Made by a program: the position numbers and the translations under genes. The notes under the pieces are model-generated. The model saw only the letters and a program-made list of their open reading frames with translations, did not search any database and had not been told where the DNA came from. From NCBI GenBank assembly GCA_900319795.1, contig ONPU01000003.1, positions 1-64,000 on the forward strand: a stretch of 64,000 bases of DNA, given 5' to 3'. The stretch is from an uncultured Eubacteriales bacterium (GTDB taxonomy: Bacteria; Bacillota; Clostridia; Lachnospirales; Lachnospiraceae). This document shows positions 1-64,000 of this stretch, in pieces. Each line of letters opens with the position of its first letter. Within the stretch, counting starts at the first letter, position 1.

Positions 1-83
1 GAGACGATGAGGTTGATAGGGCAGAGGTGGAAGTGCAGTAATGTACGGAGCTGACTGTTACTAATAGGACGATGGGTTGACCT
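1..83 (+). rRNA. 23S ribosomal RNA, 3' end (partial)
   Basis: The first ~83 bases match the conserved 3' terminus of bacterial 23S rRNA: the GATGAGGTTGATAGG segment, then ACTAATAGG, then a GGTTGACC end that closes the terminal helix with the 5' end outside the window. The exact 3' end is estimated from family knowledge. Most of the gene, and presumably the 16S gene, lie upstream. No 5S-like sequence lies between this end and the terminator at 135-163. Confidence 0.9.
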
Positions 84-134
84 ATGCTTGTCTTTTAAAA
101 GTGTATGCAGTTTTGAGGGTATATCCAAAAGCTT

Positions 135-163
135 AAGAGTCCTGATGGGCTCTTATTTTTTTT
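135..163 (+). terminator. Intrinsic terminator of the rRNA operon
   Basis: An 8-bp stem (AAGAGTCC pairing with GGGCTCTT through one G-U pair) with a TGAT loop is followed by A and eight T residues. Its place about 50 bases after the 23S end fits an rRNA operon terminator. Confidence 0.8.
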
Positions 164-267
164 GCCTGAAGCGGGATTTTTCATTTTCAAAAAGGATCCG
201 GCAGGTTCTCATCCGGCATTGTTTGAAAGACGGATTTAGTGTATGATATTTCAGTAAATATGGGTTT

Positions 268-307
268 TTGACAGCTGGTTTACATCTTATTTGGAAACAT
301 ATTTATT
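268..307 (+). promoter_or_regulatory. Candidate sigma-A promoter(s) for the permease/c-di-GMP fusion gene
   Basis: TTTACA (279-284), a 17-base spacer and TTTATT (302-307) would place transcription about 20 bases before the ATG at 332. A better -35, TTGACA, lies at 268-273, but the hexamer 17 bases later is poor. Between the terminator and this site nothing else is recognised. Confidence 0.35.
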
Positions 308-331
308 CTTTTTTGACGTGAGGAATTCCAT

Positions 332-3300
332 ATGGAACAAAACGGATTAAAGAAGCATTTGTCACCTGCGGCTGTATGGGCATTTTCAATCGGCACCAGC
401 ATCGGGTGGGGGTCTCTGGTTGTAACGGCGAACACCTATCTCGCGCAGGCGGGACCTGCGGGAACGATCCTCGGACTTCTTGTCGGAGCATTGCTAATGC
501 TGGTCATCAGCCGGAATTTCGCCTATCTGATGGGCCGTTATCCCGAAGCGGGCGGCGCCTACGCTTACTGCCGCGAAACATTCGGCTATGATACGGCATT
601 TCTGGCGGCATGGTTTCTCGCGATGACCTATTTCGCTGTTTTATGGGCGAATCTCACTTCACTTCCGCTGTATTCGAGAATCTTCCTGGGCGGTGTCTTC
701 CGTCTGGGAAAACTCTATACGATTTTCGGATATGAAGTGTATTTAGGAGAAGCGCTGCTTTCCATGGCGGCACTTGTTCTTGTCGGATTTCTGCTTGTGA
801 AATTCCAGAATACCGGCGTCCTGATGATGATCGTCATGGCTGTCATTTTCTGTGTGGGTATCACTTTCACATTTGTTGTCGGATTTTTCGGATCGGGATT
901 TCATTTTGAGCCGGCTTTTGTACCGGATAGCCGGGCCATTTCCCAGATCATCAATATCGCCGTGATTTCACCATGGGCGTTTATCGGATTTGAAAATATC
1001 TCACATCTGACCGAGGAATATAACTTCGAGAAGAAGGGGATTCTCAGAGTCCTTCTTGTCTCCGTCTTTATGACGGTACTGCTCTATATTTTCGTGACGC
1101 TTCTTTCCGTTACGGCCTATCCGGCACAGTATGACAACTGGCTTTCATATATAAATGATCTCAATAATCTGAGCGGAATCGAAGCTCTGCCGGCATTTTA
1201 CGCGGCTTATCACTATCTCGGGAACTTCGGCGTTGCCATTCTGATGCTTTCGCTGCTTTCACTTGTGATCACGAGTCTCATCGGAAATATGACGGCCTTA
1301 AGCAGATTGTTCTATGCCCTGGCAAGGGATCGTGTGATTCCGGCGCGCTTTTCACATGTCAATTCCGAAAATGCTCCGGATAAGGCGATCTGGCTTGTTG
1401 TGGCGATCTCCTTCTTTATTCCGCTCCTCGGACGTACGGCGATTGGATGGATTGTGGACGTCACGACGATCGGCGCCACTTTGATTTACGGTCTTGTTTC
1501 GGCGGCCGCGCTGAAGATGGCAAAGGAACTGGATAACAAAACGGAACGGATCACCGGTTCCATCGGACTTTGGGGCATGATTGCTTTCGGTGTTTATGTG
1601 ATGCTCCCGAACCTGGTGACCAAGGGGTCCTTCGCTCCGGAGACCTTTTTCCTATTCATCATCTGGACCGTGCTGGGATTCTTTTTCTTCAGGGCTATTC
1701 TGCAGGCAGATAAGGAAAGGCGTTTCGGATCTTCTATTGCTGTGTGGATTGCGCTTCTTGCGCTTGTGCTTCTCATTTCCCTGATCTGGATGCGTCAGTC
1801 GATGATCAATACCAATGAGAAGATGGCCTCAAGCATCCGGCAGTACTATGAGGAAACGCAGGAATCCGGCTCTGAAAAGCTCGACGATCAGGAATTTGTC
1901 CAGGAGCAGATGGCTGTTCAAAGGTCGGAAGATACACGTACTATGGTGATGGCGATCTGCATGTTCAGTTTCGCGATCGTGATCATGCTTACGAATCATT
2001 CCTATATGAACAGGCGTGCCAAAGAGCATGAGATGCTGGCGAACATCGACCCGATGACCGGCGTCAAGAGCAAACACGCATACCTCAACAGCGAGAAAGA
2101 GTTTAACGAATCCATCGCTGAGGGCAAGGCCAGAGAGTTCGCGGTTGTGGTCTGCGACGTGAACGGCCTTAAGAAAATCAACGATACACTCGGCCATAAA
2201 GCAGGTGATGAATATATTCGCGAAGCCTGCCAGATGATCTGCAAAATATTCATGCACAGTCCTGTGTACAGAGTCGGAGGGGATGAGTTTGTCGCTATCT
2301 TAAGCGGCAGCGATTACGTGATCCGGAAGGAACTGATGCTGACTCTGCATGACCGCTCCGTCGATCACATCAACGCGGGCGGCGCTGTCGTTTCCGGAGG
2401 GTGTTCCGATTTCCGACGCGGAGAGGACATGAATTTCCACGATGTCTTTGAACGCGCGGACGGCCTCATGTATAAAGAAAAACAGCTTCTGAAGGGACTT
2501 GGAGCCGTGACCCGTTCGGACGCTGAAGAAGAGGCTCCGGCTCCGCAGCCGGCTGAGGAAGAGCAGAAGATTATCAATATCAGAAGAAATATCCTCATCG
2601 TAGAGGATGAAATGATCAACCAGATCATGCTCGGCAAGGCTCTTGAAGATCAATATGACGTCATCTATGCCTCCGATGGTATGGAAGCACTGGAGAGCAT
2701 GAAGATCTACAGGGACAAGCTGGCATTGGTCCTCCTCGATCTGCAGATGCCCAATATGAGCGGTATGGAAGTTCTGCAGCATATGCGGAATGACAAGAAT
2801 ATCAAATCCATTCCGGTAATCGTTCTTACGGCTGATCAGAATGCCGAGGTGGAATGTCTGAAAATGGGCGCCATGGACTTCATTCCGAAGCCCTATCCCG
2901 CATGGGAAATCATTCACGCCCGTGTCGACAAATGCATCGAGCTTTCCGAAAACAGGGATTTGATCAATCAGACGGAGAGAGACCATCTGACAAAGCTCTT
3001 CAACTATGACTATTTCCTTCGCTATGTGAACCTCTTCGATGAGCATTATCACGACAGAGAAATGGACGCGATGGTCATGGACCTGAATCATTTCCATCTG
3101 CTGAATGAACGTTACGGAAAACCGTATGGCGACAGCGTGCTGGAGCGCATCGGTGAAAGTCTCCGCCATATAGCGCGTGAGGTCGGCGGCGTAGGCTGCC
3201 GGAGAACGAAGGATACATTCCTTCTCTACTGCCCGCACAGAGAGGACTACGAACAGATTCTGACAAAGGCCGTCTCCGGACTTGATGAGGATGAAGTGAA

Positions 3301-4270
3301 TGGCAACCGTGTAAGGCTGCGCCTCGGCGTCTATTCGAAAGTGGATAAGACGCTCGACATCGAACGGCGCTTCGACTACGCCAAAGTGGCGGCCGACTCG
3401 GTGCGGAACAGCTATCTTCAGGCTGTCGGAGTCTACGACTCGGAGATGCATGAGAAGGAACTCTACCGCGCAAGGCTCGTTGAAGACTTCCATACCAGCA
3501 TTGAAAATGAAGACTTCGAGGTGTATTTCCAGCCGAAGTACGATATTCGGCCCGAGGTGCCTGTCCTGGCAAGCGCCGAAGCTCTGGTGCGCTGGAATCA
3601 CCCGGAACTGGGCCTCATCTCCCCGGGTGTCTTTATCCCGCTTCTGGAGAACAACGGCCTCATCCTGGAACTGGACGAGTATGTCTGGCGCCATACGGCG
3701 GCACAGATCCATCAGTGGAAAGAACGCTTCGGTTTCTCGATTCCGGTGTCGGTCAATGTCTCGCGTATTGACATGCTGACGCCGAACCTCAAGGACATCT
3801 TTACGGATATCCTGGACACGTACGGCCTTACAACCGCGGATCTGGTCCTTGAAATCACGGAATCGGCCTATACGGGAGACGCGGATCAGGTGATTTCCGT
3901 CGCAAGGGAACTTCGGGGCATGAATGCCGGATTCCGCATTGAAATGGATGACTTCGGAACCGGATACTCTTCGCTCGGCATGCTTACACATCTGCCGATC
4001 GATGCCCTGAAGCTGGATATGAGCTTCGTACGGAGCGCGTTTGGCGAAATCCGGGATTTCAAGATGATCGAACTCATCCTGGACATTGCCAAATATCTGA
4101 ACGTACCGGTCGTGGCGGAAGGCGTCGAGACCGAAGAACAGTACCGGGTACTGAAGGAGATGGGATGCGACCTCATTCAGGGGTATTATTTCTCAAAACC
4201 GGTACCGCCGGAGCAGTTTGACCGCTTCATGTCCGAAGCGTCCATTGCCCGCAAAAAAGCTGAAAAATAA
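332..4270 (+). CDS. Amino-acid permease-GGDEF-REC-GGDEF(degenerate)-EAL fusion protein
   Basis: A 1312-residue membrane protein joining a transporter to c-di-GMP machinery. Residues ~1-480 are an APC-superfamily amino-acid permease (GTSIGWGS in the first helix, WAFIGFE in the sixth). One more helix (~470-495), a ~45-residue charged extracytoplasmic loop and another helix (~540-560) lead into the cytosol. GGDEF domain 1 has an intact GGDEF at 649-653 but no RxxD inhibition site (FMHS occupies it). A receiver domain follows (~750-870) with phospho-acceptor Asp803 in LLDLQMPN. A second GGDEF domain has TKDTF at 959-963 and should be inactive. The C-terminal EAL domain keeps EAL at 1083-1085, DDFGTGYSS and the AEGVE motif. 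It could therefore both make and degrade c-di-GMP. The permease may transport or only sense substrate. Start chosen for GTGAGG upstream; tex follows after 19 bases. Confidence 0.9.
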   Translation: MEQNGLKKHLSPAAVWAFSIGTSIGWGSLVVTANTYLAQAGPAGTILGLLVGALLMLVISRNFAYLMGRYPEAGGAYAYCRETFGYDTAFLAAWFLAMTYFAVLWANLTSLPLYSRIFLGGVFRLGKLYTIFGYEVYLGEALLSMAALVLVGFLLVKFQNTGVLMMIVMAVIFCVGITFTFVVGFFGSGFHFEPAFVPDSRAISQIINIAVISPWAFIGFENISHLTEEYNFEKKGILRVLLVSVFMTVLLYIFVTLLSVTAYPAQYDNWLSYINDLNNLSGIEALPAFYAAYHYLGNFGVAILMLSLLSLVITSLIGNMTALSRLFYALARDRVIPARFSHVNSENAPDKAIWLVVAISFFIPLLGRTAIGWIVDVTTIGATLIYGLVSAAALKMAKELDNKTERITGSIGLWGMIAFGVYVMLPNLVTKGSFAPETFFLFIIWTVLGFFFFRAILQADKERRFGSSIAVWIALLALVLLISLIWMRQSMINTNEKMASSIRQYYEETQESGSEKLDDQEFVQEQMAVQRSEDTRTMVMAICMFSFAIVIMLTNHSYMNRRAKEHEMLANIDPMTGVKSKHAYLNSEKEFNESIAEGKAREFAVVVCDVNGLKKINDTLGHKAGDEYIREACQMICKIFMHSPVYRVGGDEFVAILSGSDYVIRKELMLTLHDRSVDHINAGGAVVSGGCSDFRRGEDMNFHDVFERADGLMYKEKQLLKGLGAVTRSDAEEEAPAPQPAEEEQKIINIRRNILIVEDEMINQIMLGKALEDQYDVIYASDGMEALESMKIYRDKLALVLLDLQMPNMSGMEVLQHMRNDKNIKSIPVIVLTADQNAEVECLKMGAMDFIPKPYPAWEIIHARVDKCIELSENRDLINQTERDHLTKLFNYDYFLRYVNLFDEHYHDREMDAMVMDLNHFHLLNERYGKPYGDSVLERIGESLRHIAREVGGVGCRRTKDTFLLYCPHREDYEQILTKAVSGLDEDEVNGNRVRLRLGVYSKVDKTLDIERRFDYAKVAADSVRNSYLQAVGVYDSEMHEKELYRARLVEDFHTSIENEDFEVYFQPKYDIRPEVPVLASAEALVRWNHPELGLISPGVFIPLLENNGLILELDEYVWRHTAAQIHQWKERFGFSIPVSVNVSRIDMLTPNLKDIFTDILDTYGLTTADLVLEITESAYTGDADQVISVARELRGMNAGFRIEMDDFGTGYSSLGMLTHLPIDALKLDMSFVRSAFGEIRDFKMIELILDIAKYLNVPVVAEGVETEEQYRVLKEMGCDLIQGYYFSKPVPPEQFDRFMSEASIARKKAEK

Positions 4271-4289
4271 TGAAAGAAGGTAAACATTC

Positions 4290-6443
4290 ATGGATATATC
4301 CCGCATCATCGCGGATGAGCTGGAAATAGAGAAATGGCAGACGGATGCCGTCATCGAACTGATCGACGAAGGCAATACCATTCCCTTCATTGCCCGCTAC
4401 AGGAAAGAGAAGCACGGAACCCTCAATGACGAACAGCTCCGGAAACTGGAGGAACGTCTCAATTACCTCCGGGGACTGGAAGAGCGCAAAGCGGCTGTTT
4501 TAAAGTCCATTGAGGAGCAGGGGAAGCTCACGGACGAGCTGAAAGCGCAGATTGAGAACGCGCAGACTCTCGTGGCTGTCGAGGATCTCTACCGTCCTTA
4601 CAAACAGAAGAGGCGTACCAGAGCCATGATCGCGAAGGAAAAGGGCCTGGAGCTGCTGGCGGCGATGATCCTGAAACAGGACGCGAAGGAGCCGCTTGAA
4701 AAGCTGGCGGAAACATTCATCAGCGAAGAAAAAGGGGTCGCGAATGCGGAAGAGGCGCTCGCAGGCGCATCGGATATCATTGCCGAATTCATTTCCGACC
4801 AGGCGGAACTTCGAACCTGGATCCGGAACAGGACGCGCGGCTACGGAATCATCACTGCCGAAAAGAAGGGCGCTGACGAGGCGGGTACCTACGCGAATTA
4901 CTATGAGTTTACCAGTCCCGTCGACAAGATGACCGGTTTCCGTACGCTGGCGCTCAACCGCGGTGAAAAGGAAAAGCAACTGACCGTCCGTCTGGAGGCT
5001 CCTGAGGAGGATATCATCAAGTCTCTTTCAAGACGCATCATCCGGAGGCAGAATCCCTATACGACGCCGTTTTTGGAAAATGCGATCACCGACAGTTATC
5101 GCCGCCTGATCGCTCCCTCCATTGAAAATGAAATCCGCGCCGAACTCACCGAAGCCGCCGAAGACGGCGCCATTACGGTATTCGGTAAAAACCTGACGCA
5201 GTATCTCATGCAGCCGCCGATCGTCGGCGAGACCGTACTCGGCTGGGATCCGGCTTTCCGTACCGGCTGCAAGCTGGCGGTTGTGGATCCGACTGGGAAG
5301 GTGCTCGATACGGCAGTGATTTACCCCACGCAGCCGACAAATGAGGCGAAAAAAGCCGAGGCGAAGAGGGTGCTTAAGGGGTTCATTTCCAAATATCATG
5401 TGAGCCTTATTTCGGTAGGAAACGGGACGGCTTCACGCGAATCGGAGCAGTTTATCGTGGATTTCCTGAAGGAAATCCCGGAGAAGGTCTTCTATGTGAT
5501 TACCAATGAGGCGGGTGCTTCCGTGTATTCAGCCAGTAAACTGGCAACAGAGGAATTCCCGAATTTCGACGTCGGGCAGCGCAGCGCGGTCTCGATCGCG
5601 CGCCGCGTGCAGGATCCGCTTGCGGAGCTTGTGAAGATCGACCCCAAGGCGATCGGCGTGGGCCAGTATCAGCACGATATGAATCAGAAGAAACTCGGTG
5701 AAGCGCTGACCGCAGTCGTGGAAGACTGCGTGAACGGCGTCGGCGTGGACCTCAATACCGCATCGGCCGCCCTCCTGACCTATGTGTCCGGAGTCTCCAA
5801 AACCCTTGCGGGAAATATTGTCTCCTACCGTGAGGAACACGGCCTTTTCAGCACGAGAAAGGAGCTTCTGAAGGTTCCGAAGCTCGGACCGAAGGCATTT
5901 GAGCAGTGCGCGGGATTCTTACGAATCCGCGGAGGCGCGGATCCGTTTGACAATACGTCCGTACACCCGGAATCCTATGCCGCGGCGGAACAGCTTCTCG
6001 AGAAGACCGGCCTTACAAAGAACGCCTTAAAGGACGGTCCGTGCCGCGTCATAGTCAGGAATATGAAAGCGATGGCGGACGAACTTGGAATCGGCGAACC
6101 GACGCTTCGGGATATCATCCGCGAGCTGTCACAGCCGGGCAGGGATCCGCGTGAGGATCTGCCGCAGCCGGTACTTCGAAGCGACGTCCTCGAGATGAAG
6201 GACCTGAAAGAGGGCATGGTGCTGAAGGGAACCGTGAGGAACATCGTGGATTTCGGGGCATTTGTGGATATCGGTGTGCATCAGGACGGACTGGTACACA
6301 TTTCCAGAATGTCTAAAAAGAAGTTCGTGAAGCATCCGCTCGATGTCGTCAGCATCGGAGACGTGGTCGAGGTGAAGGTCGTCAGCGTGGATGAGAAGAG
6401 GAAGAGGATCGGACTTTCGATGATTCTCGGAAATTCCGATTGA
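4290..6443 (+). CDS. tex: Tex-family transcription accessory / RNA-binding protein
   Basis: Tex is a conserved nucleic-acid-binding protein linked to transcription and, in several bacteria, stress tolerance or toxin expression. The 717 residues are full length. The N-terminal helical region contains IPFIARYRKE and LYRPYKQKRRTRA, hallmark Tex stretches. A YqgF/RNase H-like fold lies around 320-450, helix-hairpin-helix segments around 490-560, and a C-terminal S1 RNA-binding domain around 640-710 (GMVLKGTVRNIVDFGAFVDIG). A GAAAGAAGG ribosome site precedes the ATG. Its stop codon overlaps the -35 box of the tRNA-Trp promoter, so the tRNA is transcribed independently. Confidence 0.95.
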   Translation: MDISRIIADELEIEKWQTDAVIELIDEGNTIPFIARYRKEKHGTLNDEQLRKLEERLNYLRGLEERKAAVLKSIEEQGKLTDELKAQIENAQTLVAVEDLYRPYKQKRRTRAMIAKEKGLELLAAMILKQDAKEPLEKLAETFISEEKGVANAEEALAGASDIIAEFISDQAELRTWIRNRTRGYGIITAEKKGADEAGTYANYYEFTSPVDKMTGFRTLALNRGEKEKQLTVRLEAPEEDIIKSLSRRIIRRQNPYTTPFLENAITDSYRRLIAPSIENEIRAELTEAAEDGAITVFGKNLTQYLMQPPIVGETVLGWDPAFRTGCKLAVVDPTGKVLDTAVIYPTQPTNEAKKAEAKRVLKGFISKYHVSLISVGNGTASRESEQFIVDFLKEIPEKVFYVITNEAGASVYSASKLATEEFPNFDVGQRSAVSIARRVQDPLAELVKIDPKAIGVGQYQHDMNQKKLGEALTAVVEDCVNGVGVDLNTASAALLTYVSGVSKTLAGNIVSYREEHGLFSTRKELLKVPKLGPKAFEQCAGFLRIRGGADPFDNTSVHPESYAAAEQLLEKTGLTKNALKDGPCRVIVRNMKAMADELGIGEPTLRDIIRELSQPGRDPREDLPQPVLRSDVLEMKDLKEGMVLKGTVRNIVDFGAFVDIGVHQDGLVHISRMSKKKFVKHPLDVVSIGDVVEVKVVSVDEKRKRIGLSMILGNSD

Positions 6444-6468
6444 CGAAGCAGGTCTTATGGGATATAAT
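6440..6468 (+). promoter_or_regulatory. Sigma-A promoter of tRNA-Trp
   Basis: TTGACG (6440-6445), exactly 17 bases, then TATAAT (6463-6468) gives a near-consensus promoter about 30 bases before the tRNA. The -35 box overlaps the tex stop codon. Confidence 0.85.
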
Positions 6469-6497
6469 GGCAAAGTCGGCTGAAGAAGCCGCAAAGT

Positions 6498-6568
6498 AGG
6501 GGAATCCTCTAATGGTAGGAGAGCGGTCTCCAAAACCGTCAATGGGGGTTCGACTCCCTCTTCCCCTG
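6498..6568 (+). tRNA. tRNA-Trp (anticodon CCA)
   Basis: A 71-base cloverleaf. The acceptor stem AGGGGAA pairs with TTCCCCT, the discriminator is G, the anticodon loop CTCCAAA gives CCA at 6530-6532, and the T-arm has GGTTCGACTCC. The CCA tail is not encoded directly after the discriminator. It is a single-gene unit with its own promoter and terminator. Confidence 0.95.
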
Positions 6569-6575
6569 CGACCAT

Positions 6576-6607
6576 GGCTCCGCACTTCGTGTGCGGAGCC
6601 TTTTGTT
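6576..6607 (+). terminator. Intrinsic terminator of tRNA-Trp
   Basis: A perfect 10-bp GC-rich stem (GGCTCCGCAC / GTGCGGAGCC) with loop TTCGT and then TTTTGTT, starting eight bases after the tRNA. Confidence 0.9.
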
Positions 6608-6624
6608 ATTCGCCAAAAGCAGAC

Positions 6625-6821
6625 GCTTAGATTATTGTATAAACACTTCAGACGGCTTCCGCGTGAAGAACTTCTAACCTCCTCAGAAATTGCTAAAAAC
6701 GTTCGAAAAAATCCCAAACTCGCTGCGCTCAGACAGTGTGATTTTTTCGAACAACACAATTTCTGACGAGCTAAGAAGTACTAATCACTTGTGCAGATCT
6801 GTTTATACAATAATCGGAAGC
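6625..6821 (+). repeat. ~197-bp imperfect palindrome, MITE-like
   Basis: Nested inverted arms share nearly one centre. The outer arms, 6630-6645 and 6800-6815, are a perfect 16 bp, with GCTT/AAGC just outside. The middle arms, 6679-6692 and 6757-6770, match 13 of 14. The inner arms, 6701-6713 and 6740-6752, are a perfect 13 bp. It has no credible coding content and could fold into one long hairpin as RNA. Size and full-length symmetry suggest a non-autonomous mobile element (MITE) or repeat family. No clear target-site duplication was found, and no transposase is present. Confidence 0.6.
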
Positions 6822-6878
6822 TGTACTTTTGGTATAGTAAATCAAGGAACGATAGCGCAAGGGACAATAAAGAAAATT

Positions 6879-7421
6879 ATGGAACTGAAGAGAATCGGTA
6901 GAAAGACCGTATACGAAGGAAAGGTCCTGGATTTCTGCAAAGACCGGATGGTCCTCCCTGACGGGGCGGAGGAGGAATGGGACTTTGTGCATCATCACAA
7001 GGGCGGCGGAGCGGCCGTTGTTCCGGTGCTGCCTGACGGGCGGATTCTGATGATCCGGCAGATGCGGCCGGCCGTGGACCGCGAGACGCTGGAGATTCCG
7101 GCGGGAGCGAGGGACGCGGGAGAAGATCCTGCCGTTACGGCGGCGCGGGAGCTGTGTGAAGAGACGGGCTACAGAGCCGGACGCCTGAGTTATCTGTGCA
7201 CGATCGATACGGCTGTGGCCTGGTGTGACGAGAAGACGGAGATCTTCCTCGCGGAGGAGCTTGTGAGGGAAGGGGCTCAGATGCTGGATGAGGCTGAGGA
7301 GATCCTTGTGGAAGCGTGCTCCGCGCGGGATCTGCTTGCGGGAATTCAAAACGGGGAGATCAGGGACGCGAAAACGGTTGCCGGGATCTGCGCGTATTTG
7401 AGCGTATTTTGTCAAGGTTGA
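6879..7421 (+). CDS. NUDIX hydrolase, ADP-ribose pyrophosphatase type
   Basis: A 180-residue NUDIX enzyme of the ADP-sugar pyrophosphatase group, expected to hydrolyse ADP-ribose to AMP and ribose-5-phosphate. The NUDIX box is visible around residues 71-93: G then five residues, E, seven residues, REL, EE and TG. The TLEIPAGA stretch before it is typical of ADP-ribose pyrophosphatases. I start at 6879 because the protein from there matches the family from its first residues (MELKRIGRKTVYEGKV). The open frame does extend upstream to 6690, but that part lies inside the palindromic element. The ribosome site is weak. The stop codon overlaps the opp promoter. Confidence 0.88.
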   Translation: MELKRIGRKTVYEGKVLDFCKDRMVLPDGAEEEWDFVHHHKGGGAAVVPVLPDGRILMIRQMRPAVDRETLEIPAGARDAGEDPAVTAARELCEETGYRAGRLSYLCTIDTAVAWCDEKTEIFLAEELVREGAQMLDEAEEILVEACSARDLLAGIQNGEIRDAKTVAGICAYLSVFCQG

Positions 7422-7446
7422 CATTCAAGGGCTTGGTGACTATAAT
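7418..7446 (+). promoter_or_regulatory. Perfect-consensus sigma-A promoter of the opp operon
   Basis: TTGACA (7418-7423), a 17-base spacer and TATAAT (7441-7446): both hexamers and the spacing match consensus exactly. The -35 box overlaps the NUDIX stop codon. The leader to oppB is about 107 bases; no riboswitch was recognised in it. Confidence 0.9.
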
Positions 7447-7559
7447 CTGTTAATGTGCTAAAGCGCAGAAAGCATAGAAACAGTGATGCGGGAAAGTATC
7501 GCTGTTTTTTCGCTGAAATTCGGCTTTGGCAAAAATTTATTCAAGAGGGGTGTGTATTT

Positions 7560-8486
7560 ATGAATCCGAAGACCCTGAAGTACATCCTGAAAAGACTGGT
7601 GTTGGCTGTCTTTACGGTATGGGTCGTCATCACGGTGACATTTTTTGTCATGCATGCCGTGCCGGGCGGTCCGTTCGTAGGAGAAAAAGCCGTATCACCC
7701 GCAGTTCAGAAAGCCATGGAGGCTAAGTACGGACTGGACAAACCTTTGTTTACGCAGTATACGACGTATCTCACCGACGTCATTCAGCTGAGATTCGGAC
7801 CGTCTCTGAAGCAGAGAGGCCGTATGGTCATCGATATTATCGGCGACGGACTGAAGACATCCGCGAGGCTCGGAATCATTGCCGCATGTTTTGCGCTGGT
7901 AATCGGTGTGGTGCTGGGTTCCGTGGCCGCCCTTCGGCGAAACACGTTCCTGGACCGTCTGATCATGGTCCTGACAACGGCGTTCGTCTCGATGCCGTCG
8001 TTCATCATGGGTTCGCTCATGCTGGTTCTTTTCAGTGTCCGCCTTCACTGGCTGCCTGCTAACGGTACCACGGCAGCGGGACTCATCATGCCGGTCGTGG
8101 CGCTCATGCTGTCTCCGATGTCCTATATTACCCGTCTGACACGTTCCTCCATGCTGGACGTCCTCGGGCAGGACTATATCCGGACCGCGAAGGCCAAGGG
8201 CGTGTCTCACTGGAAGATCATTTTCGGACATGCTCTGAAGAACTCCCTTATTCCCGTTATTACCTATTTCGGGCCGATGCTGGCCTATATCGTAACCGGT
8301 TCTCTGGTGGTCGAACAGATCTTCGCGGTACCGGGAATCGGCCGCGCGTTCGTCAGCTCGATTACAAACCGCGATTATACGCTGATCATGGGAACGACAA
8401 TCGTGCTCGCGACATTTATCGTGATTATGAACCTTGTGAGCGATATTCTCTACAAGGTTGTAGACCCGAGAATTAATCTGGAATAA
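7560..8486 (+). CDS. oppB: Oligopeptide ABC transporter permease OppB
   Basis: First membrane subunit of an Opp/Dpp peptide importer. The 308 residues begin MNPKTLKYILKRLVL and have about six helices. The cytoplasmic coupling (EAA-type) loop is DYIRTAKAKGVSHWKIIF, and the family C-terminus ends VVDPRINLE. The ATG at 7560 is chosen because AAGAGGGG precedes it and the first transmembrane helix starts about ten residues in; an in-frame extension to 7455 would lie within the promoter leader. oppC follows after 15 bases. Confidence 0.93.
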   Translation: MNPKTLKYILKRLVLAVFTVWVVITVTFFVMHAVPGGPFVGEKAVSPAVQKAMEAKYGLDKPLFTQYTTYLTDVIQLRFGPSLKQRGRMVIDIIGDGLKTSARLGIIAACFALVIGVVLGSVAALRRNTFLDRLIMVLTTAFVSMPSFIMGSLMLVLFSVRLHWLPANGTTAAGLIMPVVALMLSPMSYITRLTRSSMLDVLGQDYIRTAKAKGVSHWKIIFGHALKNSLIPVITYFGPMLAYIVTGSLVVEQIFAVPGIGRAFVSSITNRDYTLIMGTTIVLATFIVIMNLVSDILYKVVDPRINLE

Positions 8487-8501
8487 GAAGGAGACAAGTC
8501 T

Positions 8502-9569
8502 ATGGATGCCAGCAATCTGAAACGCATGAGCGCGCAGATTAACGTCGATGACTTTCTGCCCGCCAGTGAAGAAGAAAAAGAATATATGGTCAAAATGAGA
8601 CCCTCGACGACCGCCTTCAAGGACGGTATCAGGCGTCTCAAGAAAAATAAGATCGCGATGATCAGCTTCTGGATCATTGTCATCATCACGCTTTCGGCGA
8701 TTTTCGTTCCGATGTTCTGGCCCTACAAGTACGAGGCCATGCTCGGCATGACTCCCGGCAAGCCGGTCGATTCTTCCTTTAAGAATCTCAAGCCTTTCGA
8801 GTACTCCTCGACAGAGCAGGCCCTCATCAGCGAGGGCGGGAAGGTGTTCCCGCACATTTTCGGAACGGATGCCAACGGCCGTGACTATTTTATCCGTGTC
8901 GTCTACGGCACACGTATTTCTCTGGCAGTCGGTTTCTTCGCCAGTATCATCGTCCTTGTGATCGGTCTTACAATCGGAGCGATTTCGGGATACGCGGGCG
9001 GAAAAGTGGATATGATTATCATGCGAATCGTCGATATCATATACTCGCTGCCGGACATGCTGATGGTAATCCTTCTGGCCGCGTCCATGAAAGTGACGCT
9101 GGCTCAGAAGCTGGAGGGAACGGTTCTGGCGAAGATCGGAACCAACATCATTTCCCTCTTCATCATTTTCGCCCTGCTTTACTGGGTTTCGATGGCGCGG
9201 CTCGTGCGCGGCCAGATCCTTTCGCTCCGTGAACAGGAGTACGTTCTGGCGGCACAGGCAGCCGGCGCGAAGGGCGGATGGGTCATCCGGAAGCATTTGC
9301 TGCCGAACTGCATTTCCGTCATCGTCATTTCGACGGCTCTGCAGATTCCGAGCGCGATCTTCACCGAAAGCTACCTGTCCTTCCTCGGACTCGGCGTCAA
9401 CGCGCCGATGCCGTCACTGGGATCCCTCGCTTCCGACGCTTTGAACGGAATCAATTCCTATCCGTTCAGACTCGTGATTCCGGCAATCGTCATTTCGCTG
9501 ATCGTGCTTTCCCTGAACCTTTTCGGCGACGGCCTGCGTGACGCGTTTGACCCGAAACTGAACGGCTGA
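8502..9569 (+). CDS. oppC: Oligopeptide ABC transporter permease OppC
   Basis: Second membrane subunit, 355 residues. A ~50-residue cytosolic N-terminus precedes the first helix (KIAMISFWIIVIITLSAIF). There is a large extracytoplasmic loop of ~60 residues, and the EAA-type loop EYVLAAQAAGAKGGWVIRKH. The C-terminus GLRDAFDPKL is characteristic of DppC/OppC. An AAGGAG site precedes the ATG, and oppD begins 16 bases after its stop. Confidence 0.93.
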   Translation: MDASNLKRMSAQINVDDFLPASEEEKEYMVKMRPSTTAFKDGIRRLKKNKIAMISFWIIVIITLSAIFVPMFWPYKYEAMLGMTPGKPVDSSFKNLKPFEYSSTEQALISEGGKVFPHIFGTDANGRDYFIRVVYGTRISLAVGFFASIIVLVIGLTIGAISGYAGGKVDMIIMRIVDIIYSLPDMLMVILLAASMKVTLAQKLEGTVLAKIGTNIISLFIIFALLYWVSMARLVRGQILSLREQEYVLAAQAAGAKGGWVIRKHLLPNCISVIVISTALQIPSAIFTESYLSFLGLGVNAPMPSLGSLASDALNGINSYPFRLVIPAIVISLIVLSLNLFGDGLRDAFDPKLNG

Positions 9570-9585
9570 TAAGGAGGGATGGAAG

Positions 9586-10569
9586 ATGGCATTACTTGAA
9601 GTAAAAGATCTGCATACCTCATTTTTCACGGATGCCGGTGAGGTGCGCGCAGTTAACGGAGTATCGTTCACGCTGGACCGCGGAAAGGTACTCGGCATCG
9701 TAGGAGAGTCCGGTTCCGGAAAATCGGTCACGGCCTATTCGATCATGCAGATCCTGGCCGGCACCGGCAAGATTGTTTCGGGCTCCATCGTCCTCGACGG
9801 ACAGGAACTCGTAGGCGCGGGCGAAAAGGTCATGAAGGAAGTGCGCGGCAACAGAGTGTCGATCATTTTCCAGGATCCGATGACCTCGCTCAACCCGACC
9901 TATACCATCGGCCACCAGCTGATGGAAGCGATTCTTCTGCATACCAACAGAAATAAGCAGCAGGCATGGGACCGTGCCGTGGAAATGCTGAAGCTCGTCA
10001 ATGTCAACGAGCCGGAAAAACGTATGAAGCAGTATCCGTTCGAGTTTTCGGGCGGTATGCGCCAGAGAGTGATGATCGCGATGGCACTGGCCTGTGAGCC
10101 GGACATTCTGATCGCCGACGAGCCGACAACGGCTCTGGACGTGACGATCCAGGCGGGTATTCTCGAACTGATGAAGGATATCCAGAAGGAACTCGGAATG
10201 GCGATCATCATGATCACACACGACCTCGGCGTCGTCGCGCAGCTCTGCGATGAAGTGATCGTCATGTACGCCGGCGGGATCTGCGAGAAGGGAAGCGCGG
10301 ATGAAATCTTCTACAATCCGTGCCACGAATATACAAAGGGTCTGATGCGTTCGATTCCGACTGCCGACAGCAGCGGAGAGCGTCTGGAGCCGATCTCGGG
10401 TACTCCGATCGACCTTTTGAACATGCCGAAAGGCTGCCCCTTCGCGCCGCGCTGCGATGCCGCGATGAAGATCTGCATTCGTGAGAAATGCGATATCATG
10501 AGGATCAACGAAGAACACGAAGCAGCGTGCTGGATGAATGTGAAAAACGGAATCGGGGAGGCGAAATAA
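9586..10569 (+). CDS. oppD: Oligopeptide ABC transporter ATPase OppD
   Basis: ATP-hydrolysing subunit, 327 residues. Walker A is GESGSGKS near residue 40, the Q-loop is IIFQDPMTSLNP, the signature is FSGGMRQR, Walker B is ILIADEPTTALD and the switch histidine is in THDLG. The C-terminal oligopeptide-transporter extension carries the Cys-rich CPFAPRC segment seen in Opp/Dpp ATPases that bind an iron-sulfur cluster. GGAGG precedes the ATG, and oppF starts one base after its stop. Confidence 0.94.
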   Translation: MALLEVKDLHTSFFTDAGEVRAVNGVSFTLDRGKVLGIVGESGSGKSVTAYSIMQILAGTGKIVSGSIVLDGQELVGAGEKVMKEVRGNRVSIIFQDPMTSLNPTYTIGHQLMEAILLHTNRNKQQAWDRAVEMLKLVNVNEPEKRMKQYPFEFSGGMRQRVMIAMALACEPDILIADEPTTALDVTIQAGILELMKDIQKELGMAIIMITHDLGVVAQLCDEVIVMYAGGICEKGSADEIFYNPCHEYTKGLMRSIPTADSSGERLEPISGTPIDLLNMPKGCPFAPRCDAAMKICIREKCDIMRINEEHEAACWMNVKNGIGEAK

Positions 10570-10570
10570 A

Positions 10571-11560
10571 ATGAGTGATCAGAAAAATACACAGCCTCTT
10601 ATTGAAGTAAAGAATCTGAAGCAGTATTTCAATATCAGTACGGGCTTCTTCCAGTCCAAACCGCTGAAGGCGGTGGATGACATTTCCTTCTCCATCAGGG
10701 AAGGTGAGACGCTGGGTCTCGTCGGTGAGTCCGGCTGCGGCAAGACTACTGCCGGCAGAACCATTTTACATCTTTACAAACCGACGGCCGGCGAGGTCAT
10801 TTACAGAGGAAAACCCATTAAGACGGCTCAGGACATCAAAGAGTTCCGCACGAAGGCCACGATGGTGTTCCAGGATCCCTATTCCTCACTTGATCCGCGT
10901 ATGACGGTTGCCGATATCATCGGCGAGCCGCTTGACGTGCACCATATGTATAAAAACGCAGAAGAGCGCCGCGAGAAGATTCTCGAGCTCATGGACCACG
11001 TCGGACTCAACTCCGAACATGCGGCCAGATACGCGCACGAGTTCTCCGGCGGACAGAGGCAGAGAGTCGGTATCGCAAGGTCTCTGGCGGTGAATCCGGA
11101 CTTTATCGTCTGCGACGAGCCTGTTTCCGCTCTGGACGTGTCGATTCAGGCACAGGTCATCAATATGTTCGACGAACTTCAGGAGAAGCTGAACCTGACG
11201 TACCTCTTCATCGCGCACGATCTGCTGGTCGTAAGGCATATTTCGGACAGGATCGCGGTCATGTACCTCGGCCGCATGGTCGAGCTGGCGGATGCTGACG
11301 AGATCTATTCCCGTCCGCTGCATCCGTATACGAAGGCCCTGATGTCGGCTGTGCCGGTACCGGATCCGAAGGTGGCCCGCGCGAATAAGAGAGTGCAGCT
11401 TTCAGGCGAGATTCCGAGTCCGCTGAACGCGCCGTCCGGCTGCCCGTTCCACACGAGATGCCCCTATGCTGCTGAAGAATGCAAGCAGAGCATGCCCGAG
11501 TTTAAGGAAGTGGAAAGCGGACGTTTCGTCGCCTGCCACCGCCTTGCGGAGATCAACTGA
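10571..11560 (+). CDS. oppF: Oligopeptide ABC transporter ATPase OppF
   Basis: Second ATPase of the heterodimer, 329 residues. Walker A is GESGCGKT, the signature is FSGGQRQR, Walker B is [11 protein letters not shown] and the switch is AHDLL. The C-terminal [10 protein letters not shown] motif resembles the OppD cluster-binding tail. The gene is separated from oppD by one base, implying translational coupling. A separate promoter lies between it and oppA. Confidence 0.94.
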
Positions 11561-11582
11561 TCTTTATGGGACTTTACTTGAG

Positions 11583-11591
11583 TGGTATAAT
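11583..11591 (+). promoter_or_regulatory. Extended -10 promoter of oppA
   Basis: TGG directly precedes TATAAT (11586-11591), an extended -10. The -35 position 17 bases upstream (TTTATG) is weak. This promoter would allow the binding protein to be made in excess over the membrane complex. Confidence 0.65.
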
Positions 11592-11668
11592 ATAGGTTCA
11601 AAGGCGGTCCGCTTTGTCAACACAGATGGCCGCTTTGAAATAATTTACACAAACGAAAGGAGTTTGGT

Positions 11669-13699
11669 ATGAAAATGAAAAAGATTCTCGCACTTCTCAT
11701 TTCAGGCGCAATGGTCTTGTCCCTTGGTGCCTGCGGTGACTCCGCTTCTTCAGGCAGCGGTGCAGCACAGGAAGCAGCTGTAGAAGAGACAGCCGAAGCT
11801 GCCGAAGAGACAACCGAAGCTGCTGAAGAGACAACCGAAGCTGTTGAAGAGACAGCGGAAGCTGCTGAAGAAACAGCCGAAGCAACTGAAGAAACAGCTG
11901 AGGCTGCTGAAGAAACAGCGGAAGCTGCTCCGGCAGCTGACAACGGCGGACTGAATGTCTGCCTCGCTTCCGAACCGGCGACTCTGGACCCGGCTCTGAA
12001 CTCTTCTGTAGACGGCGCTACCATGCTGGCTCATCTGTTCTCCGGACTTGCAAAGTGGGCACAGGACGAGAACGGCAACCTTGAGATTGTTCCGGACGCT
12101 GCTGAAGAACTGCCGGAAGGCGTTGTCGGCGATGACGGCAAGGTCACCTATACCTACAAGCTGCGTGACGGCCTCAAATGGTCCGACGGCAAGGATGTCA
12201 CTGCTCAGGATTACGTTTTTGCATGGAACCGTGCGGCGAGCTTTGATCTGGCAGCCGACTATGGTTATATGTTCGAAGTCGTGGACGGCTATGCGGACAT
12301 CTGGGATACAGAAGACGGCGAAGAAAAGGACGAAGAAGGCAACCCGATCCCGGTTCAGAAGAATCCGGACGCGAAGCTGAACGTCACAGCTGTCGATGAC
12401 AAGACGATCGAAGTCGTTCTTGCGAACCCGATCTCTTACTGGAACGAACTGCTTGCATTCCCGACCTACTTCCCGGTACGTGAAGATGTCGTGTCCAATG
12501 AAGCATGGGCAACAGATCCGTCTACTTATGTCAACAACGGACCGTATACAATGACCGACTGGGCACATAACTCCGTCATTACTCTTACAAAGAATGAGAA
12601 CTTTGTGGACGCTGCGGAAGTGACAATGCCGGTGATCAACTTCTATCTGTCCGACGACGCGAACAACATGCTGACCAACTTCAAGAACGGCGACTGGCTG
12701 CTGATCGACGATGTCCCGACAAACGAGATGGAATCCCTGAAGCAGGAATATCCGGATGAGTTCATCGTTGCCGGCCAGATCGGTACCTACTATGTATGCT
12801 GGAACACCAACCAGGCTCTTCTTCCGGAAGGCAGCGATATTACGGATCCGGCAGAAGTCGAAAAGGCTCAGCAGGAAATCCGCAGGGCCATCAACCTGCT
12901 CTATGACCGCAACTACATCGTCAACGATATCGGCCAGGCGGGCCAGGTTCCGGCTTCCTCTTTCGTCGCTATGGGTATGACGGATGCTGACGGCAGCCAG
13001 TTCTATGAGAACGCGGGCGACAATGAAGGATTCGTCGGCTACTATGACGTTTCCAACGAAGCTCTTACCGACAACTTCAATGAAGCAATGGAAATCCTTA
13101 AGAAGTACTATGACTTTGATGAAGCATCCCAGCAGTTCACGAACTTCCCGACGCTGACTTATCTGTACAATACTTCCGAAGGACACAAGATGATCGGTGA
13201 ATATCTGCAGAGCGCTCTTGCGGCTGTCGGTATCACGATGAACCTGGAAAACCAGGAATGGAACACCTTCCTTGAAACACGTAAGAATGGTGACTACTCC
13301 ATCGCACGTAACGGCTGGCTCGCGGACTACAATGATCCGATCTGCTTCCTCGATATGTGGACAACAGCTTCCGGCAACAACGATGTTCAGTTCGGCAGAG
13401 GCGCTGACGCCACCGTCAAGGCTTACAGCCTCGACCTGACAGATCTCGGCTATGACACCAAGGTCGAAGACGGCACATGGGCAGAGACCTATGACGTCTT
13501 GATTTCTGACATCAAGAGCTGCACGGATAACGAAACACGCTATAAGCTGATGCACAAGGCTGAAGACCTGCTCATGAGCACAGGCTGCATCTGCCCGCTG
13601 TATTTCTACACAGATCCGTACATGCTGGATTCCTCCGTCAAGGGCTTCTTCGCGAACCCGCTCGGATATAAGTACTTCATGTACACCACAATTGAATAA
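11669..13699 (+). CDS. oppA: Oligopeptide-binding lipoprotein OppA
   Basis: Extracellular substrate-binding lipoprotein (SBP family 5) that feeds OppBCDF. The 676 residues start with a lipoprotein signal whose lipobox LGAC anchors the protein by its Cys near residue 22. A Glu/Ala/Thr linker of seven exact 7-residue units (EETAEAA-like) spans about residues 39-87. The globular domain starts at GGLNVCLASEPATLDP, and its family landmarks include YTYKLRDGLKWSDGKDVTAQDYVFAW. AAAGGAG precedes the ATG. The long acidic linker is unusual and probably spans the cell wall as a tether. Confidence 0.93.
   Translation: MKMKKILALLISGAMVLSLGACGDSASSGSGAAQEAAVEETAEAAEETTEAAEETTEAVEETAEAAEETAEATEETAEAAEETAEAAPAADNGGLNVCLASEPATLDPALNSSVDGATMLAHLFSGLAKWAQDENGNLEIVPDAAEELPEGVVGDDGKVTYTYKLRDGLKWSDGKDVTAQDYVFAWNRAASFDLAADYGYMFEVVDGYADIWDTEDGEEKDEEGNPIPVQKNPDAKLNVTAVDDKTIEVVLANPISYWNELLAFPTYFPVREDVVSNEAWATDPSTYVNNGPYTMTDWAHNSVITLTKNENFVDAAEVTMPVINFYLSDDANNMLTNFKNGDWLLIDDVPTNEMESLKQEYPDEFIVAGQIGTYYVCWNTNQALLPEGSDITDPAEVEKAQQEIRRAINLLYDRNYIVNDIGQAGQVPASSFVAMGMTDADGSQFYENAGDNEGFVGYYDVSNEALTDNFNEAMEILKKYYDFDEASQQFTNFPTLTYLYNTSEGHKMIGEYLQSALAAVGITMNLENQEWNTFLETRKNGDYSIARNGWLADYNDPICFLDMWTTASGNNDVQFGRGADATVKAYSLDLTDLGYDTKVEDGTWAETYDVLISDIKSCTDNETRYKLMHKAEDLLMSTGCICPLYFYTDPYMLDSSVKGFFANPLGYKYFMYTTIE
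11783..11929 (+). repeat. Seven tandem 21-bp repeats in oppA (acidic linker)
   Basis: Seven in-frame 21-bp units, each encoding EETAEAA or a one-residue variant. The units differ by a few silent or single-residue changes, so copy number may vary between strains by replication slippage. Confidence 0.85.
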
Positions 13700-13724
13700 T
13701 TTGGGAATAGATTCCTGAATACAG

Positions 13725-13754
13725 AACCTCCGGCTGTTGCCGGAGGTTTTTTTG
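13725..13754 (+). terminator. Intrinsic terminator of oppA
   Basis: A perfect 10-bp stem AACCTCCGGC / GCCGGAGGTT with loop TGTT runs straight into seven T residues, 25 bases after the oppA stop. Confidence 0.92.
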
Positions 13755-13789
13755 CCATTTTTACATTAAAATATGAGCGCTGTTTGACG

Positions 13790-13882
13790 CCGGAATAAAA
13801 AAGAAAGCTGGCCGCCTATGAGGGGTGACGACCAGCCGAGTGTTAGCGCGAGGCTAACGTATGAAAAGTAGTGCCATAGCAC
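13790..13882 (-). ncRNA. Candidate ~93-nt structured small RNA
   Basis: Read on the minus strand, TATACT (complement of 13889-13894) is followed by three compact hairpins: GTGC-TATG-GCAC, GTTAGC-CTCGC-GCTAAC, and a GCTGG...CCAGC stem leading into TTTCTTTTTT. The last looks like an intrinsic terminator at about 13836-13795. The -35 region is weak (TTCAAT at 17-base spacing). It could be an independent small RNA or the processed 3' end and terminator of the nuclease-helicase transcript upstream. No known RNA family was recognised. Confidence 0.35.
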
Positions 13883-13971
13883 ATTAAAAGTATAACATAG
13901 GCTTCCTGAAAATTGAACCGTGTAAATTAAGAGAAAAAAGGAGAAAAGTGAGCGTTTTTTAAGATCTTTTT

Positions 13972-16458
13972 TCATTTATTTTTACAAAGATTATCTTTGA
14001 AGGTTAAAATTTGACCTTTCAGGCTTTCCAAAGTGCATGATTTCAGGTCCTGCCACTCTCTGGGATAGAGTTTTCTGTAGGAAGAAGTAAGGAGACGGTC
14101 GTCCAGAAGGAGGATGAGTCCGCGGTCATGTTCCGTTCGGATGACTCGTCCGGCCGCCTGTTCCACTTTGTTCATGCCGGGATAGCGGTAAGCATAGTCA
14201 AAACCGGCGTCATCGGTCCGGTCATAGAACTGCTTCAGCAGCTCACGCTCTATGGAGACCTGCGGCAGGCCGGCACCGACGATGATGGCTCCGATGAGGC
14301 GGGTTCCGGTAAGGTCAATTCCTTCGGAAAACATACCGCCCATGACGGAAAAGGCCAGAAGGGAGTCATGAGGATTTTCGTAGAAGTTTTCGAGAAAGAT
14401 CTCCCTGTCGTCCTCGGCCATCCCGGAGGACTGACAGACATAATTGATACCGGGAGTGTCGAATTCCTCCCGGTAGATTTTGTAGACTTCCCGCATCAGC
14501 GTGTAGGAAGGAAAGAACACGAGATAGTTTCCCGGCCAGTTTTCCGCGGCGCACTTCAGATAGGCCGCGATGCGCCGGTACATTTCCGGACCTCTCCTTT
14601 TAAAAACCGTGCTGACATCCGAGGCGGCAAGCAGCAGACGGTGTTCCGGATCGAAAGGCGTTTTTGCGTAGACCGCGTAAGGGTCTTTGGCAGTGGTCAG
14701 CATTTTCCGGAAATAGGGAAGGGGCAGGAGCGTAGCGGAGAAAAAGACCGCCGACCTGCCTTTTGTAAGGCAGTCCTGAAGCCTTGAGGCCGGATTGGAG
14801 CAAAAGAGTTTCAGCTCAAGGTGTTCGTCCTCATTTTTCGCGGCATAAACCGTATAATTATCATCCAGAAGCTCTGCCGTATTGGCAAATGTAAGAAGCG
14901 CGAAATAGTATTCGAGCAGTTTTTCCTTCAGAGCGCCGTCTTTGCTCTCCTCAAAAAACTCAGTCATGCAGGTACTGATTTTAAGGGCCGCGCGAACGAT
15001 TTTATCCTGTTCCGCGGAATCCGGGAAGAGATACGGGCTGTCGAGAACCCTGCCGTCCGGCTCATCATCCAGCCGGTGCGAAAGAAGCAGCATCTGGCGG
15101 TTCGCGGCGTCGATTGCCCGGACGAGTTTCACACGGAGCCGTTCTTCGTCCGCATTCTCTTTCTTTTTGGCTAAAAGGCGTTTCGCTTTCAGCAGATCCT
15201 CTTTGACGATGGAGGCGCTGTACATGTCACGGGCACGGTCCGCGAGATTGTGGGCCTCGTCAATGAGAAAGAGGTACTGGCCGCTTTTCCCTGCCGCGAA
15301 AAAGCGCTTCAGCTGCGCGTCGGGATCGAACACGTAGTTGTAGTCGCAGACAATCGCGTCGCAAAATGACGCGAGATCCAGTGAGAGCTCATAAGGGCAG
15401 ACGTTCCCTTCTTTCGCGGCCAGAGCGATCTGCTCCCGTCCGTAGAAGTTTCCTTCATTGAGGAGCTTGAACAGGAGCCCGTTGATTCTGTCGAAATGTC
15501 CCTTCGCGTAAGGACAGTCGTCGGGATTGCAGGACGATTCATTCAGCGGACAGATTTTTTCCTTGGCGGTAATGCGGACGCAGCGGATGAGGAGGCCTTT
15601 ATTTTTCAAGATGGTAAATGCTTCCCAGCCCACTTCCTGCGTCTCATTTTTTGCGGTCAGGTAGAAAATGCGCTCCGCGAGGCCATTTCCAAGCGCTTTA
15701 ACAGACGGATAGACACAGCTCATGGTCTTGCCGACGCCGGTGGGAGCCATGAGAAAGAGCTGTTTTTTCTCCCTGATCGTATGGTAGACCGAGGCGGCCA
15801 GATGCTGCTGGCCCTCGCGGAACGGGAAGGGGAACGAAAGGTTCTCGATGGAGAGATTGCGTTCCCTGAGATGGTTGAGCTGCCATTTGGCCCAGAGATA
15901 CCACTCGTCTGTAAGAGAGATGAACCAGTCGTGAAGGTCTTCATTTTCAAAAACATAATGGAAATAGCGCACATCTTCAGTGTCGAGGTTCGCGTAGGTC
16001 ATGCGGACTCCGATGCGCGGAAGCTGCTCTTTATCCGCGATGATCGCGGCGTAGCATTTCGCCTGCGCGAGATGCACCTCGAACGGCTCCTCAAGGCGGG
16101 TGACGTCAAGGTACATGCCCTTGATCTCGTCCACGACGACGGAAGGTTCATCGGCGCCGGACTCCTCGGTGCCCTCTGCCCGGCGGATGACGCCGTCTGC
16201 GCGGCCTTCAATCCGAAGCGTGAGTTCGTCATAGAAAACCGAGATCTTCAGAGGCACTTCGGCGGTGTAGTCCGGGCCCTGCGCCTTCTGGAGCCGCCGG
16301 TGGAGGACCGCGCCTTTTTGCATGGCGTCAATATCGGGGCCGTGCTGGACACGGCGGTCGATGTCCCCGGAGCGCAGCAGAAACTCCACCATCTGCCTTA
16401 CGGAAATGGCGGAAACGGGTTTTTGTTCTTCTTTGGGAACCATCAGTTCTTCAGACAT
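13972..16458 (-). CDS. PD-(D/E)XK nuclease fused to XPD/DinG-type DNA helicase
   Basis: An 828-residue protein from the start chosen here. The first ~200 residues look like a RecB/Cas4-type nuclease, with GRADG, then DEIKG (the E-x-K pair) and QAKCY (the QxxxY motif). The rest is a superfamily 2 DEAD_2 helicase: Walker A APTGVGKT, four cysteines in CVRITAKEKICPL...CNPDDC that resemble the XPD/DinG iron-sulfur site, the Walker B box LIDEAHN, and a C-terminal domain ending with GRVIRTEHDRG. A role in DNA repair is likely. I start at 16458; a frame extension to 16497 would run through the promoter. It converges on oppA. Confidence 0.85.
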   Translation of the reverse strand: MSEELMVPKEEQKPVSAISVRQMVEFLLRSGDIDRRVQHGPDIDAMQKGAVLHRRLQKAQGPDYTAEVPLKISVFYDELTLRIEGRADGVIRRAEGTEESGADEPSVVVDEIKGMYLDVTRLEEPFEVHLAQAKCYAAIIADKEQLPRIGVRMTYANLDTEDVRYFHYVFENEDLHDWFISLTDEWYLWAKWQLNHLRERNLSIENLSFPFPFREGQQHLAASVYHTIREKKQLFLMAPTGVGKTMSCVYPSVKALGNGLAERIFYLTAKNETQEVGWEAFTILKNKGLLIRCVRITAKEKICPLNESSCNPDDCPYAKGHFDRINGLLFKLLNEGNFYGREQIALAAKEGNVCPYELSLDLASFCDAIVCDYNYVFDPDAQLKRFFAAGKSGQYLFLIDEAHNLADRARDMYSASIVKEDLLKAKRLLAKKKENADEERLRVKLVRAIDAANRQMLLLSHRLDDEPDGRVLDSPYLFPDSAEQDKIVRAALKISTCMTEFFEESKDGALKEKLLEYYFALLTFANTAELLDDNYTVYAAKNEDEHLELKLFCSNPASRLQDCLTKGRSAVFFSATLLPLPYFRKMLTTAKDPYAVYAKTPFDPEHRLLLAASDVSTVFKRRGPEMYRRIAAYLKCAAENWPGNYLVFFPSYTLMREVYKIYREEFDTPGINYVCQSSGMAEDDREIFLENFYENPHDSLLAFSVMGGMFSEGIDLTGTRLIGAIIVGAGLPQVSIERELLKQFYDRTDDAGFDYAYRYPGMNKVEQAAGRVIRTEHDRGLILLLDDRLLTSSYRKLYPREWQDLKSCTLESLKGQILTFKDNLCKNK

Positions 16459-16464
16459 AGTCAC

Positions 16465-16473
16465 ATTATACCA
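16465..16473 (-). promoter_or_regulatory. Extended -10 promoter abutting the helicase start codon
   Basis: On the minus strand TGG-TATAAT ends six bases before the ATG at 16458, so transcription would begin at or near the A of that ATG. This implies a leaderless message, or use of the next in-frame ATG at 16443, which has only a weak GAAGAA upstream. Confidence 0.5.
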
Positions 16474-16503
16474 TGAGGCGACGAGCCAGGCGAACATATA
16501 TGT

Positions 16504-16548
16504 TCATCTGGCGACCGCAGATGATAACAGACTCTTTGAGTCTGTTAT
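16504..16548. repeat. Two adjacent inverted repeats between divergent genes
   Basis: TCATCTG (16504-16510) pairs with CAGATGA (16518-16524). Directly after it, an 11-bp perfect stem (16524-16534 with 16538-16548, loop TTT) forms ATAACAGACTC / GAGTCTGTTAT. They lie between the helicase and xpt promoters. No T-tract follows, so an operator or cruciform is as likely as a terminator. Confidence 0.5.
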
Positions 16549-16555
16549 ACCATAA

Positions 16556-16586
16556 TGCACCACAGGTGCCAGGCCCCTCTGGTGCA
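16556..16586. repeat. REP-like 31-bp palindrome, copy 1 (single)
   Basis: TGCACCACAGGTGCC, a central A, then an imperfect inverted copy ending TCTGGTGCA. It matches the copies at 24730, 53849 and 61504. It lies just upstream of the xpt promoter, outside all genes. Confidence 0.75.
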
Positions 16587-16601
16587 GTCGAAAATCGTCG
16601 G

Positions 16602-16630
16602 TTGTAAAAAAGCCGAGTTGTAGGTATAAT
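16602..16630 (+). promoter_or_regulatory. Sigma-A promoter of xpt
   Basis: TTGTAA (16602-16607), 17 bases, TATAAT (16625-16630). The predicted leader is only about 32 bases, too short for a purine riboswitch. Confidence 0.8.
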
Positions 16631-16668
16631 CTACTCATCAAACGGACATACGCCTAAAAGGAGAATAC

Positions 16669-17265
16669 ATGAAAGCACTTGAAGAGAAGATTCTGAAGGA
16701 AGGCCAGGTAAGGCCGGGACACATTCTGAAAGTTGACAGTTTCCTCAATCATCAGATGGATATCGAATTCATCAATGAAATCGGCAAGGAGTTCCTGCGT
16801 CTGTTCGGAGACAGGCCGATTACGAAGATTCTGACCGTGGAAGCTTCGGGAATCGGAATTGCCTGTATTACAGCTCAGTATTTCAAAGTGCCGGTGGTCT
16901 TTGCCAAGAAGGCGCAGAGCCTCAATCTGGACGGAAGCCTCTATACGACGAAAGTCCAGAGTTACACACACAACCGCGTCTATGACGTCATTCTCTCGAA
17001 GAAATTCCTGACTGCGGATGACCACGTACTCGTCATCGACGATTTCCTCGCGAACGGCTGTGCCGTCAACGGTCTTCTGGACATCATCGACGAAGCCGGC
17101 GCGACACTCGAAGGAGTCGGGATTGTCATCGAGAAAGGCTTCCAGGATGGAGGCAGGGAACTGAGAGCGCGCGGAGTGGACCTGAAGTCGCTCGCGATCA
17201 TCAAGTCCATGACGGATCATTCGATTGAGTTCGAAAAGCAGGAAGAAGAACCATATGAAATATGA
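16669..17265 (+). CDS. xpt: Xanthine phosphoribosyltransferase
   Basis: A 198-residue purine-salvage enzyme that converts xanthine and PRPP to XMP. Typical Xpt landmarks are MKALEEKILKEGQV and ILKVDSFLNHQMD at the N-terminus, LTVEASGI, and the PRPP-binding loop VLVIDDFLANG near residues 122-132. An AAAAGGAG site precedes the ATG. The last codons overlap the start of the UDP-sugar pyrophosphorylase gene by 11 bases. Unlike many Firmicutes xpt genes it is not followed by a xanthine permease (pbuX) here and has no visible purine riboswitch. Confidence 0.95.
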   Translation: MKALEEKILKEGQVRPGHILKVDSFLNHQMDIEFINEIGKEFLRLFGDRPITKILTVEASGIGIACITAQYFKVPVVFAKKAQSLNLDGSLYTTKVQSYTHNRVYDVILSKKFLTADDHVLVIDDFLANGCAVNGLLDIIDEAGATLEGVGIVIEKGFQDGGRELRARGVDLKSLAIIKSMTDHSIEFEKQEEEPYEI

Positions 17266-18481
17266 AGAGCTTTTCAATGAACTGAAGGTGCACGGACAGG
17301 AGCACCTTCTTCATTTTTATGAAGAACTTCCCGAAGAAGAACAAAAGAAACTTCTTGAAAATGTCAGCCGCCTCGACCTTTCGTACGCGGAGGCATTTGC
17401 CGGAAAAGGCGAGGAGATTCAGCGTGGAACGATCGAACCGCTGAAAGCCATGACGCTTGCCGAGGAAGAAGCGCACGCAAAGGAGTACAGAGAAGCCGGA
17501 ATCCGGGCACTTCGCGAAGGCAGAGCGGCAGCCGTTCTGCTCGCCGGAGGCATGGGGACGCGCCTCGGAACGGACGGACCGAAGGGATGCTTCGATCTGG
17601 GCATTACGAGGCCGGTATATATTTTCCAGAGATTGATTGAAAATCTGCAGGATTCCGTAAAAGAGGCGGGCGCGTATGTCCATCTCCTCATCATGACTGG
17701 CGAGCCGAATGACCGGGCGACGAGAAGCTTCCTTAAGGAACATGATTTCTTCGGCTATCCGGAAGAATACGTCCATTTCTTTGTGCAGGACACCGCGCCC
17801 GCAGTGGATGAGAACGGAAAGATCCTTCTTGAATCGAAGACGGCCCCGGCCGTGTCGCCGAACGGAAACGGCGGCTGGTATTCTTCGCTGAAGAAGGCCG
17901 GATTCGCGGAGTTCCTTAAAAAGCAGGGCGTCGACTATCTCAATACATTCGCGGTCGACAATGTCCTGCAGCGGATCTGCGACCCGCTGTTTCTCGGGGC
18001 AGTGATCCTTAAGGACGCGGCTGTCGGTGCGAAAGTGACGGCCAAAACCGGGCCGGACGAAAAAGTAGGCGTCGTGTGTCTTGAGGACGGACATCCCGCG
18101 GTCGTGGAGTATACGGAATTAAGCGAAGAAATGCGGAACGCGCGCGACGCGGACGGCCGGCTGCTGTACAACTGGGGCTATATCAACAATTGCCTGTTCC
18201 GCATGGAGGATCTCGAGAGGGCGTCGAAGGGGAGCATGCCGCTTCATTTTGCGCATAAGAAAGTGCCCTATGTGGATGCGGAAGGCCAAAGGGTCACTCC
18301 TTCGGAGCCGAACGCGTGGAAATTTGAGTATTTCATTTTCGATATTTTTAAGGGAATGAAGAGCTGCCTGCCGTTTGAAGTGGTCCGCGAAAAAGAGTTC
18401 GCGCCCGTGAAGAATCCCACGGGAGTCGACTCGGTTGAGTCCGCGCGGGAACTCTTAAAGCTCAACGGCTATCAACTGTAA
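17255..18481 (+). CDS. UDP-sugar (UDPGP family) pyrophosphorylase
   Basis: A 408-residue uridylyltransferase of the UDPGP family, which makes UDP-glucose or UDP-N-acetylhexosamine from UTP and the sugar 1-phosphate. The nucleotide-binding signature LAGGMGTRLG followed by GPKGCFDLG is near residues 90-110. VDNVL and the uridine-binding GVV/VVEYTE region follow, as in eukaryotic-type UAP1/UGP2. The preferred substrate cannot be told from sequence alone; GlcNAc-1-phosphate is plausible from the length and the VVEYTEL segment. The start at 17255 has AGGAAG upstream and overlaps xpt, suggesting coupling; an in-frame start at 17225 would lie deeper in xpt. Confidence 0.85.
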   Translation: MKYEELFNELKVHGQEHLLHFYEELPEEEQKKLLENVSRLDLSYAEAFAGKGEEIQRGTIEPLKAMTLAEEEAHAKEYREAGIRALREGRAAAVLLAGGMGTRLGTDGPKGCFDLGITRPVYIFQRLIENLQDSVKEAGAYVHLLIMTGEPNDRATRSFLKEHDFFGYPEEYVHFFVQDTAPAVDENGKILLESKTAPAVSPNGNGGWYSSLKKAGFAEFLKKQGVDYLNTFAVDNVLQRICDPLFLGAVILKDAAVGAKVTAKTGPDEKVGVVCLEDGHPAVVEYTELSEEMRNARDADGRLLYNWGYINNCLFRMEDLERASKGSMPLHFAHKKVPYVDAEGQRVTPSEPNAWKFEYFIFDIFKGMKSCLPFEVVREKEFAPVKNPTGVDSVESARELLKLNGYQL

Positions 18482-18498
18482 CAGAAAGGAAACAGGAT

Positions 18499-19404
18499 AT
18501 GATGGAAGAAGACAGGAAACTGGCTCTGCTGATCGATTCCGACAACGTTTCGGTGAAATACCTGAACGGCATTTTCGATGAGCTGTCCCAGTACGGCACT
18601 GTCACATACCGCCGGATCTACGGCGACTTTACCAGTTCCAACAACGCCAGGTGGAGCAACCGCCTGCTGGAAAAGTCGATCACGCCGATCCAGCAGTTTT
18701 CAAATACAAGCGGGAAGAACGCCACCGATTCCGCGCTGATCATCGACGCGATGGATCTTCTGTACAATTCGAACGTGGACGGCTTCTGCATCGTGAGCTC
18801 GGACAGCGACTTCACGCGTCTTGCTTCGAGACTGCGCGAGTCCGGGAAAATCGTGATCGGCATGGGAGAGAAGAAGACGCCGGATTCGTTCCGCGCGGCC
18901 TGCACGGTCTTCACGGAGCTGGAGAATCTTCTTGAAAATGAATCGGGTCCGATGGACAAAGCCGCGATCGAACAGGATATCATCAATATCATTACGAAAA
19001 ATGACAACCGCGGCAAACAGACCGGCCCCGGCGAAATCGGAAGCCGCCTTCAGAACAAATATCCGGACTTCGATATCCGTACCTTCGGATACAGCCAGCT
19101 CGGCAAGTTCCTCGAAGATATGGAGGGGATCGAGGTCCACAAGAAGAACAATATGATCACGGTCAGCCTCGCGGATGCCGGCGGGAACGAGGATCCGATT
19201 ATCACGGAGATCCGCGAGATCGTGCGCCGCAAGGGCAAGAACGGCATCGGCCTTGCTCCGCTCGGCCAGGAAATCCGCAAGACACACAAGAACTTCAATG
19301 TGAAGCTCTACGGCTACTCGCAGCTGTACCGCTTCATTGATTCCATCCCTGGCCTGAAAGTCAAGGGATCGGCAGCCGACCGCAGGGTCTACGCAGAGAC
19401 ATAA
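18499..19404 (+). CDS. NYN-domain RNase-like protein with two OST-HTH/LOTUS domains
   Basis: A 301-residue protein. The first ~150 residues form a NYN (PIN-like) domain: LLIDSDNVS carries the first acidic cluster, NATDSALIIDAMDLL the middle aspartates, and VSSDSDFTRLASRLRE the DSD motif, so the metal-binding acidic residues are present. Two similar ~65-residue OST-HTH/LOTUS modules follow (about 160-225 and 235-300); each has the pattern SRLQNKYPDFDIRTFGYSQLGKF. LOTUS domains bind RNA or partner helicases, so an RNA-processing nuclease is inferred. AAAGGA precedes the ATG. It sits in a purine/cell-wall precursor operon, with purL 9 bases downstream. Confidence 0.85.
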   Translation: MMEEDRKLALLIDSDNVSVKYLNGIFDELSQYGTVTYRRIYGDFTSSNNARWSNRLLEKSITPIQQFSNTSGKNATDSALIIDAMDLLYNSNVDGFCIVSSDSDFTRLASRLRESGKIVIGMGEKKTPDSFRAACTVFTELENLLENESGPMDKAAIEQDIINIITKNDNRGKQTGPGEIGSRLQNKYPDFDIRTFGYSQLGKFLEDMEGIEVHKKNNMITVSLADAGGNEDPIITEIREIVRRKGKNGIGLAPLGQEIRKTHKNFNVKLYGYSQLYRFIDSIPGLKVKGSAADRRVYAET

Positions 19405-19413
19405 GGAGGAGAT

Positions 19414-22400
19414 ATGGTTCGAAGAGTTTATGTAGAGAAGAAAAGTGAGTACGCGGTCGCGGCAAAGAGCCTTCTTAGAGAAATCCGTCAGTTCCTTCAG
19501 GTGGAAGGCGTGACCGGTGTACGCGTCTTCATCCGCTACGATGTGGAAGGCGTTACGGACGAGACCTATGCTGTTGCCAGAAATACGGTCTTTTCGGAGC
19601 CTCCGGTGGATCTTCTGTACGAAGAGAAGCTTCCTGAGGCCGAGAATGCCCGCGTCTTTTCGGTAGAGTACCTGCCGGGACAGTTCGACCAGCGCGCGGA
19701 TTCCGCGGAGCAGTGCATCCGCTTCCTGAACGAAAAGGAAACGCCGGTCGTGCGCAGCGCGACGACCTATATGATTCTGGGCAAGATCAGCGATGCCGAT
19801 TTTGAGAAGATCATCGCGGACTGCATTAACCCGGTCGACTCGCGCCTGACCGACGAGGAGAAGCCCGAAACCCTTTCCGCGGACTATCCGGAACCGGAGG
19901 ATGTGAAAATTCTGGACGGGTTCCGCACGATGCCGGAAGAGGAGTTCCGCGCCCTGTATGACAGCCTGAATCTCGCTATGACATACGCGGATTTTGCCTT
20001 CATCAGGGAACATTTTAAGGAAAATGAAAACCGCGATCCGAGCATGACCGAAATCCGTGTGCTGGATACCTACTGGTCGGATCACTGCCGTCATACGACA
20101 TTTTCAACGGAATTGAAACATATTACATTCGGCGACGGCCCCATGCGCGAGGCGATCGAGGGCACGTTCCTCGAGTATCTGAAAGAGCGCGAAGAACTTT
20201 ACAAAGACCGTCCCGACAAATACATCTGCCTCATGGACCTCGCGACCATGGGCGCAAGGAAGCTGAAAGCCGAAGGAAAGCTCGCCGACGAGGAGGAATC
20301 CGATGAAATCAACGCCTGCTCCATCGTCGTTCCGGTCGATGTGGACGGAAAGGAAGAGGAGTGGCTGATCAATTTTAAAAATGAAACCCACAACCATCCG
20401 ACCGAGATCGAACCCTTCGGCGGCGCGGCGACCTGCCTCGGCGGCGCGATCCGCGATCCGCTTTCCGGAAGGACTTATGTCTACCAGGCCATGCGCATCA
20501 CAGGCGCTGCGGACCCGACGGCTCCGCTCGAGAACACGCTTCCGGGCAAACTTCCGCAGAAGAAGCTGGTCCGTCAGGCTGCTCACGGCTACAGCTCTTA
20601 CGGCAACCAGATCGGCCTCGCGACCGGCTATGTAAAAGAACTCTATCACCCCGCCTACGCGGCAAAGCGTATGGAGATCGGCGCCGTCATCGCTGCCGCT
20701 CCGCGCCGTGCCGTCAAGCGTCTTACGTCCGATCCCGGCAATGTCATTATCCTCATCGGCGGCCGTACCGGACGTGACGGAATCGGCGGCGCGACAGGTT
20801 CTTCCAAAGCCCACAATACCGAATCCACGAATACCTGCGGCGCCGAGGTCCAGAAGGGAAATGCCCCGACCGAACGCAAGCTGCAGCGCCTTTTCAGAAG
20901 AGAAGAGGTGACCCGCCTGATCCGTAAATGCAACGACTTCGGCGCCGGCGGCGTATCCGTCGCGATCGGCGAACTGGCAGACGGCCTCAGGATCGACCTC
21001 GACCGTGTGCCGAAGAAATACGCCGGCCTCGACGGGACGGAACTCGCGATCTCCGAATCCCAGGAGCGTATGGCTGTCGTGGTGGACGCTCAGGACGTAC
21101 AGGCCTTTATGGCATTTGCGAACGAGGAGAATCTCGAGGCGACCGAAGTGGCGGTCGTGACCGAAGAACCGCGCCTTGTCATGACCTGGCGCGGAAAGGA
21201 AATCGTCAATATTTCCCGCGCGTTCCTCAACACCAACGGAGCGCATCAGGAGACCGATGTCTTTGTGGAAATGCCCTCCGGAATCGGCAGCCTCAACGAC
21301 ATCTCTTCTGAGCCTGCTCCGTCAGACGTCAACGATTCCGACGCGGTCCGCGCGAAATGGCTCGAAGTCCTTGGCGACATGAATGTCTGCTCCCAGAAGG
21401 GCCTGGTCGAGATGTTCGACAGCTCGATCGGCGCAGGATCTTCGTTCATGCCTTACGGCGGACAGTACCAGCTGACCGAGACACAGGCGATGGCAGCCAA
21501 AGTTCCGGTACCGGGCGGAAAGACCGAAACCGTCACGCTGATGAGCTATGGCTTTGATCCCTATCTGTCATCCTGGAGCCCGTATCACGGAGCAGCCTGG
21601 GCAGTCGTGACATCTGCAGCCAAGATCGCGGCAGCGGGCGGAGATGTCTCTAAGATCCGCTTTACCTTCCAGGAATATTTCCGCAGGATGTCGGAGGAAC
21701 CGTCCCGCTGGAGCCAGCCGTTCGCGGCCCTTCTCGGTGCCTATGCGGCTCAGATCGGACTGGGCCTTCCGTCCATCGGAGGAAAGGACTCGATGTCCGG
21801 AACCTTCGAGTCGATCGACGTCCCGCCGACACTCGTGAGCTTCGCGGTCGATACGGCAAAGGTCTCCGACCTCGTAACACCGGAGCTGAAAAAAGCCGGC
21901 AGCACCCTCATCCGGATCCGTATGCCGAAAGACGGAAACCTTCTGCCGGACTATCAGGAGGTTCTTGAAACCTGCGCCAAACTGCGCGAAGACCAGAAGG
22001 CCGGAAGGGTCCTCTCTGTCTATGTATGCGGCAGAGCGGGCATGGCCGAGGCGGTCAGCAAGATGGCATTCGGCAATAAAATCGGCGTCAGAATCGAGCA
22101 TTTCGTCGATCCGAGAGCCTTCTTCGAAGCAGCTTACGGCGACTTTGTCTGCGAGGTCGCGGAAGGAAAAGTCGGCGAGCTTCAGTCTTCCTATGATGTG
22201 ATCGGTGTGGTGACCGGTGAGAATACATTTTCCTATGGAAATGCCGTCATCAGCATGGACGACGCGCTTGCGGCCTGGAAAGGCACGCTCGAGAAAGTCT
22301 TCAAAACGAAGTCGTCGCTTTCGGCAGAAGCAGTGCTGGCACCCCTTTACAGGGAAAAATCACCGGCTGTCATCAGCCATAAAATCGCGCAGCCGCACGT

Positions 22401-23187
22401 ATTCATTCCGGTATTCCCGGGAACGAACTGCGAGTACGACTCCCGTTCTGCTTTCGAAGCGGCCGGGGCAAGCGTGACGACCTCCGTGTTCCGCAACCTG
22501 ACCGAAAATGATATCCGCGAGTCGGTGGAAGTATTCGCTTCCGAGATCGCGAAGGCCCAGATCATCATGTTCCCGGGCGGCTTCTCCGCCGGCGACGAGC
22601 CGGACGGCTCCGCGAAGTTCTTCGCGACCGCTTTCCGGAACGCGAAGATCCGCGAAGAGGTTGAAAAGCTCCTCAATGAGCGCGACGGCCTGGCGCTTGG
22701 CATCTGCAACGGATTCCAGGCCCTCATCAAGCTCGGACTGGTTCCGGAAGGTCGGATCATCGGACAGAACGAATTCTCTCCGACGCTGACCTTCAATACG
22801 ATCGGCCGCCACATTTCCAAAATGGTCTACACGAAGGTCGTTTCGAACAAGTCGCCCTGGCTCTACGGCGCGGAGCTCGGCGGGGTCTATACGATGCCCG
22901 CATCCCACGGTGAAGGCCGCTTTGTCGCGCCCCGTCAGTGGCTGGATACGCTCGCTTTAAACGGACAGGTGGCAACACGCTACTCGGATCCGAACGGACG
23001 CGTCACGATGGACGAGGAGTGGAACGTGAACGGATCCTTTGGCGCGATCGAGGGCATTACCTCGCCCGACGGACGTGTATTCGGAAAAATGGCCCACGCC
23101 GAGCGCCGCGGAGACGGTGTCGCGATTAACATTTACGGCGAGCAGGATATGAAGATCTTCGAGTCCGGGGTGAACTATTTCCGATAA
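19414..23187 (+). CDS. purL: Phosphoribosylformylglycinamidine synthase (fused PurL-PurQ)
   Basis: Fourth step of purine synthesis: FGAR, glutamine and ATP to FGAM. The 1257 residues are the large single-chain form. The N-terminal PurS-like and linker part runs to ~210. Two AIRS-like synthetase halves contain SDHCRHTTFST and NETHNHPTEIEPFGGAATCLGG, then GGKDSMSG. A C-terminal class I glutamine amidotransferase from ~990 has PGTNCEYD, the nucleophile Cys in LGICNGFQ, and a His/Glu in SHGEGRF. AAGGAGG precedes the ATG. It is the only de novo purine gene in the window, placed after xpt and the NYN protein. Confidence 0.95.
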   Translation: MVRRVYVEKKSEYAVAAKSLLREIRQFLQVEGVTGVRVFIRYDVEGVTDETYAVARNTVFSEPPVDLLYEEKLPEAENARVFSVEYLPGQFDQRADSAEQCIRFLNEKETPVVRSATTYMILGKISDADFEKIIADCINPVDSRLTDEEKPETLSADYPEPEDVKILDGFRTMPEEEFRALYDSLNLAMTYADFAFIREHFKENENRDPSMTEIRVLDTYWSDHCRHTTFSTELKHITFGDGPMREAIEGTFLEYLKEREELYKDRPDKYICLMDLATMGARKLKAEGKLADEEESDEINACSIVVPVDVDGKEEEWLINFKNETHNHPTEIEPFGGAATCLGGAIRDPLSGRTYVYQAMRITGAADPTAPLENTLPGKLPQKKLVRQAAHGYSSYGNQIGLATGYVKELYHPAYAAKRMEIGAVIAAAPRRAVKRLTSDPGNVIILIGGRTGRDGIGGATGSSKAHNTESTNTCGAEVQKGNAPTERKLQRLFRREEVTRLIRKCNDFGAGGVSVAIGELADGLRIDLDRVPKKYAGLDGTELAISESQERMAVVVDAQDVQAFMAFANEENLEATEVAVVTEEPRLVMTWRGKEIVNISRAFLNTNGAHQETDVFVEMPSGIGSLNDISSEPAPSDVNDSDAVRAKWLEVLGDMNVCSQKGLVEMFDSSIGAGSSFMPYGGQYQLTETQAMAAKVPVPGGKTETVTLMSYGFDPYLSSWSPYHGAAWAVVTSAAKIAAAGGDVSKIRFTFQEYFRRMSEEPSRWSQPFAALLGAYAAQIGLGLPSIGGKDSMSGTFESIDVPPTLVSFAVDTAKVSDLVTPELKKAGSTLIRIRMPKDGNLLPDYQEVLETCAKLREDQKAGRVLSVYVCGRAGMAEAVSKMAFGNKIGVRIEHFVDPRAFFEAAYGDFVCEVAEGKVGELQSSYDVIGVVTGENTFSYGNAVISMDDALAAWKGTLEKVFKTKSSLSAEAVLAPLYREKSPAVISHKIAQPHVFIPVFPGTNCEYDSRSAFEAAGASVTTSVFRNLTENDIRESVEVFASEIAKAQIIMFPGGFSAGDEPDGSAKFFATAFRNAKIREEVEKLLNERDGLALGICNGFQALIKLGLVPEGRIIGQNEFSPTLTFNTIGRHISKMVYTKVVSNKSPWLYGAELGGVYTMPASHGEGRFVAPRQWLDTLALNGQVATRYSDPNGRVTMDEEWNVNGSFGAIEGITSPDGRVFGKMAHAERRGDGVAINIYGEQDMKIFESGVNYFR

Positions 23188-23235
23188 ACCGGCAATTGTG
23201 AAAGAAGCGGGCGGATCTGCCCGGGGAGGATATCC

Positions 23236-23826
23236 ATGGAAATGAGAACTGCGCATGTGACACGCGTGACGAAAGAGACGGACATCGATCTGACATTGAA
23301 TCTGGACGGCAGCGGCAAATGTATGGCCGACACCGGCATCGGGTTTTTTGACCATATGCTGGACGGCTTCGCGCGCCACGGGCTCTTCGACCTTCAGGTG
23401 AAGGTCAAGGGAGACCTCCATGTAGATTCGCATCATACGATCGAGGACACCGGGATTGTGCTCGGCAGCGCGATTAAGGAGGCATTGGGAGACAAGGCCG
23501 GAATCCGCAGATACGGCAGCTTCCTTCTGCCGATGGACGACGCGCTCGTCATGTGCGCGGTTGACCTTTCCGGGAGACCTTATTTTTCATCGAATCTGCA
23601 GTTCGCGGCACCGATGGTGGGAACCATGCAGACGGAGATGGTGAGGGAATTCTTCTATGCCGTATCCTATTCGGCCGGAATGAATCTCCATTTTAAACAG
23701 CTTGACGGAATCAACGACCACCATGTCATGGAGGCGGCGTTCAAGGCATTTGCAAAAGCGCTGGACGAGGCGAGCAGCTTTGACCCGCGGATTGACGGGG
23801 TCTGGTCGACCAAGGGCACATTGTAA
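23236..23826 (+). CDS. hisB: Imidazoleglycerol-phosphate dehydratase
   Basis: Sixth step of histidine synthesis. The 196 residues match the monofunctional HisB family throughout: GIGFFDHMLDGFARHG and DSHHTIEDTGIVLG carry the metal-binding His/Glu sets, and GINDHHVMEAAFKAFAKAL closes the second set. GGGAGGA lies eight bases before the ATG. A small CGGGC/GCCCG hairpin (23208-23223) abuts this ribosome site. It is an orphan his gene; the rest of the pathway must be elsewhere. tatD begins one base after its stop. Confidence 0.95.
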   Translation: MEMRTAHVTRVTKETDIDLTLNLDGSGKCMADTGIGFFDHMLDGFARHGLFDLQVKVKGDLHVDSHHTIEDTGIVLGSAIKEALGDKAGIRRYGSFLLPMDDALVMCAVDLSGRPYFSSNLQFAAPMVGTMQTEMVREFFYAVSYSAGMNLHFKQLDGINDHHVMEAAFKAFAKALDEASSFDPRIDGVWSTKGTL

Positions 23827-23827
23827 A

Positions 23828-24727
23828 ATGATATTTGACACACATGCACATTATGATGACAAGGCATTTGAAGAGGACCGTGACGCGGTCCTTGCTTCTT
23901 TGCGCGGCGCCGGCGTCGGAAGAGTGATCGACGTCGGGGCAAGCGTAAGGTCCCTCAAGCGGATCCCGGAGCTTGCCGCGCAGTATGACTTCCTCTACGG
24001 CGCGCTGGGCCTCCATCCCGACGAGGTCGGACAGCTGACGGACGAGGTCCGGGAACAGATCACGCGGGGCCTTAAAAATCCGAAAATGGTGGCGGTCGGA
24101 GAGATCGGACTTGACTACCACTGGGATGTGGAACCCCATGAGGTGCAGATCCGCTGCTTTAAGGAACAGATCCGGATCGCGCTTCAGGCGGAAAAGCCGA
24201 TCATCGTCCATTCCAGGTCCGCGGCGGAAGATACGATGTCCGTCATCGAGGAACTCTACGGGGCGGGAAGCCCGGCGAAGAAAGTTGCGAAACAGGAAGC
24301 GCTGAAGAAGCTGCAGCCGGACTCTTACGTGGAAGTTCCCGGAAAAGAGTGGGTCTGGAAGAAAGAAATCCCGGAAGGGCCGGGGCATCACGTCAAACGC
24401 AAAGGGATCATCCACGCTTACGCCTATTCGGCCGAGCACGCCCGGATCTATACGGGGCTCGGGTTCTTCTTAGGGATCGGCGGGGTCCTCACGTATCAGA
24501 ACTCCAGAAAGCTGAAGAAGGTTGTGAAGGAGATCCCCCTTGAATATCTGGTACTGGAAACCGACTGCCCGTATCTCGCGCCGGAGCCGCACCGCGGGGA
24601 GCGGAATTCGTCCGCGTATCTGCCGGAGGTGGTGAAGGCGATCGCGGCGATCAAGGAGGTGCCGGAGGCGGAAGTCGAGGCCGTCACCTGGGAGAATGCC
24701 TGCCGGCTGTTCGGCCTCAGCTTCTAA
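23828..24727 (+). CDS. tatD: TatD-family metal-dependent hydrolase (insert-containing)
   Basis: A 299-residue TatD-type deoxyribonuclease/hydrolase. Metal ligands appear in DTHAHYDD, GEIGLDYHW, IVHSRSA, the GIIHAY region and LETDCPYLAPEP. Most family members are ~255 residues. The extra length is a charged insert of about 40 residues (roughly 157-198, rich in Lys, Glu and Pro, including KEWVWKKEIPEGPG) between the helix after HSRSA and GIIHAY. The usual FHxFSG motif reads IHAYAYSAE here. The ATG overlaps no other start, with hisB ending one base upstream, so it is probably translationally coupled. A REP palindrome starts three bases after its stop. Confidence 0.88.
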   Translation: MIFDTHAHYDDKAFEEDRDAVLASLRGAGVGRVIDVGASVRSLKRIPELAAQYDFLYGALGLHPDEVGQLTDEVREQITRGLKNPKMVAVGEIGLDYHWDVEPHEVQIRCFKEQIRIALQAEKPIIVHSRSAAEDTMSVIEELYGAGSPAKKVAKQEALKKLQPDSYVEVPGKEWVWKKEIPEGPGHHVKRKGIIHAYAYSAEHARIYTGLGFFLGIGGVLTYQNSRKLKKVVKEIPLEYLVLETDCPYLAPEPHRGERNSSAYLPEVVKAIAAIKEVPEAEVEAVTWENACRLFGLSF

Positions 24728-24729
24728 AG

Positions 24730-24760
24730 TGCACCACAGGTGCCAGGCACCTGTGGTGCA
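24730..24760. repeat. REP-like 31-bp palindrome, copy 2 (perfect, single)
   Basis: Perfect 15-bp arms (TGCACCACAGGTGCC and its exact complement) around a single A. It fills the gap between the tatD stop and the mnmA ribosome site, so any RNA hairpin formed would lie inside the operon message. No T-tract follows, so termination is unlikely. Confidence 0.85.
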
Positions 24761-24794
24761 GCCTGGAATATCAAACATCAGGAGGAGAGAGCGA

Positions 24795-25862
24795 TTGAGC
24801 AAAGTGATAGTGGGAATGTCCGGAGGAGTGGACAGCGCCATTGCGGCCCTTCTTCTGAAGAGAGCCGGCCACGACGTCATCGGCGTCACCCTGAGAACCT
24901 GGGAGAGCGAAGACGCAGCCGAGAACCGCTGCTGCGAGATCGATGACGCCCGGGCTGTGTGCCGGACAATCGGAATCCCGTATTATCCGTGGAATGCCTG
25001 CGGCACGTTCCGGGAAATGGTGATCGACCCCTTCGTGAAGGACTATCTGGAGGGAAGGACGCCGAACCCCTGCGTCGAGTGCAACCGGCACGTCAAATGG
25101 GGCCGCATGCTCCGCATCGCGGACGAACTTTCCGCGGATTATATCGCGACCGGCCACTACGCGGACGTGATTCAGACCCCGGGAGGACGCTTTACCGTGC
25201 GCCAGTCCGCCGCGGGCAAAAAGGATCAGACTTATATGCTCTGGAAACTGACGCAGGAACAGCTGTCGAGGACGCTGATGCCGCTCGCGTCGCTGACCAA
25301 AGAGGAGGTCCGGCGGATCGCGGAGGAGGCGGGGCTTCCGGTGGCAAAGAAGCATGATTCACAGGAAATCTGCTTTGTGCCGGACGGCCACTACTCGGAA
25401 TTTATCGAAAATGAGGCAGCAACCGCATGTCCCAAAGAGGGCAATTTCGTCGATGAGGACGGTAAGATCCTCGGCCGCCATAAAGGCATCACGCACTATA
25501 CGGTCGGGCAGAGGAGGGGGCTTGGCATCGCTGCCGGATATCATATTTTCGTAAAGGAGATTCGTCCGGAGACGGATGAAATCGTTCTGTCCCGCGAAGA
25601 CGCGCTATTTTCAAATGAAATCTTCTGCAGGGACCTGAATTTCCTCTCGGTCGAGGATATTAAAGGAGATGAAAAGATTTCCGCCAGAGTGCGGATTCGC
25701 TATCACCATCAGGGAGAGGAAGCGGAGCTTACGCGGGCAGATGACGAAACGCTCAGAGTCCTGTTCCGCAATCCGGTCCGGGCTGCGACACCGGGACAGT
25801 CGGCCGTCTTTTATGACGCGGATGGCTGTGTGATCGGCGGCGGAAAGATTGCGAAACGGTAA
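24795..25862 (+). CDS. mnmA: tRNA-specific 2-thiouridylase MnmA
   Basis: Installs sulfur at U34 of tRNA for Lys, Glu and Gln. The 355 residues carry the PP-loop VGMSGGVDSA, catalytic Cys in TPNPCVECNRHVKWG, ATGHYAD, and the second Cys in HDSQEICFVPDG. The C-terminal beta-barrel ends at PGQSAVFYD. I choose TTG at 24795: GGAGGAG lies seven bases before it and SKVIVGMSGGVDSA is the family N-terminus. The longer in-frame start at 24696 would lie in tatD and run through the REP palindrome. Confidence 0.93.
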   Translation: MSKVIVGMSGGVDSAIAALLLKRAGHDVIGVTLRTWESEDAAENRCCEIDDARAVCRTIGIPYYPWNACGTFREMVIDPFVKDYLEGRTPNPCVECNRHVKWGRMLRIADELSADYIATGHYADVIQTPGGRFTVRQSAAGKKDQTYMLWKLTQEQLSRTLMPLASLTKEEVRRIAEEAGLPVAKKHDSQEICFVPDGHYSEFIENEAATACPKEGNFVDEDGKILGRHKGITHYTVGQRRGLGIAAGYHIFVKEIRPETDEIVLSREDALFSNEIFCRDLNFLSVEDIKGDEKISARVRIRYHHQGEEAELTRADDETLRVLFRNPVRAATPGQSAVFYDADGCVIGGGKIAKR

Positions 25863-25876
25863 GGAGGAGACACGGG

Positions 25877-26428
25877 ATGAAGATCTATCTCACAAGACAC
25901 GGTCAGACCAGGCTGAACAAAGACAAGAGGATGCAGGGCCTGACGGACGAACCTCTGAACGAAACGGGAATACAGCAGGCCGAAGAAGCCCGCAGAAAGC
26001 TCATGGCGGAGCACCCCGGCCTTACTTTTGACGCGGTCTATGCCAGCCCGCTCGTGAGGGCGCAGAAGACTGCCTGCATCATTGGCGGTGTCTCACCGGA
26101 GGACCTGATCATCGATGAGCGGATTATCGAAGTGGATTTCGGAAAATACGAACAGAGAAAATACAGCCTCATGGGGCCGTGGATGACGCTCTACTGGGCG
26201 CTGCCGGAGGTTATTCCGGCGCCGCCGACGGTTGAAACGACGGCTTCGATGGTTGCCCGGAGCCGGTCATTTCTCGAGGACCTTTCCAAAAAAGATTATG
26301 AAAATGTCCTCATCGCCTGCCACGGAGGCATTATCCGCGCGCTGAGCGGCTGCCTCGAAGGTCTGCCGCGAGGCTATCGCTGGCGCCCGAAGCCGAAGAA
26401 CTGTGAGATCCGCATCTATACTTTATAG
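25877..26428 (+). CDS. Histidine phosphatase (phosphoglycerate mutase-like) protein
   Basis: A 183-residue member of the histidine phosphatase superfamily. The RHG motif LTRHGQTRLNKDKRMQG holds the phospho-accepting His near residue 8. SPLVRAQKTA carries the second Arg and ACHGGIIRAL the second catalytic His. It resembles GpmB/CobC-type phosphatases rather than the glycolytic mutase, which is longer; the substrate is unknown. AAGGAGG precedes the ATG. It is the last gene of the run from xpt, ended by a shared terminator at 26452. Confidence 0.85.
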   Translation: MKIYLTRHGQTRLNKDKRMQGLTDEPLNETGIQQAEEARRKLMAEHPGLTFDAVYASPLVRAQKTACIIGGVSPEDLIIDERIIEVDFGKYEQRKYSLMGPWMTLYWALPEVIPAPPTVETTASMVARSRSFLEDLSKKDYENVLIACHGGIIRALSGCLEGLPRGYRWRPKPKNCEIRIYTL

Positions 26429-26451
26429 AGCTGGTTTTTTGAACGAAGATG

Positions 26452-26490
26452 AAAAAGCTGCAATTTCCTGACAGAAATGCAGCTTTTTTT
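26452..26490. terminator. Bidirectional intrinsic terminator
   Basis: AAAAAGCTGCA pairs with TGCAGCTTTTT, extended inward by TTTC/GAAA past one bulged A. T-tracts lie on both sides, so it can end both the histidine phosphatase transcript (plus) and the coaBC transcript (minus), whose stop codon starts at 26494. Confidence 0.9.
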
Positions 26491-26491
26491 C

Positions 26492-27685
26492 TTACATGGC
26501 TTTCAGCCGATCGAGAATGCGCATGGCCACCTCATGCTTGCTGAGAAGCGGAAGCTGTTCCATACCGTCGGCAGTGATCATCGTGACGACATTGGTGTCG
26601 GTACCGAAGCCGGCGCCTTCCACTTTGACGTTATTGGCGCAGATCATATCCAGGTTTTTCTTCTTCAGCTTTTTAAGGGCTCTTTCTTCAAGGCCGGAGG
26701 TCTCCATAGCGAAGCCGCAGAGCAGCTGGCCTTCTTTTTTATGGTCGCCGAGATACTGCAGCGTATCTTCGGTCCTTTCGAGCGCGATGCTCAGGTCCCC
26801 GTCCGCTTTGTGCATCTTCTCGTCGCTTACGGACGCGGGCCGGTAGTCGGCCACGGCGGCTGCTTTGATAATGATATCCTGTTCATCGGAGCAGGAGGTG
26901 ACGGCGCGGAAAAGATCCCCCGCGGAGGTGATCGGAATGAGTTTAACGCCAACCGGAGGCTCGATCGCGACCGGTCCGGAGACGAGCGTCACTTCAGCGC
27001 CCCTTAGGGCAGCGGCGGCAGCGATGGCGTATCCCATTTTTCCGCTGGAATGGTTGGTGATATAGCGGACGGGATCCAGCGCCTCGCGGGTCGGTCCCGC
27101 GGTGACGAGGATTTTCCTGCCGGCCAGGTCTTTTTCGCAGGCTATTTCCAGAAGAATCCGCTGTACGAGATAGGAAGGATCGGGCAGCTTGCCCTTTCCT
27201 TCGTCGCCGCAGGCCAGACGGCCGCTCGCGGGCTCGATGATTTTGACTCCCCTGGATGCCAGAATTTTTAAATTCTCCTGGGTCGCAGGATGTTCATACA
27301 TCCTCGTATTCATGGCCGGAGAGACCAGTACAGGGCAGGTGGTGCAGGCCAGAAGAGTGGTGGAGAGCATATCGTCGGCGATGCCGTGCGCCATTTTTGC
27401 GAGGATATTGGCGCTGGCCGGCGCGACGATCATAAGATCCGCCTTTTTTGCCAGTTCGACGTGTTCGACTTCGAACTGGAAATTGCGGTCAAAGGTGTCG
27501 GTGAGACATTTCTGTTTGGTCAGTGTCTCAAATGTAATGGGGTGAATGAACTTCGTCGCGTTCCGGGTCATGATCACGTGGACTTCCGCGTGCTCTTTTA
27601 CAAGCCGGCTGGCCAGATCCGCAGCCTTATAGGCCGCGATGCTTCCCGTAACACCGATGATGACGGTCTTTCCCTTCAGCATCAT
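26492..27685 (-). CDS. coaBC: CoaBC: phosphopantothenoylcysteine synthetase/decarboxylase
   Basis: Bifunctional enzyme of coenzyme A synthesis, joining cysteine to 4'-phosphopantothenate and decarboxylating the product. The 397 residues begin with the flavoprotein CoaC half: VGVTGSIAAYKA-type start, catalytic His in EHVELAK, PAMNTRMY, and Cys in SGRLACGDEGKG. From ~190 the CoaB half shows VTAGPTREALDPVRYITNHSSGKMG and AAVADYRP. A purine-rich GGGGGGAAGGA ribosome site precedes the start (two adjacent ATGs). It is the last gene of the panT-coaX-coaBC unit. Confidence 0.95.
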   Translation of the reverse strand: MMLKGKTVIIGVTGSIAAYKAADLASRLVKEHAEVHVIMTRNATKFIHPITFETLTKQKCLTDTFDRNFQFEVEHVELAKKADLMIVAPASANILAKMAHGIADDMLSTTLLACTTCPVLVSPAMNTRMYEHPATQENLKILASRGVKIIEPASGRLACGDEGKGKLPDPSYLVQRILLEIACEKDLAGRKILVTAGPTREALDPVRYITNHSSGKMGYAIAAAAALRGAEVTLVSGPVAIEPPVGVKLIPITSAGDLFRAVTSCSDEQDIIIKAAAVADYRPASVSDEKMHKADGDLSIALERTEDTLQYLGDHKKEGQLLCGFAMETSGLEERALKKLKKKNLDMICANNVKVEGAGFGTDTNVVTMITADGMEQLPLLSKHEVAMRILDRLKAM

Positions 27686-27720
27686 TCCTTCCCCCCTTTT
27701 CTTTTATCTGAGGTTTTGTG

Positions 27721-28485
27721 TCACTTGTTTTTTTCGTAAATGTAGTACAGTCCCCTGAGCAGAAGATCGTCGTCGAGTATGACGTCATTTTTCATCAGAG
27801 AAACAACCGTTGAGGCAAGACCGCCGGTCGCGATGATGGTGGCTTTCATTCCCAGCTCGTCCTCGATCCGCTCGATCATGCCGTCCAGCATGGAAGCGGT
27901 TCCGTAGAGAATGCCGCTCTTCATGCAGTCGATCGTATTTTTGCCGATCAGCTGCTTCGGCGGATCCAGCCCGATGCGGGGCAGCTTCGATGTTCTGGAC
28001 GTAAGGGAGTCCAGCGAGACGCGAAGGCCCGGGAGGATCATTCCGCCCGAATAGGTCTTCCTGTCGTCGATGACACTGATTGTCGTGGCTGTGCCCATGT
28101 CGATGATAATGAGCGGGCAGGTATAGTCATGAATGCCCGCGACCGCGCCTACAATCAGATCCGCGCCGATCTGGGCGGGATCATCCATATGGATCTTCAG
28201 CCCGTTTTTGAGGCCGGGACCGACGGTGCGGACACGGCAGCTGCAGATCTTACCGAGAGCCTCGGTGATCAGTGAAGTCAGAGGAGGTACGACCGACGCG
28301 ATGATCGCTCCGTCGATTTCCGCGGAACTTAAGGAATGCAGCTCCAGGATATTTTTAAAGCAGAGCGCGTATTCCAGGGCGGTTTTGGAGAGGTCGGTGG
28401 AGACCCGCTCGAAGAAGCGGATTTCACCCTGGTCGAGTACACCGACTACCAGATTTGTATTACCGATGTCTACAGCCAACAGCAT
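27721..28485 (-). CDS. coaX: Type III pantothenate kinase
   Basis: First step of CoA synthesis, phosphorylating pantothenate. The 254 residues show the ASKHA-fold phosphate motifs LLAVDIGNTN at the N-terminus, IIIDMGTATTI, and GGMILPGLRVSLD. The start at 28485 has AAGGAGG upstream; an in-frame TTG at 28503 would begin inside that ribosome site. coaBC follows after 35 bases and the transporter gene lies 23 bases upstream, so the module takes up pantothenate, phosphorylates it and attaches cysteine. Confidence 0.95.
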   Translation of the reverse strand: MLLAVDIGNTNLVVGVLDQGEIRFFERVSTDLSKTALEYALCFKNILELHSLSSAEIDGAIIASVVPPLTSLITEALGKICSCRVRTVGPGLKNGLKIHMDDPAQIGADLIVGAVAGIHDYTCPLIIIDMGTATTISVIDDRKTYSGGMILPGLRVSLDSLTSRTSKLPRIGLDPPKQLIGKNTIDCMKSGILYGTASMLDGMIERIEDELGMKATIIATGGLASTVVSLMKNDVILDDDLLLRGLYYIYEKNK

Positions 28486-28508
28486 GGGAAATACCTCCTT
28501 CAAGTCTA

Positions 28509-29147
28509 TCAGGCGTAAGCTTTATTCCGTCCCAGCACACCGGATTTCTGAATTCCGGCGGAAATGACCGTGACAAGCACAGCCGCGGCGATCGCTTCCG
28601 GAATGCCGGACGCGGTGACGGTGCCCATGACCAGACCGAAGACGGCTTCCATGCCGACATTTTTCACTTCGGCGTACTGTTTCGCGAAGAGAAGATAGAT
28701 GCTTCCCATTACGAAAACCGTATTGGTCATCGAGCCGATAAAACCGGTCAGCGGAAGAAGAATGCCTTCCGGAACCTTCAGTTTTTTAAGGCCGATGTGG
28801 AACCAGCCAGAGACAACGCCGATCATGACGCGGCAGCCGATGCTGATCCAGAGCGCCTTAAGAACACCGGCGAGACCGGTTGTGCTCAAAAACGGTGAAA
28901 ACGCGAATGATAAAAGAGTGGGAGCCTGGGTGTTGCTGATCATGGAACAGATTCCGAAGACGGCTCCGAGGAAAGCTCCCGCAGCGGGCCCTAAAAGGAT
29001 CGCGCCGATAATGACGGGAATGTGTACGGTAGTGGCCTTGATGATCGGAAGCTGGATCATGCCGAGCGGTGTGTTCGCAAGAACGATCACGATTGCTGCC
29101 ATAAGGCCTAGAGTTACCATGTAACGAGTGTCTTTTTTGATTTTCAT
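28509..29147 (-). CDS. panT: ECF transporter S component, probable pantothenate transporter
   Basis: A 212-residue integral membrane protein with about six helices and the S-component layout (LGMIQLPIIKATTVHIPVI then LLGPAAGAFLGAVFG). S components bind the vitamin and dock with a shared EcfAAT energising module, which is not in this window. Substrate is inferred from context: it is the first gene of an operon with coaX and coaBC, the same association used to define PanT. GGGAGGATG precedes the ATG. Sequence alone would not exclude another small cofactor. Confidence 0.78.
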   Translation of the reverse strand: MKIKKDTRYMVTLGLMAAIVIVLANTPLGMIQLPIIKATTVHIPVIIGAILLGPAAGAFLGAVFGICSMISNTQAPTLLSFAFSPFLSTTGLAGVLKALWISIGCRVMIGVVSGWFHIGLKKLKVPEGILLPLTGFIGSMTNTVFVMGSIYLLFAKQYAEVKNVGMEAVFGLVMGTVTASGIPEAIAAAVLVTVISAGIQKSGVLGRNKAYA

Positions 29148-29225
29148 AGTGCATCCTCCCTGTTATTATTCCGCCTTAAACCGCGGATACAATACAAAAG
29201 CAGAACGATTGATTTACCAAAACGG

Positions 29226-29254
29226 AGTATAGCATGAAATGACATGTCCGGCAA
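29226..29254 (-). promoter_or_regulatory. Sigma-A promoter of the panT-coaX-coaBC operon
   Basis: On the minus strand: TTGCCG (29254-29249), 17 bases, then TGC-TATACT (-10 at 29231-29226), an extended -10. The leader to panT is about 72 bases with no recognised riboswitch. Confidence 0.7.
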
Positions 29255-29291
29255 ATGAAAACATTGTGAACTTAAAAACGCGTCAGTTCAT

Positions 29292-29321
29292 TTGACAAAC
29301 GGAAATGGGATATGCGATGAT
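29292..29321 (+). promoter_or_regulatory. Promoter of the AI-2E family transporter gene
   Basis: TTGACA (29292-29297), 18 bases, GATGAT (29316-29321) preceded by TGC. It is divergent from the panT promoter 38 bases away. Confidence 0.6.
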
Positions 29322-29372
29322 AAATGAGGTTCGCGGACCGGAAAAGGCCTCCGAACAAAAGGAGAACTTCAG

Positions 29373-30626
29373 ATGAACAAGTCGGACATAAAGAAGGTTC
29401 AGCGCATTCTTTTACTGGTCGGCCTCATCACGGTCGTGATCTGTTTCGTGGTGATGCTTTTTTTCAGATCCCATCTGGTCTCTTCAGGATTTCAAAAAGC
29501 GATTGTTCTTTTGACGCCGTTCATTTACGGAGCGGTGATCGCCTATCTTCTCTGCCCGGTCTGCGCGTTTTGTGAGAAATGGCTCACACGCCTTTTCGAC
29601 CGGAACGGCGAAGGCAAACATAAGGGACTCATCAGTATCATCAGCATTCTTCTGTCGCTGGTGCTCCTGTTCCTCATTCTGCTTCTTCTCCTTGTCGCCG
29701 TCATTCCGGAACTGGTAAGCAGTATTACAAAGATCGTGCAGAGCTTCCCGAGAGCTCTCAATTCATTTGAAAGATGGCTGAAAAACCTGGGAGAAGGGGA
29801 GCTGGTTCCCGCTGAAGTGGTCGCATGGGTGGAATCGTCCCTCAACGGAGTCTATGATCATCTGGAGGAGTTCCTGAAGACCGATCTGCTCCCGCGGCTC
29901 AACACGCTGATGGGCGGCATGGGAACCAGCATCAAATCCATCTTTGGGGTTCTGTCCAATTTTGCGCTCGGGGTGATCATTTCCGCCTATATTCTGGGGG
30001 AACGCAAAAATTTTAAGCGCCAGCTCATTCTGATCCTCAGAGCGGCTTTCTCGGAAAGAACGGTCAACTGGATTCTGAAAGAAGCAAGCTTCGCCAACCA
30101 GAAATTCAACGGATTCCTGATCGGCAAGATCGTGGATTCCACGATTATCGGAGTGCTTTGCTTTATCTTCCTCGCCCTGACCGGGATGCCCTACACGATC
30201 CTGATCAGCATCATCGTCGGCGTCACCAATATGATCCCGTTTTTCGGACCGTATATCGGCATGATTCCGTCGGCGATTCTCATCCTGACCGTTTCACCCG
30301 TGAAATGTATCATTTTCCTTGTATTTATCATCCTACTGCAGCAGCTGGACGGAAATGTCATCGGACCGAAGATCCTCGGAGACAAGCTGGGCTTAAGCAG
30401 CTTCTGGATCCTCTTCTCAATTCTCATCTTCGGTTCGCTCTGGGGGCTCGTGGGAATGATTGTCGGCGCTCCGCTCTTTGCGGTGATCTATGACCTCTGC
30501 CGATCACTCGTCCACCTCGGCCTCAAAAAGAGAGGAATCCGTATTGACTCGGAAAATGATCCTTCCTCCGCAGACGGTAAAACGGACACGGCCGAAGAGC
30601 TCCCGTCCGGTGAAGGGGGAGTTTGA
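29373..30626 (+). CDS. AI-2E family (PerM-type) membrane transporter
   Basis: A 417-residue membrane protein of the AI-2E/PerM family, with about eight helices and a large non-membrane segment at ~115-190. The family core is near the C-terminal half: GKIVDSTIIG, GMPYTILISIIVGVTNMIPFFGPYIGMIP, and QQLDGNVIGPKILGDKLGLSSFWIL. Characterised relatives export autoinducer-2 or move Na+/H+; which applies here is unknown. The start is supported by AAAGGAG. The last ~40 codons (a polar, low-complexity tail from about residue 377) overlap the 3' end of pyrC on the opposite strand by 123 bases. Confidence 0.87.
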   Translation: MNKSDIKKVQRILLLVGLITVVICFVVMLFFRSHLVSSGFQKAIVLLTPFIYGAVIAYLLCPVCAFCEKWLTRLFDRNGEGKHKGLISIISILLSLVLLFLILLLLLVAVIPELVSSITKIVQSFPRALNSFERWLKNLGEGELVPAEVVAWVESSLNGVYDHLEEFLKTDLLPRLNTLMGGMGTSIKSIFGVLSNFALGVIISAYILGERKNFKRQLILILRAAFSERTVNWILKEASFANQKFNGFLIGKIVDSTIIGVLCFIFLALTGMPYTILISIIVGVTNMIPFFGPYIGMIPSAILILTVSPVKCIIFLVFIILLQQLDGNVIGPKILGDKLGLSSFWILFSILIFGSLWGLVGMIVGAPLFAVIYDLCRSLVHLGLKKRGIRIDSENDPSSADGKTDTAEELPSGEGGV

Positions 30627-31802
30627 CGATTTAGAGTAAAATGAACCGACGCGCCATTTCTCTTCGGGATCGAAGATCACGAGATCCGCGGGAGCTCCCT
30701 CTTCAAGGGAACCGCCGGGCAGATGATAAAGCGCGGCCGGATTGGTGCTCATTTTCCGAAGCAGTTCCGGGAGAGTCAGATATCCCGGACGGACCAGCTC
30801 GGTGATGCTGAGCGCCAGAGAAGTTTCAAGACCGATAATGCCGCTGGGAGATTTGTCCAGCGGTTTTTCTTTTTCTTCTACCGCGTGCGGGGCATGGTCC
30901 GTGGCAATGAGATCGATCGTGCCGTCCCGAAGGCCCTCGATGATCTGCAGCCGGTCCTCCTCTTTTCGAAGGGGCGGATTCATCTTGGCATAACTTCCGT
31001 GTTTCAACACCGCTTCATCCGTCAGCGTAAAATGATGCGGCGTCGCCTCCGCGTGCAGGCGGGCACCCATCGCTTTTGCCTGACGGATCAGCTGCACGGA
31101 AATGCCCGAGCTCACATGCTGCATCACCACATCCGCGCCGGACCTTAGTGCGAGCATTGAGTCTCTCGCGATCATCGATTCCTCCGCAAGCGAAGGAGAG
31201 CCGGCAAGGCCGAGCTGTTCCGCGACCGCTCCGGCGTTGATTCCATTCTGGGAAATGAACGACGGATCCTCTTCATGGAGGCTGACCGGAAGGCCGAGGG
31301 CGGCTGCCTGCTTCATTCCTTCGAAACAAAGCGACGCGTCAAGGAGCGGAATCCCGTCATCCGTAAAACCAGCGGCGCCGGCTGCTTTCAGTGCCGCCAT
31401 GTCCGTCAGCTCTTTTCCTTTCAGACCCTTTGAGACCGTTGCGCTCTGATAAATATGGATCGCTTCCTTCTCCGCACGCTGCAGAATGTCCGTCAGCACG
31501 GGCACACTGTCGACAACGGGCGAAGTATTCGCCATGCAGATCACGGAAGTAAATCCGCCCGCTGCAGCGGCCAGGGCACCGGTATGCAGGGTTTCCTTAT
31601 GAAGAAATCCCGGATCCCGGAAATGGACGTGCGTGTCGACAAGACCCGGGGCGACGGTAAGGCCGCTGCAGTCAAGAACTTCCTCGTCCGCCATCGGCGT
31701 AAGGCTGCCGCGTTCGCGGATCACGCCGTCTGCGATCCGCAGATCGGCGGTCTCGGTGGTCATATTCTTCGGATCGATCAGTGTCGCGTTCTTTATAATC
31801 AT
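30504..31802 (-). CDS. pyrC: Dihydroorotase
   Basis: Third step of pyrimidine synthesis, class I dihydroorotase, 432 residues. Zinc-binding motifs are DTHVHFRDPG, SLHEED, the His in QHVSSG, and ATDHAPH with the catalytic Asp. AEATPHHFTLTD and KMNPPLR bind substrate. The conserved family C-terminus (SPFTGRELFGRVRFTVCGG) lies within the stretch antisense to the AI-2E transporter tail, so the overlap is real pyrC coding sequence. AAAGGAGG sits in the 16-base gap after hipA, making pyrC the third gene of a hipB-hipA-pyrC operon. Confidence 0.95.
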   Translation of the reverse strand: MIIKNATLIDPKNMTTETADLRIADGVIRERGSLTPMADEEVLDCSGLTVAPGLVDTHVHFRDPGFLHKETLHTGALAAAAGGFTSVICMANTSPVVDSVPVLTDILQRAEKEAIHIYQSATVSKGLKGKELTDMAALKAAGAAGFTDDGIPLLDASLCFEGMKQAAALGLPVSLHEEDPSFISQNGINAGAVAEQLGLAGSPSLAEESMIARDSMLALRSGADVVMQHVSSGISVQLIRQAKAMGARLHAEATPHHFTLTDEAVLKHGSYAKMNPPLRKEEDRLQIIEGLRDGTIDLIATDHAPHAVEEKEKPLDKSPSGIIGLETSLALSITELVRPGYLTLPELLRKMSTNPAALYHLPGGSLEEGAPADLVIFDPEEKWRVGSFYSKSSNSPFTGRELFGRVRFTVCGGRIIFRVNTDSSLFEAEVDE

Positions 31803-31818
31803 GAGAGTCCTCCTTTAC

Positions 31819-33105
31819 TCACCCGCAGATGCGGATGTAGCCGCCGGTTGCGAGAATCTGGCTCCGCAGCCGCGCGATCAGCGTGGGCTCGAGCGGCTCG
31901 AGCTCCACAGCCGCCTCATTTAAAGCCTCTTCGAAATGCTCGCAGAGCGCGTCAAGCCTCCGGATCGCCATCCGCCGGCCGAGGCCCGCCTCGTCCGCGG
32001 CGGCCATGATGTCGCTTCGGGAGATTTCGTCGAGCGAGCATTTTCCGCCGAAGAAGACGGCCATGTCTCTCGTACCGCTTTCGTAAACTGAGGTGCTTAC
32101 GATGTCGTAGAGCGGCGCGAGCCTCTTGGAAGTCATGTCTTCGTTATATAAAAGAGAGACGTTCTTCAGATGGGCGTCGGCATTTCCGATGAGGAAGTCG
32201 AAAACGAGCGCGTCCCAGAGCATCAGCTGGTCGTTGATCGGATCGGAAGAGCAGCTGCGCAGAAGCGTGAACATCTGGCGGAGATAGTGCTTCGGCAGAT
32301 CCTCGTACTTGGAGGCCGAGGACATGCCGAGCGCCTGCGCGAAGTCCTCCTGATGGAGGCGCATCGGCGCGGGAAGGCCGCTGATGAGGACGCTGTCCGG
32401 AGTGATCCTGCGGTCATAGCGTTCCGTAGCGAAGAGAACTTCCTCGTCATTTCCGTGGCCGAGGTTGATCACGAAGCTTTCCGGAACCCGGATGCCGAGC
32501 TTCCTGGCGGTCAGAAGGCAGAGCTGTTCATTGGCGACAATGCCGTTCAGCCGGACATGGCTCTGTTTGACGATATGCGTGCTCGGCGCGGTTCCCTTCG
32601 GAAGATACCAGACGCCTTCTCCGGAATCGTAGTAGAGACCGACCTTTCCCGACGCGCCGGTGAGCGACAGATGGGTCTTGGTGACGATCTGGGCGGACGT
32701 GGTCGCTCCTTCGCGGGCCAGGGCCGCCACTTGGTGATCGGAGATCGGCTCGTAAGACGGCTCAATCTCCTCGGCCCCCTCCGGAAGAAGCTGGAGGGCA
32801 CCCAGACATTCACGTCCGAGCCCCATGAGAATCGAGACGTAATCCTCGGCGTCGGCGTGCATCCAATGCGCGACCGAACGGCGGGTAAAACCCTCCGGGA
32901 GAAGACCTTCGAAGAAGGTTCTGGTCTCGAGAGGGGAATAGGTTTTCTCAGTCAGCGGAAGGCTGACGGAGACAGGCGCAGCCTTCGGATCGGCCAGATA
33001 GGATTCTTCATAGCGGAAGACCGCGTCGTCGGGGCCGTTTCCGCAGATGGTGCCCACAAGATGCCGTATGCCTTTCAATTCCGCGTAAACCAGTAGTTTT
33101 TTCAT
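31819..33105 (-). CDS. hipA: HipA-family serine/threonine kinase toxin
   Basis: A 428-residue HipA-type kinase, the toxin of type II hipBA modules; E. coli HipA phosphorylates glutamyl-tRNA synthetase and promotes persistence. Visible motifs are the N-terminal subdomain with EGLLPEG, the nucleotide loop SLTGASGKVGL near residue 150, ATERYDR, the catalytic loop GNADAHLKNVSLL near 308, and the metal-binding LAPLYDIVS. All catalytic residues appear intact. The antitoxin gene lies 25 bases upstream and pyrC 16 bases downstream. The target in this organism is unknown. Confidence 0.92.
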   Translation of the reverse strand: MKKLLVYAELKGIRHLVGTICGNGPDDAVFRYEESYLADPKAAPVSVSLPLTEKTYSPLETRTFFEGLLPEGFTRRSVAHWMHADAEDYVSILMGLGRECLGALQLLPEGAEEIEPSYEPISDHQVAALAREGATTSAQIVTKTHLSLTGASGKVGLYYDSGEGVWYLPKGTAPSTHIVKQSHVRLNGIVANEQLCLLTARKLGIRVPESFVINLGHGNDEEVLFATERYDRRITPDSVLISGLPAPMRLHQEDFAQALGMSSASKYEDLPKHYLRQMFTLLRSCSSDPINDQLMLWDALVFDFLIGNADAHLKNVSLLYNEDMTSKRLAPLYDIVSTSVYESGTRDMAVFFGGKCSLDEISRSDIMAAADEAGLGRRMAIRRLDALCEHFEEALNEAAVELEPLEPTLIARLRSQILATGGYIRICG

Positions 33106-33130
33106 TTGATTCGTTCTCCGTTTTTAAGGA

Positions 33131-33343
33131 TCAGGTACGGGTTGTGAATTTCAGGTCCAGACCGAGCAGCTGGGCCAGATAGAGCGCTTTGCCGAGTTCC
33201 GCGGTCTCCTTTCCCCGTTCGAGATCCGAGATGAAACTGACACTGAAACCGCTGAAATCCGCCAGAAACGCCTGGGTGTATCCAAGCTCTTTTCTCCTTA
33301 GACGGAGCATTTTTCCGAAACTTTTTGCGTCGCTGAGATTCAT
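33131..33343 (-). CDS. hipB: HipB-type antitoxin, XRE-family HTH regulator
   Basis: A 70-residue DNA-binding antitoxin consisting of one XRE helix-turn-helix: GKMLRLRRKELGYTQAFLADFSGFSVSFISDLERGK. HipB proteins bind HipA and repress their own operon. The start at 33343 has GAGGA upstream. An open frame continues to 33886 but runs through the 39-bp operator repeats and the promoter, so it is not coding. hipA follows after 25 bases. Confidence 0.92.
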   Translation of the reverse strand: MNLSDAKSFGKMLRLRRKELGYTQAFLADFSGFSVSFISDLERGKETAELGKALYLAQLLGLDLKFTTRT

Positions 33344-33361
33344 GGAAGTCCTCGTAATTTC

Positions 33362-33488
33362 GCCGTACGGCTTTATTTTTAAAATGTTTGTAATGATTTC
33401 GCCGAACGGCTCATTTTTTAATTTCTTCGTAATAATTTCGCCGAACGGCTCATTTCTTAAAATGTTTGTAATAATTGAGCCGAACGGC
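33362..33488. promoter_or_regulatory. Four operator-like dyads at exact 39-bp period upstream of hipB
   Basis: GCCGTACGGC at 33362-33371 and GCCGAACGGC at 33401-33410, 33440-33449 and 33479-33488. Each start is 39 bases from the next. AT-rich flanks are also repeated, including TGTTTGTAAT between two pairs. The last site extends to GAGCCG-AA-CGGCTC. All four lie between the hipB promoter and its start codon, where bound HipB could block initiation or elongation. E. coli hipBA also has four operators, but with a different sequence. Confidence 0.8.
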
Positions 33489-33500
33489 TCATTTTTAAAT

Positions 33501-33529
33501 AGTATAAGGCAGTCAGACGGCGGGGTCAA
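33501..33529 (-). promoter_or_regulatory. Sigma-A promoter of hipB-hipA-pyrC
   Basis: On the minus strand: TTGACC (33529-33524), 17 bases, TATACT (33506-33501). The predicted start near 33494 is six bases before the first operator dyad met by polymerase. Confidence 0.8.
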
Positions 33530-33591
33530 GAGGCGGGAGAGAATTGGAGGAGGTGCTCCGTCATTTGCCACTCGCATGGCTTGAAGCCTTA

Positions 33592-33600
33592 TGTTACAAT
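33592..33600 (+). promoter_or_regulatory. Extended -10 promoter of proB
   Basis: TGT-TACAAT (-10 at 33595-33600) lies 38 bases before the proB ATG. The -35 region is poor. It is divergent from the hipB promoter about 65 bases away. Confidence 0.5.
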
Positions 33601-33638
33601 AAGGGATACATGATTTATAACAAAAAAGGCGGAGTACT

Positions 33639-34424
33639 ATGCGTACAATGAGAATTGTAGTGAAGGTCGGAACCTCCACACTGACAAATGAAATCGGCAA
33701 AAGGAATCTTCGGAGAATCGAAAAGCTGGCAATGGTTTTAAGCGACATCCGGAATATGGGGCACGAAGTGGTTCTCGTTTCTTCCGGCGCGATCGCGGTC
33801 GGAGCGAACAAGCTCCGTCTTTCGGAACGGCCGACATCCATGAGAATGAAGCAGGCGGCTGCCGCGGTCGGACAGTGCGAAAACATGTTCCTCTACGACA
33901 AGTTTTTCGGCTACTACGACAAGACGGTTGCCCAGATCCTCCTGAACGCGGAGGATATCCGGCAGGAAGAGAAGAAGGAAAATCTGACCAACACCTTCAA
34001 CGCGCTTCTGGAGACAGGCGTGATTCCGATCGTCAACGAGAATGACTCCGTCAGCTATACCGAGATCGAATCGGTCGACAGGCTCTTCGGCGACAATGAC
34101 CAGCTTTCCGCGGTTGTGGCCGTTCTGACCCATGCCGACCTTCTGGTGATACTCTCCGATATCGACGGCTTTTTCGACAAGGATCCGCGGCTCTATAAAG
34201 ACGCGAAACTGATCGAGAAGATTGACCAGCTGACTCCGGAAGTTTACGAACTGGCCGGAGGAGCGGGCTCAAGAAGAGGCACCGGCGGCATGAAGACCAA
34301 GTTGAGGGCCGCGGACCTCGCGATGTCAAACGGAATCGATACGGTCGTCACCAACGGAAAAGACCCGGCGGTCCTTTACGATATTATCGAAGGAAAGCCG
34401 TGCGGCACGCTGTTTAAAGGCTGA
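33639..34424 (+). CDS. proB: Glutamate 5-kinase
   Basis: First step of proline synthesis. The 261 residues are the short form without the C-terminal PUA domain. Motifs: RIVVKVGTSTLTN at the N-terminus, VSSGAIAVG, VIPIVNENDSV, FGDNDQLSA, and LSDIDGFFDKDPR. GGCGGAG precedes the ATG. The next pathway gene, proA, is not adjacent; instead lacZ follows after 26 bases. Confidence 0.95.
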   Translation: MRTMRIVVKVGTSTLTNEIGKRNLRRIEKLAMVLSDIRNMGHEVVLVSSGAIAVGANKLRLSERPTSMRMKQAAAAVGQCENMFLYDKFFGYYDKTVAQILLNAEDIRQEEKKENLTNTFNALLETGVIPIVNENDSVSYTEIESVDRLFGDNDQLSAVVAVLTHADLLVILSDIDGFFDKDPRLYKDAKLIEKIDQLTPEVYELAGGAGSRRGTGGMKTKLRAADLAMSNGIDTVVTNGKDPAVLYDIIEGKPCGTLFKG

Positions 34425-34450
34425 ACAGGAAGGGACTTTAAGAGAGTATT

Positions 34451-37400
34451 ATGAGAAAATTTGACTTCAGTATCCCGGAAAATCCGGAAATATTCGAGAT
34501 CAACAGACTTCCGGGGCATTCGGATCATCTGTGCATCGAGGATTCTTCGAAAGCGGCAGCATGCCCGGGCGCGAAAGCGCGGGATCTTCTGAAAATGGAA
34601 TCGGACCTGAAGGTGTCCCTGAACGGAAGCTGGAAGTTTTTCCGCGCGCCGGATCTGAACAGTGTTCCGCTTGCCTTTACGGAAGAGGACTTCGACGCCG
34701 AAGGCTGGGATGAGATCCGCGTGCCGGGCCATATCGAGCTGCAGGGCTACGGAAGGCCCCAGTATGTCAATGTCCAGTATCCGTGGGACGGGAGCGAGGA
34801 AATCGTCCCGGGTCAGATCCCGAAGCGCAATCCGGTGGGATGCTATATCCGGGATTTTGAACTTCCGCGCGCGGCAAAGGAAGGGAGAGAGCTGATCATT
34901 TCCTTCCAGGGAGTCGAAAGCGGCATGGCGCTCTTCGTAAACGGTCAGTTCGTCGGGTATGCCGAAGACTCGTTCACGCCCTCGGAATTCAACCTGACGC
35001 CCTATGTCCATGACGGCCTCAACCGCCTTATGGTCATGGTGTTCCGCTTTACATCCGGAAGCTGGTGCGAGGATCAGGATTTCTTCCGCTTTTCCGGCAT
35101 TTTCCGCGACGTGTATCTCTATACGCTCCCGGAAGTGCATCTGCGCGATCTGGAAGTCCGCACCATCCTCGATGATCATTATGAAAATGCTGACCTGAAT
35201 CTCCGTCTGTTTACGACTTCGGACGGCCGGGTGCGCATTTCCCTTTTCGATGAAACGGGCGCGCTCTTATACGCGAAGGAAAAGGCGATTGTATCCGAGG
35301 AAAAAGGGGAAAATGCATTTTCCGTGGCTGTTTCCCATCCTCGCCTTTGGAGTGCCGAAAAGCCGGTGCTTTACGGACTTCGCCTCGAACTTTTCAACAA
35401 GGCGGGTTCCCTGGTGGAGACCGTATTCCAGAGTGTCGGTTTCCGCTCGTTTGAAATCCGCGACGGAATCATGCTGATCAACGGACAGCGCATCGTCTTC
35501 AAAGGCGTGAACCGCCACGAGTTCTCGGCTCAGAGCGGACGATGCATCAATGAGGAGATCATCCGGAAGGATCTGATTACCTGCAAGCGCAATAACATCA
35601 ATGCGTTGAGGACCAGCCATTACCCGAACCGCAGTGAATTCTACCGGCTGGCGGATTATTACGGACTCTATATTATCGATGAAACCAATCTTGAGACACA
35701 CGGGTCCTGGAACGGGATTCTGTTCGGCGGCCTTCCTTTGGAATGCGCGGTCCCCGGCGACCGGGAGAATTTCCGGGAAATGATCTTCGACCGCGGCCGC
35801 AGCATGTTCCTCCGCGACCGGAATCACCCGTCGGTTCTCATCTGGTCTTTGGGAAATGAATCCTTCGGCGGAAGCGTCCTTAAGGAATTCCACGACCGGT
35901 TCAAAGAGTGGGATCCCACGCGGCCGATCCATTACGAAGGCATTTTCAATGACCGGAGATATCCGGAGACGAGCGATATCGAAAGCACCATGTACGTGCC
36001 CGTGGACGAGATCCGCAAGTGGCTGAAAACGAACCGCACGAAGCCCTATATCAACTGCGAATATATGCATTCGATGGGCAATTCCACCGGCGCGATGAAC
36101 AAATACACGGAGCTTGCCTATGAAGATCCGCTGTTCCAGGGCGGCTTCATCTGGGACTATATTGACCAGTGCCTGATGAAAAAGGACGCGTACGGACGCA
36201 GCTTTGCCGGATACGGCGGAGACTTCGGCGACCGTCCGACCGACTTTGACTTCAGCGGAAACGGGATCGTATACGGTCCGGACCGGGAACCGACCCCGAA
36301 GATGCAGGAAGTGCGCTTCAACTATCAGAATGTACGCATGGACTTTTCCTCCGAAAACGGCAGAATCCGCATGAATGTCGAGAACAGGAATCTGTTTACG
36401 GATCTTTCGGAAATGAAATGCGTAGTCCGCCTGGAGCGTGAGGGCGTATTCGTAAGCGAAAAGGAAATGAAAGTGTCCGTGGCTCCTCTTGACGAGGATG
36501 TCTTCGACCTGCCGTACGGCATTCCGGGCAACCCGGGAGAGTATACCTATACGGTTTCCTTCCTGACAAAAGAAGATCAGCCATGGGCTCCGGCCGGCCA
36601 CGAAGTCGCGTGGGGACAGTATACGGTTCGGGTAAATGAGAAGCCTCATACGGATCCGCTGTTTGCCCGCATGAAGCAGCCGGAAGAGAAAACGCTTCCC
36701 GTGAAGCCGAAGGTGATTCACGGCGCTGTGAATATCGGCGTGGAAGGACCCGGTTTCCGGCTCCTCTTCTCCTCGCTTTTCGGAGGCCCTGTCTCCGCAC
36801 GCTATGCGGGAAAAGAGTATATCGAACGGATTCCGCGCCCCAATTTCTGGCGCGCGATGACGCAAAATGACATCGCCAACCTGCAGCCGTCCCGTTCGGG
36901 TCAGTGGAAAGCCGCTTCTCTTTACGCGACGCACCGCACGAACCACGGCCGTGGGCTCACACCGTATGAAATCACCGAGACGGATCATTCCGTAAAACTT
37001 GTCTATACGTACCATCTGCCGGTAGTTCCGGCAAAGGACGCGAAGGTTTCTTATGAAGTCTTCGGCGACGGACGCGTGGAGACGGTCCTTTCGATGGACC
37101 CGAGCGCCGATGTCGGTGAGCTGCCGGCATTTGACATGCTGTTCACGCTGCCGCTTTCACTTGACCGGATCCGCTGGTACGGCCTGGGTCCCGAGGAGAC
37201 CTATTTTGACCGCTGCAGCGCGAAGCTCGGCATTTACGAAAAGAATGTCCGGGATACGGTGGCGGCAAACCTTGTGCCGCAGGAGACGGGCAGTCATCTG
37301 GGCACCAGATGGGCGGAAATCCTGGACAGCGAGGGACACGGCCTTGTATTTGAATGCGGCGGACTGGAGCTTTCGGCGCTGCCATGGTCTCCGGAAGAAC

Positions 37401-37573
37401 TGGATTACGCGAAGCACCCGACCGATCTGCCTCTGCCGCAATATACGATCGTACGCGTCGGCCGCATGATGGGCATCGGCGGAGACGATACATGGGGCGC
37501 GCTGGTGCATCCGGAGTACAGACTTGATAACACGGAACGAATGGAGATTCGCTTCTCATTTAAGGGGATTTAA
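34451..37573 (+). CDS. lacZ: Beta-galactosidase (glycoside hydrolase family 2)
   Basis: A full-length 1040-residue LacZ-type enzyme, cytosolic (no signal peptide), hydrolysing lactose and related galactosides. The N-terminal jelly-roll contains RFSGIFRDVYLY. The TIM barrel has GVNRHEF, the acid/base Glu470 in WSLGNES, and the nucleophile Glu537 in NCEYMHSMGNS. The C-terminal galactose-mutarotase-like domain 5 includes NFWRAMTQND and the RWYGLGPEETY motif. No lactose permease or regulator is adjacent. Confidence 0.95.
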   Translation: MRKFDFSIPENPEIFEINRLPGHSDHLCIEDSSKAAACPGAKARDLLKMESDLKVSLNGSWKFFRAPDLNSVPLAFTEEDFDAEGWDEIRVPGHIELQGYGRPQYVNVQYPWDGSEEIVPGQIPKRNPVGCYIRDFELPRAAKEGRELIISFQGVESGMALFVNGQFVGYAEDSFTPSEFNLTPYVHDGLNRLMVMVFRFTSGSWCEDQDFFRFSGIFRDVYLYTLPEVHLRDLEVRTILDDHYENADLNLRLFTTSDGRVRISLFDETGALLYAKEKAIVSEEKGENAFSVAVSHPRLWSAEKPVLYGLRLELFNKAGSLVETVFQSVGFRSFEIRDGIMLINGQRIVFKGVNRHEFSAQSGRCINEEIIRKDLITCKRNNINALRTSHYPNRSEFYRLADYYGLYIIDETNLETHGSWNGILFGGLPLECAVPGDRENFREMIFDRGRSMFLRDRNHPSVLIWSLGNESFGGSVLKEFHDRFKEWDPTRPIHYEGIFNDRRYPETSDIESTMYVPVDEIRKWLKTNRTKPYINCEYMHSMGNSTGAMNKYTELAYEDPLFQGGFIWDYIDQCLMKKDAYGRSFAGYGGDFGDRPTDFDFSGNGIVYGPDREPTPKMQEVRFNYQNVRMDFSSENGRIRMNVENRNLFTDLSEMKCVVRLEREGVFVSEKEMKVSVAPLDEDVFDLPYGIPGNPGEYTYTVSFLTKEDQPWAPAGHEVAWGQYTVRVNEKPHTDPLFARMKQPEEKTLPVKPKVIHGAVNIGVEGPGFRLLFSSLFGGPVSARYAGKEYIERIPRPNFWRAMTQNDIANLQPSRSGQWKAASLYATHRTNHGRGLTPYEITETDHSVKLVYTYHLPVVPAKDAKVSYEVFGDGRVETVLSMDPSADVGELPAFDMLFTLPLSLDRIRWYGLGPEETYFDRCSAKLGIYEKNVRDTVAANLVPQETGSHLGTRWAEILDSEGHGLVFECGGLELSALPWSPEELDYAKHPTDLPLPQYTIVRVGRMMGIGGDDTWGALVHPEYRLDNTERMEIRFSFKGI

Positions 37574-37582
37574 GGGGATTTT

Positions 37583-38998
37583 ATGCAGGAACACGAACAG
37601 ATTGTTGAAAATGAAGCGAGGGAACCGGAAAAGAACGGGACTTCCGGAAAGAGCAGGCTGAAAAAAGGGCTCGGCATACTGGCCCTCATCCCGATGATTC
37701 TCATGGCGGTGCTGATCGTACTGGTAACCCTCTGCGGATACTGGTACCTGAAGATGCGTCCGGAAGTCGAACTGAAGGAAAAGGAAGTGACCGTTCCCTT
37801 TGAGGAGGAATTCGATCCTTCCCCGCTCATCCGGACAATCAAAAACGGCAGCGCGGAAGACGTGGTCTGGGATCTTTCCGGCCTCGATACTTCCAGGGAA
37901 GGGACCTATATGATCTCCTGCACGGTGGAAGACCGCGCGGTACCTCCGTTTCTTCGGGAAAGCGCTGCCTCTGTGGAACAGCAGCCCCAGTTTGTAACGG
38001 TTCACGTCGAAAAGACGGAAGAGCAGAAGGAAGCTGAGGCCGCTGCGAAGGCCGCGGAGGAAGCGAAGGCGGCGGAAGAAGCGAAAAAAGCAGAGGAAGC
38101 GAAGGCTGCCGAAGAGGCAAAGAAAGCCGAAGAAGCGAAGGCCGCCGAAGAGGCGAAGAAGGCGGAAGAGGAGAAAGCGGCGGCTTTGGCCGATCAAGAA
38201 GCTCCTCAGATCAACGGAGTGCTGCCGGCAGCGGTTTCCTACGGGTCGCCGTTTGACGTAATGGAAGGCATTACCGTTACGGATAATGTCGATCCGGCAC
38301 CTGTCCTTACGGCAGACGTCAAGGAGCTGGATACCAACACTTACGGGAAAGTGCGCATCATCTATACGGCTACGGACGCGTCCGGAAACAGCTCTTATGC
38401 CGAGCGGGAGGTCATCGTCTGCGAGAAGACCGCCTCTTACGAAGGCGGCTCCTATCCCGTGCATTGGGACATTGCAGGCAAAGACGGACAGCCCTATCTG
38501 GTCGCCGTGAACAGGACGCTCAATACGGTTACGGTGTTCAGCCAGGACGCGAACAAGCAGTATACGGTGCCGGTAAAGGCATTTGTCTGCAGTACCGGTT
38601 ACCGGACGCCGAGCGGCTATTTTACAACGAAAGAGCGTTACCGCTGGAGATATCTGTTTGAAAATTCATGGGGACAGTACGCGACCCGTATCGAAGGGCA
38701 CATTCTCTTCCATTCGGTGCCGTATGAACGGGAAGATCCCGCATCCCTGGAATTCGATGAGTACAATCAGCTCGGAACTTCCGCCTCTTTGGGATGTATC
38801 CGTCTCAAGGTGGAAGATGTAAAATGGATCTATGATAACTGTCCCGAAGGATTCCCGTGTGTGATCTACGACGATGAACTGACCCCCGGCCCGTTGGGAA
38901 AACCGGAGGCGCCCGTGATCGATACGGCAGACGAAAGACGGGGCTGGGATCCGACGGATCCCGATCCGAATAATCCGTGGAACACCCCCGCAGTGTAA
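37583..38998 (+). CDS. Membrane-anchored L,D-transpeptidase (YkuD)
   Basis: A 471-residue extracellular peptidoglycan-modifying enzyme. A 30-residue cytosolic lysine-rich N-terminus precedes a single helix (~33-53, ILALIPMILMAVLIVLVTLC). A linker follows, then a helical EAKKAEEAKAA repeat (about 152-200), an Ig-like domain (~203-282, with TDNVDPAP), and the YkuD catalytic domain from ~295. The active site is His in ILFHSVPY and Cys405 in SLGCIRL. L,D-transpeptidases make 3-3 cross-links or attach proteins to the wall. AAGGGGA, part of a short duplicated stretch, precedes the ATG. Confidence 0.9.
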   Translation: MQEHEQIVENEAREPEKNGTSGKSRLKKGLGILALIPMILMAVLIVLVTLCGYWYLKMRPEVELKEKEVTVPFEEEFDPSPLIRTIKNGSAEDVVWDLSGLDTSREGTYMISCTVEDRAVPPFLRESAASVEQQPQFVTVHVEKTEEQKEAEAAAKAAEEAKAAEEAKKAEEAKAAEEAKKAEEAKAAEEAKKAEEEKAAALADQEAPQINGVLPAAVSYGSPFDVMEGITVTDNVDPAPVLTADVKELDTNTYGKVRIIYTATDASGNSSYAEREVIVCEKTASYEGGSYPVHWDIAGKDGQPYLVAVNRTLNTVTVFSQDANKQYTVPVKAFVCSTGYRTPSGYFTTKERYRWRYLFENSWGQYATRIEGHILFHSVPYEREDPASLEFDEYNQLGTSASLGCIRLKVEDVKWIYDNCPEGFPCVIYDDELTPGPLGKPEAPVIDTADERRGWDPTDPDPNNPWNTPAV

Positions 38999-39030
38999 AG
39001 GGACTGTAAGAGCGATAAGGAGGTCCGGCG

Positions 39031-39744
39031 ATGTTTGATTTTCTGAAAACACTCTTTGGTAAGAAACAAGAGGCGGAAGAGGAGTATCAGGCAGAGACTG
39101 AGGAAGTGAAGGAAACGGAAGAGGTAACGGAAACGGAGGAGGTCCGGGGCACCGGCGGAAAGGTCTATGAGCTGAAGGAAACCGAAAAGGACCGTCCGGA
39201 AGCGGAGGAAGTATATTTCAATCCGCTGATCGGTATTGAGCCTCCGAAGGATACCGCTTACATGAAGGGCGGCAGTATCCGCCTGACTGATGTTTCCGCT
39301 TCGTCCCCGAATCGCGCGGGCCGGCTTGAACATGTCAGCTTCGAGGTGAAAGCGGGAGAGTGCGCCGCGTTCATCGGGGACGCGGATTCCGGAATCGGGC
39401 TGATTCCGGATCTTGTGCTCCATTCTTTTGAAGCGCGGGAGGGAACGGTCGAGGTCGACGGAATCAACGTCCGGGACTACCGGATCAGCGCGCTGAAGGA
39501 GAGGATTCTGTTACTGCCCCCGGTCGGTGACAGGGAAGCTTCCGATGATCTTTCCGGTACGGAAATCCTGATTCTCAATGCCGAAAAATGCGCCCCTTCG
39601 GCGGGATTCGCCGCATTTTTGGAAAAAATGCGTCAGGGATTCCCGGAACTGACGGTTCTCATTCTTGCCGCGGATGAGGCGTATGCCGCCGCTGCCGGAA
39701 AGAAAGCATTTTTTAAAAATGGAACAACTGACGGATTTGTCTGA
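39031..39744 (+). CDS. ABC-ATPase-like protein lacking catalytic motifs
   Basis: A 237-residue soluble protein. After a short FDFLKTLFGKK start and a Glu/Thr-rich stretch (~12-60), residues from ~80 follow the order of an ABC ATPase: IRLTDVSA...LEHVSFEVKAGECAAFIG, then EGTVEVDGINVRDYRISALKERILLLPP. The Walker A position reads GDADSGIGL, with no Lys or Thr. The Q-loop Gln is absent. The helical and signature segment is mostly deleted, and ILILNAEK stands where ILILDE would be. It therefore probably cannot bind or hydrolyse ATP normally. AAGGAGG precedes the ATG, and it follows the L,D-transpeptidase by 32 bases. Confidence 0.7.
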   Translation: MFDFLKTLFGKKQEAEEEYQAETEEVKETEEVTETEEVRGTGGKVYELKETEKDRPEAEEVYFNPLIGIEPPKDTAYMKGGSIRLTDVSASSPNRAGRLEHVSFEVKAGECAAFIGDADSGIGLIPDLVLHSFEAREGTVEVDGINVRDYRISALKERILLLPPVGDREASDDLSGTEILILNAEKCAPSAGFAAFLEKMRQGFPELTVLILAADEAYAAAAGKKAFFKNGTTDGFV

Positions 39745-39781
39745 CTTTTTTGCACCTTGAACGGTTTTATGTGTCAAATGC

Positions 39782-39810
39782 TTTACAATTTATGATGAGA
39801 TGATTACAAT
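39782..39810 (+). promoter_or_regulatory. Sigma-A promoter of the membrane diguanylate cyclase
   Basis: TTTACA (39782-39787), 17 bases, TACAAT (39805-39810). It gives a leader of about 60 bases. Confidence 0.7.
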
Positions 39811-39879
39811 AAATATTGAGTAAATATGCGCTTTCGCTGATACTCTTTGAAATGTGATGAGGGGATTGTAACTGACATC

Positions 39880-40992
39880 ATGGGACTGTGGGAGAGAGTA
39901 CGCGAGGCTTTATTTCCGGCCCGCCTGAGTGAGTATAAGGCAGACTTCGAGAGAGAGAATTATCGCTCTCTTAAGTTTGTTTTGTTTGCGGGCATTGTCG
40001 TTTCCGGCTGTTCTCTTCTGGTCCAGCTTGTCTTACATACCACTATCGAGCGGGGCAATCTGATCGGCTTCCTCGGCATTCTGGTTTTCTCTTTAGCAAT
40101 GTTCCTTTCCTATAATCATGAAGTGAGAAAAAATCCCACACTGGCGCTTTATATCTGGGTTACGGCGCTTCTTTTCTGCTCGGTCATTCTCGGAACGAGT
40201 TTTTCACCGAATACGGAGTCATTTGTCTTTATCATCCTTCTTCTGGTTCTCCCTTTGCTGATTTCCGACGCATGGGGGCATATCATTATCTATGTCGGCC
40301 TTAGCGCGACGTTCTTTCTTGTGATGTCCTTCATCACCAAGGATCGCGCGATCTTTGAAAAAGATCTGCTTCATACGATCATAGTCTCGCTGATCACCAT
40401 CATACTGAGCCGAAGGTTTGTATCGGACAATCTGATCAAGCTCGAGACCAGCAACAAGGCTGAGACAAAAGCGGAGCATGACGGCCTGACCGGAATCTAT
40501 AACCGCCGCGGCGGAGAGCAGATGATCCGGGAGTATCTCGCCAACGGCGTTACCGGAAGCTTCCTGATCATGGACGTGGATGATTTCAAGTTCGTCAATG
40601 ACCACTACGGCCATGCGATGGGCGACGAAGTGCTGAAGAAGGTCGCGTTGACGCTGAGCAGGCATTTTCGTGAAAGCGACGTCGTCATGCGCATGGGCGG
40701 CGACGAATTTATTGTATACGCGATCGGAATGGCGGATATCCGCCACGTCGAGAACAAGCTCATTTCCCTGTGTGAGGATATGCGGAAGATCGTGCTTGAC
40801 GAGAAGACGGGCACCCATATCAGTGTCAGTATCGGCTGTGCCGTCAATCTTGGTTCCTACACGGATTATGACGCCCTTTCCGCGGCAGCGGACAAGCTCC
40901 TCTATCTTACCAAGACCGGGGGGAAAGACGGCTACCGCTGTTCCGACGCCGATCAGAAGAAGACAACGGCGTCTCCGAAGGAGGATTTGTGA
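39880..40992 (+). CDS. Membrane-bound GGDEF diguanylate cyclase
   Basis: A 370-residue protein predicted to make c-di-GMP. About six transmembrane helices occupy residues ~33-185, without a large extracytoplasmic sensor. The GGDEF domain has DGLTGIYNRRGG, DVDDFKFVNDHYGHAMGDE and an intact GGDEF at 273-277. Five residues upstream, RESD (264-267) is an intact RxxD inhibition site, so product feedback is expected. The start is uncertain: ATG at 39880 has GAGGGG 16 bases upstream, and an in-frame TTG at 39847 lacks a ribosome site. It is the second c-di-GMP protein of the window. Confidence 0.9.
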   Translation: MGLWERVREALFPARLSEYKADFERENYRSLKFVLFAGIVVSGCSLLVQLVLHTTIERGNLIGFLGILVFSLAMFLSYNHEVRKNPTLALYIWVTALLFCSVILGTSFSPNTESFVFIILLLVLPLLISDAWGHIIIYVGLSATFFLVMSFITKDRAIFEKDLLHTIIVSLITIILSRRFVSDNLIKLETSNKAETKAEHDGLTGIYNRRGGEQMIREYLANGVTGSFLIMDVDDFKFVNDHYGHAMGDEVLKKVALTLSRHFRESDVVMRMGGDEFIVYAIGMADIRHVENKLISLCEDMRKIVLDEKTGTHISVSIGCAVNLGSYTDYDALSAAADKLLYLTKTGGKDGYRCSDADQKKTTASPKEDL

Positions 40993-41069
40993 ATTTCCTG
41001 TGATGAAACGGGGAAAACATAGCACTTCCATGAGAAATGCGCTATGATTGTACGGACGGCAAACTATAC

Positions 41070-41091
41070 CGCTGCCTTGAGGAAGGCAGCG
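41070..41091 (+). terminator. Hairpin between the diguanylate cyclase and the zinc-ribbon gene
   Basis: A perfect 9-bp stem CGCTGCCTT / AAGGCAGCG with loop GAGG, followed only by TCGTTAATTT. It may be a weak terminator or a leader structure of the next gene, 31 bases downstream. Confidence 0.45.
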
Positions 41092-41121
41092 TCGTTAATT
41101 TATATTTCAGGAGGTAAAGCT

Positions 41122-41712
41122 ATGTTTTGTCCAAACTGTGGAGCGATGAATGATGACAGCAGCCGCTTCTGTTCCAGCTGCGGGGCTCCGTTAATTCAGG
41201 CAGGCACAACGGATCAGAATCCGTTTGAAGGAAACGGGTCAGTCGACGCGTCCACGCACGGCAACGATGCCCGCAGAGATTCCTATCAGTACGATTATAC
41301 GGGACAGTCAACGACTCCGGGAACGGATTCGACAGGTTATGAAAACGCGGGATCCTATCAGACAACTTCGGCCTATTCTTACGGAATCGTTCAGCGCAGC
41401 ATCGCTGTCGCGATTATTCTCAGCATCGTAACCTGCGGCATTTACAGCATTTACTGGATGTATAAGATCAACGAGGAAATGAACCAGCTCTCCAACGACC
41501 CGACAGCTACGGGCGGCGGAATGGTGATTCTTCTGACGATCGTGACATGCGGCATTTACGGTGTTTACTGGGCATACCGCATGGGCGAAAAGAATGATCT
41601 GATCAAGGGTGTGAACGGAAGCTCGGCGATTCTGATGCTGATCCTTTCGCTGGTCGGCTTACAGCTCATCAACTTCGCGCTCCTTCAGGATACGATCAAC
41701 AGAGCGATCTGA
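41122..41712 (+). CDS. Zinc-ribbon and DUF4234 membrane protein
   Basis: A 196-residue protein of unknown function. It starts with a zinc ribbon (Cys3, Cys6, Cys17, Cys20 in a CPNC...CSSC pattern), followed by a ~65-residue Ser/Thr/Gly/Tyr-rich linker. Then come three helices of DUF4234 type with the repeated motif IVTCGIYSIYW / IVTCGIYGVYW. The start at 41122 has AGGAGG seven bases upstream; the frame is open to 41044, but that part covers a hairpin. The DUF2752 gene follows. Confidence 0.82.
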   Translation: MFCPNCGAMNDDSSRFCSSCGAPLIQAGTTDQNPFEGNGSVDASTHGNDARRDSYQYDYTGQSTTPGTDSTGYENAGSYQTTSAYSYGIVQRSIAVAIILSIVTCGIYSIYWMYKINEEMNQLSNDPTATGGGMVILLTIVTCGIYGVYWAYRMGEKNDLIKGVNGSSAILMLILSLVGLQLINFALLQDTINRAI

Positions 41713-41732
41713 TTGAGGAACAGTTGCTTTAC

Positions 41733-42092
41733 ATGCAGGTCATCAGGAAGTACAAAGGCATATTGACAGCTGCGGCACTCGGAGTGCTGTATCTTATATG
41801 GCTTCACGGGACAGGGATTGCGATTCCCTGTCCTTTTCGCATGGTTACGGGGAGGCTGTGTCCCGGGTGCGGGATCACGAGGATGTTTGTGTGTCTGTCA
41901 CGGCTGGATTTCGAAGGCGCGTTCAGGGCGAATCCGTTTCTCTTTGTGACGCTGCCGTTTCTTGCCGCGGAGCTCGTCTATGCGGAGTATATGAGAAGGC
42001 AAGGGAGGAAGCTGCCGGCGTGGGACAATGCCGTGCTTATTGGCTATATCATAGCGCTGCTGGTCTTTGGAGTTGTAAGGAACTTCATATGA
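41733..42092 (+). CDS. DUF2752 family small membrane protein
   Basis: A ~119-residue membrane protein with three predicted helices. The family hallmark CPFRMVTGRLCPGCGITRM is present near residue 30, followed by a second helix (NPFLFVTLPFLAAELVY) and a C-terminal helix. Function is unknown. The start may be ATG at 41733 or TTG at 41724, with GAGGAA between 41714 and 41720. It probably shares a transcript with the zinc-ribbon protein 20 bases upstream. Confidence 0.78.
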   Translation: MQVIRKYKGILTAAALGVLYLIWLHGTGIAIPCPFRMVTGRLCPGCGITRMFVCLSRLDFEGAFRANPFLFVTLPFLAAELVYAEYMRRQGRKLPAWDNAVLIGYIIALLVFGVVRNFI

Positions 42093-42140
42093 TTAGCTAC
42101 GCGGTCGTTTTAGGAAGAGTGTTGATTAGCTGCGCAGTCG
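42091..42140. repeat. Short direct repeat of 17 bp
   Basis: GATTAGCTACGCGGTCG (42091-42107) and GATTAGCTGCGCAGTCG (42124-42140) differ at two positions. The first overlaps the DUF2752 stop. The pair lies directly before the long palindrome at 42149. Confidence 0.5.
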
Positions 42141-42148
42141 CCTTTATT

Positions 42149-42332
42149 GCAGGGGTTTTGGGAACGGCTGCGCCTCGCAGGGTTTCTAAGGCTGACGACT
42201 TTTCCTAAAAGCGTCCGGCTTTCGAGAAATAAATAGGCAAGGGGTCGTTTCTCGAAAGCCGGACAACGTCAAAGCCGTCAGCCTAAGAAAACTGTGTCGG
42301 CTGTCGGCTGTAGATGTCCCCAAAACCCCTGC
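42149..42332. repeat. ~184-bp imperfect palindrome, MITE-like
   Basis: Nested arms share nearly one centre near 42238: outer 14-bp perfect (42149-42162 with 42319-42332), middle 9-bp (42189-42197 with 42276-42284) and inner 17-bp perfect (42213-42229 with 42248-42264). Sequence is unrelated to the element at 6625, but size and architecture are alike. The 455-base gap between the DUF2752 gene and metY holds this element, a direct repeat and the metY promoter; I see no gene in it. Confidence 0.6.
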
Positions 42333-42453
42333 AACAAGGCTCTGAATAGCAAAACTCAGAACAGAGAAAGTAAATCCTCGAATTACAAAGACTGGCATAG
42401 AGGAGGAGCTGCCTCTACATAAGCAGGGTATGCAGCGGATTGCGAAAGTCCGC

Positions 42454-42482
42454 TTTACCCGGGCGGGCGGATGGTATAGAAT
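42454..42482 (+). promoter_or_regulatory. Sigma-A promoter of metY
   Basis: TTTACC (42454-42459), 17 bases, TAGAAT (42477-42482). The leader of ~60 bases contains no recognised SAM riboswitch or T-box. Confidence 0.6.
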
Positions 42483-42547
42483 AATTCAGATGGTATGCGG
42501 CGGATGCGGCATAGCGATAGATGAAGAAAATGAAAGAGGTGGGAACG

Positions 42548-43825
42548 ATGCAGAACTGGAATATCGAAACGAAATGTGTGCAGTCCGGTTACAGGCCGGG
42601 GAACGGCGAACCGCGTGAGGTTCCGATTTATCAGAGCACGACTTTTAAATATGCTACCAGCGCGGACATGGGAAAACTCTTTGACCTGGAGGCGGAAGGC
42701 TATTTCTATACCAGGCTGCAGAATCCGACCAATGACCTGGTCGCGGCGAAGATTACCGCAATGGAAGGCGGCACGGCCGGTATGCTGACATCGTCCGGAC
42801 AGGCCGCGAGCTTTTTCGCGGTGTTCAATATTGCGACGCAGGGTGACCATGTTGTGGCCTGCTCGACGATCTATGGCGGGACTTTTAATCTGTTCAATGT
42901 CACGATGAGGAAGATGGGCATTGATTTCACCTTCGTTTCGCCCGACGCGACAGAGGAAGAACTGAATGCCGCCTTTAAGCCGAATACGAAAGCCGTCTTC
43001 GGTGAGACGATCGCCAATCCGGCACTGACGGTATTTGATTTCGAGAAATTCGCCAAGGCCGCGCATGAGCATGGTGTTCCGCTGATCATTGACAATACAT
43101 TTGCCACACCGGTGAACTGCAGACCGTTTGAATGGGGCGCGGATATCGTCACACATTCCACGACGAAGTACATGGACGGTCACGGGACAGCCGTGGGCGG
43201 AGCAATCGTGGATTCCGGCAATTTTGACTGGATGGCCCATGCCGAGAAATTCCCGGGCCTTACGACGCCGGATGAGAGCTATCACGGCATTACCTATGCC
43301 GAACGGTTCGGACAGGGCGGAGCTTTCATTACAAAGGCGACAGCGCAGCTGATGAGAGATTTCGGAGCGATCCAGAGTCCGCAGAACGCGTTCTATCTGA
43401 ATCTGGGACTCGAGAGCCTGCATACGAGAATGCGCCAGCACTGCGCGAACGGTCTTGCTCTGGCGGAGTTCCTCAAGTCGAGTCCGAAGGTGGAGAGCGT
43501 CAATTATCCGTCTCTTCCGGGCGATCCCTATTATGAGCGCGCGATGAAGTATCTGCCGAACGGCAGCTGCGGCGTGGTTTCGTTCTGCATCAAGGGCGGA
43601 CGCGACGCGGCGGAGGAGTTCATGAGCAAGCTGAAGATCTTCGCGATCGAGACCCACGTGGCCGACGCGAGAAGCTGCTGCCTGCATCCGGCTTCCTCCA
43701 CGCATCGCCAGCTGACCGAGCAGGAACTGATTGACTGCGGCATTTCCGGCAACCAGATCCGTATGAGCTGCGGTCTTGAAAATACGGAAGACCTGATCAG
43801 GGACGTGGAGCAGGCGCTTGGCTGA
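42548..43825 (+). CDS. metY: O-acetylhomoserine sulfhydrylase (aminocarboxypropyltransferase)
   Basis: A 425-residue PLP enzyme of the Cys/Met metabolism family, converting O-acetylhomoserine and sulfide (or methanethiol) to homocysteine (or methionine). Motifs: ETKCVQSGYRP, YFYTRLQNPT, the PLP-stacking SSGQAASF, DNTFATPVNCRP, the Schiff-base Lys in HSTTKYMDGHG, and HPASSTHRQL near the C-terminus. The large PGLTTPDESYHG insertion is typical of MetY rather than MetB. The start at 42548 has GAGGTGG upstream; an in-frame start at 42521 would overlap it. Confidence 0.92.
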   Translation: MQNWNIETKCVQSGYRPGNGEPREVPIYQSTTFKYATSADMGKLFDLEAEGYFYTRLQNPTNDLVAAKITAMEGGTAGMLTSSGQAASFFAVFNIATQGDHVVACSTIYGGTFNLFNVTMRKMGIDFTFVSPDATEEELNAAFKPNTKAVFGETIANPALTVFDFEKFAKAAHEHGVPLIIDNTFATPVNCRPFEWGADIVTHSTTKYMDGHGTAVGGAIVDSGNFDWMAHAEKFPGLTTPDESYHGITYAERFGQGGAFITKATAQLMRDFGAIQSPQNAFYLNLGLESLHTRMRQHCANGLALAEFLKSSPKVESVNYPSLPGDPYYERAMKYLPNGSCGVVSFCIKGGRDAAEEFMSKLKIFAIETHVADARSCCLHPASSTHRQLTEQELIDCGISGNQIRMSCGLENTEDLIRDVEQALG

Positions 43826-43861
43826 AGCGTGTTTTATTTTCAATACCTGAAGAAAAAATAT

Positions 43862-43889
43862 TTGCTTTAAAAACGATTTTGAGTATAAT
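43862..43889 (+). promoter_or_regulatory. Promoter of the FMN riboswitch-ribU unit
   Basis: TATAAT (43884-43889) is preceded at 16 bases by a weak TTGCTT. Transcription would begin near 43896, just before the riboswitch. Confidence 0.6.
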
Positions 43890-43912
43890 AGGTAACGAAC
43901 TGAACAGCAGGA

Positions 43913-44038
43913 ATCTTCGGGGCAGGGTGCAATTCCCTACCGGCGGTGACAGTCCGCGAGCCGAATTTCCGTTTTGGAAAAGAGGGCACGAACCGGTGAA
44001 ATTCCGGTACCGACAGTAAAGTCTGGATGAGAGAAGAT
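43913..44038 (+). promoter_or_regulatory. FMN riboswitch (RFN element)
   Basis: The P1 stem ATCTTC / GAAGAT encloses the conserved blocks GGGGCAGGGTG, CCCTACCGGCGGTGA, AGTCCGCGAGC, GGTGAAATTCCGGTACCGACAGT and GTCTGGATGAGAGAAGAT. Each matches the RFN consensus. A terminator at 44066 completes an FMN-sensitive off switch for ribU. Confidence 0.97.
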
Positions 44039-44065
44039 CGGATATTCTTATAAAGAAGATCACGG

Positions 44066-44099
44066 ATACCCCGAGGCGAAGGCTTCGGGGTATTTTTTA
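44066..44099 (+). terminator. Riboswitch-controlled terminator
   Basis: A 12-bp stem ATACCCCGAGGC / GCTTCGGGGTAT (one G-U) with loop GAAG, followed by TTTTTAT. It lies 28 bases after the FMN aptamer and about 70 before ribU. Confidence 0.9.
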
Positions 44100-44167
44100 T
44101 CGGAGACTCCTGTAGGTGAATTTAAGCTTAGGATCTGCAGGAAAGATCCGGAAAAACAGGAGGTGTC

Positions 44168-44818
44168 ATGATGATGGATGGAAATGAAGCAGTTGCGGTC
44201 AATGCCAATGCAGTCGCGGCAAAGAAGGGATTCGGAACAAAACAGATCGCGTTTATCGGAATGTTCGGTGCCATTGCGTCTGTACTGATGTTTTTTGAAA
44301 TACCGCTGTTTTTTGCCCCTTCCTTTTACAAGATTGACCTTTCGGAGGTGCCGGTTCTGATCGGCACATTTGCTCTCGGACCGGTGGCCGGAATCGCAAT
44401 CGAACTTGTGAAAATCCTGATCCACCTTGTGGTCAAGGGGACATCGACAGCCGGCGTCGGTGAGGTGGCGAACTTTGTGATCGGCTGCGCGTTCCTGCTC
44501 CCGGCAGGTCTGATCTACAAAATGAAAAAGTGCAAGGAGAATGCTCTGATCGGAATGGTTGCCGGAACCGTCGCGATGATCATCGCCGGATGCCTGGTCA
44601 ACGCGTTCGTACTGCTTCCGACTTACGCGGCAGCGTTCGGAATGCCGATTGAGGCTCTGATCGAAATGGGAACCGCCGTCAACAAGTCCGTGACAGACCT
44701 GTTCAGCTTCGCGATGCTGTGCGTGGCGCCGTTCAATCTCGTAAAAGGAATTGTTGTTTCAGTGATCACATTCCTTCTCTATAAGAGGATCAGCGGTGTG
44801 ATTCACAAAGTGATGTAA
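44168..44818 (+). CDS. ribU: ECF transporter S component for riboflavin, RibU
   Basis: A 216-residue membrane protein with about six helices that binds riboflavin for an ECF transporter. The N-terminal polar stretch precedes TKQIAFIGMFGAIASVLMFFEIPLFF. The substrate-binding region includes YKIDLSEVPVLIGTFALGPVAG, as in RibU. The FMN riboswitch upstream independently supports the assignment. AGGAGG ends four bases before the first of several ATGs; 44168, 44171 or 44174 could be used. No EcfAAT genes are in the window. Confidence 0.94.
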   Translation: MMMDGNEAVAVNANAVAAKKGFGTKQIAFIGMFGAIASVLMFFEIPLFFAPSFYKIDLSEVPVLIGTFALGPVAGIAIELVKILIHLVVKGTSTAGVGEVANFVIGCAFLLPAGLIYKMKKCKENALIGMVAGTVAMIIAGCLVNAFVLLPTYAAAFGMPIEALIEMGTAVNKSVTDLFSFAMLCVAPFNLVKGIVVSVITFLLYKRISGVIHKVM

Positions 44819-44826
44819 TTTCTGAC

Positions 44827-44855
44827 TTGCCCAGAACCCCCTCATTCGTTATAAT
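44827..44855 (+). promoter_or_regulatory. Sigma-A promoter of mscL
   Basis: TTGCCC (44827-44832), 17 bases, TATAAT (44850-44855), with a leader of about 68 bases. Confidence 0.8.
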
Positions 44856-44929
44856 TCTACTTGTATACGTCAATGTGTTAAAGTAAATTGCGTTACAGGC
44901 AACAATGAATTCCAAAAAGGGGGTTTCTT

Positions 44930-45346
44930 ATGGCTGGAAAAGGATTCATCGGAGAGTTTAAGGAATTTATCGCGAAGGGCAACGTCATGGATATGGCAGT
45001 TGGTGTCGTGATCGGCGGCGCGTTCGGCGCTATCGTGACATCACTTGTCGACGATATCATCGGACCGATCCTCGGCGTGATCATGGGCGGTGTAGATTTT
45101 ACAAAGGTCGGCATCACAGTCGGCGGCGCAACGATCGCGATCGGCAACTTCATTCAGGCCATCATCAATTTCGTGATTGTCGCACTTGTGATCTTCTCGG
45201 TGATCAAGGCATTCAACGCGGCACGTGAGATGAAGGAAGGCAAGCCGGAAGAAGCGGCTCCGACCACAAAGATCTGCCCGTACTGCAAGTCCGAGATCGA
45301 TATCAACGCAACACGCTGCCCGCACTGCACATCTGAAAATGTTTGA
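44930..45346 (+). CDS. mscL: Large-conductance mechanosensitive channel MscL with C-terminal zinc ribbon
   Basis: A 138-residue channel that opens under membrane tension to release solutes after osmotic downshock. The N-terminal amphipathic helix and first membrane helix (FKEFIAKGNVMDMAVGVVIGGAFGAIV) and the second helix near residues 70-95 match MscL. Instead of the usual charged helical tail, the C-terminus carries a zinc-ribbon-like motif with Cys116, Cys119, Cys130 and Cys133 (CPYC...CPHC). The gate itself looks normal. AAGGGGG precedes the ATG, and a strong terminator follows. Confidence 0.94.
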   Translation: MAGKGFIGEFKEFIAKGNVMDMAVGVVIGGAFGAIVTSLVDDIIGPILGVIMGGVDFTKVGITVGGATIAIGNFIQAIINFVIVALVIFSVIKAFNAAREMKEGKPEEAAPTTKICPYCKSEIDINATRCPHCTSENV

Positions 45347-45353
45347 TCGTAAG

Positions 45354-45386
45354 AAGCTGGTTTATTTGAAATAAACCGGCTTTTCC
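45354..45386 (+). terminator. Intrinsic terminator of mscL
   Basis: AAGCTGGTTTAT pairs with ATAAACCGGCTT (one U-G), followed by TTCC, starting eight bases after the stop. The U-tract is short. The next promoter's -35 box lies inside the hairpin. Confidence 0.7.
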
Positions 45387-45394
45387 TGTATGAT
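45366..45394 (+). promoter_or_regulatory. Sigma-A promoter of the sigma-like gene
   Basis: TTGAAA (45366-45371), 17 bases, TATGAT (45389-45394). It is overlapped by the mscL terminator hairpin. Its predicted start near 45401 argues for the ATG at 45430 rather than 45403. Confidence 0.75.
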
Positions 45395-45429
45395 AGACCA
45401 TTATGGAAATAAGAGGACAGGAATACGGC

Positions 45430-45885
45430 ATGAGAGAACAGGAAAAGCAGTCACTCATAGAAGAATTTATGGAAGAAGTCCCCGAACTGGCGGAAGAGCT
45501 CCACGACGGCAGCCTTCCGATGGAGGATCTGATCCAGGAGGGTTACCTCGGGATCATGAACGGAATCGCGGTCCTTGCGGAAGAAGAGGAGAAGGGGCTT
45601 TACGGCGGACTCGGAGTTACGGAAACAATCCGCGGAGCGATCCGGAAGGCCATGCAGGACGCGTTGCAGGCTGAAAAGGCACTTCGTCTGGACGATGACC
45701 GCCTTGTGGTACAGGTGGAACTCTTAAACAAGAGCATTGACCGTCTGACAGAGGAACTTGGCGGCAAGCCGAATATCGATGAGCTGGCCAATGACCTCGG
45801 AATCTCTCAGGAGGAGGTTTTAAAGATCCTGAAGCTGACCGGCACTACGCCGGACGACGAGGCATTTCAGGCCCCGCCGCAATAA
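45430..45885 (+). CDS. Truncated sigma-70-like protein (regions 2 and 3 only)
   Basis: A 151-residue protein resembling part of a sigma-70 factor. EDLIQEGYLGIMNGI matches region 2.1-2.2, the core-polymerase-binding part. The DNA-melting and -10-reading regions 2.3-2.4 are replaced by an acidic stretch (AEEEEKGLYGGLGV) and a lysine/alanine helix. A region 3-like helical segment follows (LLNKSIDRLTEELGGKPNIDELANDLGISQEEVLKIL). Region 4 is missing. It could bind RNA polymerase without recognising promoters, or be a decayed sigma gene. ATG at 45430 has AGGA seven bases upstream; 45403 is an alternative. A TetR gene follows after 13 bases. Confidence 0.65.
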   Translation: MREQEKQSLIEEFMEEVPELAEELHDGSLPMEDLIQEGYLGIMNGIAVLAEEEEKGLYGGLGVTETIRGAIRKAMQDALQAEKALRLDDDRLVVQVELLNKSIDRLTEELGGKPNIDELANDLGISQEEVLKILKLTGTTPDDEAFQAPPQ

Positions 45886-45898
45886 GGGACATACGGAC

Positions 45899-46459
45899 AT
45901 GAATGACATCGAAGCGAAACTGGCGGCATCCTTAAAGGAGCTCACCAAGAAGGAAGCATTTGAAAAAATCACCATCCGGCAGATTACCGACGGAGCGGGG
46001 GTCATCCGGGTGACGTTCTACAATCATTTTAAGGATAAGTATGATCTTTTAGAGTGGATTATTTTTGAGGAAGTCATCAATCCCGTACGTATTCTGCTCG
46101 AACATGAGATGTACCGCGACGCGCTGATTCTCATTTTCAACAATGTGCTGGAGGAAAAGGGATTCTATATGCGCGTGGCCAGGCTGGAGGGCCAGAACTC
46201 GTTCCGCGAAATCATCACCCGCGCGATCCGGAAGCTGCTTTTTGAACTGTTCACGGAGGCCGCGGGAAAGAGCGGCAAGATAACGGCACACAGCTGGCTG
46301 ACTCCGGAGTATATGGCGGATTATTACGCCCAGTCCATGGCCTTCATCGTTCTGTACTGGATTGACGAGGGGATGCCGATCGGGGCGGAGGAAATGGCCA
46401 CGATCTATGAGTATATCGCGAGCCGGTCCATGTGGGACGTTCTGAAGGAACTGCAGTGA
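45899..46459 (+). CDS. TetR-family transcriptional regulator
   Basis: A 186-residue regulator. The N-terminal helix-turn-helix reads LAASLKELTKKEAFEKITIRQITDGAGVIRVTFYNHFKDKYDLL, with the TetR YxHF hallmark. The C-terminal ligand domain (SMAFIVLYWIDEGMPIGAEEM) resembles DhaS-type TetR regulators. The ribosome site is weak, suggesting coupling to the sigma-like gene upstream. It lies before the MMPL/repeat-protein pair, 216 bases away with a terminator between, and may repress it; this is inferred from arrangement only. Confidence 0.87.
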   Translation: MNDIEAKLAASLKELTKKEAFEKITIRQITDGAGVIRVTFYNHFKDKYDLLEWIIFEEVINPVRILLEHEMYRDALILIFNNVLEEKGFYMRVARLEGQNSFREIITRAIRKLLFELFTEAAGKSGKITAHSWLTPEYMADYYAQSMAFIVLYWIDEGMPIGAEEMATIYEYIASRSMWDVLKELQ

Positions 46460-46565
46460 CGGCGCTGTTGGCAGAATGGCGAAGAGAGTGCTAATACAAT
46501 TTCATACATTGGTTTAAAACGGATAGACATACAGTTGAAAGTGTCGCCGCATTTTGAACAACGAC

Positions 46566-46602
46566 AAGGCTTTGAAGATGGGAAACTTCAAGGCCTTTTT
46601 TT
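46566..46602 (+). terminator. Intrinsic terminator after the TetR gene
   Basis: AAGGCTTTGAAG pairs with CTTCAAGGCCTT (one G-U) around an 8-base loop, followed by TTTTT. It separates the TetR unit from the MMPL gene 74 bases downstream. Confidence 0.82.
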
Positions 46603-46675
46603 ATACTCTCATTTGGCAATGAAAGTAACACGGATTTCAAACGAATCGGACTACGGAAAGGGATGAGACTTCACC

Positions 46676-48781
46676 ATGAAGAACATCGGCAAAGCAATAG
46701 TAAAAGCGAGGTACGTGATCCTGATCGCGGCTCTTGTCCTTCTGATTCCGGCCGGAGTGGCATATCTGAATACGAGAATCAATTACGATATGCTGGTCTA
46801 TCTGCCGGATACGATCGAGACGATGAAAGGTCAGGACATCCTCCAGAAGGAATTCGGCAACGGGGCCATCGCGATGGTGATCGTGGAAGGGAAGAAACCG
46901 AAGGAAATCGCGGCTTTGAAGGCGAAGATCGAAGAAGTGCCTTCCGTCAACACGGTCCTTTGGTATGACAGTTTTATGGATATCTCGGTTCCGGAGGAGC
47001 TGCTTCCGGACCGGCTCTATGACGCATTTGTAAATGGCGACGCGCAGCTGATGGCCGTGACATTTTCCACAACGACCTCGGACGATGACACGATGGAAGC
47101 CGTCACGAGGATCCGGGAACTTCTGGACGACCACTCCTTCCTGCAGGGAATTTCAGCCGTGCTTGTGGATACGAAAAACCTGGCGGAGCAGGAGGAGCCG
47201 ATCTATGTAGGACTGGCCGTGGTTCTGGCAACCGTCGTGACGGCATTGGCCATGGATACGTATCTTGCGCCGATCCTCTTTCTGATCTCGATCGGAATGG
47301 CGATCGTCTATAACCTCGGCACAAACATTTTCATGGGCCAGATCTCCTACGTGACAAAAGCTCTGGCGGCCGTGCTGCAGCTGGGCGTGACGATGGATTA
47401 CTCGATCTTCCTGTGGCATTCCTTTAAGGAGGAAGAGCAGAAGAATCCGTCGGACCCCGAGGACGCGATGGCCAGCGCGATTATGAAGACATTTCAGTCC
47501 GTCATCGGTTCGTCGATTACGACGATTGCGGGATTCGCGGCTCTTTGCTTCATGTCCTTTACGTTCGGCCTGGATGTGGGCATTGTCATGATGAAGGGCG
47601 TCGCGTTCGGAGTCATTTCCTGCGTCACGATCCTGCCCTCGCTGATTCTTATTTTCGAGAAGGCGATTGACAGGACCGCGCACAAACCGCTGATGCCAAA
47701 GCTTAAGAAGCTTCCGGCGTTTGTGCAGAAATACCGCTGGATCATCATCGCGCTGTTCGCGCTCATCTGGGTTCCCGCGGCTTACGGCAATTCGCATTAC
47801 AGCGTTTACTACAATCTGGACTCCACGCTGCCGCGGACGCTTCCGTCTCTTATCGCGAGTGACAAGCTGGAAGAGCATTTCGATATGAACGCGACGATGA
47901 TGATCCTCGCTGATGTCAACGACGACCAGAAGACCCTCACCGCCATGAGTGACGAACTGAGAAAGGTCGACGGAGTGAAATCGGTGATCGGAGTGGACGC
48001 GCTTCTCGGAAACGCGCTCCCCGAGGAAATGATCCCCTCGGAACTGACCGACAAGCTTCAGTCCGAAAACTGGAAGCTGATGCTCCTGACGAGCCGCTAT
48101 CAGCCGGGCGGGGACGAGATCAATGCCCAGATCGATGAGCTGATCCCGATCATCAAGAAATACGATCCGAAGGCCATGCTAATCGGCGACGCGCCCTGCT
48201 TAAAGGATCTGGTAACCGTGGCGGACCACGACCTGAAAATCGTCAACTGGGTTTCGATCGCGATCATATTTGTCATTATTCTGTTCGTATTCCGCTCGGT
48301 GTCGCTGCCGTTTATACTTGTGGCGCTGATCGAGTGTGCCATTTTCATCAATATGGGAATTCCGTACTACACGGGAACGCCGCTTCCGTTCATCGCTTCC
48401 ATCGTCATCGGGACGATTCAGCTGGGATCGACCGTGGATTACGCGATTCTGATGACAAGCCGGTACCAGCGCGAACGCTCTTTGGGCAAGCCGAAGGAAG
48501 AGGCCATCCGGATCGCGCACGCGACCTCCATCACCAGTATTCTGACGAGCGGATTTACATTCTTCGCGGCGACTTTCGGCGTCGGTGTGTACTCTAAGAT
48601 TTCGCTGATCTCCGCGATGTGCATCCTGATGGCACGGGGCGCGCTGATCAGTACGGCGATGGTCATTACGGTTCTGCCGGCGCTGTTCTATCTGTTCGAT
48701 CCTCTGATTGTGAGAACGAGCATCGGTTTTTTGCCGAAGGGCAGCAAACGGAAGGTGAAGCCGGCGGGGCAGAACGCCTGA
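46676..48781 (+). CDS. MMPL/RND-family membrane transporter
   Basis: A 701-residue RND-superfamily protein with the duplicated topology of MMPL proteins. One helix (~14-31) is followed by an extracytoplasmic domain (~32-165) and five helices with GVTMDYSIFLWHSF. A second copy repeats this: a helix at ~357, a domain at ~378-525, then five helices with GSTVDYAILMTSRYQRE. The Asp in DYSIF/DYAIL is the proton-relay region. Such proteins export lipids or hydrophobic compounds. AAAGGG precedes the start. The secreted repeat protein begins 48 bases downstream, so the two are likely partners. Confidence 0.9.
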   Translation: MKNIGKAIVKARYVILIAALVLLIPAGVAYLNTRINYDMLVYLPDTIETMKGQDILQKEFGNGAIAMVIVEGKKPKEIAALKAKIEEVPSVNTVLWYDSFMDISVPEELLPDRLYDAFVNGDAQLMAVTFSTTTSDDDTMEAVTRIRELLDDHSFLQGISAVLVDTKNLAEQEEPIYVGLAVVLATVVTALAMDTYLAPILFLISIGMAIVYNLGTNIFMGQISYVTKALAAVLQLGVTMDYSIFLWHSFKEEEQKNPSDPEDAMASAIMKTFQSVIGSSITTIAGFAALCFMSFTFGLDVGIVMMKGVAFGVISCVTILPSLILIFEKAIDRTAHKPLMPKLKKLPAFVQKYRWIIIALFALIWVPAAYGNSHYSVYYNLDSTLPRTLPSLIASDKLEEHFDMNATMMILADVNDDQKTLTAMSDELRKVDGVKSVIGVDALLGNALPEEMIPSELTDKLQSENWKLMLLTSRYQPGGDEINAQIDELIPIIKKYDPKAMLIGDAPCLKDLVTVADHDLKIVNWVSIAIIFVIILFVFRSVSLPFILVALIECAIFINMGIPYYTGTPLPFIASIVIGTIQLGSTVDYAILMTSRYQRERSLGKPKEEAIRIAHATSITSILTSGFTFFAATFGVGVYSKISLISAMCILMARGALISTAMVITVLPALFYLFDPLIVRTSIGFLPKGSKRKVKPAGQNA

Positions 48782-48829
48782 GGCTTGTGTTTTATTTCCT
48801 TAAACAGGATTTGAAAGGAAGTGTGAATC

Positions 48830-51800
48830 ATGAAGAGAAAGCAGGTTATAGCACTTTTGATCGCGGCATCCATGGCAGCGGGGACAATCGGAAACGGCTG
48901 CTTTGCTCTGCCGGTTTTTGCGGCGAACAAGGGTGAAAAAGAAGATAAAAGCAATAAGGAAGAGAAGGAAGAGACCGTCTATGTATTTGCCGACGCGAAC
49001 GGCAATACGAAGAAGATCACGGTTTCGAACTGGCTGAAAAATAAAGACGGCGCCGCGTCGATCGAAGACCTGACGTCGCTGATGGATATTGAAAATGTCA
49101 AAGGAGATGAGGGCTTTTCCGAAAGCGCGGACGGGACGCTCGTCTGGGATGCCGAGGGAAATGACATCTTCTATCAGGGCAGTACCGACAAGGAGGTTCC
49201 GGTATCGCTCACGATCCACTACTATCTGGACGGGCAGGAGATCTCTCCTGAGGAACTTGCCGGAAAGTCCGGACATGTGAAGATCCGCATTGACTATACC
49301 AACAACGAGAAGAAGGGAGACGTCTATGTTCCCTTCACGGCTCTGACGGGCATGGTATTTTCCGATGAAAATGTGAAAAATGTCACGGTCGACCACGGCA
49401 CCATCCTTTCCGAAGGGAAAAATACCGTCGTGGTCGGAATGGGCTTCCCGGGACTTCAGGAAAGCCTCCAGAGCGTAAAGGACAAGACGGACGAGCTCCT
49501 TCAGGAAGACGAAGTGAGCGGGAAGACCCGCGAACGTTTTACGGATCTGGAGATTCCGGAATCTGTTGAGATCGATCTGGATACCGACAATTTCGCGCTT
49601 GCAACCAGCATGACGATGGTTGCGTCCAACCTGCTCGGCGGTGACAAAGTCGATGAGGATCAGCTGAAAGAGGATCATGAAAGCGTCCTGGACGAGATGG
49701 ACGACAAGATGGACGAACTGGAAAAGGCCGGAAATGACCTCGCGGACGGCGCGAAGAAACTCTCCGACGGCATTGATGAGGCCAATGACTCCATGCCGGA
49801 CCTTACGAAAGGTACGTCAGAGCTTCAAAAAGGCGTGAAAGAGTATACGGACGGTGTCGACAAGGTCGATGAAGGCGCGGGAAAACTCGCTGAAGGAGCC
49901 GATGAAGCCTCCAAAGGTGCTGTTAAACTCGCGAAAGGCATTGATGACTATACGGACGGCGTCTCCCAAATAAAGGACGGAGCCGACACACTCGCGAAAG
50001 GGACAAAGACCCTGGACGGCAATTCCGCAACGCTTTCCAAGGGCGCTTCCGATCTGGCAAAAGGGACAAAACAGCTGAAGGACAATTCGAAGAAACTGAC
50101 TGACGGCGCCGCTTCTTTACAGAGCGGCAATGAACAGATTCAGAAAGGCGCTCAGCAGCTCTATGACGGTATTGACGGTCAGAACGGGCTTCAGAACGGA
50201 GTAAAGGCTTATACGGGAGGAGTCAGTGAACTCGCAGGCGGCATCGAAACGATGTACGGAAGTGTACATGGAGACGGCACAGCTGAAAACCCGGGACTTC
50301 AGGCAGGCGTTTCCTCTCTGGAACAGGGTGTTTCCGCCTATACCGCAGGTGTCGCGTCGGCAGCTGACGGTGCGGCAAAGCTGAAAGCGGGCAGCGCGCA
50401 GCTGAAAGCCGGAGCCGCGGCGCTCAACGATGAAGAGCACGGCCTTCCTGCTTATGTGGCCGGTGTCGGGCAGCTGACCGAAGGCGTACAGGAAGTCGGC
50501 ACCAAAGTGCCGCAGCTGTCTGGGGGAGTCACACAGGTCGCCGATGGCGCGTCCAAGTTGGCGGAAGGCGTCAGCGCCGGTGCCGGGAAGATTACGGAAG
50601 GAGCTTCCGGAGTTCAGGATGGCGCGGATCAGCTGAAAAAGGGAACCGCTGATTTCGTCTCATCGGCATCGAAGCTTCCGCAGGCGATTACGGACGCAGC
50701 AGGTTCCATGGAAGAACTTGAAACCGGCGCCGGAACGGTCGCGGGAGGCCTTCAATCAGCCAAATCCGGAGCCTCATCACTTGCCGAAGCGGCGGGTTCG
50801 ATTGCCGAGGCTGCTTCCGCAGCGGATGTCGATTTCGAGGGAGCCAAAGGTTCGGCCAGGACAGCCGGAGTCGAGGCCGGAAAAGCAGTCGGACAGTCCG
50901 CGGGAGAAGAGGCGGGAGCCGGCCTGGCGAAGGTCACTACGGTGGACGTCAACTCCGATGTGCAGGCAGCACTTTCCGCTGCAGGCCTTACGGAGGAGCA
51001 GATCGCGGCCGTAAACGCCAAGCTTTCGGATATTAATATTAACGCGAAGGTAAATGACGCGATCGCGTCCGCGGCAAATGAATCGGCCAAGGCAGCCGCT
51101 TCGGCGGCAGCGTCCGCGGCTTCTGAGGCAGCAGCCAATGCAGCGGCATCCGCGGCAGCCGATACGGCGATCGGTGCCGTTCAGGGATCCGTTGAAACCA
51201 TGAAGGGACAGCTCGGCGGCATTAAGGAAGCTGCAGGAAGCCTTCAGGAAGGAGCTTCCGGACTTCAGGGCTCTCTGGCGGAACTGGCTGAGGGAGCGCA
51301 GAAGGTGGCCGGAGGCGTCAAGGAAGCGAAAAATACAATCGCCGGAAGCGCTTCGGATCTCAGCGGCCAGCTGGAGACGATGCAGAACGGTGCTTCACAG
51401 CTTACGGACGGTGCTGACAAGATTTCGGAGGGAGCTTCAGAATTGAGCGCCGGTGCCGGTACAATGGTTCAAAAGGCCGGAGAACTGAAGGCGGGTGCCG
51501 AGCAGGTGAGCGCCGGAATGAATCAGCTGGCGGAAGGCGCCAGCAAAGCGTCTGAAGGCGCGAAGCAGCTGGATGCGGCGAAAGATCCGCTGCTTCAGGG
51601 AGCCGGAGCTCTGGCACAGGGAAGTTCGGATCTCGACGAAGGAATCAGTTCATTAACAGACGGCCTTAATCAGCTGAAAGGCAATAATGAGACACTGACC
51701 AACGGAATGAGCACTCTGGCAGGGAGCGCGTCTGCGCTGGACGGCGGCCTTCAGAAGCTGAACGAAGGCGCGAAAACGCTTAACGGCAGTTCCCTGGCCC

Positions 51801-52441
51801 TCATTACCGGTGTTCAGTCGGTGAAGAACGGAGCGGGAGCGCTCTCCAAAGGAGCCTCTGCCGCGGCAGCCGGATCCAAATCCCTTTCCCAGGGCCTCAA
51901 CACCTTCATGGAAGGAGTGGCAAGTGCCGACGCCGGCGCGAAAGCCCTTTCAAAAGGCGTGGATTCCTATACGGAGGGAGTCGGCAAAGTCAACAAGGGT
52001 GCAAAACAGCTTGACCAGGGTGCTGCAAAACTGGATTCCAATTCCGCCGCGTTAAAGCAGGGCGGAAAAGACCTGAAGGACGGCGCGAACCAGCTATCAG
52101 AAGGTGCGTCCACACTGGCACAGGGGGCGGATACCCTTGCCGCCAATTCCGAGAAACTGGTCAGCGGCACCGAAGCTCTTAACGAAGGTGCCGAAAAGCT
52201 CGCGAAAGGCATGGCTGAGATTCTCGCCGGTTCGGTAAAACTGAAGGACGGAACTTCAGAACTGGATACCAAGGTCGTGAAGAAGCTCACCACGTTCTAC
52301 GAAGACAACATCCGGGATCTTGACCGCAGGATCACGGATCTGACAGAGGCGGCCGAAGGCTATACGACCTTCACGGGCGCGTCCGACAATGAGGACAGCA
52401 GGGTCCGCTTCATTTATAAAACAGACGGTATTGAAGCGTAA
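48830..52441 (+). CDS. Large secreted helical-repeat protein (YhgE/Pip-like)
   Basis: A 1203-residue extracellular protein. A signal peptide of ~32 residues ends at VFA-ANKG. A folded N-terminal domain (~45-260) includes VSLTIHYYLDGQEISPEEL. From ~285 to ~1150 there are many imperfect heptad-like units of the form L-x-x-G-x-x-x (LADGAKKLSDGI, LAKGTKQLKDNS), the pattern of YhgE/Pip and EsaA-type proteins, which likely forms long helical hairpins. An Ala-rich interruption falls near 680-790. The C-terminus ends RVRFIYKTDGIEA, and no C-terminal membrane helix or sortase motif is present. AAAGGAAG precedes the ATG. The MMPL transporter upstream suggests a joint envelope complex; function is unknown. 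Confidence 0.82.
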   Translation: MKRKQVIALLIAASMAAGTIGNGCFALPVFAANKGEKEDKSNKEEKEETVYVFADANGNTKKITVSNWLKNKDGAASIEDLTSLMDIENVKGDEGFSESADGTLVWDAEGNDIFYQGSTDKEVPVSLTIHYYLDGQEISPEELAGKSGHVKIRIDYTNNEKKGDVYVPFTALTGMVFSDENVKNVTVDHGTILSEGKNTVVVGMGFPGLQESLQSVKDKTDELLQEDEVSGKTRERFTDLEIPESVEIDLDTDNFALATSMTMVASNLLGGDKVDEDQLKEDHESVLDEMDDKMDELEKAGNDLADGAKKLSDGIDEANDSMPDLTKGTSELQKGVKEYTDGVDKVDEGAGKLAEGADEASKGAVKLAKGIDDYTDGVSQIKDGADTLAKGTKTLDGNSATLSKGASDLAKGTKQLKDNSKKLTDGAASLQSGNEQIQKGAQQLYDGIDGQNGLQNGVKAYTGGVSELAGGIETMYGSVHGDGTAENPGLQAGVSSLEQGVSAYTAGVASAADGAAKLKAGSAQLKAGAAALNDEEHGLPAYVAGVGQLTEGVQEVGTKVPQLSGGVTQVADGASKLAEGVSAGAGKITEGASGVQDGADQLKKGTADFVSSASKLPQAITDAAGSMEELETGAGTVAGGLQSAKSGASSLAEAAGSIAEAASAADVDFEGAKGSARTAGVEAGKAVGQSAGEEAGAGLAKVTTVDVNSDVQAALSAAGLTEEQIAAVNAKLSDININAKVNDAIASAANESAKAAASAAASAASEAAANAAASAAADTAIGAVQGSVETMKGQLGGIKEAAGSLQEGASGLQGSLAELAEGAQKVAGGVKEAKNTIAGSASDLSGQLETMQNGASQLTDGADKISEGASELSAGAGTMVQKAGELKAGAEQVSAGMNQLAEGASKASEGAKQLDAAKDPLLQGAGALAQGSSDLDEGISSLTDGLNQLKGNNETLTNGMSTLAGSASALDGGLQKLNEGAKTLNGSSLALITGVQSVKNGAGALSKGASAAAAGSKSLSQGLNTFMEGVASADAGAKALSKGVDSYTEGVGKVNKGAKQLDQGAAKLDSNSAALKQGGKDLKDGANQLSEGASTLAQGADTLAANSEKLVSGTEALNEGAEKLAKGMAEILAGSVKLKDGTSELDTKVVKKLTTFYEDNIRDLDRRITDLTEAAEGYTTFTGASDNEDSRVRFIYKTDGIEA
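49730..52280 (+). repeat. Degenerate short tandem repeats encoding the helical heptads
   Basis: Repeated 21-bp-scale units coding L-x-x-G-A-x-x-type heptads cover about 2.5 kb. Copies are diverged in DNA, so the array is ancient rather than a recent slippage product. Confidence 0.6.
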
Positions 52442-52447
52442 GACATC

Positions 52448-52483
52448 CTAAAGAATCACTTCCTTGTTTTTGCGATTCTTTAG
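52448..52483 (+). terminator. Hairpin after the repeat-protein gene
   Basis: A 10-bp stem CTAAAGAATC / GATTCTTTAG with a 16-base loop, seven bases after the stop codon. No T-tract follows, so termination would be weak; the antiporter promoter overlaps it. Confidence 0.4.
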
Positions 52484-52492
52484 TGCTACAAT
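52464..52492 (+). promoter_or_regulatory. Promoter of the cation/proton antiporter gene
   Basis: TTGTTT (52464-52469), 17 bases, TACAAT (52487-52492) preceded by TGC (extended -10). Confidence 0.6.
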
Positions 52493-52533
52493 ACAGCCCG
52501 GATTAGTGAAAATGAAAGGAAGTGATTTTTCAA

Positions 52534-53835
52534 ATGCAGTCTCTACTATTGATTGCTGTCGCTTTGTTCGCCGGACTGCTCCTCACCCGTCTCTTCGTCC
52601 GCTTCCATCTGCCGGACGTCACCGCGTATCTGGTCGCGGGCGTGCTGATCGGCCCGTGCGTGATCGGCAGGCTGGGGATCCCCTGCCTCGGATTCAACAC
52701 GTTTGAGCAGGTCGATTCGCTCTCTGTCATTTCCGACGTGGCACTGGGCTTTATCGCCTTCGCGATCGGGCATGAGTTTCAGCTGTCGGCGATTAAGAAG
52801 ACGGGAAAACAGGCGGTCGTCATCGGCATTATCCAGGCGTGTTTCGCTACATTGTTCGTGGATATCGCGTTGATTTCGCTGCATTTTCTGATGCCGGACC
52901 TGCTGTCTCTTCCTGTAGCGATTACACTCGGGGCGATTGCCGCTGCAACGGCACCGGCTGCAACGCTGATGGTTGTACGGCAGTATAAGGCAAAAGGGCC
53001 CGTTACGGATGTACTGCTGCCCGTAGTTGCCCTGGACGATGCCGTCGGATTGGTGATTTTCGCAGTCTCATTCGGCGTCGCGCAGGCCATTGTAAACGGG
53101 GAAACCAACATCGCCGCTCTGATCATGGAGCCGCTGATGGAGGTTGTTCTCTCGCTCTTGTTCGGAGGAGTGGTGGGACTCATCCTCACCTGGCTGGAGC
53201 GGTATTTCCATTCTCACCGGAACAGGAATGCCCTGATTGTCGGCAGCGTCGTGCTGACCGTGGCCGTAAGCCAGCTGAAGATCCCGGCAGGGCCATTTAC
53301 ATTTGGATTCTCTTCTTTGCTTGTCTGTATGATGCTGGGCACGGTATTTTGCAATATGTGCCCCTTAAGCGAAGAACTGATGCTGCAGGCTGACCGCTGG
53401 TCCGGACCCGCTGTGACGCTGTTCTTCGTCCTGAGCGGTTCCGCGCTGGAATTCGGTGTCTTCCGGGAGCCGGCTGTCATCATGATCGGCCTTGTGTACA
53501 TTGCGGCCCGTTCTCTCGGAAAGTACTTCGGTGCCGGCTGGTCCTCGACGCTGGTCCACAGCCCCGAGCCTGTCCGGAAGTGGTTGGGCATTACGCTCCT
53601 CCCACAAGCGGGTGTCGCGCTTGGCATGTGCGCCACGGCGTACCGGGTGCTCGGAGGTGCAGAGGGAACGCTCATCCGTAACATCGTCCTGTTCTCCGTC
53701 CTGGTCTATGAACTCGTCGGCCCGAGTCTTACCAAGATGGCGCTGACGAAAGCCGGAGATATCAAGACGATGCCGGAGGAAGTCAAAACCCGCCGCGAGA
53801 AACAGCTTGAAGAACTTAAAAAACGGCCTGTATAA
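52534..53835 (+). CDS. Cation/proton antiporter (CPA2/KefB-like)
   Basis: A 433-residue protein with about 12-13 helices of the Na+/H+ exchanger fold. It starts with LLLTRLFVRFHLPDVTAYLVAGVLIGP, the usual CPA2 N-terminus, and contains FIAFAIGHEF, ATAPAATLMVVRQYKAKGP and VVALDDAVGLVIF, whose Asp pair is the ion-binding site. No TrkA-N or cyclic-nucleotide domain follows, so regulation by a fused domain is absent. The ion (Na+ or K+) is not decided by sequence. ATG at 52534 follows AAAGGAAGTGAT, an almost full anti-16S match, at seven bases; an in-frame GTG at 52522 lies within that site. Confidence 0.88.
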   Translation: MQSLLLIAVALFAGLLLTRLFVRFHLPDVTAYLVAGVLIGPCVIGRLGIPCLGFNTFEQVDSLSVISDVALGFIAFAIGHEFQLSAIKKTGKQAVVIGIIQACFATLFVDIALISLHFLMPDLLSLPVAITLGAIAAATAPAATLMVVRQYKAKGPVTDVLLPVVALDDAVGLVIFAVSFGVAQAIVNGETNIAALIMEPLMEVVLSLLFGGVVGLILTWLERYFHSHRNRNALIVGSVVLTVAVSQLKIPAGPFTFGFSSLLVCMMLGTVFCNMCPLSEELMLQADRWSGPAVTLFFVLSGSALEFGVFREPAVIMIGLVYIAARSLGKYFGAGWSSTLVHSPEPVRKWLGITLLPQAGVALGMCATAYRVLGGAEGTLIRNIVLFSVLVYELVGPSLTKMALTKAGDIKTMPEEVKTRREKQLEELKKRPV

Positions 53836-53848
53836 AAAAGCAGGGCGT

Positions 53849-53907
53849 ACCAAAGGTGCCAGACCCCTGTGGTGCAGTTTGCACCACAGGGGTCTGGCAC
53901 CTTTGGT
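53849..53907. repeat. REPIN-like inverted pair of REP palindromes, copy 3
   Basis: Two 28-bp arms that are perfect inverted copies (53849-53876 and 53880-53907) around GTT. Each arm is one REP unit (…GGTGCCAGACCCCTGTGGTGCA and its complement). It follows the antiporter stop codon by 13 bases. As RNA it would form a long stable hairpin, but no T-tract follows. Confidence 0.85.
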
Positions 53908-53931
53908 GCACTACCCAAAACGGGCGATTAG

Positions 53932-53940
53932 TGTTATGAT
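53932..53940 (+). promoter_or_regulatory. Extended -10 promoter of ddl
   Basis: TGT-TATGAT (-10 at 53935-53940), 32 bases before the ddl ATG; the -35 region is poor. Confidence 0.5.
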
Positions 53941-53972
53941 AAAGCGAATAATGGGATTACGAGGATAACCTG

Positions 53973-55094
53973 ATGGATAAGAATATGAAAATTGTTGTGT
54001 TGTGCGGCGGCATTTCCACGGAGAGAGAGATCTCGATCGTGTCGGGCGCCGGTGTGTGCGGGGCTTTGAGGCAGAAAGGCCACAGAGCCATTCTTCTGGA
54101 TGTGTATTTCGGAGATGAGTACGCGGATTTGATGAACGCGTTTCCGGAAGAGTATGATCTGAAATCGGCCGAGTCGTATATCCACAGCTTTGACGGAAAA
54201 GCCGCGGCGGCCGTCCAGAACGCGAACAGGAGCTTTTTCGGGGCCAATGTGATCAAGCTGTGCAAGATGGCGGATATTGTATTTCTGGCGCTGCACGGAG
54301 CGGAGGGAGAGAACGGAAAGGTTCAGGCGGCATTCGACCTTCACGGAATCCGCTATACGGGAACCGGCTATGTCGGCTCGGCGCTCGCGATGGACAAAGT
54401 ACTCTCCAGAATCATGTTCCGGGCAAACGGCATTCCGGTGGCGGAAGGAATTACCATTTCCAAAGAGGAATACAAGACGTACTGCAGGGATCTGCAGGAT
54501 ATGGAATCCGCGGCAGCCGCCAACCAGATCGTGATGACGACGCTGAAGGAACATGGCATGGAACTTCCCGTCGTTGTAAAAGTAGCCTGCGGCGGTTCTT
54601 CCGTCGGTGTTTATATTCCCGAAACACCCAGGGATTATGAACAGGCGCTGCATGACGCGTTTGAAATCGAGGACCAGGTGGTTATTGAAGACTATATCGA
54701 CGGCCGGGAATTCTCGGTCGGCGTGATCGAGGGAGAGGCGCTCCCGATTATCGAGATCGCCCCCATCGAAGGATTTTATGACTATAAAAATAAATATACC
54801 GCGGGCGCGGCAATCGAGACCTGCCCGGCGGATATACCGGGCGACCTGACGCGCAGGATGAAAGGCTATGCCGAGGATGCCTACAAAGCTCTGACGCTGG
54901 AAGCCTATGGACGCATTGACTTTATGGTGGACAAAGACGGCAGCATTTATGCCCTCGAGGGCAACACGCTGCCGGGAATGACGCCGACTTCCCTGATTCC
55001 GCAGGAAGCGGCGGCTCTGGGAATTCCCTATCCGGAGCTGTGCGAAAAACTCATTGAAGTAAGCCTGAAGAAGTATGGGATTAAGAGAAACTGA
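53973..55094 (+). CDS. ddl: D-alanine--D-alanine ligase
   Basis: Makes the D-Ala-D-Ala dipeptide for peptidoglycan. The 373 residues have the ATP-grasp fold: VVLCGGISTEREISIVSG at the N-terminus, LHGAEGENGKVQ, VVVKVACGGSSVGV (nucleotide loop), IDGREFSVGVI, YDYKNKYTAG in the omega loop, and EGNTLPGMTPTSLIPQEA with metal ligands. The Tyr in the omega loop suggests D-Ala rather than D-lactate specificity, by analogy to Ddl. GAGGATA precedes the ATG. murF starts 21 bases downstream, completing the UDP-MurNAc-pentapeptide steps. Confidence 0.95.
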   Translation: MDKNMKIVVLCGGISTEREISIVSGAGVCGALRQKGHRAILLDVYFGDEYADLMNAFPEEYDLKSAESYIHSFDGKAAAAVQNANRSFFGANVIKLCKMADIVFLALHGAEGENGKVQAAFDLHGIRYTGTGYVGSALAMDKVLSRIMFRANGIPVAEGITISKEEYKTYCRDLQDMESAAAANQIVMTTLKEHGMELPVVVKVACGGSSVGVYIPETPRDYEQALHDAFEIEDQVVIEDYIDGREFSVGVIEGEALPIIEIAPIEGFYDYKNKYTAGAAIETCPADIPGDLTRRMKGYAEDAYKALTLEAYGRIDFMVDKDGSIYALEGNTLPGMTPTSLIPQEAAALGIPYPELCEKLIEVSLKKYGIKRN

Positions 55095-55115
55095 CGAAGG
55101 CAAGGAGAACGTATT

Positions 55116-56498
55116 TTGAAAGATCTTAGCGTTAGAAATATCATCGGCGCCGTACACGGCAAATATCACGGCCCGCGGGACATCCTGGAACAGGAGGTCA
55201 CGGACGTCGTCATTGACAGCAGAAAGGCCACAGAAGGCTGTCTCTTTATCCCGATGAAGGGAGAACGGGTGGACGGGCACGATTTCATTTCCCAGGTCAT
55301 GGAGGAAAAAGGCGCGCTGGTCACGCTGACCGAACATGCCGACGGCATGCCCGACGTCCCTTACATCGTGGTGGAGTCGACCGCGACGGCCATTCAGGAG
55401 CTCGCCGGTTTTTACCGCAGGGCGCTCGATATCCCGGTCGTCGGAATCACCGGTTCCGTCGGAAAAACAAGTACGAAGGAAATGATTGCCTCGGTGCTTT
55501 CGCAGAAAATGCGGGTTCTGAAAACCGCCGGCAATTTCAATAACAATATCGGGCTGCCGCTCACCATTTTCCGCCTCAGGGAAGAGGACGAGATCGCGGT
55601 TCTGGAAATGGGAATCAGCCATTTCGGGGAAATGACCGAACTCGCCGAAACCGCGGAGCCGAATACGATGGTGATCACTAATATCGGCACCTGCCACCTC
55701 GAATTCCTGAAAGACAGGGACGGCGTCTTCCGCGCGAAGACCGAGTGCTTCGACTATGTGAAGCTGGATGGAAATGTCATCCTGAACGGCGACGACGACA
55801 AGCTGATCCAGGTGGAAGAGGTTCACGGCAGAAGACCGGTCTTCTTCGGCCTGAGCCCGCGTTTCCGCGTCTACGCGGACAATATTCGTCCCCTCGGATT
55901 CAAAGGTACGGCCTGCACCATCCACATTGATGAGGACGAATTCGACGTTACCGTTCCCCTTCCCGGAGAGCATATGGTCCGGAACGCGCTGGCAGGGGCG
56001 GCTGTCGGGTCGGCATACGGCCTTACGGCGGATGAAATCAAGGCCGGTATCGAATCATTTGAAAGCCTTTCGGGACGGTTCAATCTGATCGAAAACGGCG
56101 GGCTCATGATCATCGATGACTGCTACAACGCGAATCCGATGTCGATGAAGGCCTCGCTTTCAGTCCTTAAGGATGTGAGCGGGAAGAGAATCGCCATCTT
56201 GGGAGACATGGGCGAACTCGGGCCGGATGAGGCCGCGCTCCATCGTGAAGTCGGAGAATACGCGGGCACGCTTGGCCTCGACCTCTATGTGACCGCCGGT
56301 CCCCTTTCGGAAAATATGGCGGCAGGCATCCGCAAGACCTGTCCGGAAGCCGAAATCCGTTCGTACCCGGATACGGAAGCGCTTCTTTCGGAAGTGAAGC
56401 AGCTGGTCGGAAATGAGGGAAATGTACTCGTGAAGGCGTCCCACTTCATGGGATTTGATAAAGTGGTGGATCTGCTTCGGGAGCCATTTCACTCATAA
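55116..56498 (+). CDS. murF: UDP-N-acetylmuramoyl-tripeptide--D-alanyl-D-alanine ligase
   Basis: Adds the D-Ala-D-Ala made by Ddl to the UDP-MurNAc tripeptide. The 460 residues show DSRKATEGCLFIPMKGERVDGH, the ATP loop GITGSVGKTSTKEM, NFNNNIGLPLT, EMGISHFGEM, and DDCYNANPMSMKASL. The start is TTG at 55116 with AAGGAG seven bases upstream; the frame agrees with the family N-terminus. It is followed by the barnase-like gene after 27 bases. Confidence 0.95.
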   Translation: MKDLSVRNIIGAVHGKYHGPRDILEQEVTDVVIDSRKATEGCLFIPMKGERVDGHDFISQVMEEKGALVTLTEHADGMPDVPYIVVESTATAIQELAGFYRRALDIPVVGITGSVGKTSTKEMIASVLSQKMRVLKTAGNFNNNIGLPLTIFRLREEDEIAVLEMGISHFGEMTELAETAEPNTMVITNIGTCHLEFLKDRDGVFRAKTECFDYVKLDGNVILNGDDDKLIQVEEVHGRRPVFFGLSPRFRVYADNIRPLGFKGTACTIHIDEDEFDVTVPLPGEHMVRNALAGAAVGSAYGLTADEIKAGIESFESLSGRFNLIENGGLMIIDDCYNANPMSMKASLSVLKDVSGKRIAILGDMGELGPDEAALHREVGEYAGTLGLDLYVTAGPLSENMAAGIRKTCPEAEIRSYPDTEALLSEVKQLVGNEGNVLVKASHFMGFDKVVDLLREPFHS

Positions 56499-56525
56499 GA
56501 AAAAATTCGGAGGAGATAAAGATCG

Positions 56526-57047
56526 ATGAAAAAGACAATGCGTTTGATCAGCGTGATCCTTTCGGTACTCGTTCTTTTGTGCATCTGCGTAGCCTGCGGA
56601 GGCAGCCGGATCGCTGCCGCGGGGAACAAAAAGCAAACTGCCCTCGATGGAGACGGGAGCATCGCGGAGATCCCTGCCGAGAAAGATGAAGTGACCGTCG
56701 AGGAGGACGGCGAGTATACCTCGAAAGACGAGGTGGCGCTCTATATTCATCTCTACGGACATCTGCCGTCCAACTATATTACGAAGAAGGAAGCCCAGGA
56801 CCTCGGATGGTCCGGCGGATATCTCTGGGACTATGCCCCGGGCAAATCCATCGGCGGATCCCGCTTCGGCAATTATGAAGGAAATCTCCCTGACGCGAAG
56901 GGGCGGAAGTACTTTGAATGCGATATCGACTACAGCGGAAAGAAGCGGGGAGCCAAACGAATTGTCTATTCGAACGATGGTCTGATTTACTATACGGAAG
57001 ATCATTATGAGACATTTGAGAAGCTGTATGAAGCCGAAGAGCCTTAA
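56526..57047 (+). CDS. Barnase-like secreted ribonuclease
   Basis: A 173-residue extracellular RNase of the barnase (N1/T1) family. A signal segment (~1-24, hydrophobic, ending CVACGG and possibly lipid-anchored) and a ~40-residue acidic linker precede the catalytic domain (~64-170). Catalytic residues align with barnase by spacing: Glu131 (barnase E73), Arg141 (R83), Arg145 (R87) and His160 (H102) are all present. ALYIHLYGHLPSNYITKKEA matches the family N-terminus. GGAGGAG precedes the ATG. The inhibitor gene follows 21 bases later, as expected for a toxin-immunity pair. Confidence 0.92.
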   Translation: MKKTMRLISVILSVLVLLCICVACGGSRIAAAGNKKQTALDGDGSIAEIPAEKDEVTVEEDGEYTSKDEVALYIHLYGHLPSNYITKKEAQDLGWSGGYLWDYAPGKSIGGSRFGNYEGNLPDAKGRKYFECDIDYSGKKRGAKRIVYSNDGLIYYTEDHYETFEKLYEAEEP

Positions 57048-57068
57048 GCGGAATGGAAAGGCGGTATT

Positions 57069-57377
57069 ATGAAAAAGATTATTCTGGATTTTAATACGAC
57101 CCGTACAAGAGAAGACGTTCACAAATATCTCGCCATGAAGTTTGATTTTCCGGATTACTACGGAGAAAATCTCGACGCGCTCTATGACTGCCTGACGGAT
57201 ATCGGAGAGCCGACCTGCGCGGGGTTCTTCATGCCCAGGGAGAGGGAAATGATACCCTATCTGCAGCGGATCGCTCATGTGATGAGGGACGCTGAGGATG
57301 AAAATAAGAACTTCGCCGTGATTTTCGGAGACATGGAAGCCAATTTTGAGGATGAACTGGATTTCATGGATTTCTGA
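57069..57377 (+). CDS. Barstar-family ribonuclease inhibitor
   Basis: A 102-residue cytosolic inhibitor. Near residues 28-42 it carries YYGENLDALYDCLTD, the barstar helix that plugs the RNase active site; the Asp residues equivalent to barstar D35 and D39 are present, with Tyr in place of W38. The acidic C-terminal half also fits. GGAAAGG precedes the ATG. It lies directly after the barnase gene, so it should protect the producer from RNase that has not been exported. Confidence 0.93.
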   Translation: MKKIILDFNTTRTREDVHKYLAMKFDFPDYYGENLDALYDCLTDIGEPTCAGFFMPREREMIPYLQRIAHVMRDAEDENKNFAVIFGDMEANFEDELDFMDF

Positions 57378-57413
57378 GGAAATTTGTTTTGTAATTAAGG
57401 GAGGAAATGTCAG

Positions 57414-58151
57414 ATGCGACTCATTCCCATCGGAATATTTCTGATTCTGTATCTTGTCCTGTCCGTACCGATCATGCTGGTGCTTCTCGTTTTCAGGCAG
57501 TTTCAGCCGAAGAAGGCGGAGCTTAAGATGCTGAGAATCGTACAGTGGGCATTTAAGGTGGTTCTGTTCCTTGCGGGAACCGATATTACGACGATCGGCC
57601 TTGAGAAGATTCCGGCCGACGAGGCGATGTTATTTGTAGCGAATCATCAGGGGGTGTTCGATATTCTGATCGGCTATTCCCAGATGAAGAACAGGACGGG
57701 TTTTATTTCCAAAGACAGTGTGAAGAAGATTCCGCTCCTCAACTGGAATATGATGTTTATCGGCTGTCTTTTCCTCAACCGTGAAGACCTGAAACAGGGC
57801 CTTCAGGTGATTAAGGACGCGATTGAAGCCGTGAAGGACGGCCGGTCGATCTTCATTTTCCCGGAAGGGACGCGCAATAAAGGGGCGGACAAGACACAGC
57901 TTCTCGAATTCCACAGAGGCAGCTTCAAGATCGCGCAGAGAACCGACTGCAGAATCGTACCGGTTTCGTTTAACAATACAACTGCCGTTATGGACGACCA
58001 TATGCCGTGGATCAAAAAGGCACACGTGGTCGTGGAATATGGTGAGCCGGTGCGTTACAGCGACCTGACAAAAGAGGAGCAGCGGCATATTGACGAGTAT
58101 TTCAGAGAGCGTATTTCACAGATGGTGAAGAAAAATCAGGAGCTCGTCTGA
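57414..58151 (+). CDS. plsC: 1-acyl-sn-glycerol-3-phosphate acyltransferase
   Basis: A 245-residue membrane-associated acyltransferase that makes phosphatidic acid. Two N-terminal hydrophobic segments (~2-25 and ~43-60) are followed by the HX4D motif NHQGVFD near residue 78, the substrate-binding FLNRED, and FPEGTRNKG near 146. A GGGAGG site precedes the ATG. It is the last gene after ddl, murF and the RNase pair; a strong promoter for ispE begins nine bases after its stop. Confidence 0.92.
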   Translation: MRLIPIGIFLILYLVLSVPIMLVLLVFRQFQPKKAELKMLRIVQWAFKVVLFLAGTDITTIGLEKIPADEAMLFVANHQGVFDILIGYSQMKNRTGFISKDSVKKIPLLNWNMMFIGCLFLNREDLKQGLQVIKDAIEAVKDGRSIFIFPEGTRNKGADKTQLLEFHRGSFKIAQRTDCRIVPVSFNNTTAVMDDHMPWIKKAHVVVEYGEPVRYSDLTKEEQRHIDEYFRERISQMVKKNQELV

Positions 58152-58159
58152 CGGGCGGA

Positions 58160-58188
58160 TTGAAGTTTTCGGAAAAAGCGGGTATAAT
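58160..58188 (+). promoter_or_regulatory. Sigma-A promoter of ispE
   Basis: TTGAAG (58160-58165), 17 bases, TATAAT (58183-58188). Confidence 0.85.
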
Positions 58189-58224
58189 GGAACTGTATAC
58201 AAAAAACAAAGGAAATACAATTCT

Positions 58225-59124
58225 ATGTTCCTGCGAGCTACGGCTAAAATCAATCTCTGTCTGGACGTATTGAGAAAACGTCCTGATGGGTATCATGATG
58301 TGAGAATGGTGATGCAGATGGTCGGTATGTACGACCGTCTGCATCTTTATGCGTCAAAGAGGCCCGAGTCCGAAAAGGGACCGGGACGGATTACGCTTTC
58401 CGTCAATCTCCCCTATATTCCTGCTGATGAAAATAATCTGGCAGTCAAAGCCGCCCGCCTTCTTATGGATGAGAAGGGCGTGACGGATGACCTGAAGATC
58501 CGGCTTGGCAAGTTTATTCCGGTTGCCGCCGGACTTGCCGGAGGAAGCTCGGACGCCGCCATGACGATGATCGGCGTCAACCAGCTTTTTCATCTGGGAT
58601 TCAGTGATGAGGAACTGATGGAGCGGGGAAAGAAAATCGGGGCGGATGTACCGTACTGTATCATGCGCGGAACAGCGCTGTCGGAGGGGATCGGAGAAAT
58701 CCTGACGCCTCTGCCGGATCTGCCGGACTGCGGCATCCTTCTCAGCAAGCCGTCCTGTCCCGTTTCGACGAAAGAAGTATACGGCAATCTTCATGTAAAT
58801 GAACTGAGCCGTGACGACCATCCCGATGTGGACCGGATGCTGGAAGCTCTCGGCCGCGGCGATCTTAAGGGGATCTGTGAGCCGGGGTGTATGAGCAATG
58901 TTCTCGAGCTGGTGACGGCTCCGAATCATCCTGAGATCGGTGAACTGGAGCGCGAAATGAAACGGCTCGGGGCCTTGAACGCGGTGATGAGCGGAAGCGG
59001 GCCGACGGTGTTCGGCATTTTCAAAGATATTGACGAAGCGGAGAGGGCATGCGGTGAAATACGAAGGCGCTTCCCCCAGGTAAGAAGCTTTGCCACACGA
59101 CCTGTGAAGCGGGAAGAACTATAA
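58225..59124 (+). CDS. ispE: 4-diphosphocytidyl-2-C-methyl-D-erythritol kinase
   Basis: Fourth enzyme of the MEP isoprenoid pathway, a GHMP kinase of 299 residues. Motifs: TAKINLCLDVLRKRPDGYHDV with the catalytic Lys, the ATP loop VAAGLAGGSSDAA near residue 96, GADVPYC with catalytic Asp, and the C-terminal MSGSGPTVFG. It presumably feeds undecaprenyl phosphate synthesis, in line with nearby cell-wall genes. The GntR gene follows 16 bases later. Confidence 0.95.
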   Translation: MFLRATAKINLCLDVLRKRPDGYHDVRMVMQMVGMYDRLHLYASKRPESEKGPGRITLSVNLPYIPADENNLAVKAARLLMDEKGVTDDLKIRLGKFIPVAAGLAGGSSDAAMTMIGVNQLFHLGFSDEELMERGKKIGADVPYCIMRGTALSEGIGEILTPLPDLPDCGILLSKPSCPVSTKEVYGNLHVNELSRDDHPDVDRMLEALGRGDLKGICEPGCMSNVLELVTAPNHPEIGELEREMKRLGALNAVMSGSGPTVFGIFKDIDEAERACGEIRRRFPQVRSFATRPVKREEL

Positions 59125-59140
59125 GAGAAGGTTTGAGAAA

Positions 59141-59836
59141 ATGAGGGACATAAACGAGATGAAACCGGAAGAGTATATGCCGCTGAGAGAAGTGGTATTT
59201 CTGACTCTTCGCAGAAGAATTTTAAGAGGAGAATTAAAACCGGGTGAACGGCTGATGGAAATCAGCCTTGCCAACCGCCTCGGCGTATCGAGAACGCCGA
59301 TCAGGGAAGCCATTCACAAGCTGGAGAATGAGGGACTGGTCGTAATGGTGCCCCGGCGGGGAGCCCATGTGGCGGAAATCACCAGGCAGGAGCTGGACGA
59401 CGTTCTGGAAGTGCGCAGATCGCTGGAGATGCTCGCGATCCAAAGAGCATGTGAACATATAACACCGGAAGAAATCCGGGAACTGAAAGAGGCGGAGGAA
59501 CTCTTCGCGGCGATGGTAGCCAAAGAGGACGCGGATTTTACAGAGCTTGGCGAGCTGGACGAACAGTTCCACGACGTGATTTACAACGCGACCGGGAACC
59601 GCCGGCTGATACAGATCCTCAATAATCTGCGCGAGCAGATGTACCGTTTCCGCGTTGAATACCTGAAGGATGAGGATATCCGGGAAACACTGACAAAGGA
59701 ACACGACGCGATCATCAAAGCGCTCGAAGAGCGGAATGCGGAAGAAGCGCTGCGGATCATCAAGCTTCACATTGACAATCAGCATCAGACGATCAACGCG
59801 GAACTGGATATGCGGGATTCCGCGGCACAGGGCTGA
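59141..59836 (+). CDS. GntR-family regulator with FCD domain
   Basis: A 231-residue regulator. The N-terminal winged helix (LRRRILRGELKPGERLMEISLANRLGVSRTPIREAIHKLENEGLV) is typical of GntR/FadR. The C-terminal all-helical FCD domain (~85-220) has the metal/ligand positions EVRRSLEMLAIQRA, DEQFHDVIY and KEHDAIIKAL. FCD regulators usually sense small carboxylic acids; ligand and targets are unknown. An AAGGTTTGAG stretch precedes the ATG. It lies between ispE and murI. Confidence 0.9.
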   Translation: MRDINEMKPEEYMPLREVVFLTLRRRILRGELKPGERLMEISLANRLGVSRTPIREAIHKLENEGLVVMVPRRGAHVAEITRQELDDVLEVRRSLEMLAIQRACEHITPEEIRELKEAEELFAAMVAKEDADFTELGELDEQFHDVIYNATGNRRLIQILNNLREQMYRFRVEYLKDEDIRETLTKEHDAIIKALEERNAEEALRIIKLHIDNQHQTINAELDMRDSAAQG

Positions 59837-59868
59837 AAAGCGCCAAAGGAACGAATGTGAGGAGAGGA

Positions 59869-60717
59869 ATGGAGATCATAAATGAGCACGGGCCAAGAAG
59901 CTCGTCTCCGATCGGAGTCTTTGATTCGGGTCTTGGCGGGCTGACGGTCGCCAGAGAGATCATGCGGAATCTGCCCTCGGAGAAGATTGTATACTTCGGC
60001 GATACGGCCCGTGTACCTTACGGAAGCAAATCCAAACAGACCGTGGAACGCTATTCCCGGCAGATCGTGCGGTTCCTGAAAACGCAGGACATCAAGGCGA
60101 TCGTGACGGCCTGCAATACCGCGACCGCGACCGCATTTGACGTGATCCGGGAGGAAGCGGGAGATATTCCCGTGATCGGAGTGATTGAGCCGGGCGCCGT
60201 GACAGCCTGTAACGGGACGAAAAACGGCAGGATCGGAGTCATCGCGACGAGAGCGACCATTTCCAGTAAAGCTTATGAAAAGGCGATCCTGGGAATCCGG
60301 CCGGACGCGGATATCTTCGCGGAGGCCTGTCCGCTTCTCGTTCCGCTCGTGGAAGAGGGCTGGATCCGCGATGAGGTGACGGATACGGTGATCATGCGCT
60401 ATCTGGAGCCGCTGCTTCAGAAGAAGATTGACACGCTTATTCTCGGGTGCACGCATTATCCGCTTTTGCGAAGTGAGTTCCGGCGGCTGGTCGGAGAGGA
60501 GATCCGGCTGGTCAATCCGGCTTATGAGACGGCCCGGTCGCTGAAGGAGCTTCTCAAAAAGAATGAACTTTTGAATACGATGGCCCGGAATCCGGACGAT
60601 CCGATGCCGTACCGCTTCTTCGTGAGCGACGAGCCGGAGCGGTTTGCTGAGTTCGCGAATTCGATTCTGCCGGTGGATGTGCGGAAGGCGGAGCGCATCG
60701 CCATCGAAAATTATTGA
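59869..60717 (+). CDS. murI: Glutamate racemase
   Basis: Provides D-glutamate for peptidoglycan. The 282 residues contain GVFDSGLGGLTVAREI, FGDTARVPYGSKS, the first catalytic Cys in VTACNTATA, IGVIEPG, and the second Cys in LGCTHYPLL. The ATG at 59869 directly follows AGGAGAGG; an in-frame GTG at 59857 would start inside that site. The DUF1934 gene follows 10 bases later. Confidence 0.95.
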   Translation: MEIINEHGPRSSSPIGVFDSGLGGLTVAREIMRNLPSEKIVYFGDTARVPYGSKSKQTVERYSRQIVRFLKTQDIKAIVTACNTATATAFDVIREEAGDIPVIGVIEPGAVTACNGTKNGRIGVIATRATISSKAYEKAILGIRPDADIFAEACPLLVPLVEEGWIRDEVTDTVIMRYLEPLLQKKIDTLILGCTHYPLLRSEFRRLVGEEIRLVNPAYETARSLKELLKKNELLNTMARNPDDPMPYRFFVSDEPERFAEFANSILPVDVRKAERIAIENY

Positions 60718-60727
60718 GGAAAACGGA

Positions 60728-61141
60728 ATGTCTGAGGTGACGATTGCGATTTACAACCGCGAAGCGGGCGAAGAAGCGGAGCTTACGCTGAAAGGCACGC
60801 TGAAGCAGGTGGCCGGGCGGCACCATCTTCTCTATGAAGAGGAACTCGATGGCGAAAAGATCAGGAACCACCTGATCCTTTCGGAGGATTCCATGGAAAT
60901 CCGGCGGAGCGGGGCGGTGGAGTCCTGTATGAGGTTTGTGCCGGGGATGTGCACGGATTTTTTCTATAAAAACCGCTACGGAAGCATTCCGTTTCGCGTG
61001 AGGACAGAAGAGTACAGGCTGCATGGAGACGCATGCAGCCTGAGTGTTTTTCTTCGATATGTACTGATGACAGACGAGGATTTAGATTCCCGGCCTGTTG
61101 AGCTTTCCGTGAGGGAATTCAGGTGGAACGTTCAGGCGTAG
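60728..61141 (+). CDS. DUF1934 (YwiB-like) protein
   Basis: A 137-residue soluble protein of the DUF1934/YwiB family, predicted to form a small lipocalin-like beta-barrel. Family-like stretches include HHLLYEEEL, LILSEDSMEIRRSG, MRFVPG and YGSIPFRVRTEEYRL. Function is unknown. The start at 60728 has GAGGAAA upstream; the frame is open back to 60644 inside murI, but the family N-terminus begins at MSEVTIAIYN. Its last 10 bases overlap the 3' end of the cupin gene on the other strand. Confidence 0.82.
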   Translation: MSEVTIAIYNREAGEEAELTLKGTLKQVAGRHHLLYEEELDGEKIRNHLILSEDSMEIRRSGAVESCMRFVPGMCTDFFYKNRYGSIPFRVRTEEYRLHGDACSLSVFLRYVLMTDEDLDSRPVELSVREFRWNVQA

Positions 61142-61485
61142 ACGATGAGAGCGATGAACTCCTTGGTTTCATTGGTGCGGTTTGTTACGGCGTGGCCGGT
61201 TCCCGCCGGGCAGATCGCGACATCGCCCGCGTTGACCGTCACGATGGTTCCGTTGTCGTTGTATTCGAGCGGCCCGTCGAGGAAATAAAACAGTTCACTG
61301 TCGCCTTCATGTTCATGATACCCGATTCCCGTGCCCGGCTTCAGCGTGATTTTGCTGAACAGCCGGCCTTTTTCATAGAGCTCCGCGCTGCCGGAGATGA
61401 AATTCGTGATTTCCACCGTGCCGTCGCCTCCGCGCATATGTTCACGGTATTCCACATTGCATTCTTCCGCTTTTCTGATCATCAT
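61132..61485 (-). CDS. Small cupin-domain protein
   Basis: A 117-residue single-domain cupin. Motif 1 is in GTGIGYHEHEGDSELFYFLDG (His, His, Glu as metal ligands) and motif 2 in GDVAICPAGTGHAVTNRT (final His). Such proteins may be sugar isomerases, metal-dependent enzymes or small-molecule sensors; nothing in context decides this. Two ATGs are adjacent, with AAAGGAGAAC upstream on the minus strand. The REPIN at 61504 lies just upstream. Confidence 0.85.
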   Translation of the reverse strand: MMIRKAEECNVEYREHMRGGDGTVEITNFISGSAELYEKGRLFSKITLKPGTGIGYHEHEGDSELFYFLDGPLEYNDNGTIVTVNAGDVAICPAGTGHAVTNRTNETKEFIALIVYA

Positions 61486-61503
61486 GTTCTCCTTTCTCTT
61501 AAG

Positions 61504-61568
61504 TGCACCACAGGTGCCTGACCCCTATGGTGCAAAGTGCACCAGAGGGGTCAGGCACCTGTGGTGCA
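61504..61568. repeat. REPIN-like inverted pair of REP palindromes, copy 4
   Basis: Two 31-bp units (61504-61534 and 61538-61568) separated by AAG. The second is the inverted copy of the first with a single mismatch. Each is itself a REP-type palindrome of the family seen at 16556, 24730 and 53849. It lies between the cupin start and the alcohol dehydrogenase stop, both on the minus strand. Confidence 0.85.
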
Positions 61569-61577
61569 GGTTTTATG

Positions 61578-62663
61578 TTAATTATCGAAAGTGATTCGCT
61601 TCAGCATGGCCTCGTCGACATCGAATGACGGCGAGTGCATCTTGGCCGGAGCGCTTTTTACGGCCTCGAATGTTCTGTCAAGAACGTCTTGCGGGATGCT
61701 GATCTTGCCGAGAACGCTGCCGAGGAACTCCTCGAGTTCGTCCGCGTCCCGGAAACCGGCCAGCGGAAGAAATTCCGCCCGGAGAGCCTCCGGGGCTTCC
61801 CGCACAAATGCCGGCAGGAAATATCCGCACGCCGCTCCGTGCGGAAGGCCCGTATCGTAGGTCAGAATATAGCCGAGCGCGTGCGGCAGGGAGGTGCCGG
61901 TCTGCGCGATCGCCATTCCCGCGAAGGAGGAAGAGATCATCAGTTTTTCGAAATCTTCCGGTTCGGCCGGCCGGGCGCCGGTCAGGATGTCCTTTGTTTC
62001 GGCCCATTTGAGGAGGCCCGCTTTTGCGGGCATTTTGCTCAATTCCGTTCCTTTTTTGGAAAATGCGCTCTCCAGGAGATGGCAGAGGGCATCGACCGAA
62101 GTGTTCCGGATCACCTTAAGGGACGCAAAGGCCAGATATTTCCCGTCAATGAAGGCATAGGAAGGCCAGATTTTAAAGGGAATGGAGCCTTTCGTTTTCT
62201 TCGCGTGGTTTGTAAGGACTGAGACCGCGGTTACTTCGGAACCGGTTCCGCAGGTTGTCGGGACGGCGATGACCGGTACGTAAGATCCGTCTTCGCCTGC
62301 CTCATAGAGTTTTTCGATCCCCCAGGACGGATGAGCCATCATGAGGGCGGCGGCTTTCGCGGCATCCAGAGGGGAGCCGCCGCCGATTCCGATCACGAAA
62401 TCCGCGTTTTCGGAAAGACCGAGGTCACGGATCTTCATCACTGTTTCCGTTGAGGGATTTTCTTCGACTTCGCTGAACAGGACGGACGGAATTCCGGCCT
62501 CATCCAGCACACGTTTTACGTCGTCATAGGCTCCGTTTTCAAAAGCGGAGTGACGGCCTGTGACGATCAGCGCCTTTGTTCCGCATCCGGCTATGGCGGC
62601 TGCGCCGTTTCGTACGGCGTCATTTTCGACGACCACTTTTACTGGCATGTAGTAATTCATCAT
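61578..62663 (-). CDS. Iron-containing alcohol dehydrogenase
   Basis: A 361-residue group III (Fe-ADH) oxidoreductase. The NAD(P)-binding GIGGGSPLDAAKA is near residue 95 and TTCGTGSEVT near 137. Metal ligands lie in the SVDALCHLLES region (Asp, His), SLPHALG and GLPHGAACG. Relatives reduce aldehydes to butanol, propanediol or similar alcohols in anaerobes; the substrate here is unknown. AAAAGGGT precedes two adjacent ATGs, and the fprA terminator lies just upstream. Confidence 0.9.
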   Translation of the reverse strand: MMNYYMPVKVVVENDAVRNGAAAIAGCGTKALIVTGRHSAFENGAYDDVKRVLDEAGIPSVLFSEVEENPSTETVMKIRDLGLSENADFVIGIGGGSPLDAAKAAALMMAHPSWGIEKLYEAGEDGSYVPVIAVPTTCGTGSEVTAVSVLTNHAKKTKGSIPFKIWPSYAFIDGKYLAFASLKVIRNTSVDALCHLLESAFSKKGTELSKMPAKAGLLKWAETKDILTGARPAEPEDFEKLMISSSFAGMAIAQTGTSLPHALGYILTYDTGLPHGAACGYFLPAFVREAPEALRAEFLPLAGFRDADELEEFLGSVLGKISIPQDVLDRTFEAVKSAPAKMHSPSFDVDEAMLKRITFDN

Positions 62664-62698
62664 TTTACCCTTTTCTTAAATCTGCAAACCAAGATAAA

Positions 62699-62735
62699 GG
62701 GAATCATGCGGACCGGTGAAGTCCATATGATTCCC
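62699..62735 (-). terminator. Intrinsic terminator of the FprA-type gene
   Basis: GGGAATCAT pairs with ATGATTCCC, with an inner GGAC/GTCC stem. On the minus strand it is followed by TTTATCTTGGTTT, 22 bases after the stop codon. Confidence 0.75.
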
Positions 62736-62757
62736 TGGTGAACCATTTCCGAAGAAC

Positions 62758-64000
62758 TTATCCGAGCTTCGAGAAATCACTTGCCGGATGCTTGCAGAGC
62801 GGGCAGATGAAGTCTTCAGGCAGTTCGTCGCCTTCGTAGACATAGCCGCAGATATCGCAGACCCAGCCTTTCTTTTCCGTTTCCGGCTTCGGCTTGACAT
62901 TTCTCTGATAGAAGGAATAGGTCATGGTCTCCACATTGTTGAGGACGGCCGATTCCGTAATATCGCAGATGAACATCCAGTGGGAGCCCATGTCCACGGT
63001 GTCAAAGACCTTGAGTGAAAGGAACGCGTTCGCGTATTTTGTCAAATAAGCCACGCCGTTCGACGCAAGGGCATAGTGCTTGTAACCGTCAAATTTGTCG
63101 ACGTTGCGTCCGGACTGGAAGCCGAAGTGCTTGAATTCCTGGAACGGGCACTCCTCGTTCAGTGTGCACACGTTCATGATGCCTGTCTTCAGAACCATTT
63201 CGGCCGTGTAGTTGGCCTTGTTCAGGCTGACCGCGATCCGCTCCGGATTGCTGGCGACCTGAGAGACCGTGTTGACGATCTGGCCGTTCTGCTTGCCGCC
63301 GTCGGCAGCCGTGACCACATAGAGGCCGTATCCGATCTTGAAGAGCGCGGTCGGATCCTTCTGCGGTTCCGCGGCGGTTTCTCTCTTTTCATAGGTTCCG
63401 GCGAGCTCATCCGCAAGCGCGTCCAAAGAGGCAAGGCTCTCGTCGTTGAGCGCGGAAACGATGGTGACATTATTTTTTGCAAATGTCAGATTCTTGCAGC
63501 CATCAAGCATGTCCTTCATGACTTTCATCGCGGTCGGAGCCCAGGTGCCGTTTTCGATGAGAGCGATCCTTCTCTTCTGATAGCCGCGTTCGGTCAGATG
63601 GCCGATAAATTCACGCATATACGGGAAAATGCCTGCGTTATAGGTGGTTGTGGCGAGAACAAGCGTGTCATAGCGGAACGCGTCTTCCACACATTCGTAA
63701 ATGTCGTCGCGGGCAAGGTCGTTCAAAGCCACCTTCGGAACGCCGGCGTTCTTCAGCTTTTCGGCGAGAAGTTCCGCGGCTTTCTTCGTATGGCCGTAAA
63801 CGGAGGTATAGCAGATGCAGACGCCGTCGTCTTCCGGCAGATAGCTGGACCAGATGTCATAGAGATTGATATAGTAGCCGAGGTTTTCGGTCAGATACGG
63901 GCCGTGAAGCGGGCAGATGATCTGAATGTCCAGATTGGCGGCTTTCTTCAGGACAGCCTGAACCTGGGCGCCGTATTTGCCGACAATGCCGAAGTAATAG
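62758..64000 (-). CDS. FprA-type flavodiiron protein fused to flavin reductase and rubredoxin (5' end outside window)
   Basis: The 413 visible codons are the C-terminal part of a larger protein. They open with the end of a flavodiiron metallo-beta-lactamase-like domain (IICPLHGPYLTENL). A flavodoxin domain follows (VCICYTSVYGHTKKAAE; TTTYNAGIFP), then a flavin-reductase/FMN-binding split-barrel domain (YGLYVVTAADGGKQNGQIVNTVSQV). A C-terminal rubredoxin has CDICGYVYEGDELPEDF...CPLC with all four iron ligands. Flavodiiron proteins reduce O2 or NO; the added domains would supply electrons within one chain. The frame is open to the edge, so the start lies beyond 64000. An internal GTG at 63732 is not the start. 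Confidence 0.92.
   Translation of the reverse strand, partial: YYFGIVGKYGAQVQAVLKKAANLDIQIICPLHGPYLTENLGYYINLYDIWSSYLPEDDGVCICYTSVYGHTKKAAELLAEKLKNAGVPKVALNDLARDDIYECVEDAFRYDTLVLATTTYNAGIFPYMREFIGHLTERGYQKRRIALIENGTWAPTAMKVMKDMLDGCKNLTFAKNNVTIVSALNDESLASLDALADELAGTYEKRETAAEPQKDPTALFKIGYGLYVVTAADGGKQNGQIVNTVSQVASNPERIAVSLNKANYTAEMVLKTGIMNVCTLNEECPFQEFKHFGFQSGRNVDKFDGYKHYALASNGVAYLTKYANAFLSLKVFDTVDMGSHWMFICDITESAVLNNVETMTYSFYQRNVKPKPETEKKGWVCDICGYVYEGDELPEDFICPLCKHPASDFSKLG

Follow-up and report, generated by a model that had tools for sequence, protein, structure and literature searches.

A single-chain fusion of an APC permease with GGDEF, receiver and EAL domains as a probable permease-derived sensor with c-di-GMP output

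Main finding

The window, the whole 64,000-nt stretch of DNA analysed here, carries a gene whose product joins an APC-type permease to an intact GGDEF domain, a receiver (REC), a degenerate GGDEF domain (GGDEF*) and an EAL domain. Taken as a whole, this protein is probably a sensor derived from a permease, with a push-pull c-di-GMP output built into the same chain. Sequence comparison places it within a wider permease-output module, of which it is one variant. The preliminary description of this DNA had proposed a transceptor that couples amino acids to c-di-GMP. A transporter-type input, with phosphorylation as a second input, appears to be the best-supported reading, because five output types share one permease clade and, in some relatives, near kin of the C-terminal half are separate receiver genes in the neighbouring position. 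The ligand may be an amino acid, as proposed there, but scores against the NCBIfam models of the named transporters listed lie far below their cut-offs.

Anatomy and recurrence of the fusion

The gene occupies positions 332-4270 of the + strand, starts with ATG and encodes 1312 aa with no interruption, as described before. The domain order given earlier was matched by the Pfam search, in which AA_permease_2 spans residues 13-447 above the gathering score (102.5 bits vs 27), and Response_reg (754-862), EAL (1052-1290) and GGDEF, the last in two stretches, also exceed gathering. The finer points of the preliminary description, namely a first GGDEF without an inhibition site, a phosphorylatable Asp803, a degenerate second GGDEF, an intact EAL motif and two extra membrane helices with an outside loop, likewise agree with the results below.

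Table 1. Features of the fusion gene and its immediate surroundings in the window
Feature	Position	Strand	Basis
23S rRNA gene, 3' end (contig start)	1..85	+	Rfam RF02541, 50.5 bits vs 50
Terminator-like hairpin and T-run, between rRNA and fusion gene	134..155	+	consensus scan only
APC permease core, residues 1-460, 12 predicted helices	332..1711	+	Pfam AA_permease_2/AA_permease, hydropathy, conservation
TMlink, residues 461-565, helices 13 and 14 with variable outside loop	1712..2026	+	phmmer, hydropathy
GGDEF domain 1, intact, GGDEF 649-653, without I-site	2039..2485	+	Pfam, motif alignment
Receiver domain (REC), Asp803 acceptor position	2591..2917	+	Pfam, motif alignment
GGDEF domain 2, degenerate, TKDTF 959-963, Asp917 kept; approximate borders	2954..3436	+	Pfam, motif alignment
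EAL phosphodiesterase domain, intact motif residues	3485..4201	+	Pfam, motif alignment
Next gene, 717 aa, Tex-like by eye	4290..6443	+	ORF list

The full architecture recurs in 30 of the 80 GTDB loci kept (including L091, cut by its contig end, and L092, where a separate frame encodes the first ~94 residues), among them a 3.86-Mb contig of strain AC2029. Two kin genomes, L012 and L013, carry it as well; L013 and L041 hold one identical protein. In L054 and L095 all parts are present and the frame is interrupted. The architecture is thus not absent from relatives, and a join near codon ~560, which the preliminary description had named as a danger, was looked for and the fusion found in frame in independent loci. 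The survey across Lachnospiraceae suggested there proved right as to recurrence and too narrow as to family, since some matching records also carry titles that point to Actinomycetota, Spirochaetota and other groups. The carriers are gut anaerobes, and record titles place many of them in ruminants. Among plasmid records, 743 match at 1e-40, none with more than 80% of the protein in one place.

Permease core

Only AA_permease families matched the permease part in Pfam, and the SLC5/SSF transporter domain is absent from it. The core bears the motifs G21xxxG25-W26-G27 in TM1 and P214-WAFIGFE221 in TM6, which we take to have their usual meaning in APC permeases. G21, G25, W26 and G27, together with W215, A216, F217, G219, F220 and E221, are invariant in all 69 aligned rows (the window and 68 of the 76 available locus rows), whose identity to the window is just 46-64%. 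With the threshold set to 1.0, the family-averaged hydropathy profile showed 16 segments, and merging two overlapping pairs by eye left 14, of which 12 lie in the APC part and the others at 469-487 and 535-553.

Fused and stand-alone permeases differ at pocket-side positions. Positions 224-225 read mostly S/T224-H/N225 in fused rows vs P-Q in 13/13 stand-alone rows compared, and W105 is found in 82/82 cyclase-type rows vs P in 10/13 stand-alone rows. Among relatives of solved structure, CAT-type transporters come closest, though the similarity is weak; human CAT1 and CAT4 were aligned. None of the NCBIfam family models came near its cut-off to suggest a ligand, with scores far under those of the named transporters listed (e.g., 87 vs 556.8).

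Linker helices and outside loop

The TMlink segment was matched by phmmer in 12 of 19 kinase-type permease ORFs and went undetected in the other 7, which makes the coupler less uniform than the permease. The stretch 488-545, into which helix 14 already extends, measures 47-59 residues. The outside loop is the least conserved part of the protein (0.34), whereas the APC part scores 0.665, exactly as the GGDEF domain does. As the main sensor the loop is therefore disfavoured, because it varies most, and the APC core is the likelier ligand site, being conserved like the cyclase.

No known linker domain was recognized: the hairpins of the window protein and of two kinase-type proteins had only sub-cut-off matches in Pfam. 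MASE and other membrane-sensor models also gave no match to the window protein (Pfam, 0.001).

Cyclase, receiver and phosphodiesterase domains

The first GGDEF domain is without the RxxD I-site because residues 640-643 read FMHS, and RxxD occurs at that position in 0/83 rows. Its motif is intact in 82/83 rows, being broken in the short L062 copy, and the metal Asp609 is present in 83/83. In the receiver, Asp803 and Lys853 are kept in 33/33 rows each, and the acidic pair and the T/S position in 32/33 each. The second GGDEF is degenerate in 33/33 rows and retains its metal Asp in all of them. The EAL, DDFG, Lys and Glu positions, presumably catalytic, are all present in the window protein and in 32/33 rows (L091 ends at its contig end). 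These motif counts include one protein twice (L013/L041).

One permease clade with five outputs

A quick tree placed 105 fused permeases in a single clade (SH-aLRT 99) that excluded the 21 stand-alone rows; SH-aLRT was the only support value in our trees, identical rows were used once, the stand-alone sampling is thin, L121, L114, L027 and L136 are long branches, and L054, whose permease ORF is too short, was left out. On this clade the permease module has been swapped among five output types: GGDEF, GGDEF-REC-GGDEF*-EAL, PAS-GGDEF, HD-GYP and kinase (HK-REC). To the last type belong APC-histidine kinase proteins of the same clade (C2 in the window genome; L009:5407-8760), and L113 was classed there by eye, phmmer having found no HK match in it. 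Because the importer-shaped part recurs in many gut bacteria with several signalling outputs, it is probably a nutrient sensor.

Partner genes, neighbourhood and effectors

Of 50 permease-GGDEF genes that lack an EAL domain, 14 have a separate gene for REC-GGDEF*-EAL next to them; 27 have none, with room for one, and 9 are undecided. These neighbours are closely related to the fused C-terminal halves, including that of the window, in a tree whose chosen outgroup rows failed to fall on one side of a branch. The window protein therefore resembles a merger of two partners that sit side by side elsewhere. A kinase gene is found no more than 500 bases away in 6/50 permease-GGDEF cases and 6/32 full cases; the other 26 full genes have none at that distance in the DNA available. 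Hybrid kinases are adjacent in L077 and L035, for example. Beside the window gene, whose upstream side ends at the contig start, no kinase was noted.

The 23S rRNA fragment is the upstream neighbour of the fusion gene and lies outside the protein. The Tex-like gene starts 20 bases past the fusion-gene stop and is outside the system; its product had no match at 1e-20 among the ORFs of loci L009-L111. When four neighbour proteins (by eye Tex-like, NUDIX-like, OppB-like and OppA-like) were searched in the same way, the single match was one OppB-like ORF in L106. A conserved gene neighbourhood was accordingly rejected, and the surroundings give no hint of the ligand.

As for effectors, PilZ was not found in the own genome (82% complete). 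It occurs in 8 of 13 genomes (the own and 12 kin), with none in 4 of the 12 kin. The riboswitch families c-di-GMP-I (own genome only) and c-di-GMP-II (13 genomes) gave 0 matches, and the controls were likewise silent.

Proposed mechanism and alternative readings

In the proposed mechanism, a small nutrient would be bound in the pocket that the APC core retains; the probable ligand is an amino acid or an amine of related kind. Helices 13-14 would pass the conformational state of the core, or its transport cycle, on to a juxtamembrane helix, which may control how the intact GGDEF cyclase dimerises or how active it is. The REC-GGDEF*-EAL half would represent a captured response-regulator phosphodiesterase: a separate kinase would phosphorylate Asp803 and thereby tune c-di-GMP breakdown, to which GTP on the degenerate GGDEF possibly contributes.

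A related reading, that the APC domain has lost transport and is purely a ligand sensor, seems to us possible rather than probable; it is compatible with the permease-derived sensor, except that it denies transport. The pocket-side differences at 224-225 and W105 agree with it. Moreover, the coupling lysine of the ApcT/GkApcT type looks absent, because helix 5 (residues 165-185) is almost uncharged; yet human CAT1 and CAT4, which are transporters, seem likewise to be without it in the alignment, and the TM1 and TM6 core motifs are kept in full. The precedents point both ways: passages of PMC5764959 describe Ks-Amt5, a sensor of ammonium, as having lost transport, whereas CbrA retains it according to parts of PMC13022988.

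The cytoplasmic part might instead regulate uptake, c-di-GMP turnover or REC phosphorylation gating the permease. The same anatomy would serve and the permease core is well conserved, but cyclase, HD-GYP and histidine kinase outputs on one permease clade are what is seen with sensor modules, and both enzyme motifs are conserved. In addition, passages of PMC7096432 report that CbrA transport is unaffected by removal of the kinase domains, and we consider such inside-out control unlikely. That the permease does no more than hold the c-di-GMP enzymes at the membrane or close to a site of transport, with no signalling through the linker, is quite improbable. The variable hairpin loop, and the hairpin undetected in some kinase-type kin, would suit such a tether, but it would need neither an invariant pocket across such divergent rows nor a single inherited permease clade with many outputs. 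Finally, an assembly chimera or a frameshift joining two genes is scarcely conceivable: the window does begin at the end of an rRNA, where contigs usually break, and frames are interrupted in 3/80 loci (L054, L092 and L095), but independent loci, the 3.86-Mb contig included, hold the same junction in frame, which excludes chance or assembly error as the origin of the fusion.

Extending the permease-derived sensor further, we tentatively suggest, at somewhat less than even confidence, an undescribed class of such sensors: an APC module with one conserved pocket that would have arisen once and spread over gut anaerobes of several phyla with five outputs. The window protein would then be a single-chain push-pull switch, with nutrient setting synthesis and a kinase setting breakdown, and what it reads may be the flux of transport and not just binding.

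Comparison with known systems

A permease sensor would give gut anaerobes a nutrient input to c-di-GMP. Among the open-licence papers listed in our searches, none was seen to describe a fusion of an APC permease with GGDEF or EAL, and a search there for diguanylate cyclases and c-di-GMP in rumen Lachnospiraceae listed two papers, both on AI-2 signalling by title. The compact APC-TMlink-GGDEF form (~740 residues) would combine a single pocket and a single linker with one enzyme that is easy to assay, and natural versions with other enzymes exist beside it.

Among the closest systems are the APC-histidine kinase proteins, which have a related permease core and hairpin linker, with a REC-GGDEF*-EAL gene as neighbour, and differ in their HisKA-HATPase-REC-REC output. 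MASE is a single membrane module found with several cytoplasmic outputs. In this respect, MASE-type and 5TMR/S-component modules resemble the present family with its five outputs, but their folds differ from APC. Parts of PMC11109136 describe the S-component fold as a link between transporters and receptors. In Ks-Amt5, an ammonium transporter domain is fused to a histidine kinase, as passages of PMC5764959 state; a transporter fold is likewise reused there as a sensor on a signalling enzyme, with the differences, in those passages, of a trimeric Amt fold, a kinase output, ammonium as the ligand and the loss of transport.

The SLC5-STAC proteins CbrA, CrbS and RpuS also place a whole transporter N-terminal to a signalling output. 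Kinase and diguanylate cyclase versions are both mentioned in parts of PMC7096432, and the precedent also appears in passages of the preprint PMC13022988. SSS and APC transporters share the LeuT fold, according to a section of PMC7918813. CbrA can still switch on its target promoter when the SLC5 domain is missing (passages of PMC7096432), so the transporter in a fusion is not necessarily the main sensor. Even for CbrA, the activating signal is called elusive in parts of PMC13022988. The differences lie in the transporter, which is SLC5 there and APC (AA_permease_2) here, and apparently in the coupler, a cytoplasmic STAC bundle there and a predicted two-helix hairpin with an outside loop here, for which no Pfam model scored above cut-off. 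Furthermore, the window protein puts a cyclase and a receiver-phosphodiesterase in one chain. CbrA, SLC5-STAC cyclases and Ks-Amt5 are thus transporter-output fusions on other transporters and serve as precedents for the APC-based version.

Domain organization and gene context

As the preliminary description held, one uninterrupted frame joins an APC permease to c-di-GMP enzymes, and the Pfam search bore this out, with an amino-acid permease, two GGDEF stretches, a receiver (REC) and an EAL domain, each over its gathering score. The residue-level claims also stood: the first GGDEF has an intact motif and no RxxD I-site, Asp803 occupies the acceptor position of the receiver, the second GGDEF (GGDEF*) is degenerate (TKDTF), and the EAL motif residues are intact. 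Hydropathy averaged over the family gave 16 segments, including two overlapping pairs merged by eye; 12 fall within the APC part, and two further ones near 469-487 and 535-553 match the two additional membrane helices proposed earlier. The loop of this hairpin (helices 13-14) probably faces outside, given an even helix number before the loop and the cytoplasmic enzyme part after it.

Features of the window and of related loci, with their coordinates
Feature	Source	Positions	Details
Fusion gene	Window	332-4270 (+)	1312 residues, single frame
23S rRNA gene end	Window		Upstream of fusion gene
Terminator-like hairpin	Window		Also upstream of fusion gene
Next gene	Window		Starts 20 bases past stop of fusion gene
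GGDEF-like match	Window	40444-40983	31% identity, inside 383-residue open frame
FMN riboswitch	Window	43909-44042	112.9 bits
GGDEF*-EAL protein	L011 (own genome, contig C18)	2207-5101	964 aa, both domains C-terminal; gene for 541-aa GGDEF protein follows
Post-EAL tail	L012	4320-4745	Nothing above Pfam cut-off
Permease-dehydrogenase fusion	L030	2533-5373	947 aa
Permease-dehydrogenase fusion	L031	7032-9728	899 aa
APC-hairpin-HD-GYP	L053 (Coriobacteriaceae MAG)	7965-10328	HD_5; HDIGK and GYP motifs
Consecutive genes	L062	837-14715	Hybrid kinase, REC-GGDEF*-EAL, APC-kinase, full gene, short APC-GGDEF (frame broken at GGDEF motif)

Distribution of the fusion

The window fusion is no isolated oddity. 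In a scan of GTDB species genomes, the best 80 of 592 relatives comprised 30 with the full architecture (one truncated by its contig end, one whose first ~94 residues lie in a different frame), two with all parts in an interrupted frame, 45 short permease-GGDEF forms, one APC-hairpin-HD-GYP protein with HDIGK, HHE and GYP motifs, and two permeases fused to histidine kinases (kinase type). These best rows were ranked by similarity to a query in which the window came first and cyclase types made up half, so their proportions are no census of all outputs. By record title, 69 of these 80 belong to Bacillota, seven to Actinomycetota and two to Spirochaetota, while single rows from Thermodesulfobacteriota and Chloroflexota call for caution because most titles denote MAG or uncultured sources (the contig of L105 has just 4,986 bases); many titles name ruminant gut samples. 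The HD-GYP protein of L053 presumably couples the same sensor to the opposite c-di-GMP enzyme. A tail of ~135-149 residues follows EAL in 20 of 32 full proteins (a count that includes the identical L013 and L041) and is absent from the window protein.

The permease-plus-hairpin query matched 27 of 200 family genomes at 1e-20. At 1e-60 or better there were 20 matches: two stand alone and 18, in 13 genomes, are fused (three full, one short APC-GGDEF, one PAS-GGDEF, 13 kinase type). Across the phylum, 18 of 398 genomes had a profile match at 1e-40, and four carried fused forms, all kinase type save the window's own (L113 was typed by eye). The window's own genome also encodes, on contig C2, a 1117-residue APC-hairpin-kinase-REC-REC protein, adjoined by genes for REC-GGDEF*-EAL and a small hybrid kinase.

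Elsewhere in that genome, the N-terminal half of the L011 protein resembles, by eye, tandem solute-binding domains, and the protein may be another nutrient-to-c-di-GMP input. In loci L030 and L031, a separate APC permease lineage has an iron-containing alcohol dehydrogenase as its fusion partner, with Fe-ADH and its C-terminal domain above the Pfam cut-off, possibly as a transporter-enzyme channel.

Probable origin by joining of partner genes

In a permease tree of 128 rows, 105 fused permeases form a single clade (SH-aLRT 99) with 21 stand-alone rows outside; three changes are needed between kinase and cyclase-type output and five between full and short forms. Of 19 kinase-type permease ORFs, phmmer detected the hairpin in 12 but not in the other seven. 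Among 50 permease-GGDEF genes that lack EAL (counting the PAS-GGDEF form), a REC-GGDEF*-EAL gene lies on the same strand no more than 500 bases away in 14; in 27 there is space for one but none is present, and nine are undecided. A tree of 60 C-terminal halves unites the 32 fused halves and two interrupted-frame cases (support 100); the 14 neighbouring genes lie outside this clade and inside the next larger group (support 98), together with one non-adjacent gene and one lacking REC, and three REC-GGDEF*-EAL genes beside APC-kinases branch further out. From this tree and the neighbouring genes, the window protein looks like two joined partner genes, which supports the permease-GGDEF and C-terminal halves working together.

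Ligand and proposed mechanism

Among 69 aligned proteins, the mean share of the commonest residue is 0.665 in both permease and cyclase and 0.34 in the outside loop. Invariant are G21, G25, W26 and G27 of TM1 and W215, A216, F217, G219, F220 and E221 of TM6; W105 and N107 are kept in 82/82 cyclase and HD-GYP type rows. Positions 224-225 are P-Q in the 13 stand-alone kin compared and mostly S-H in fused rows. So uniform a pocket suggests one common ligand class for the cyclase types. NCBIfam models of named transporters scored far under cut-off, and the aromatic residues would be compatible with either an amine or an amino acid.

Most likely, the permease would be the sensing part, helices 13-14 would relay its state to the first GGDEF, and a kinase would set the receiver-phosphodiesterase half. 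Kinase genes occur no more than 500 bases from 6/50 permease-GGDEF and 6/32 full genes (raw counts). Ten hybrid kinases (two from L035, one each from L057, L077, L045, L046, L037, L074, L076 and L075; one L035 kinase and that of L075 lie one gene further off) were scanned with Pfam: six have PAS folds, and in the other four no input model passed its cut-off. As the short form shows, permease and cyclase can occur without the C-terminal half. GTP-activated EAL proteins exist, and GGDEF*, whose metal Asp is retained in 33/33, could bind GTP. PilZ proteins went undetected in the window's own genome (82% complete) and in four of 12 kin genomes. Against the permease as sensor stands CbrA, which still signals without its transporter domain (PMC7096432).

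Comparison with known systems

The general kind is already known: SLC5-STAC proteins carry kinase or cyclase outputs (PMC7096432, PMC13022988), and Ks-Amt5 is a precedent for transporter-signalling fusion (PMC5764959). No description of an APC-GGDEF or APC-EAL fusion was found in the open-licence library searched, in part among the matches listed. Compared with SLC5-STAC and Ks-Amt5, what is new in the window family is the APC core, the hairpin coupler, the range of outputs and the joining of cyclase and phosphodiesterase arms.
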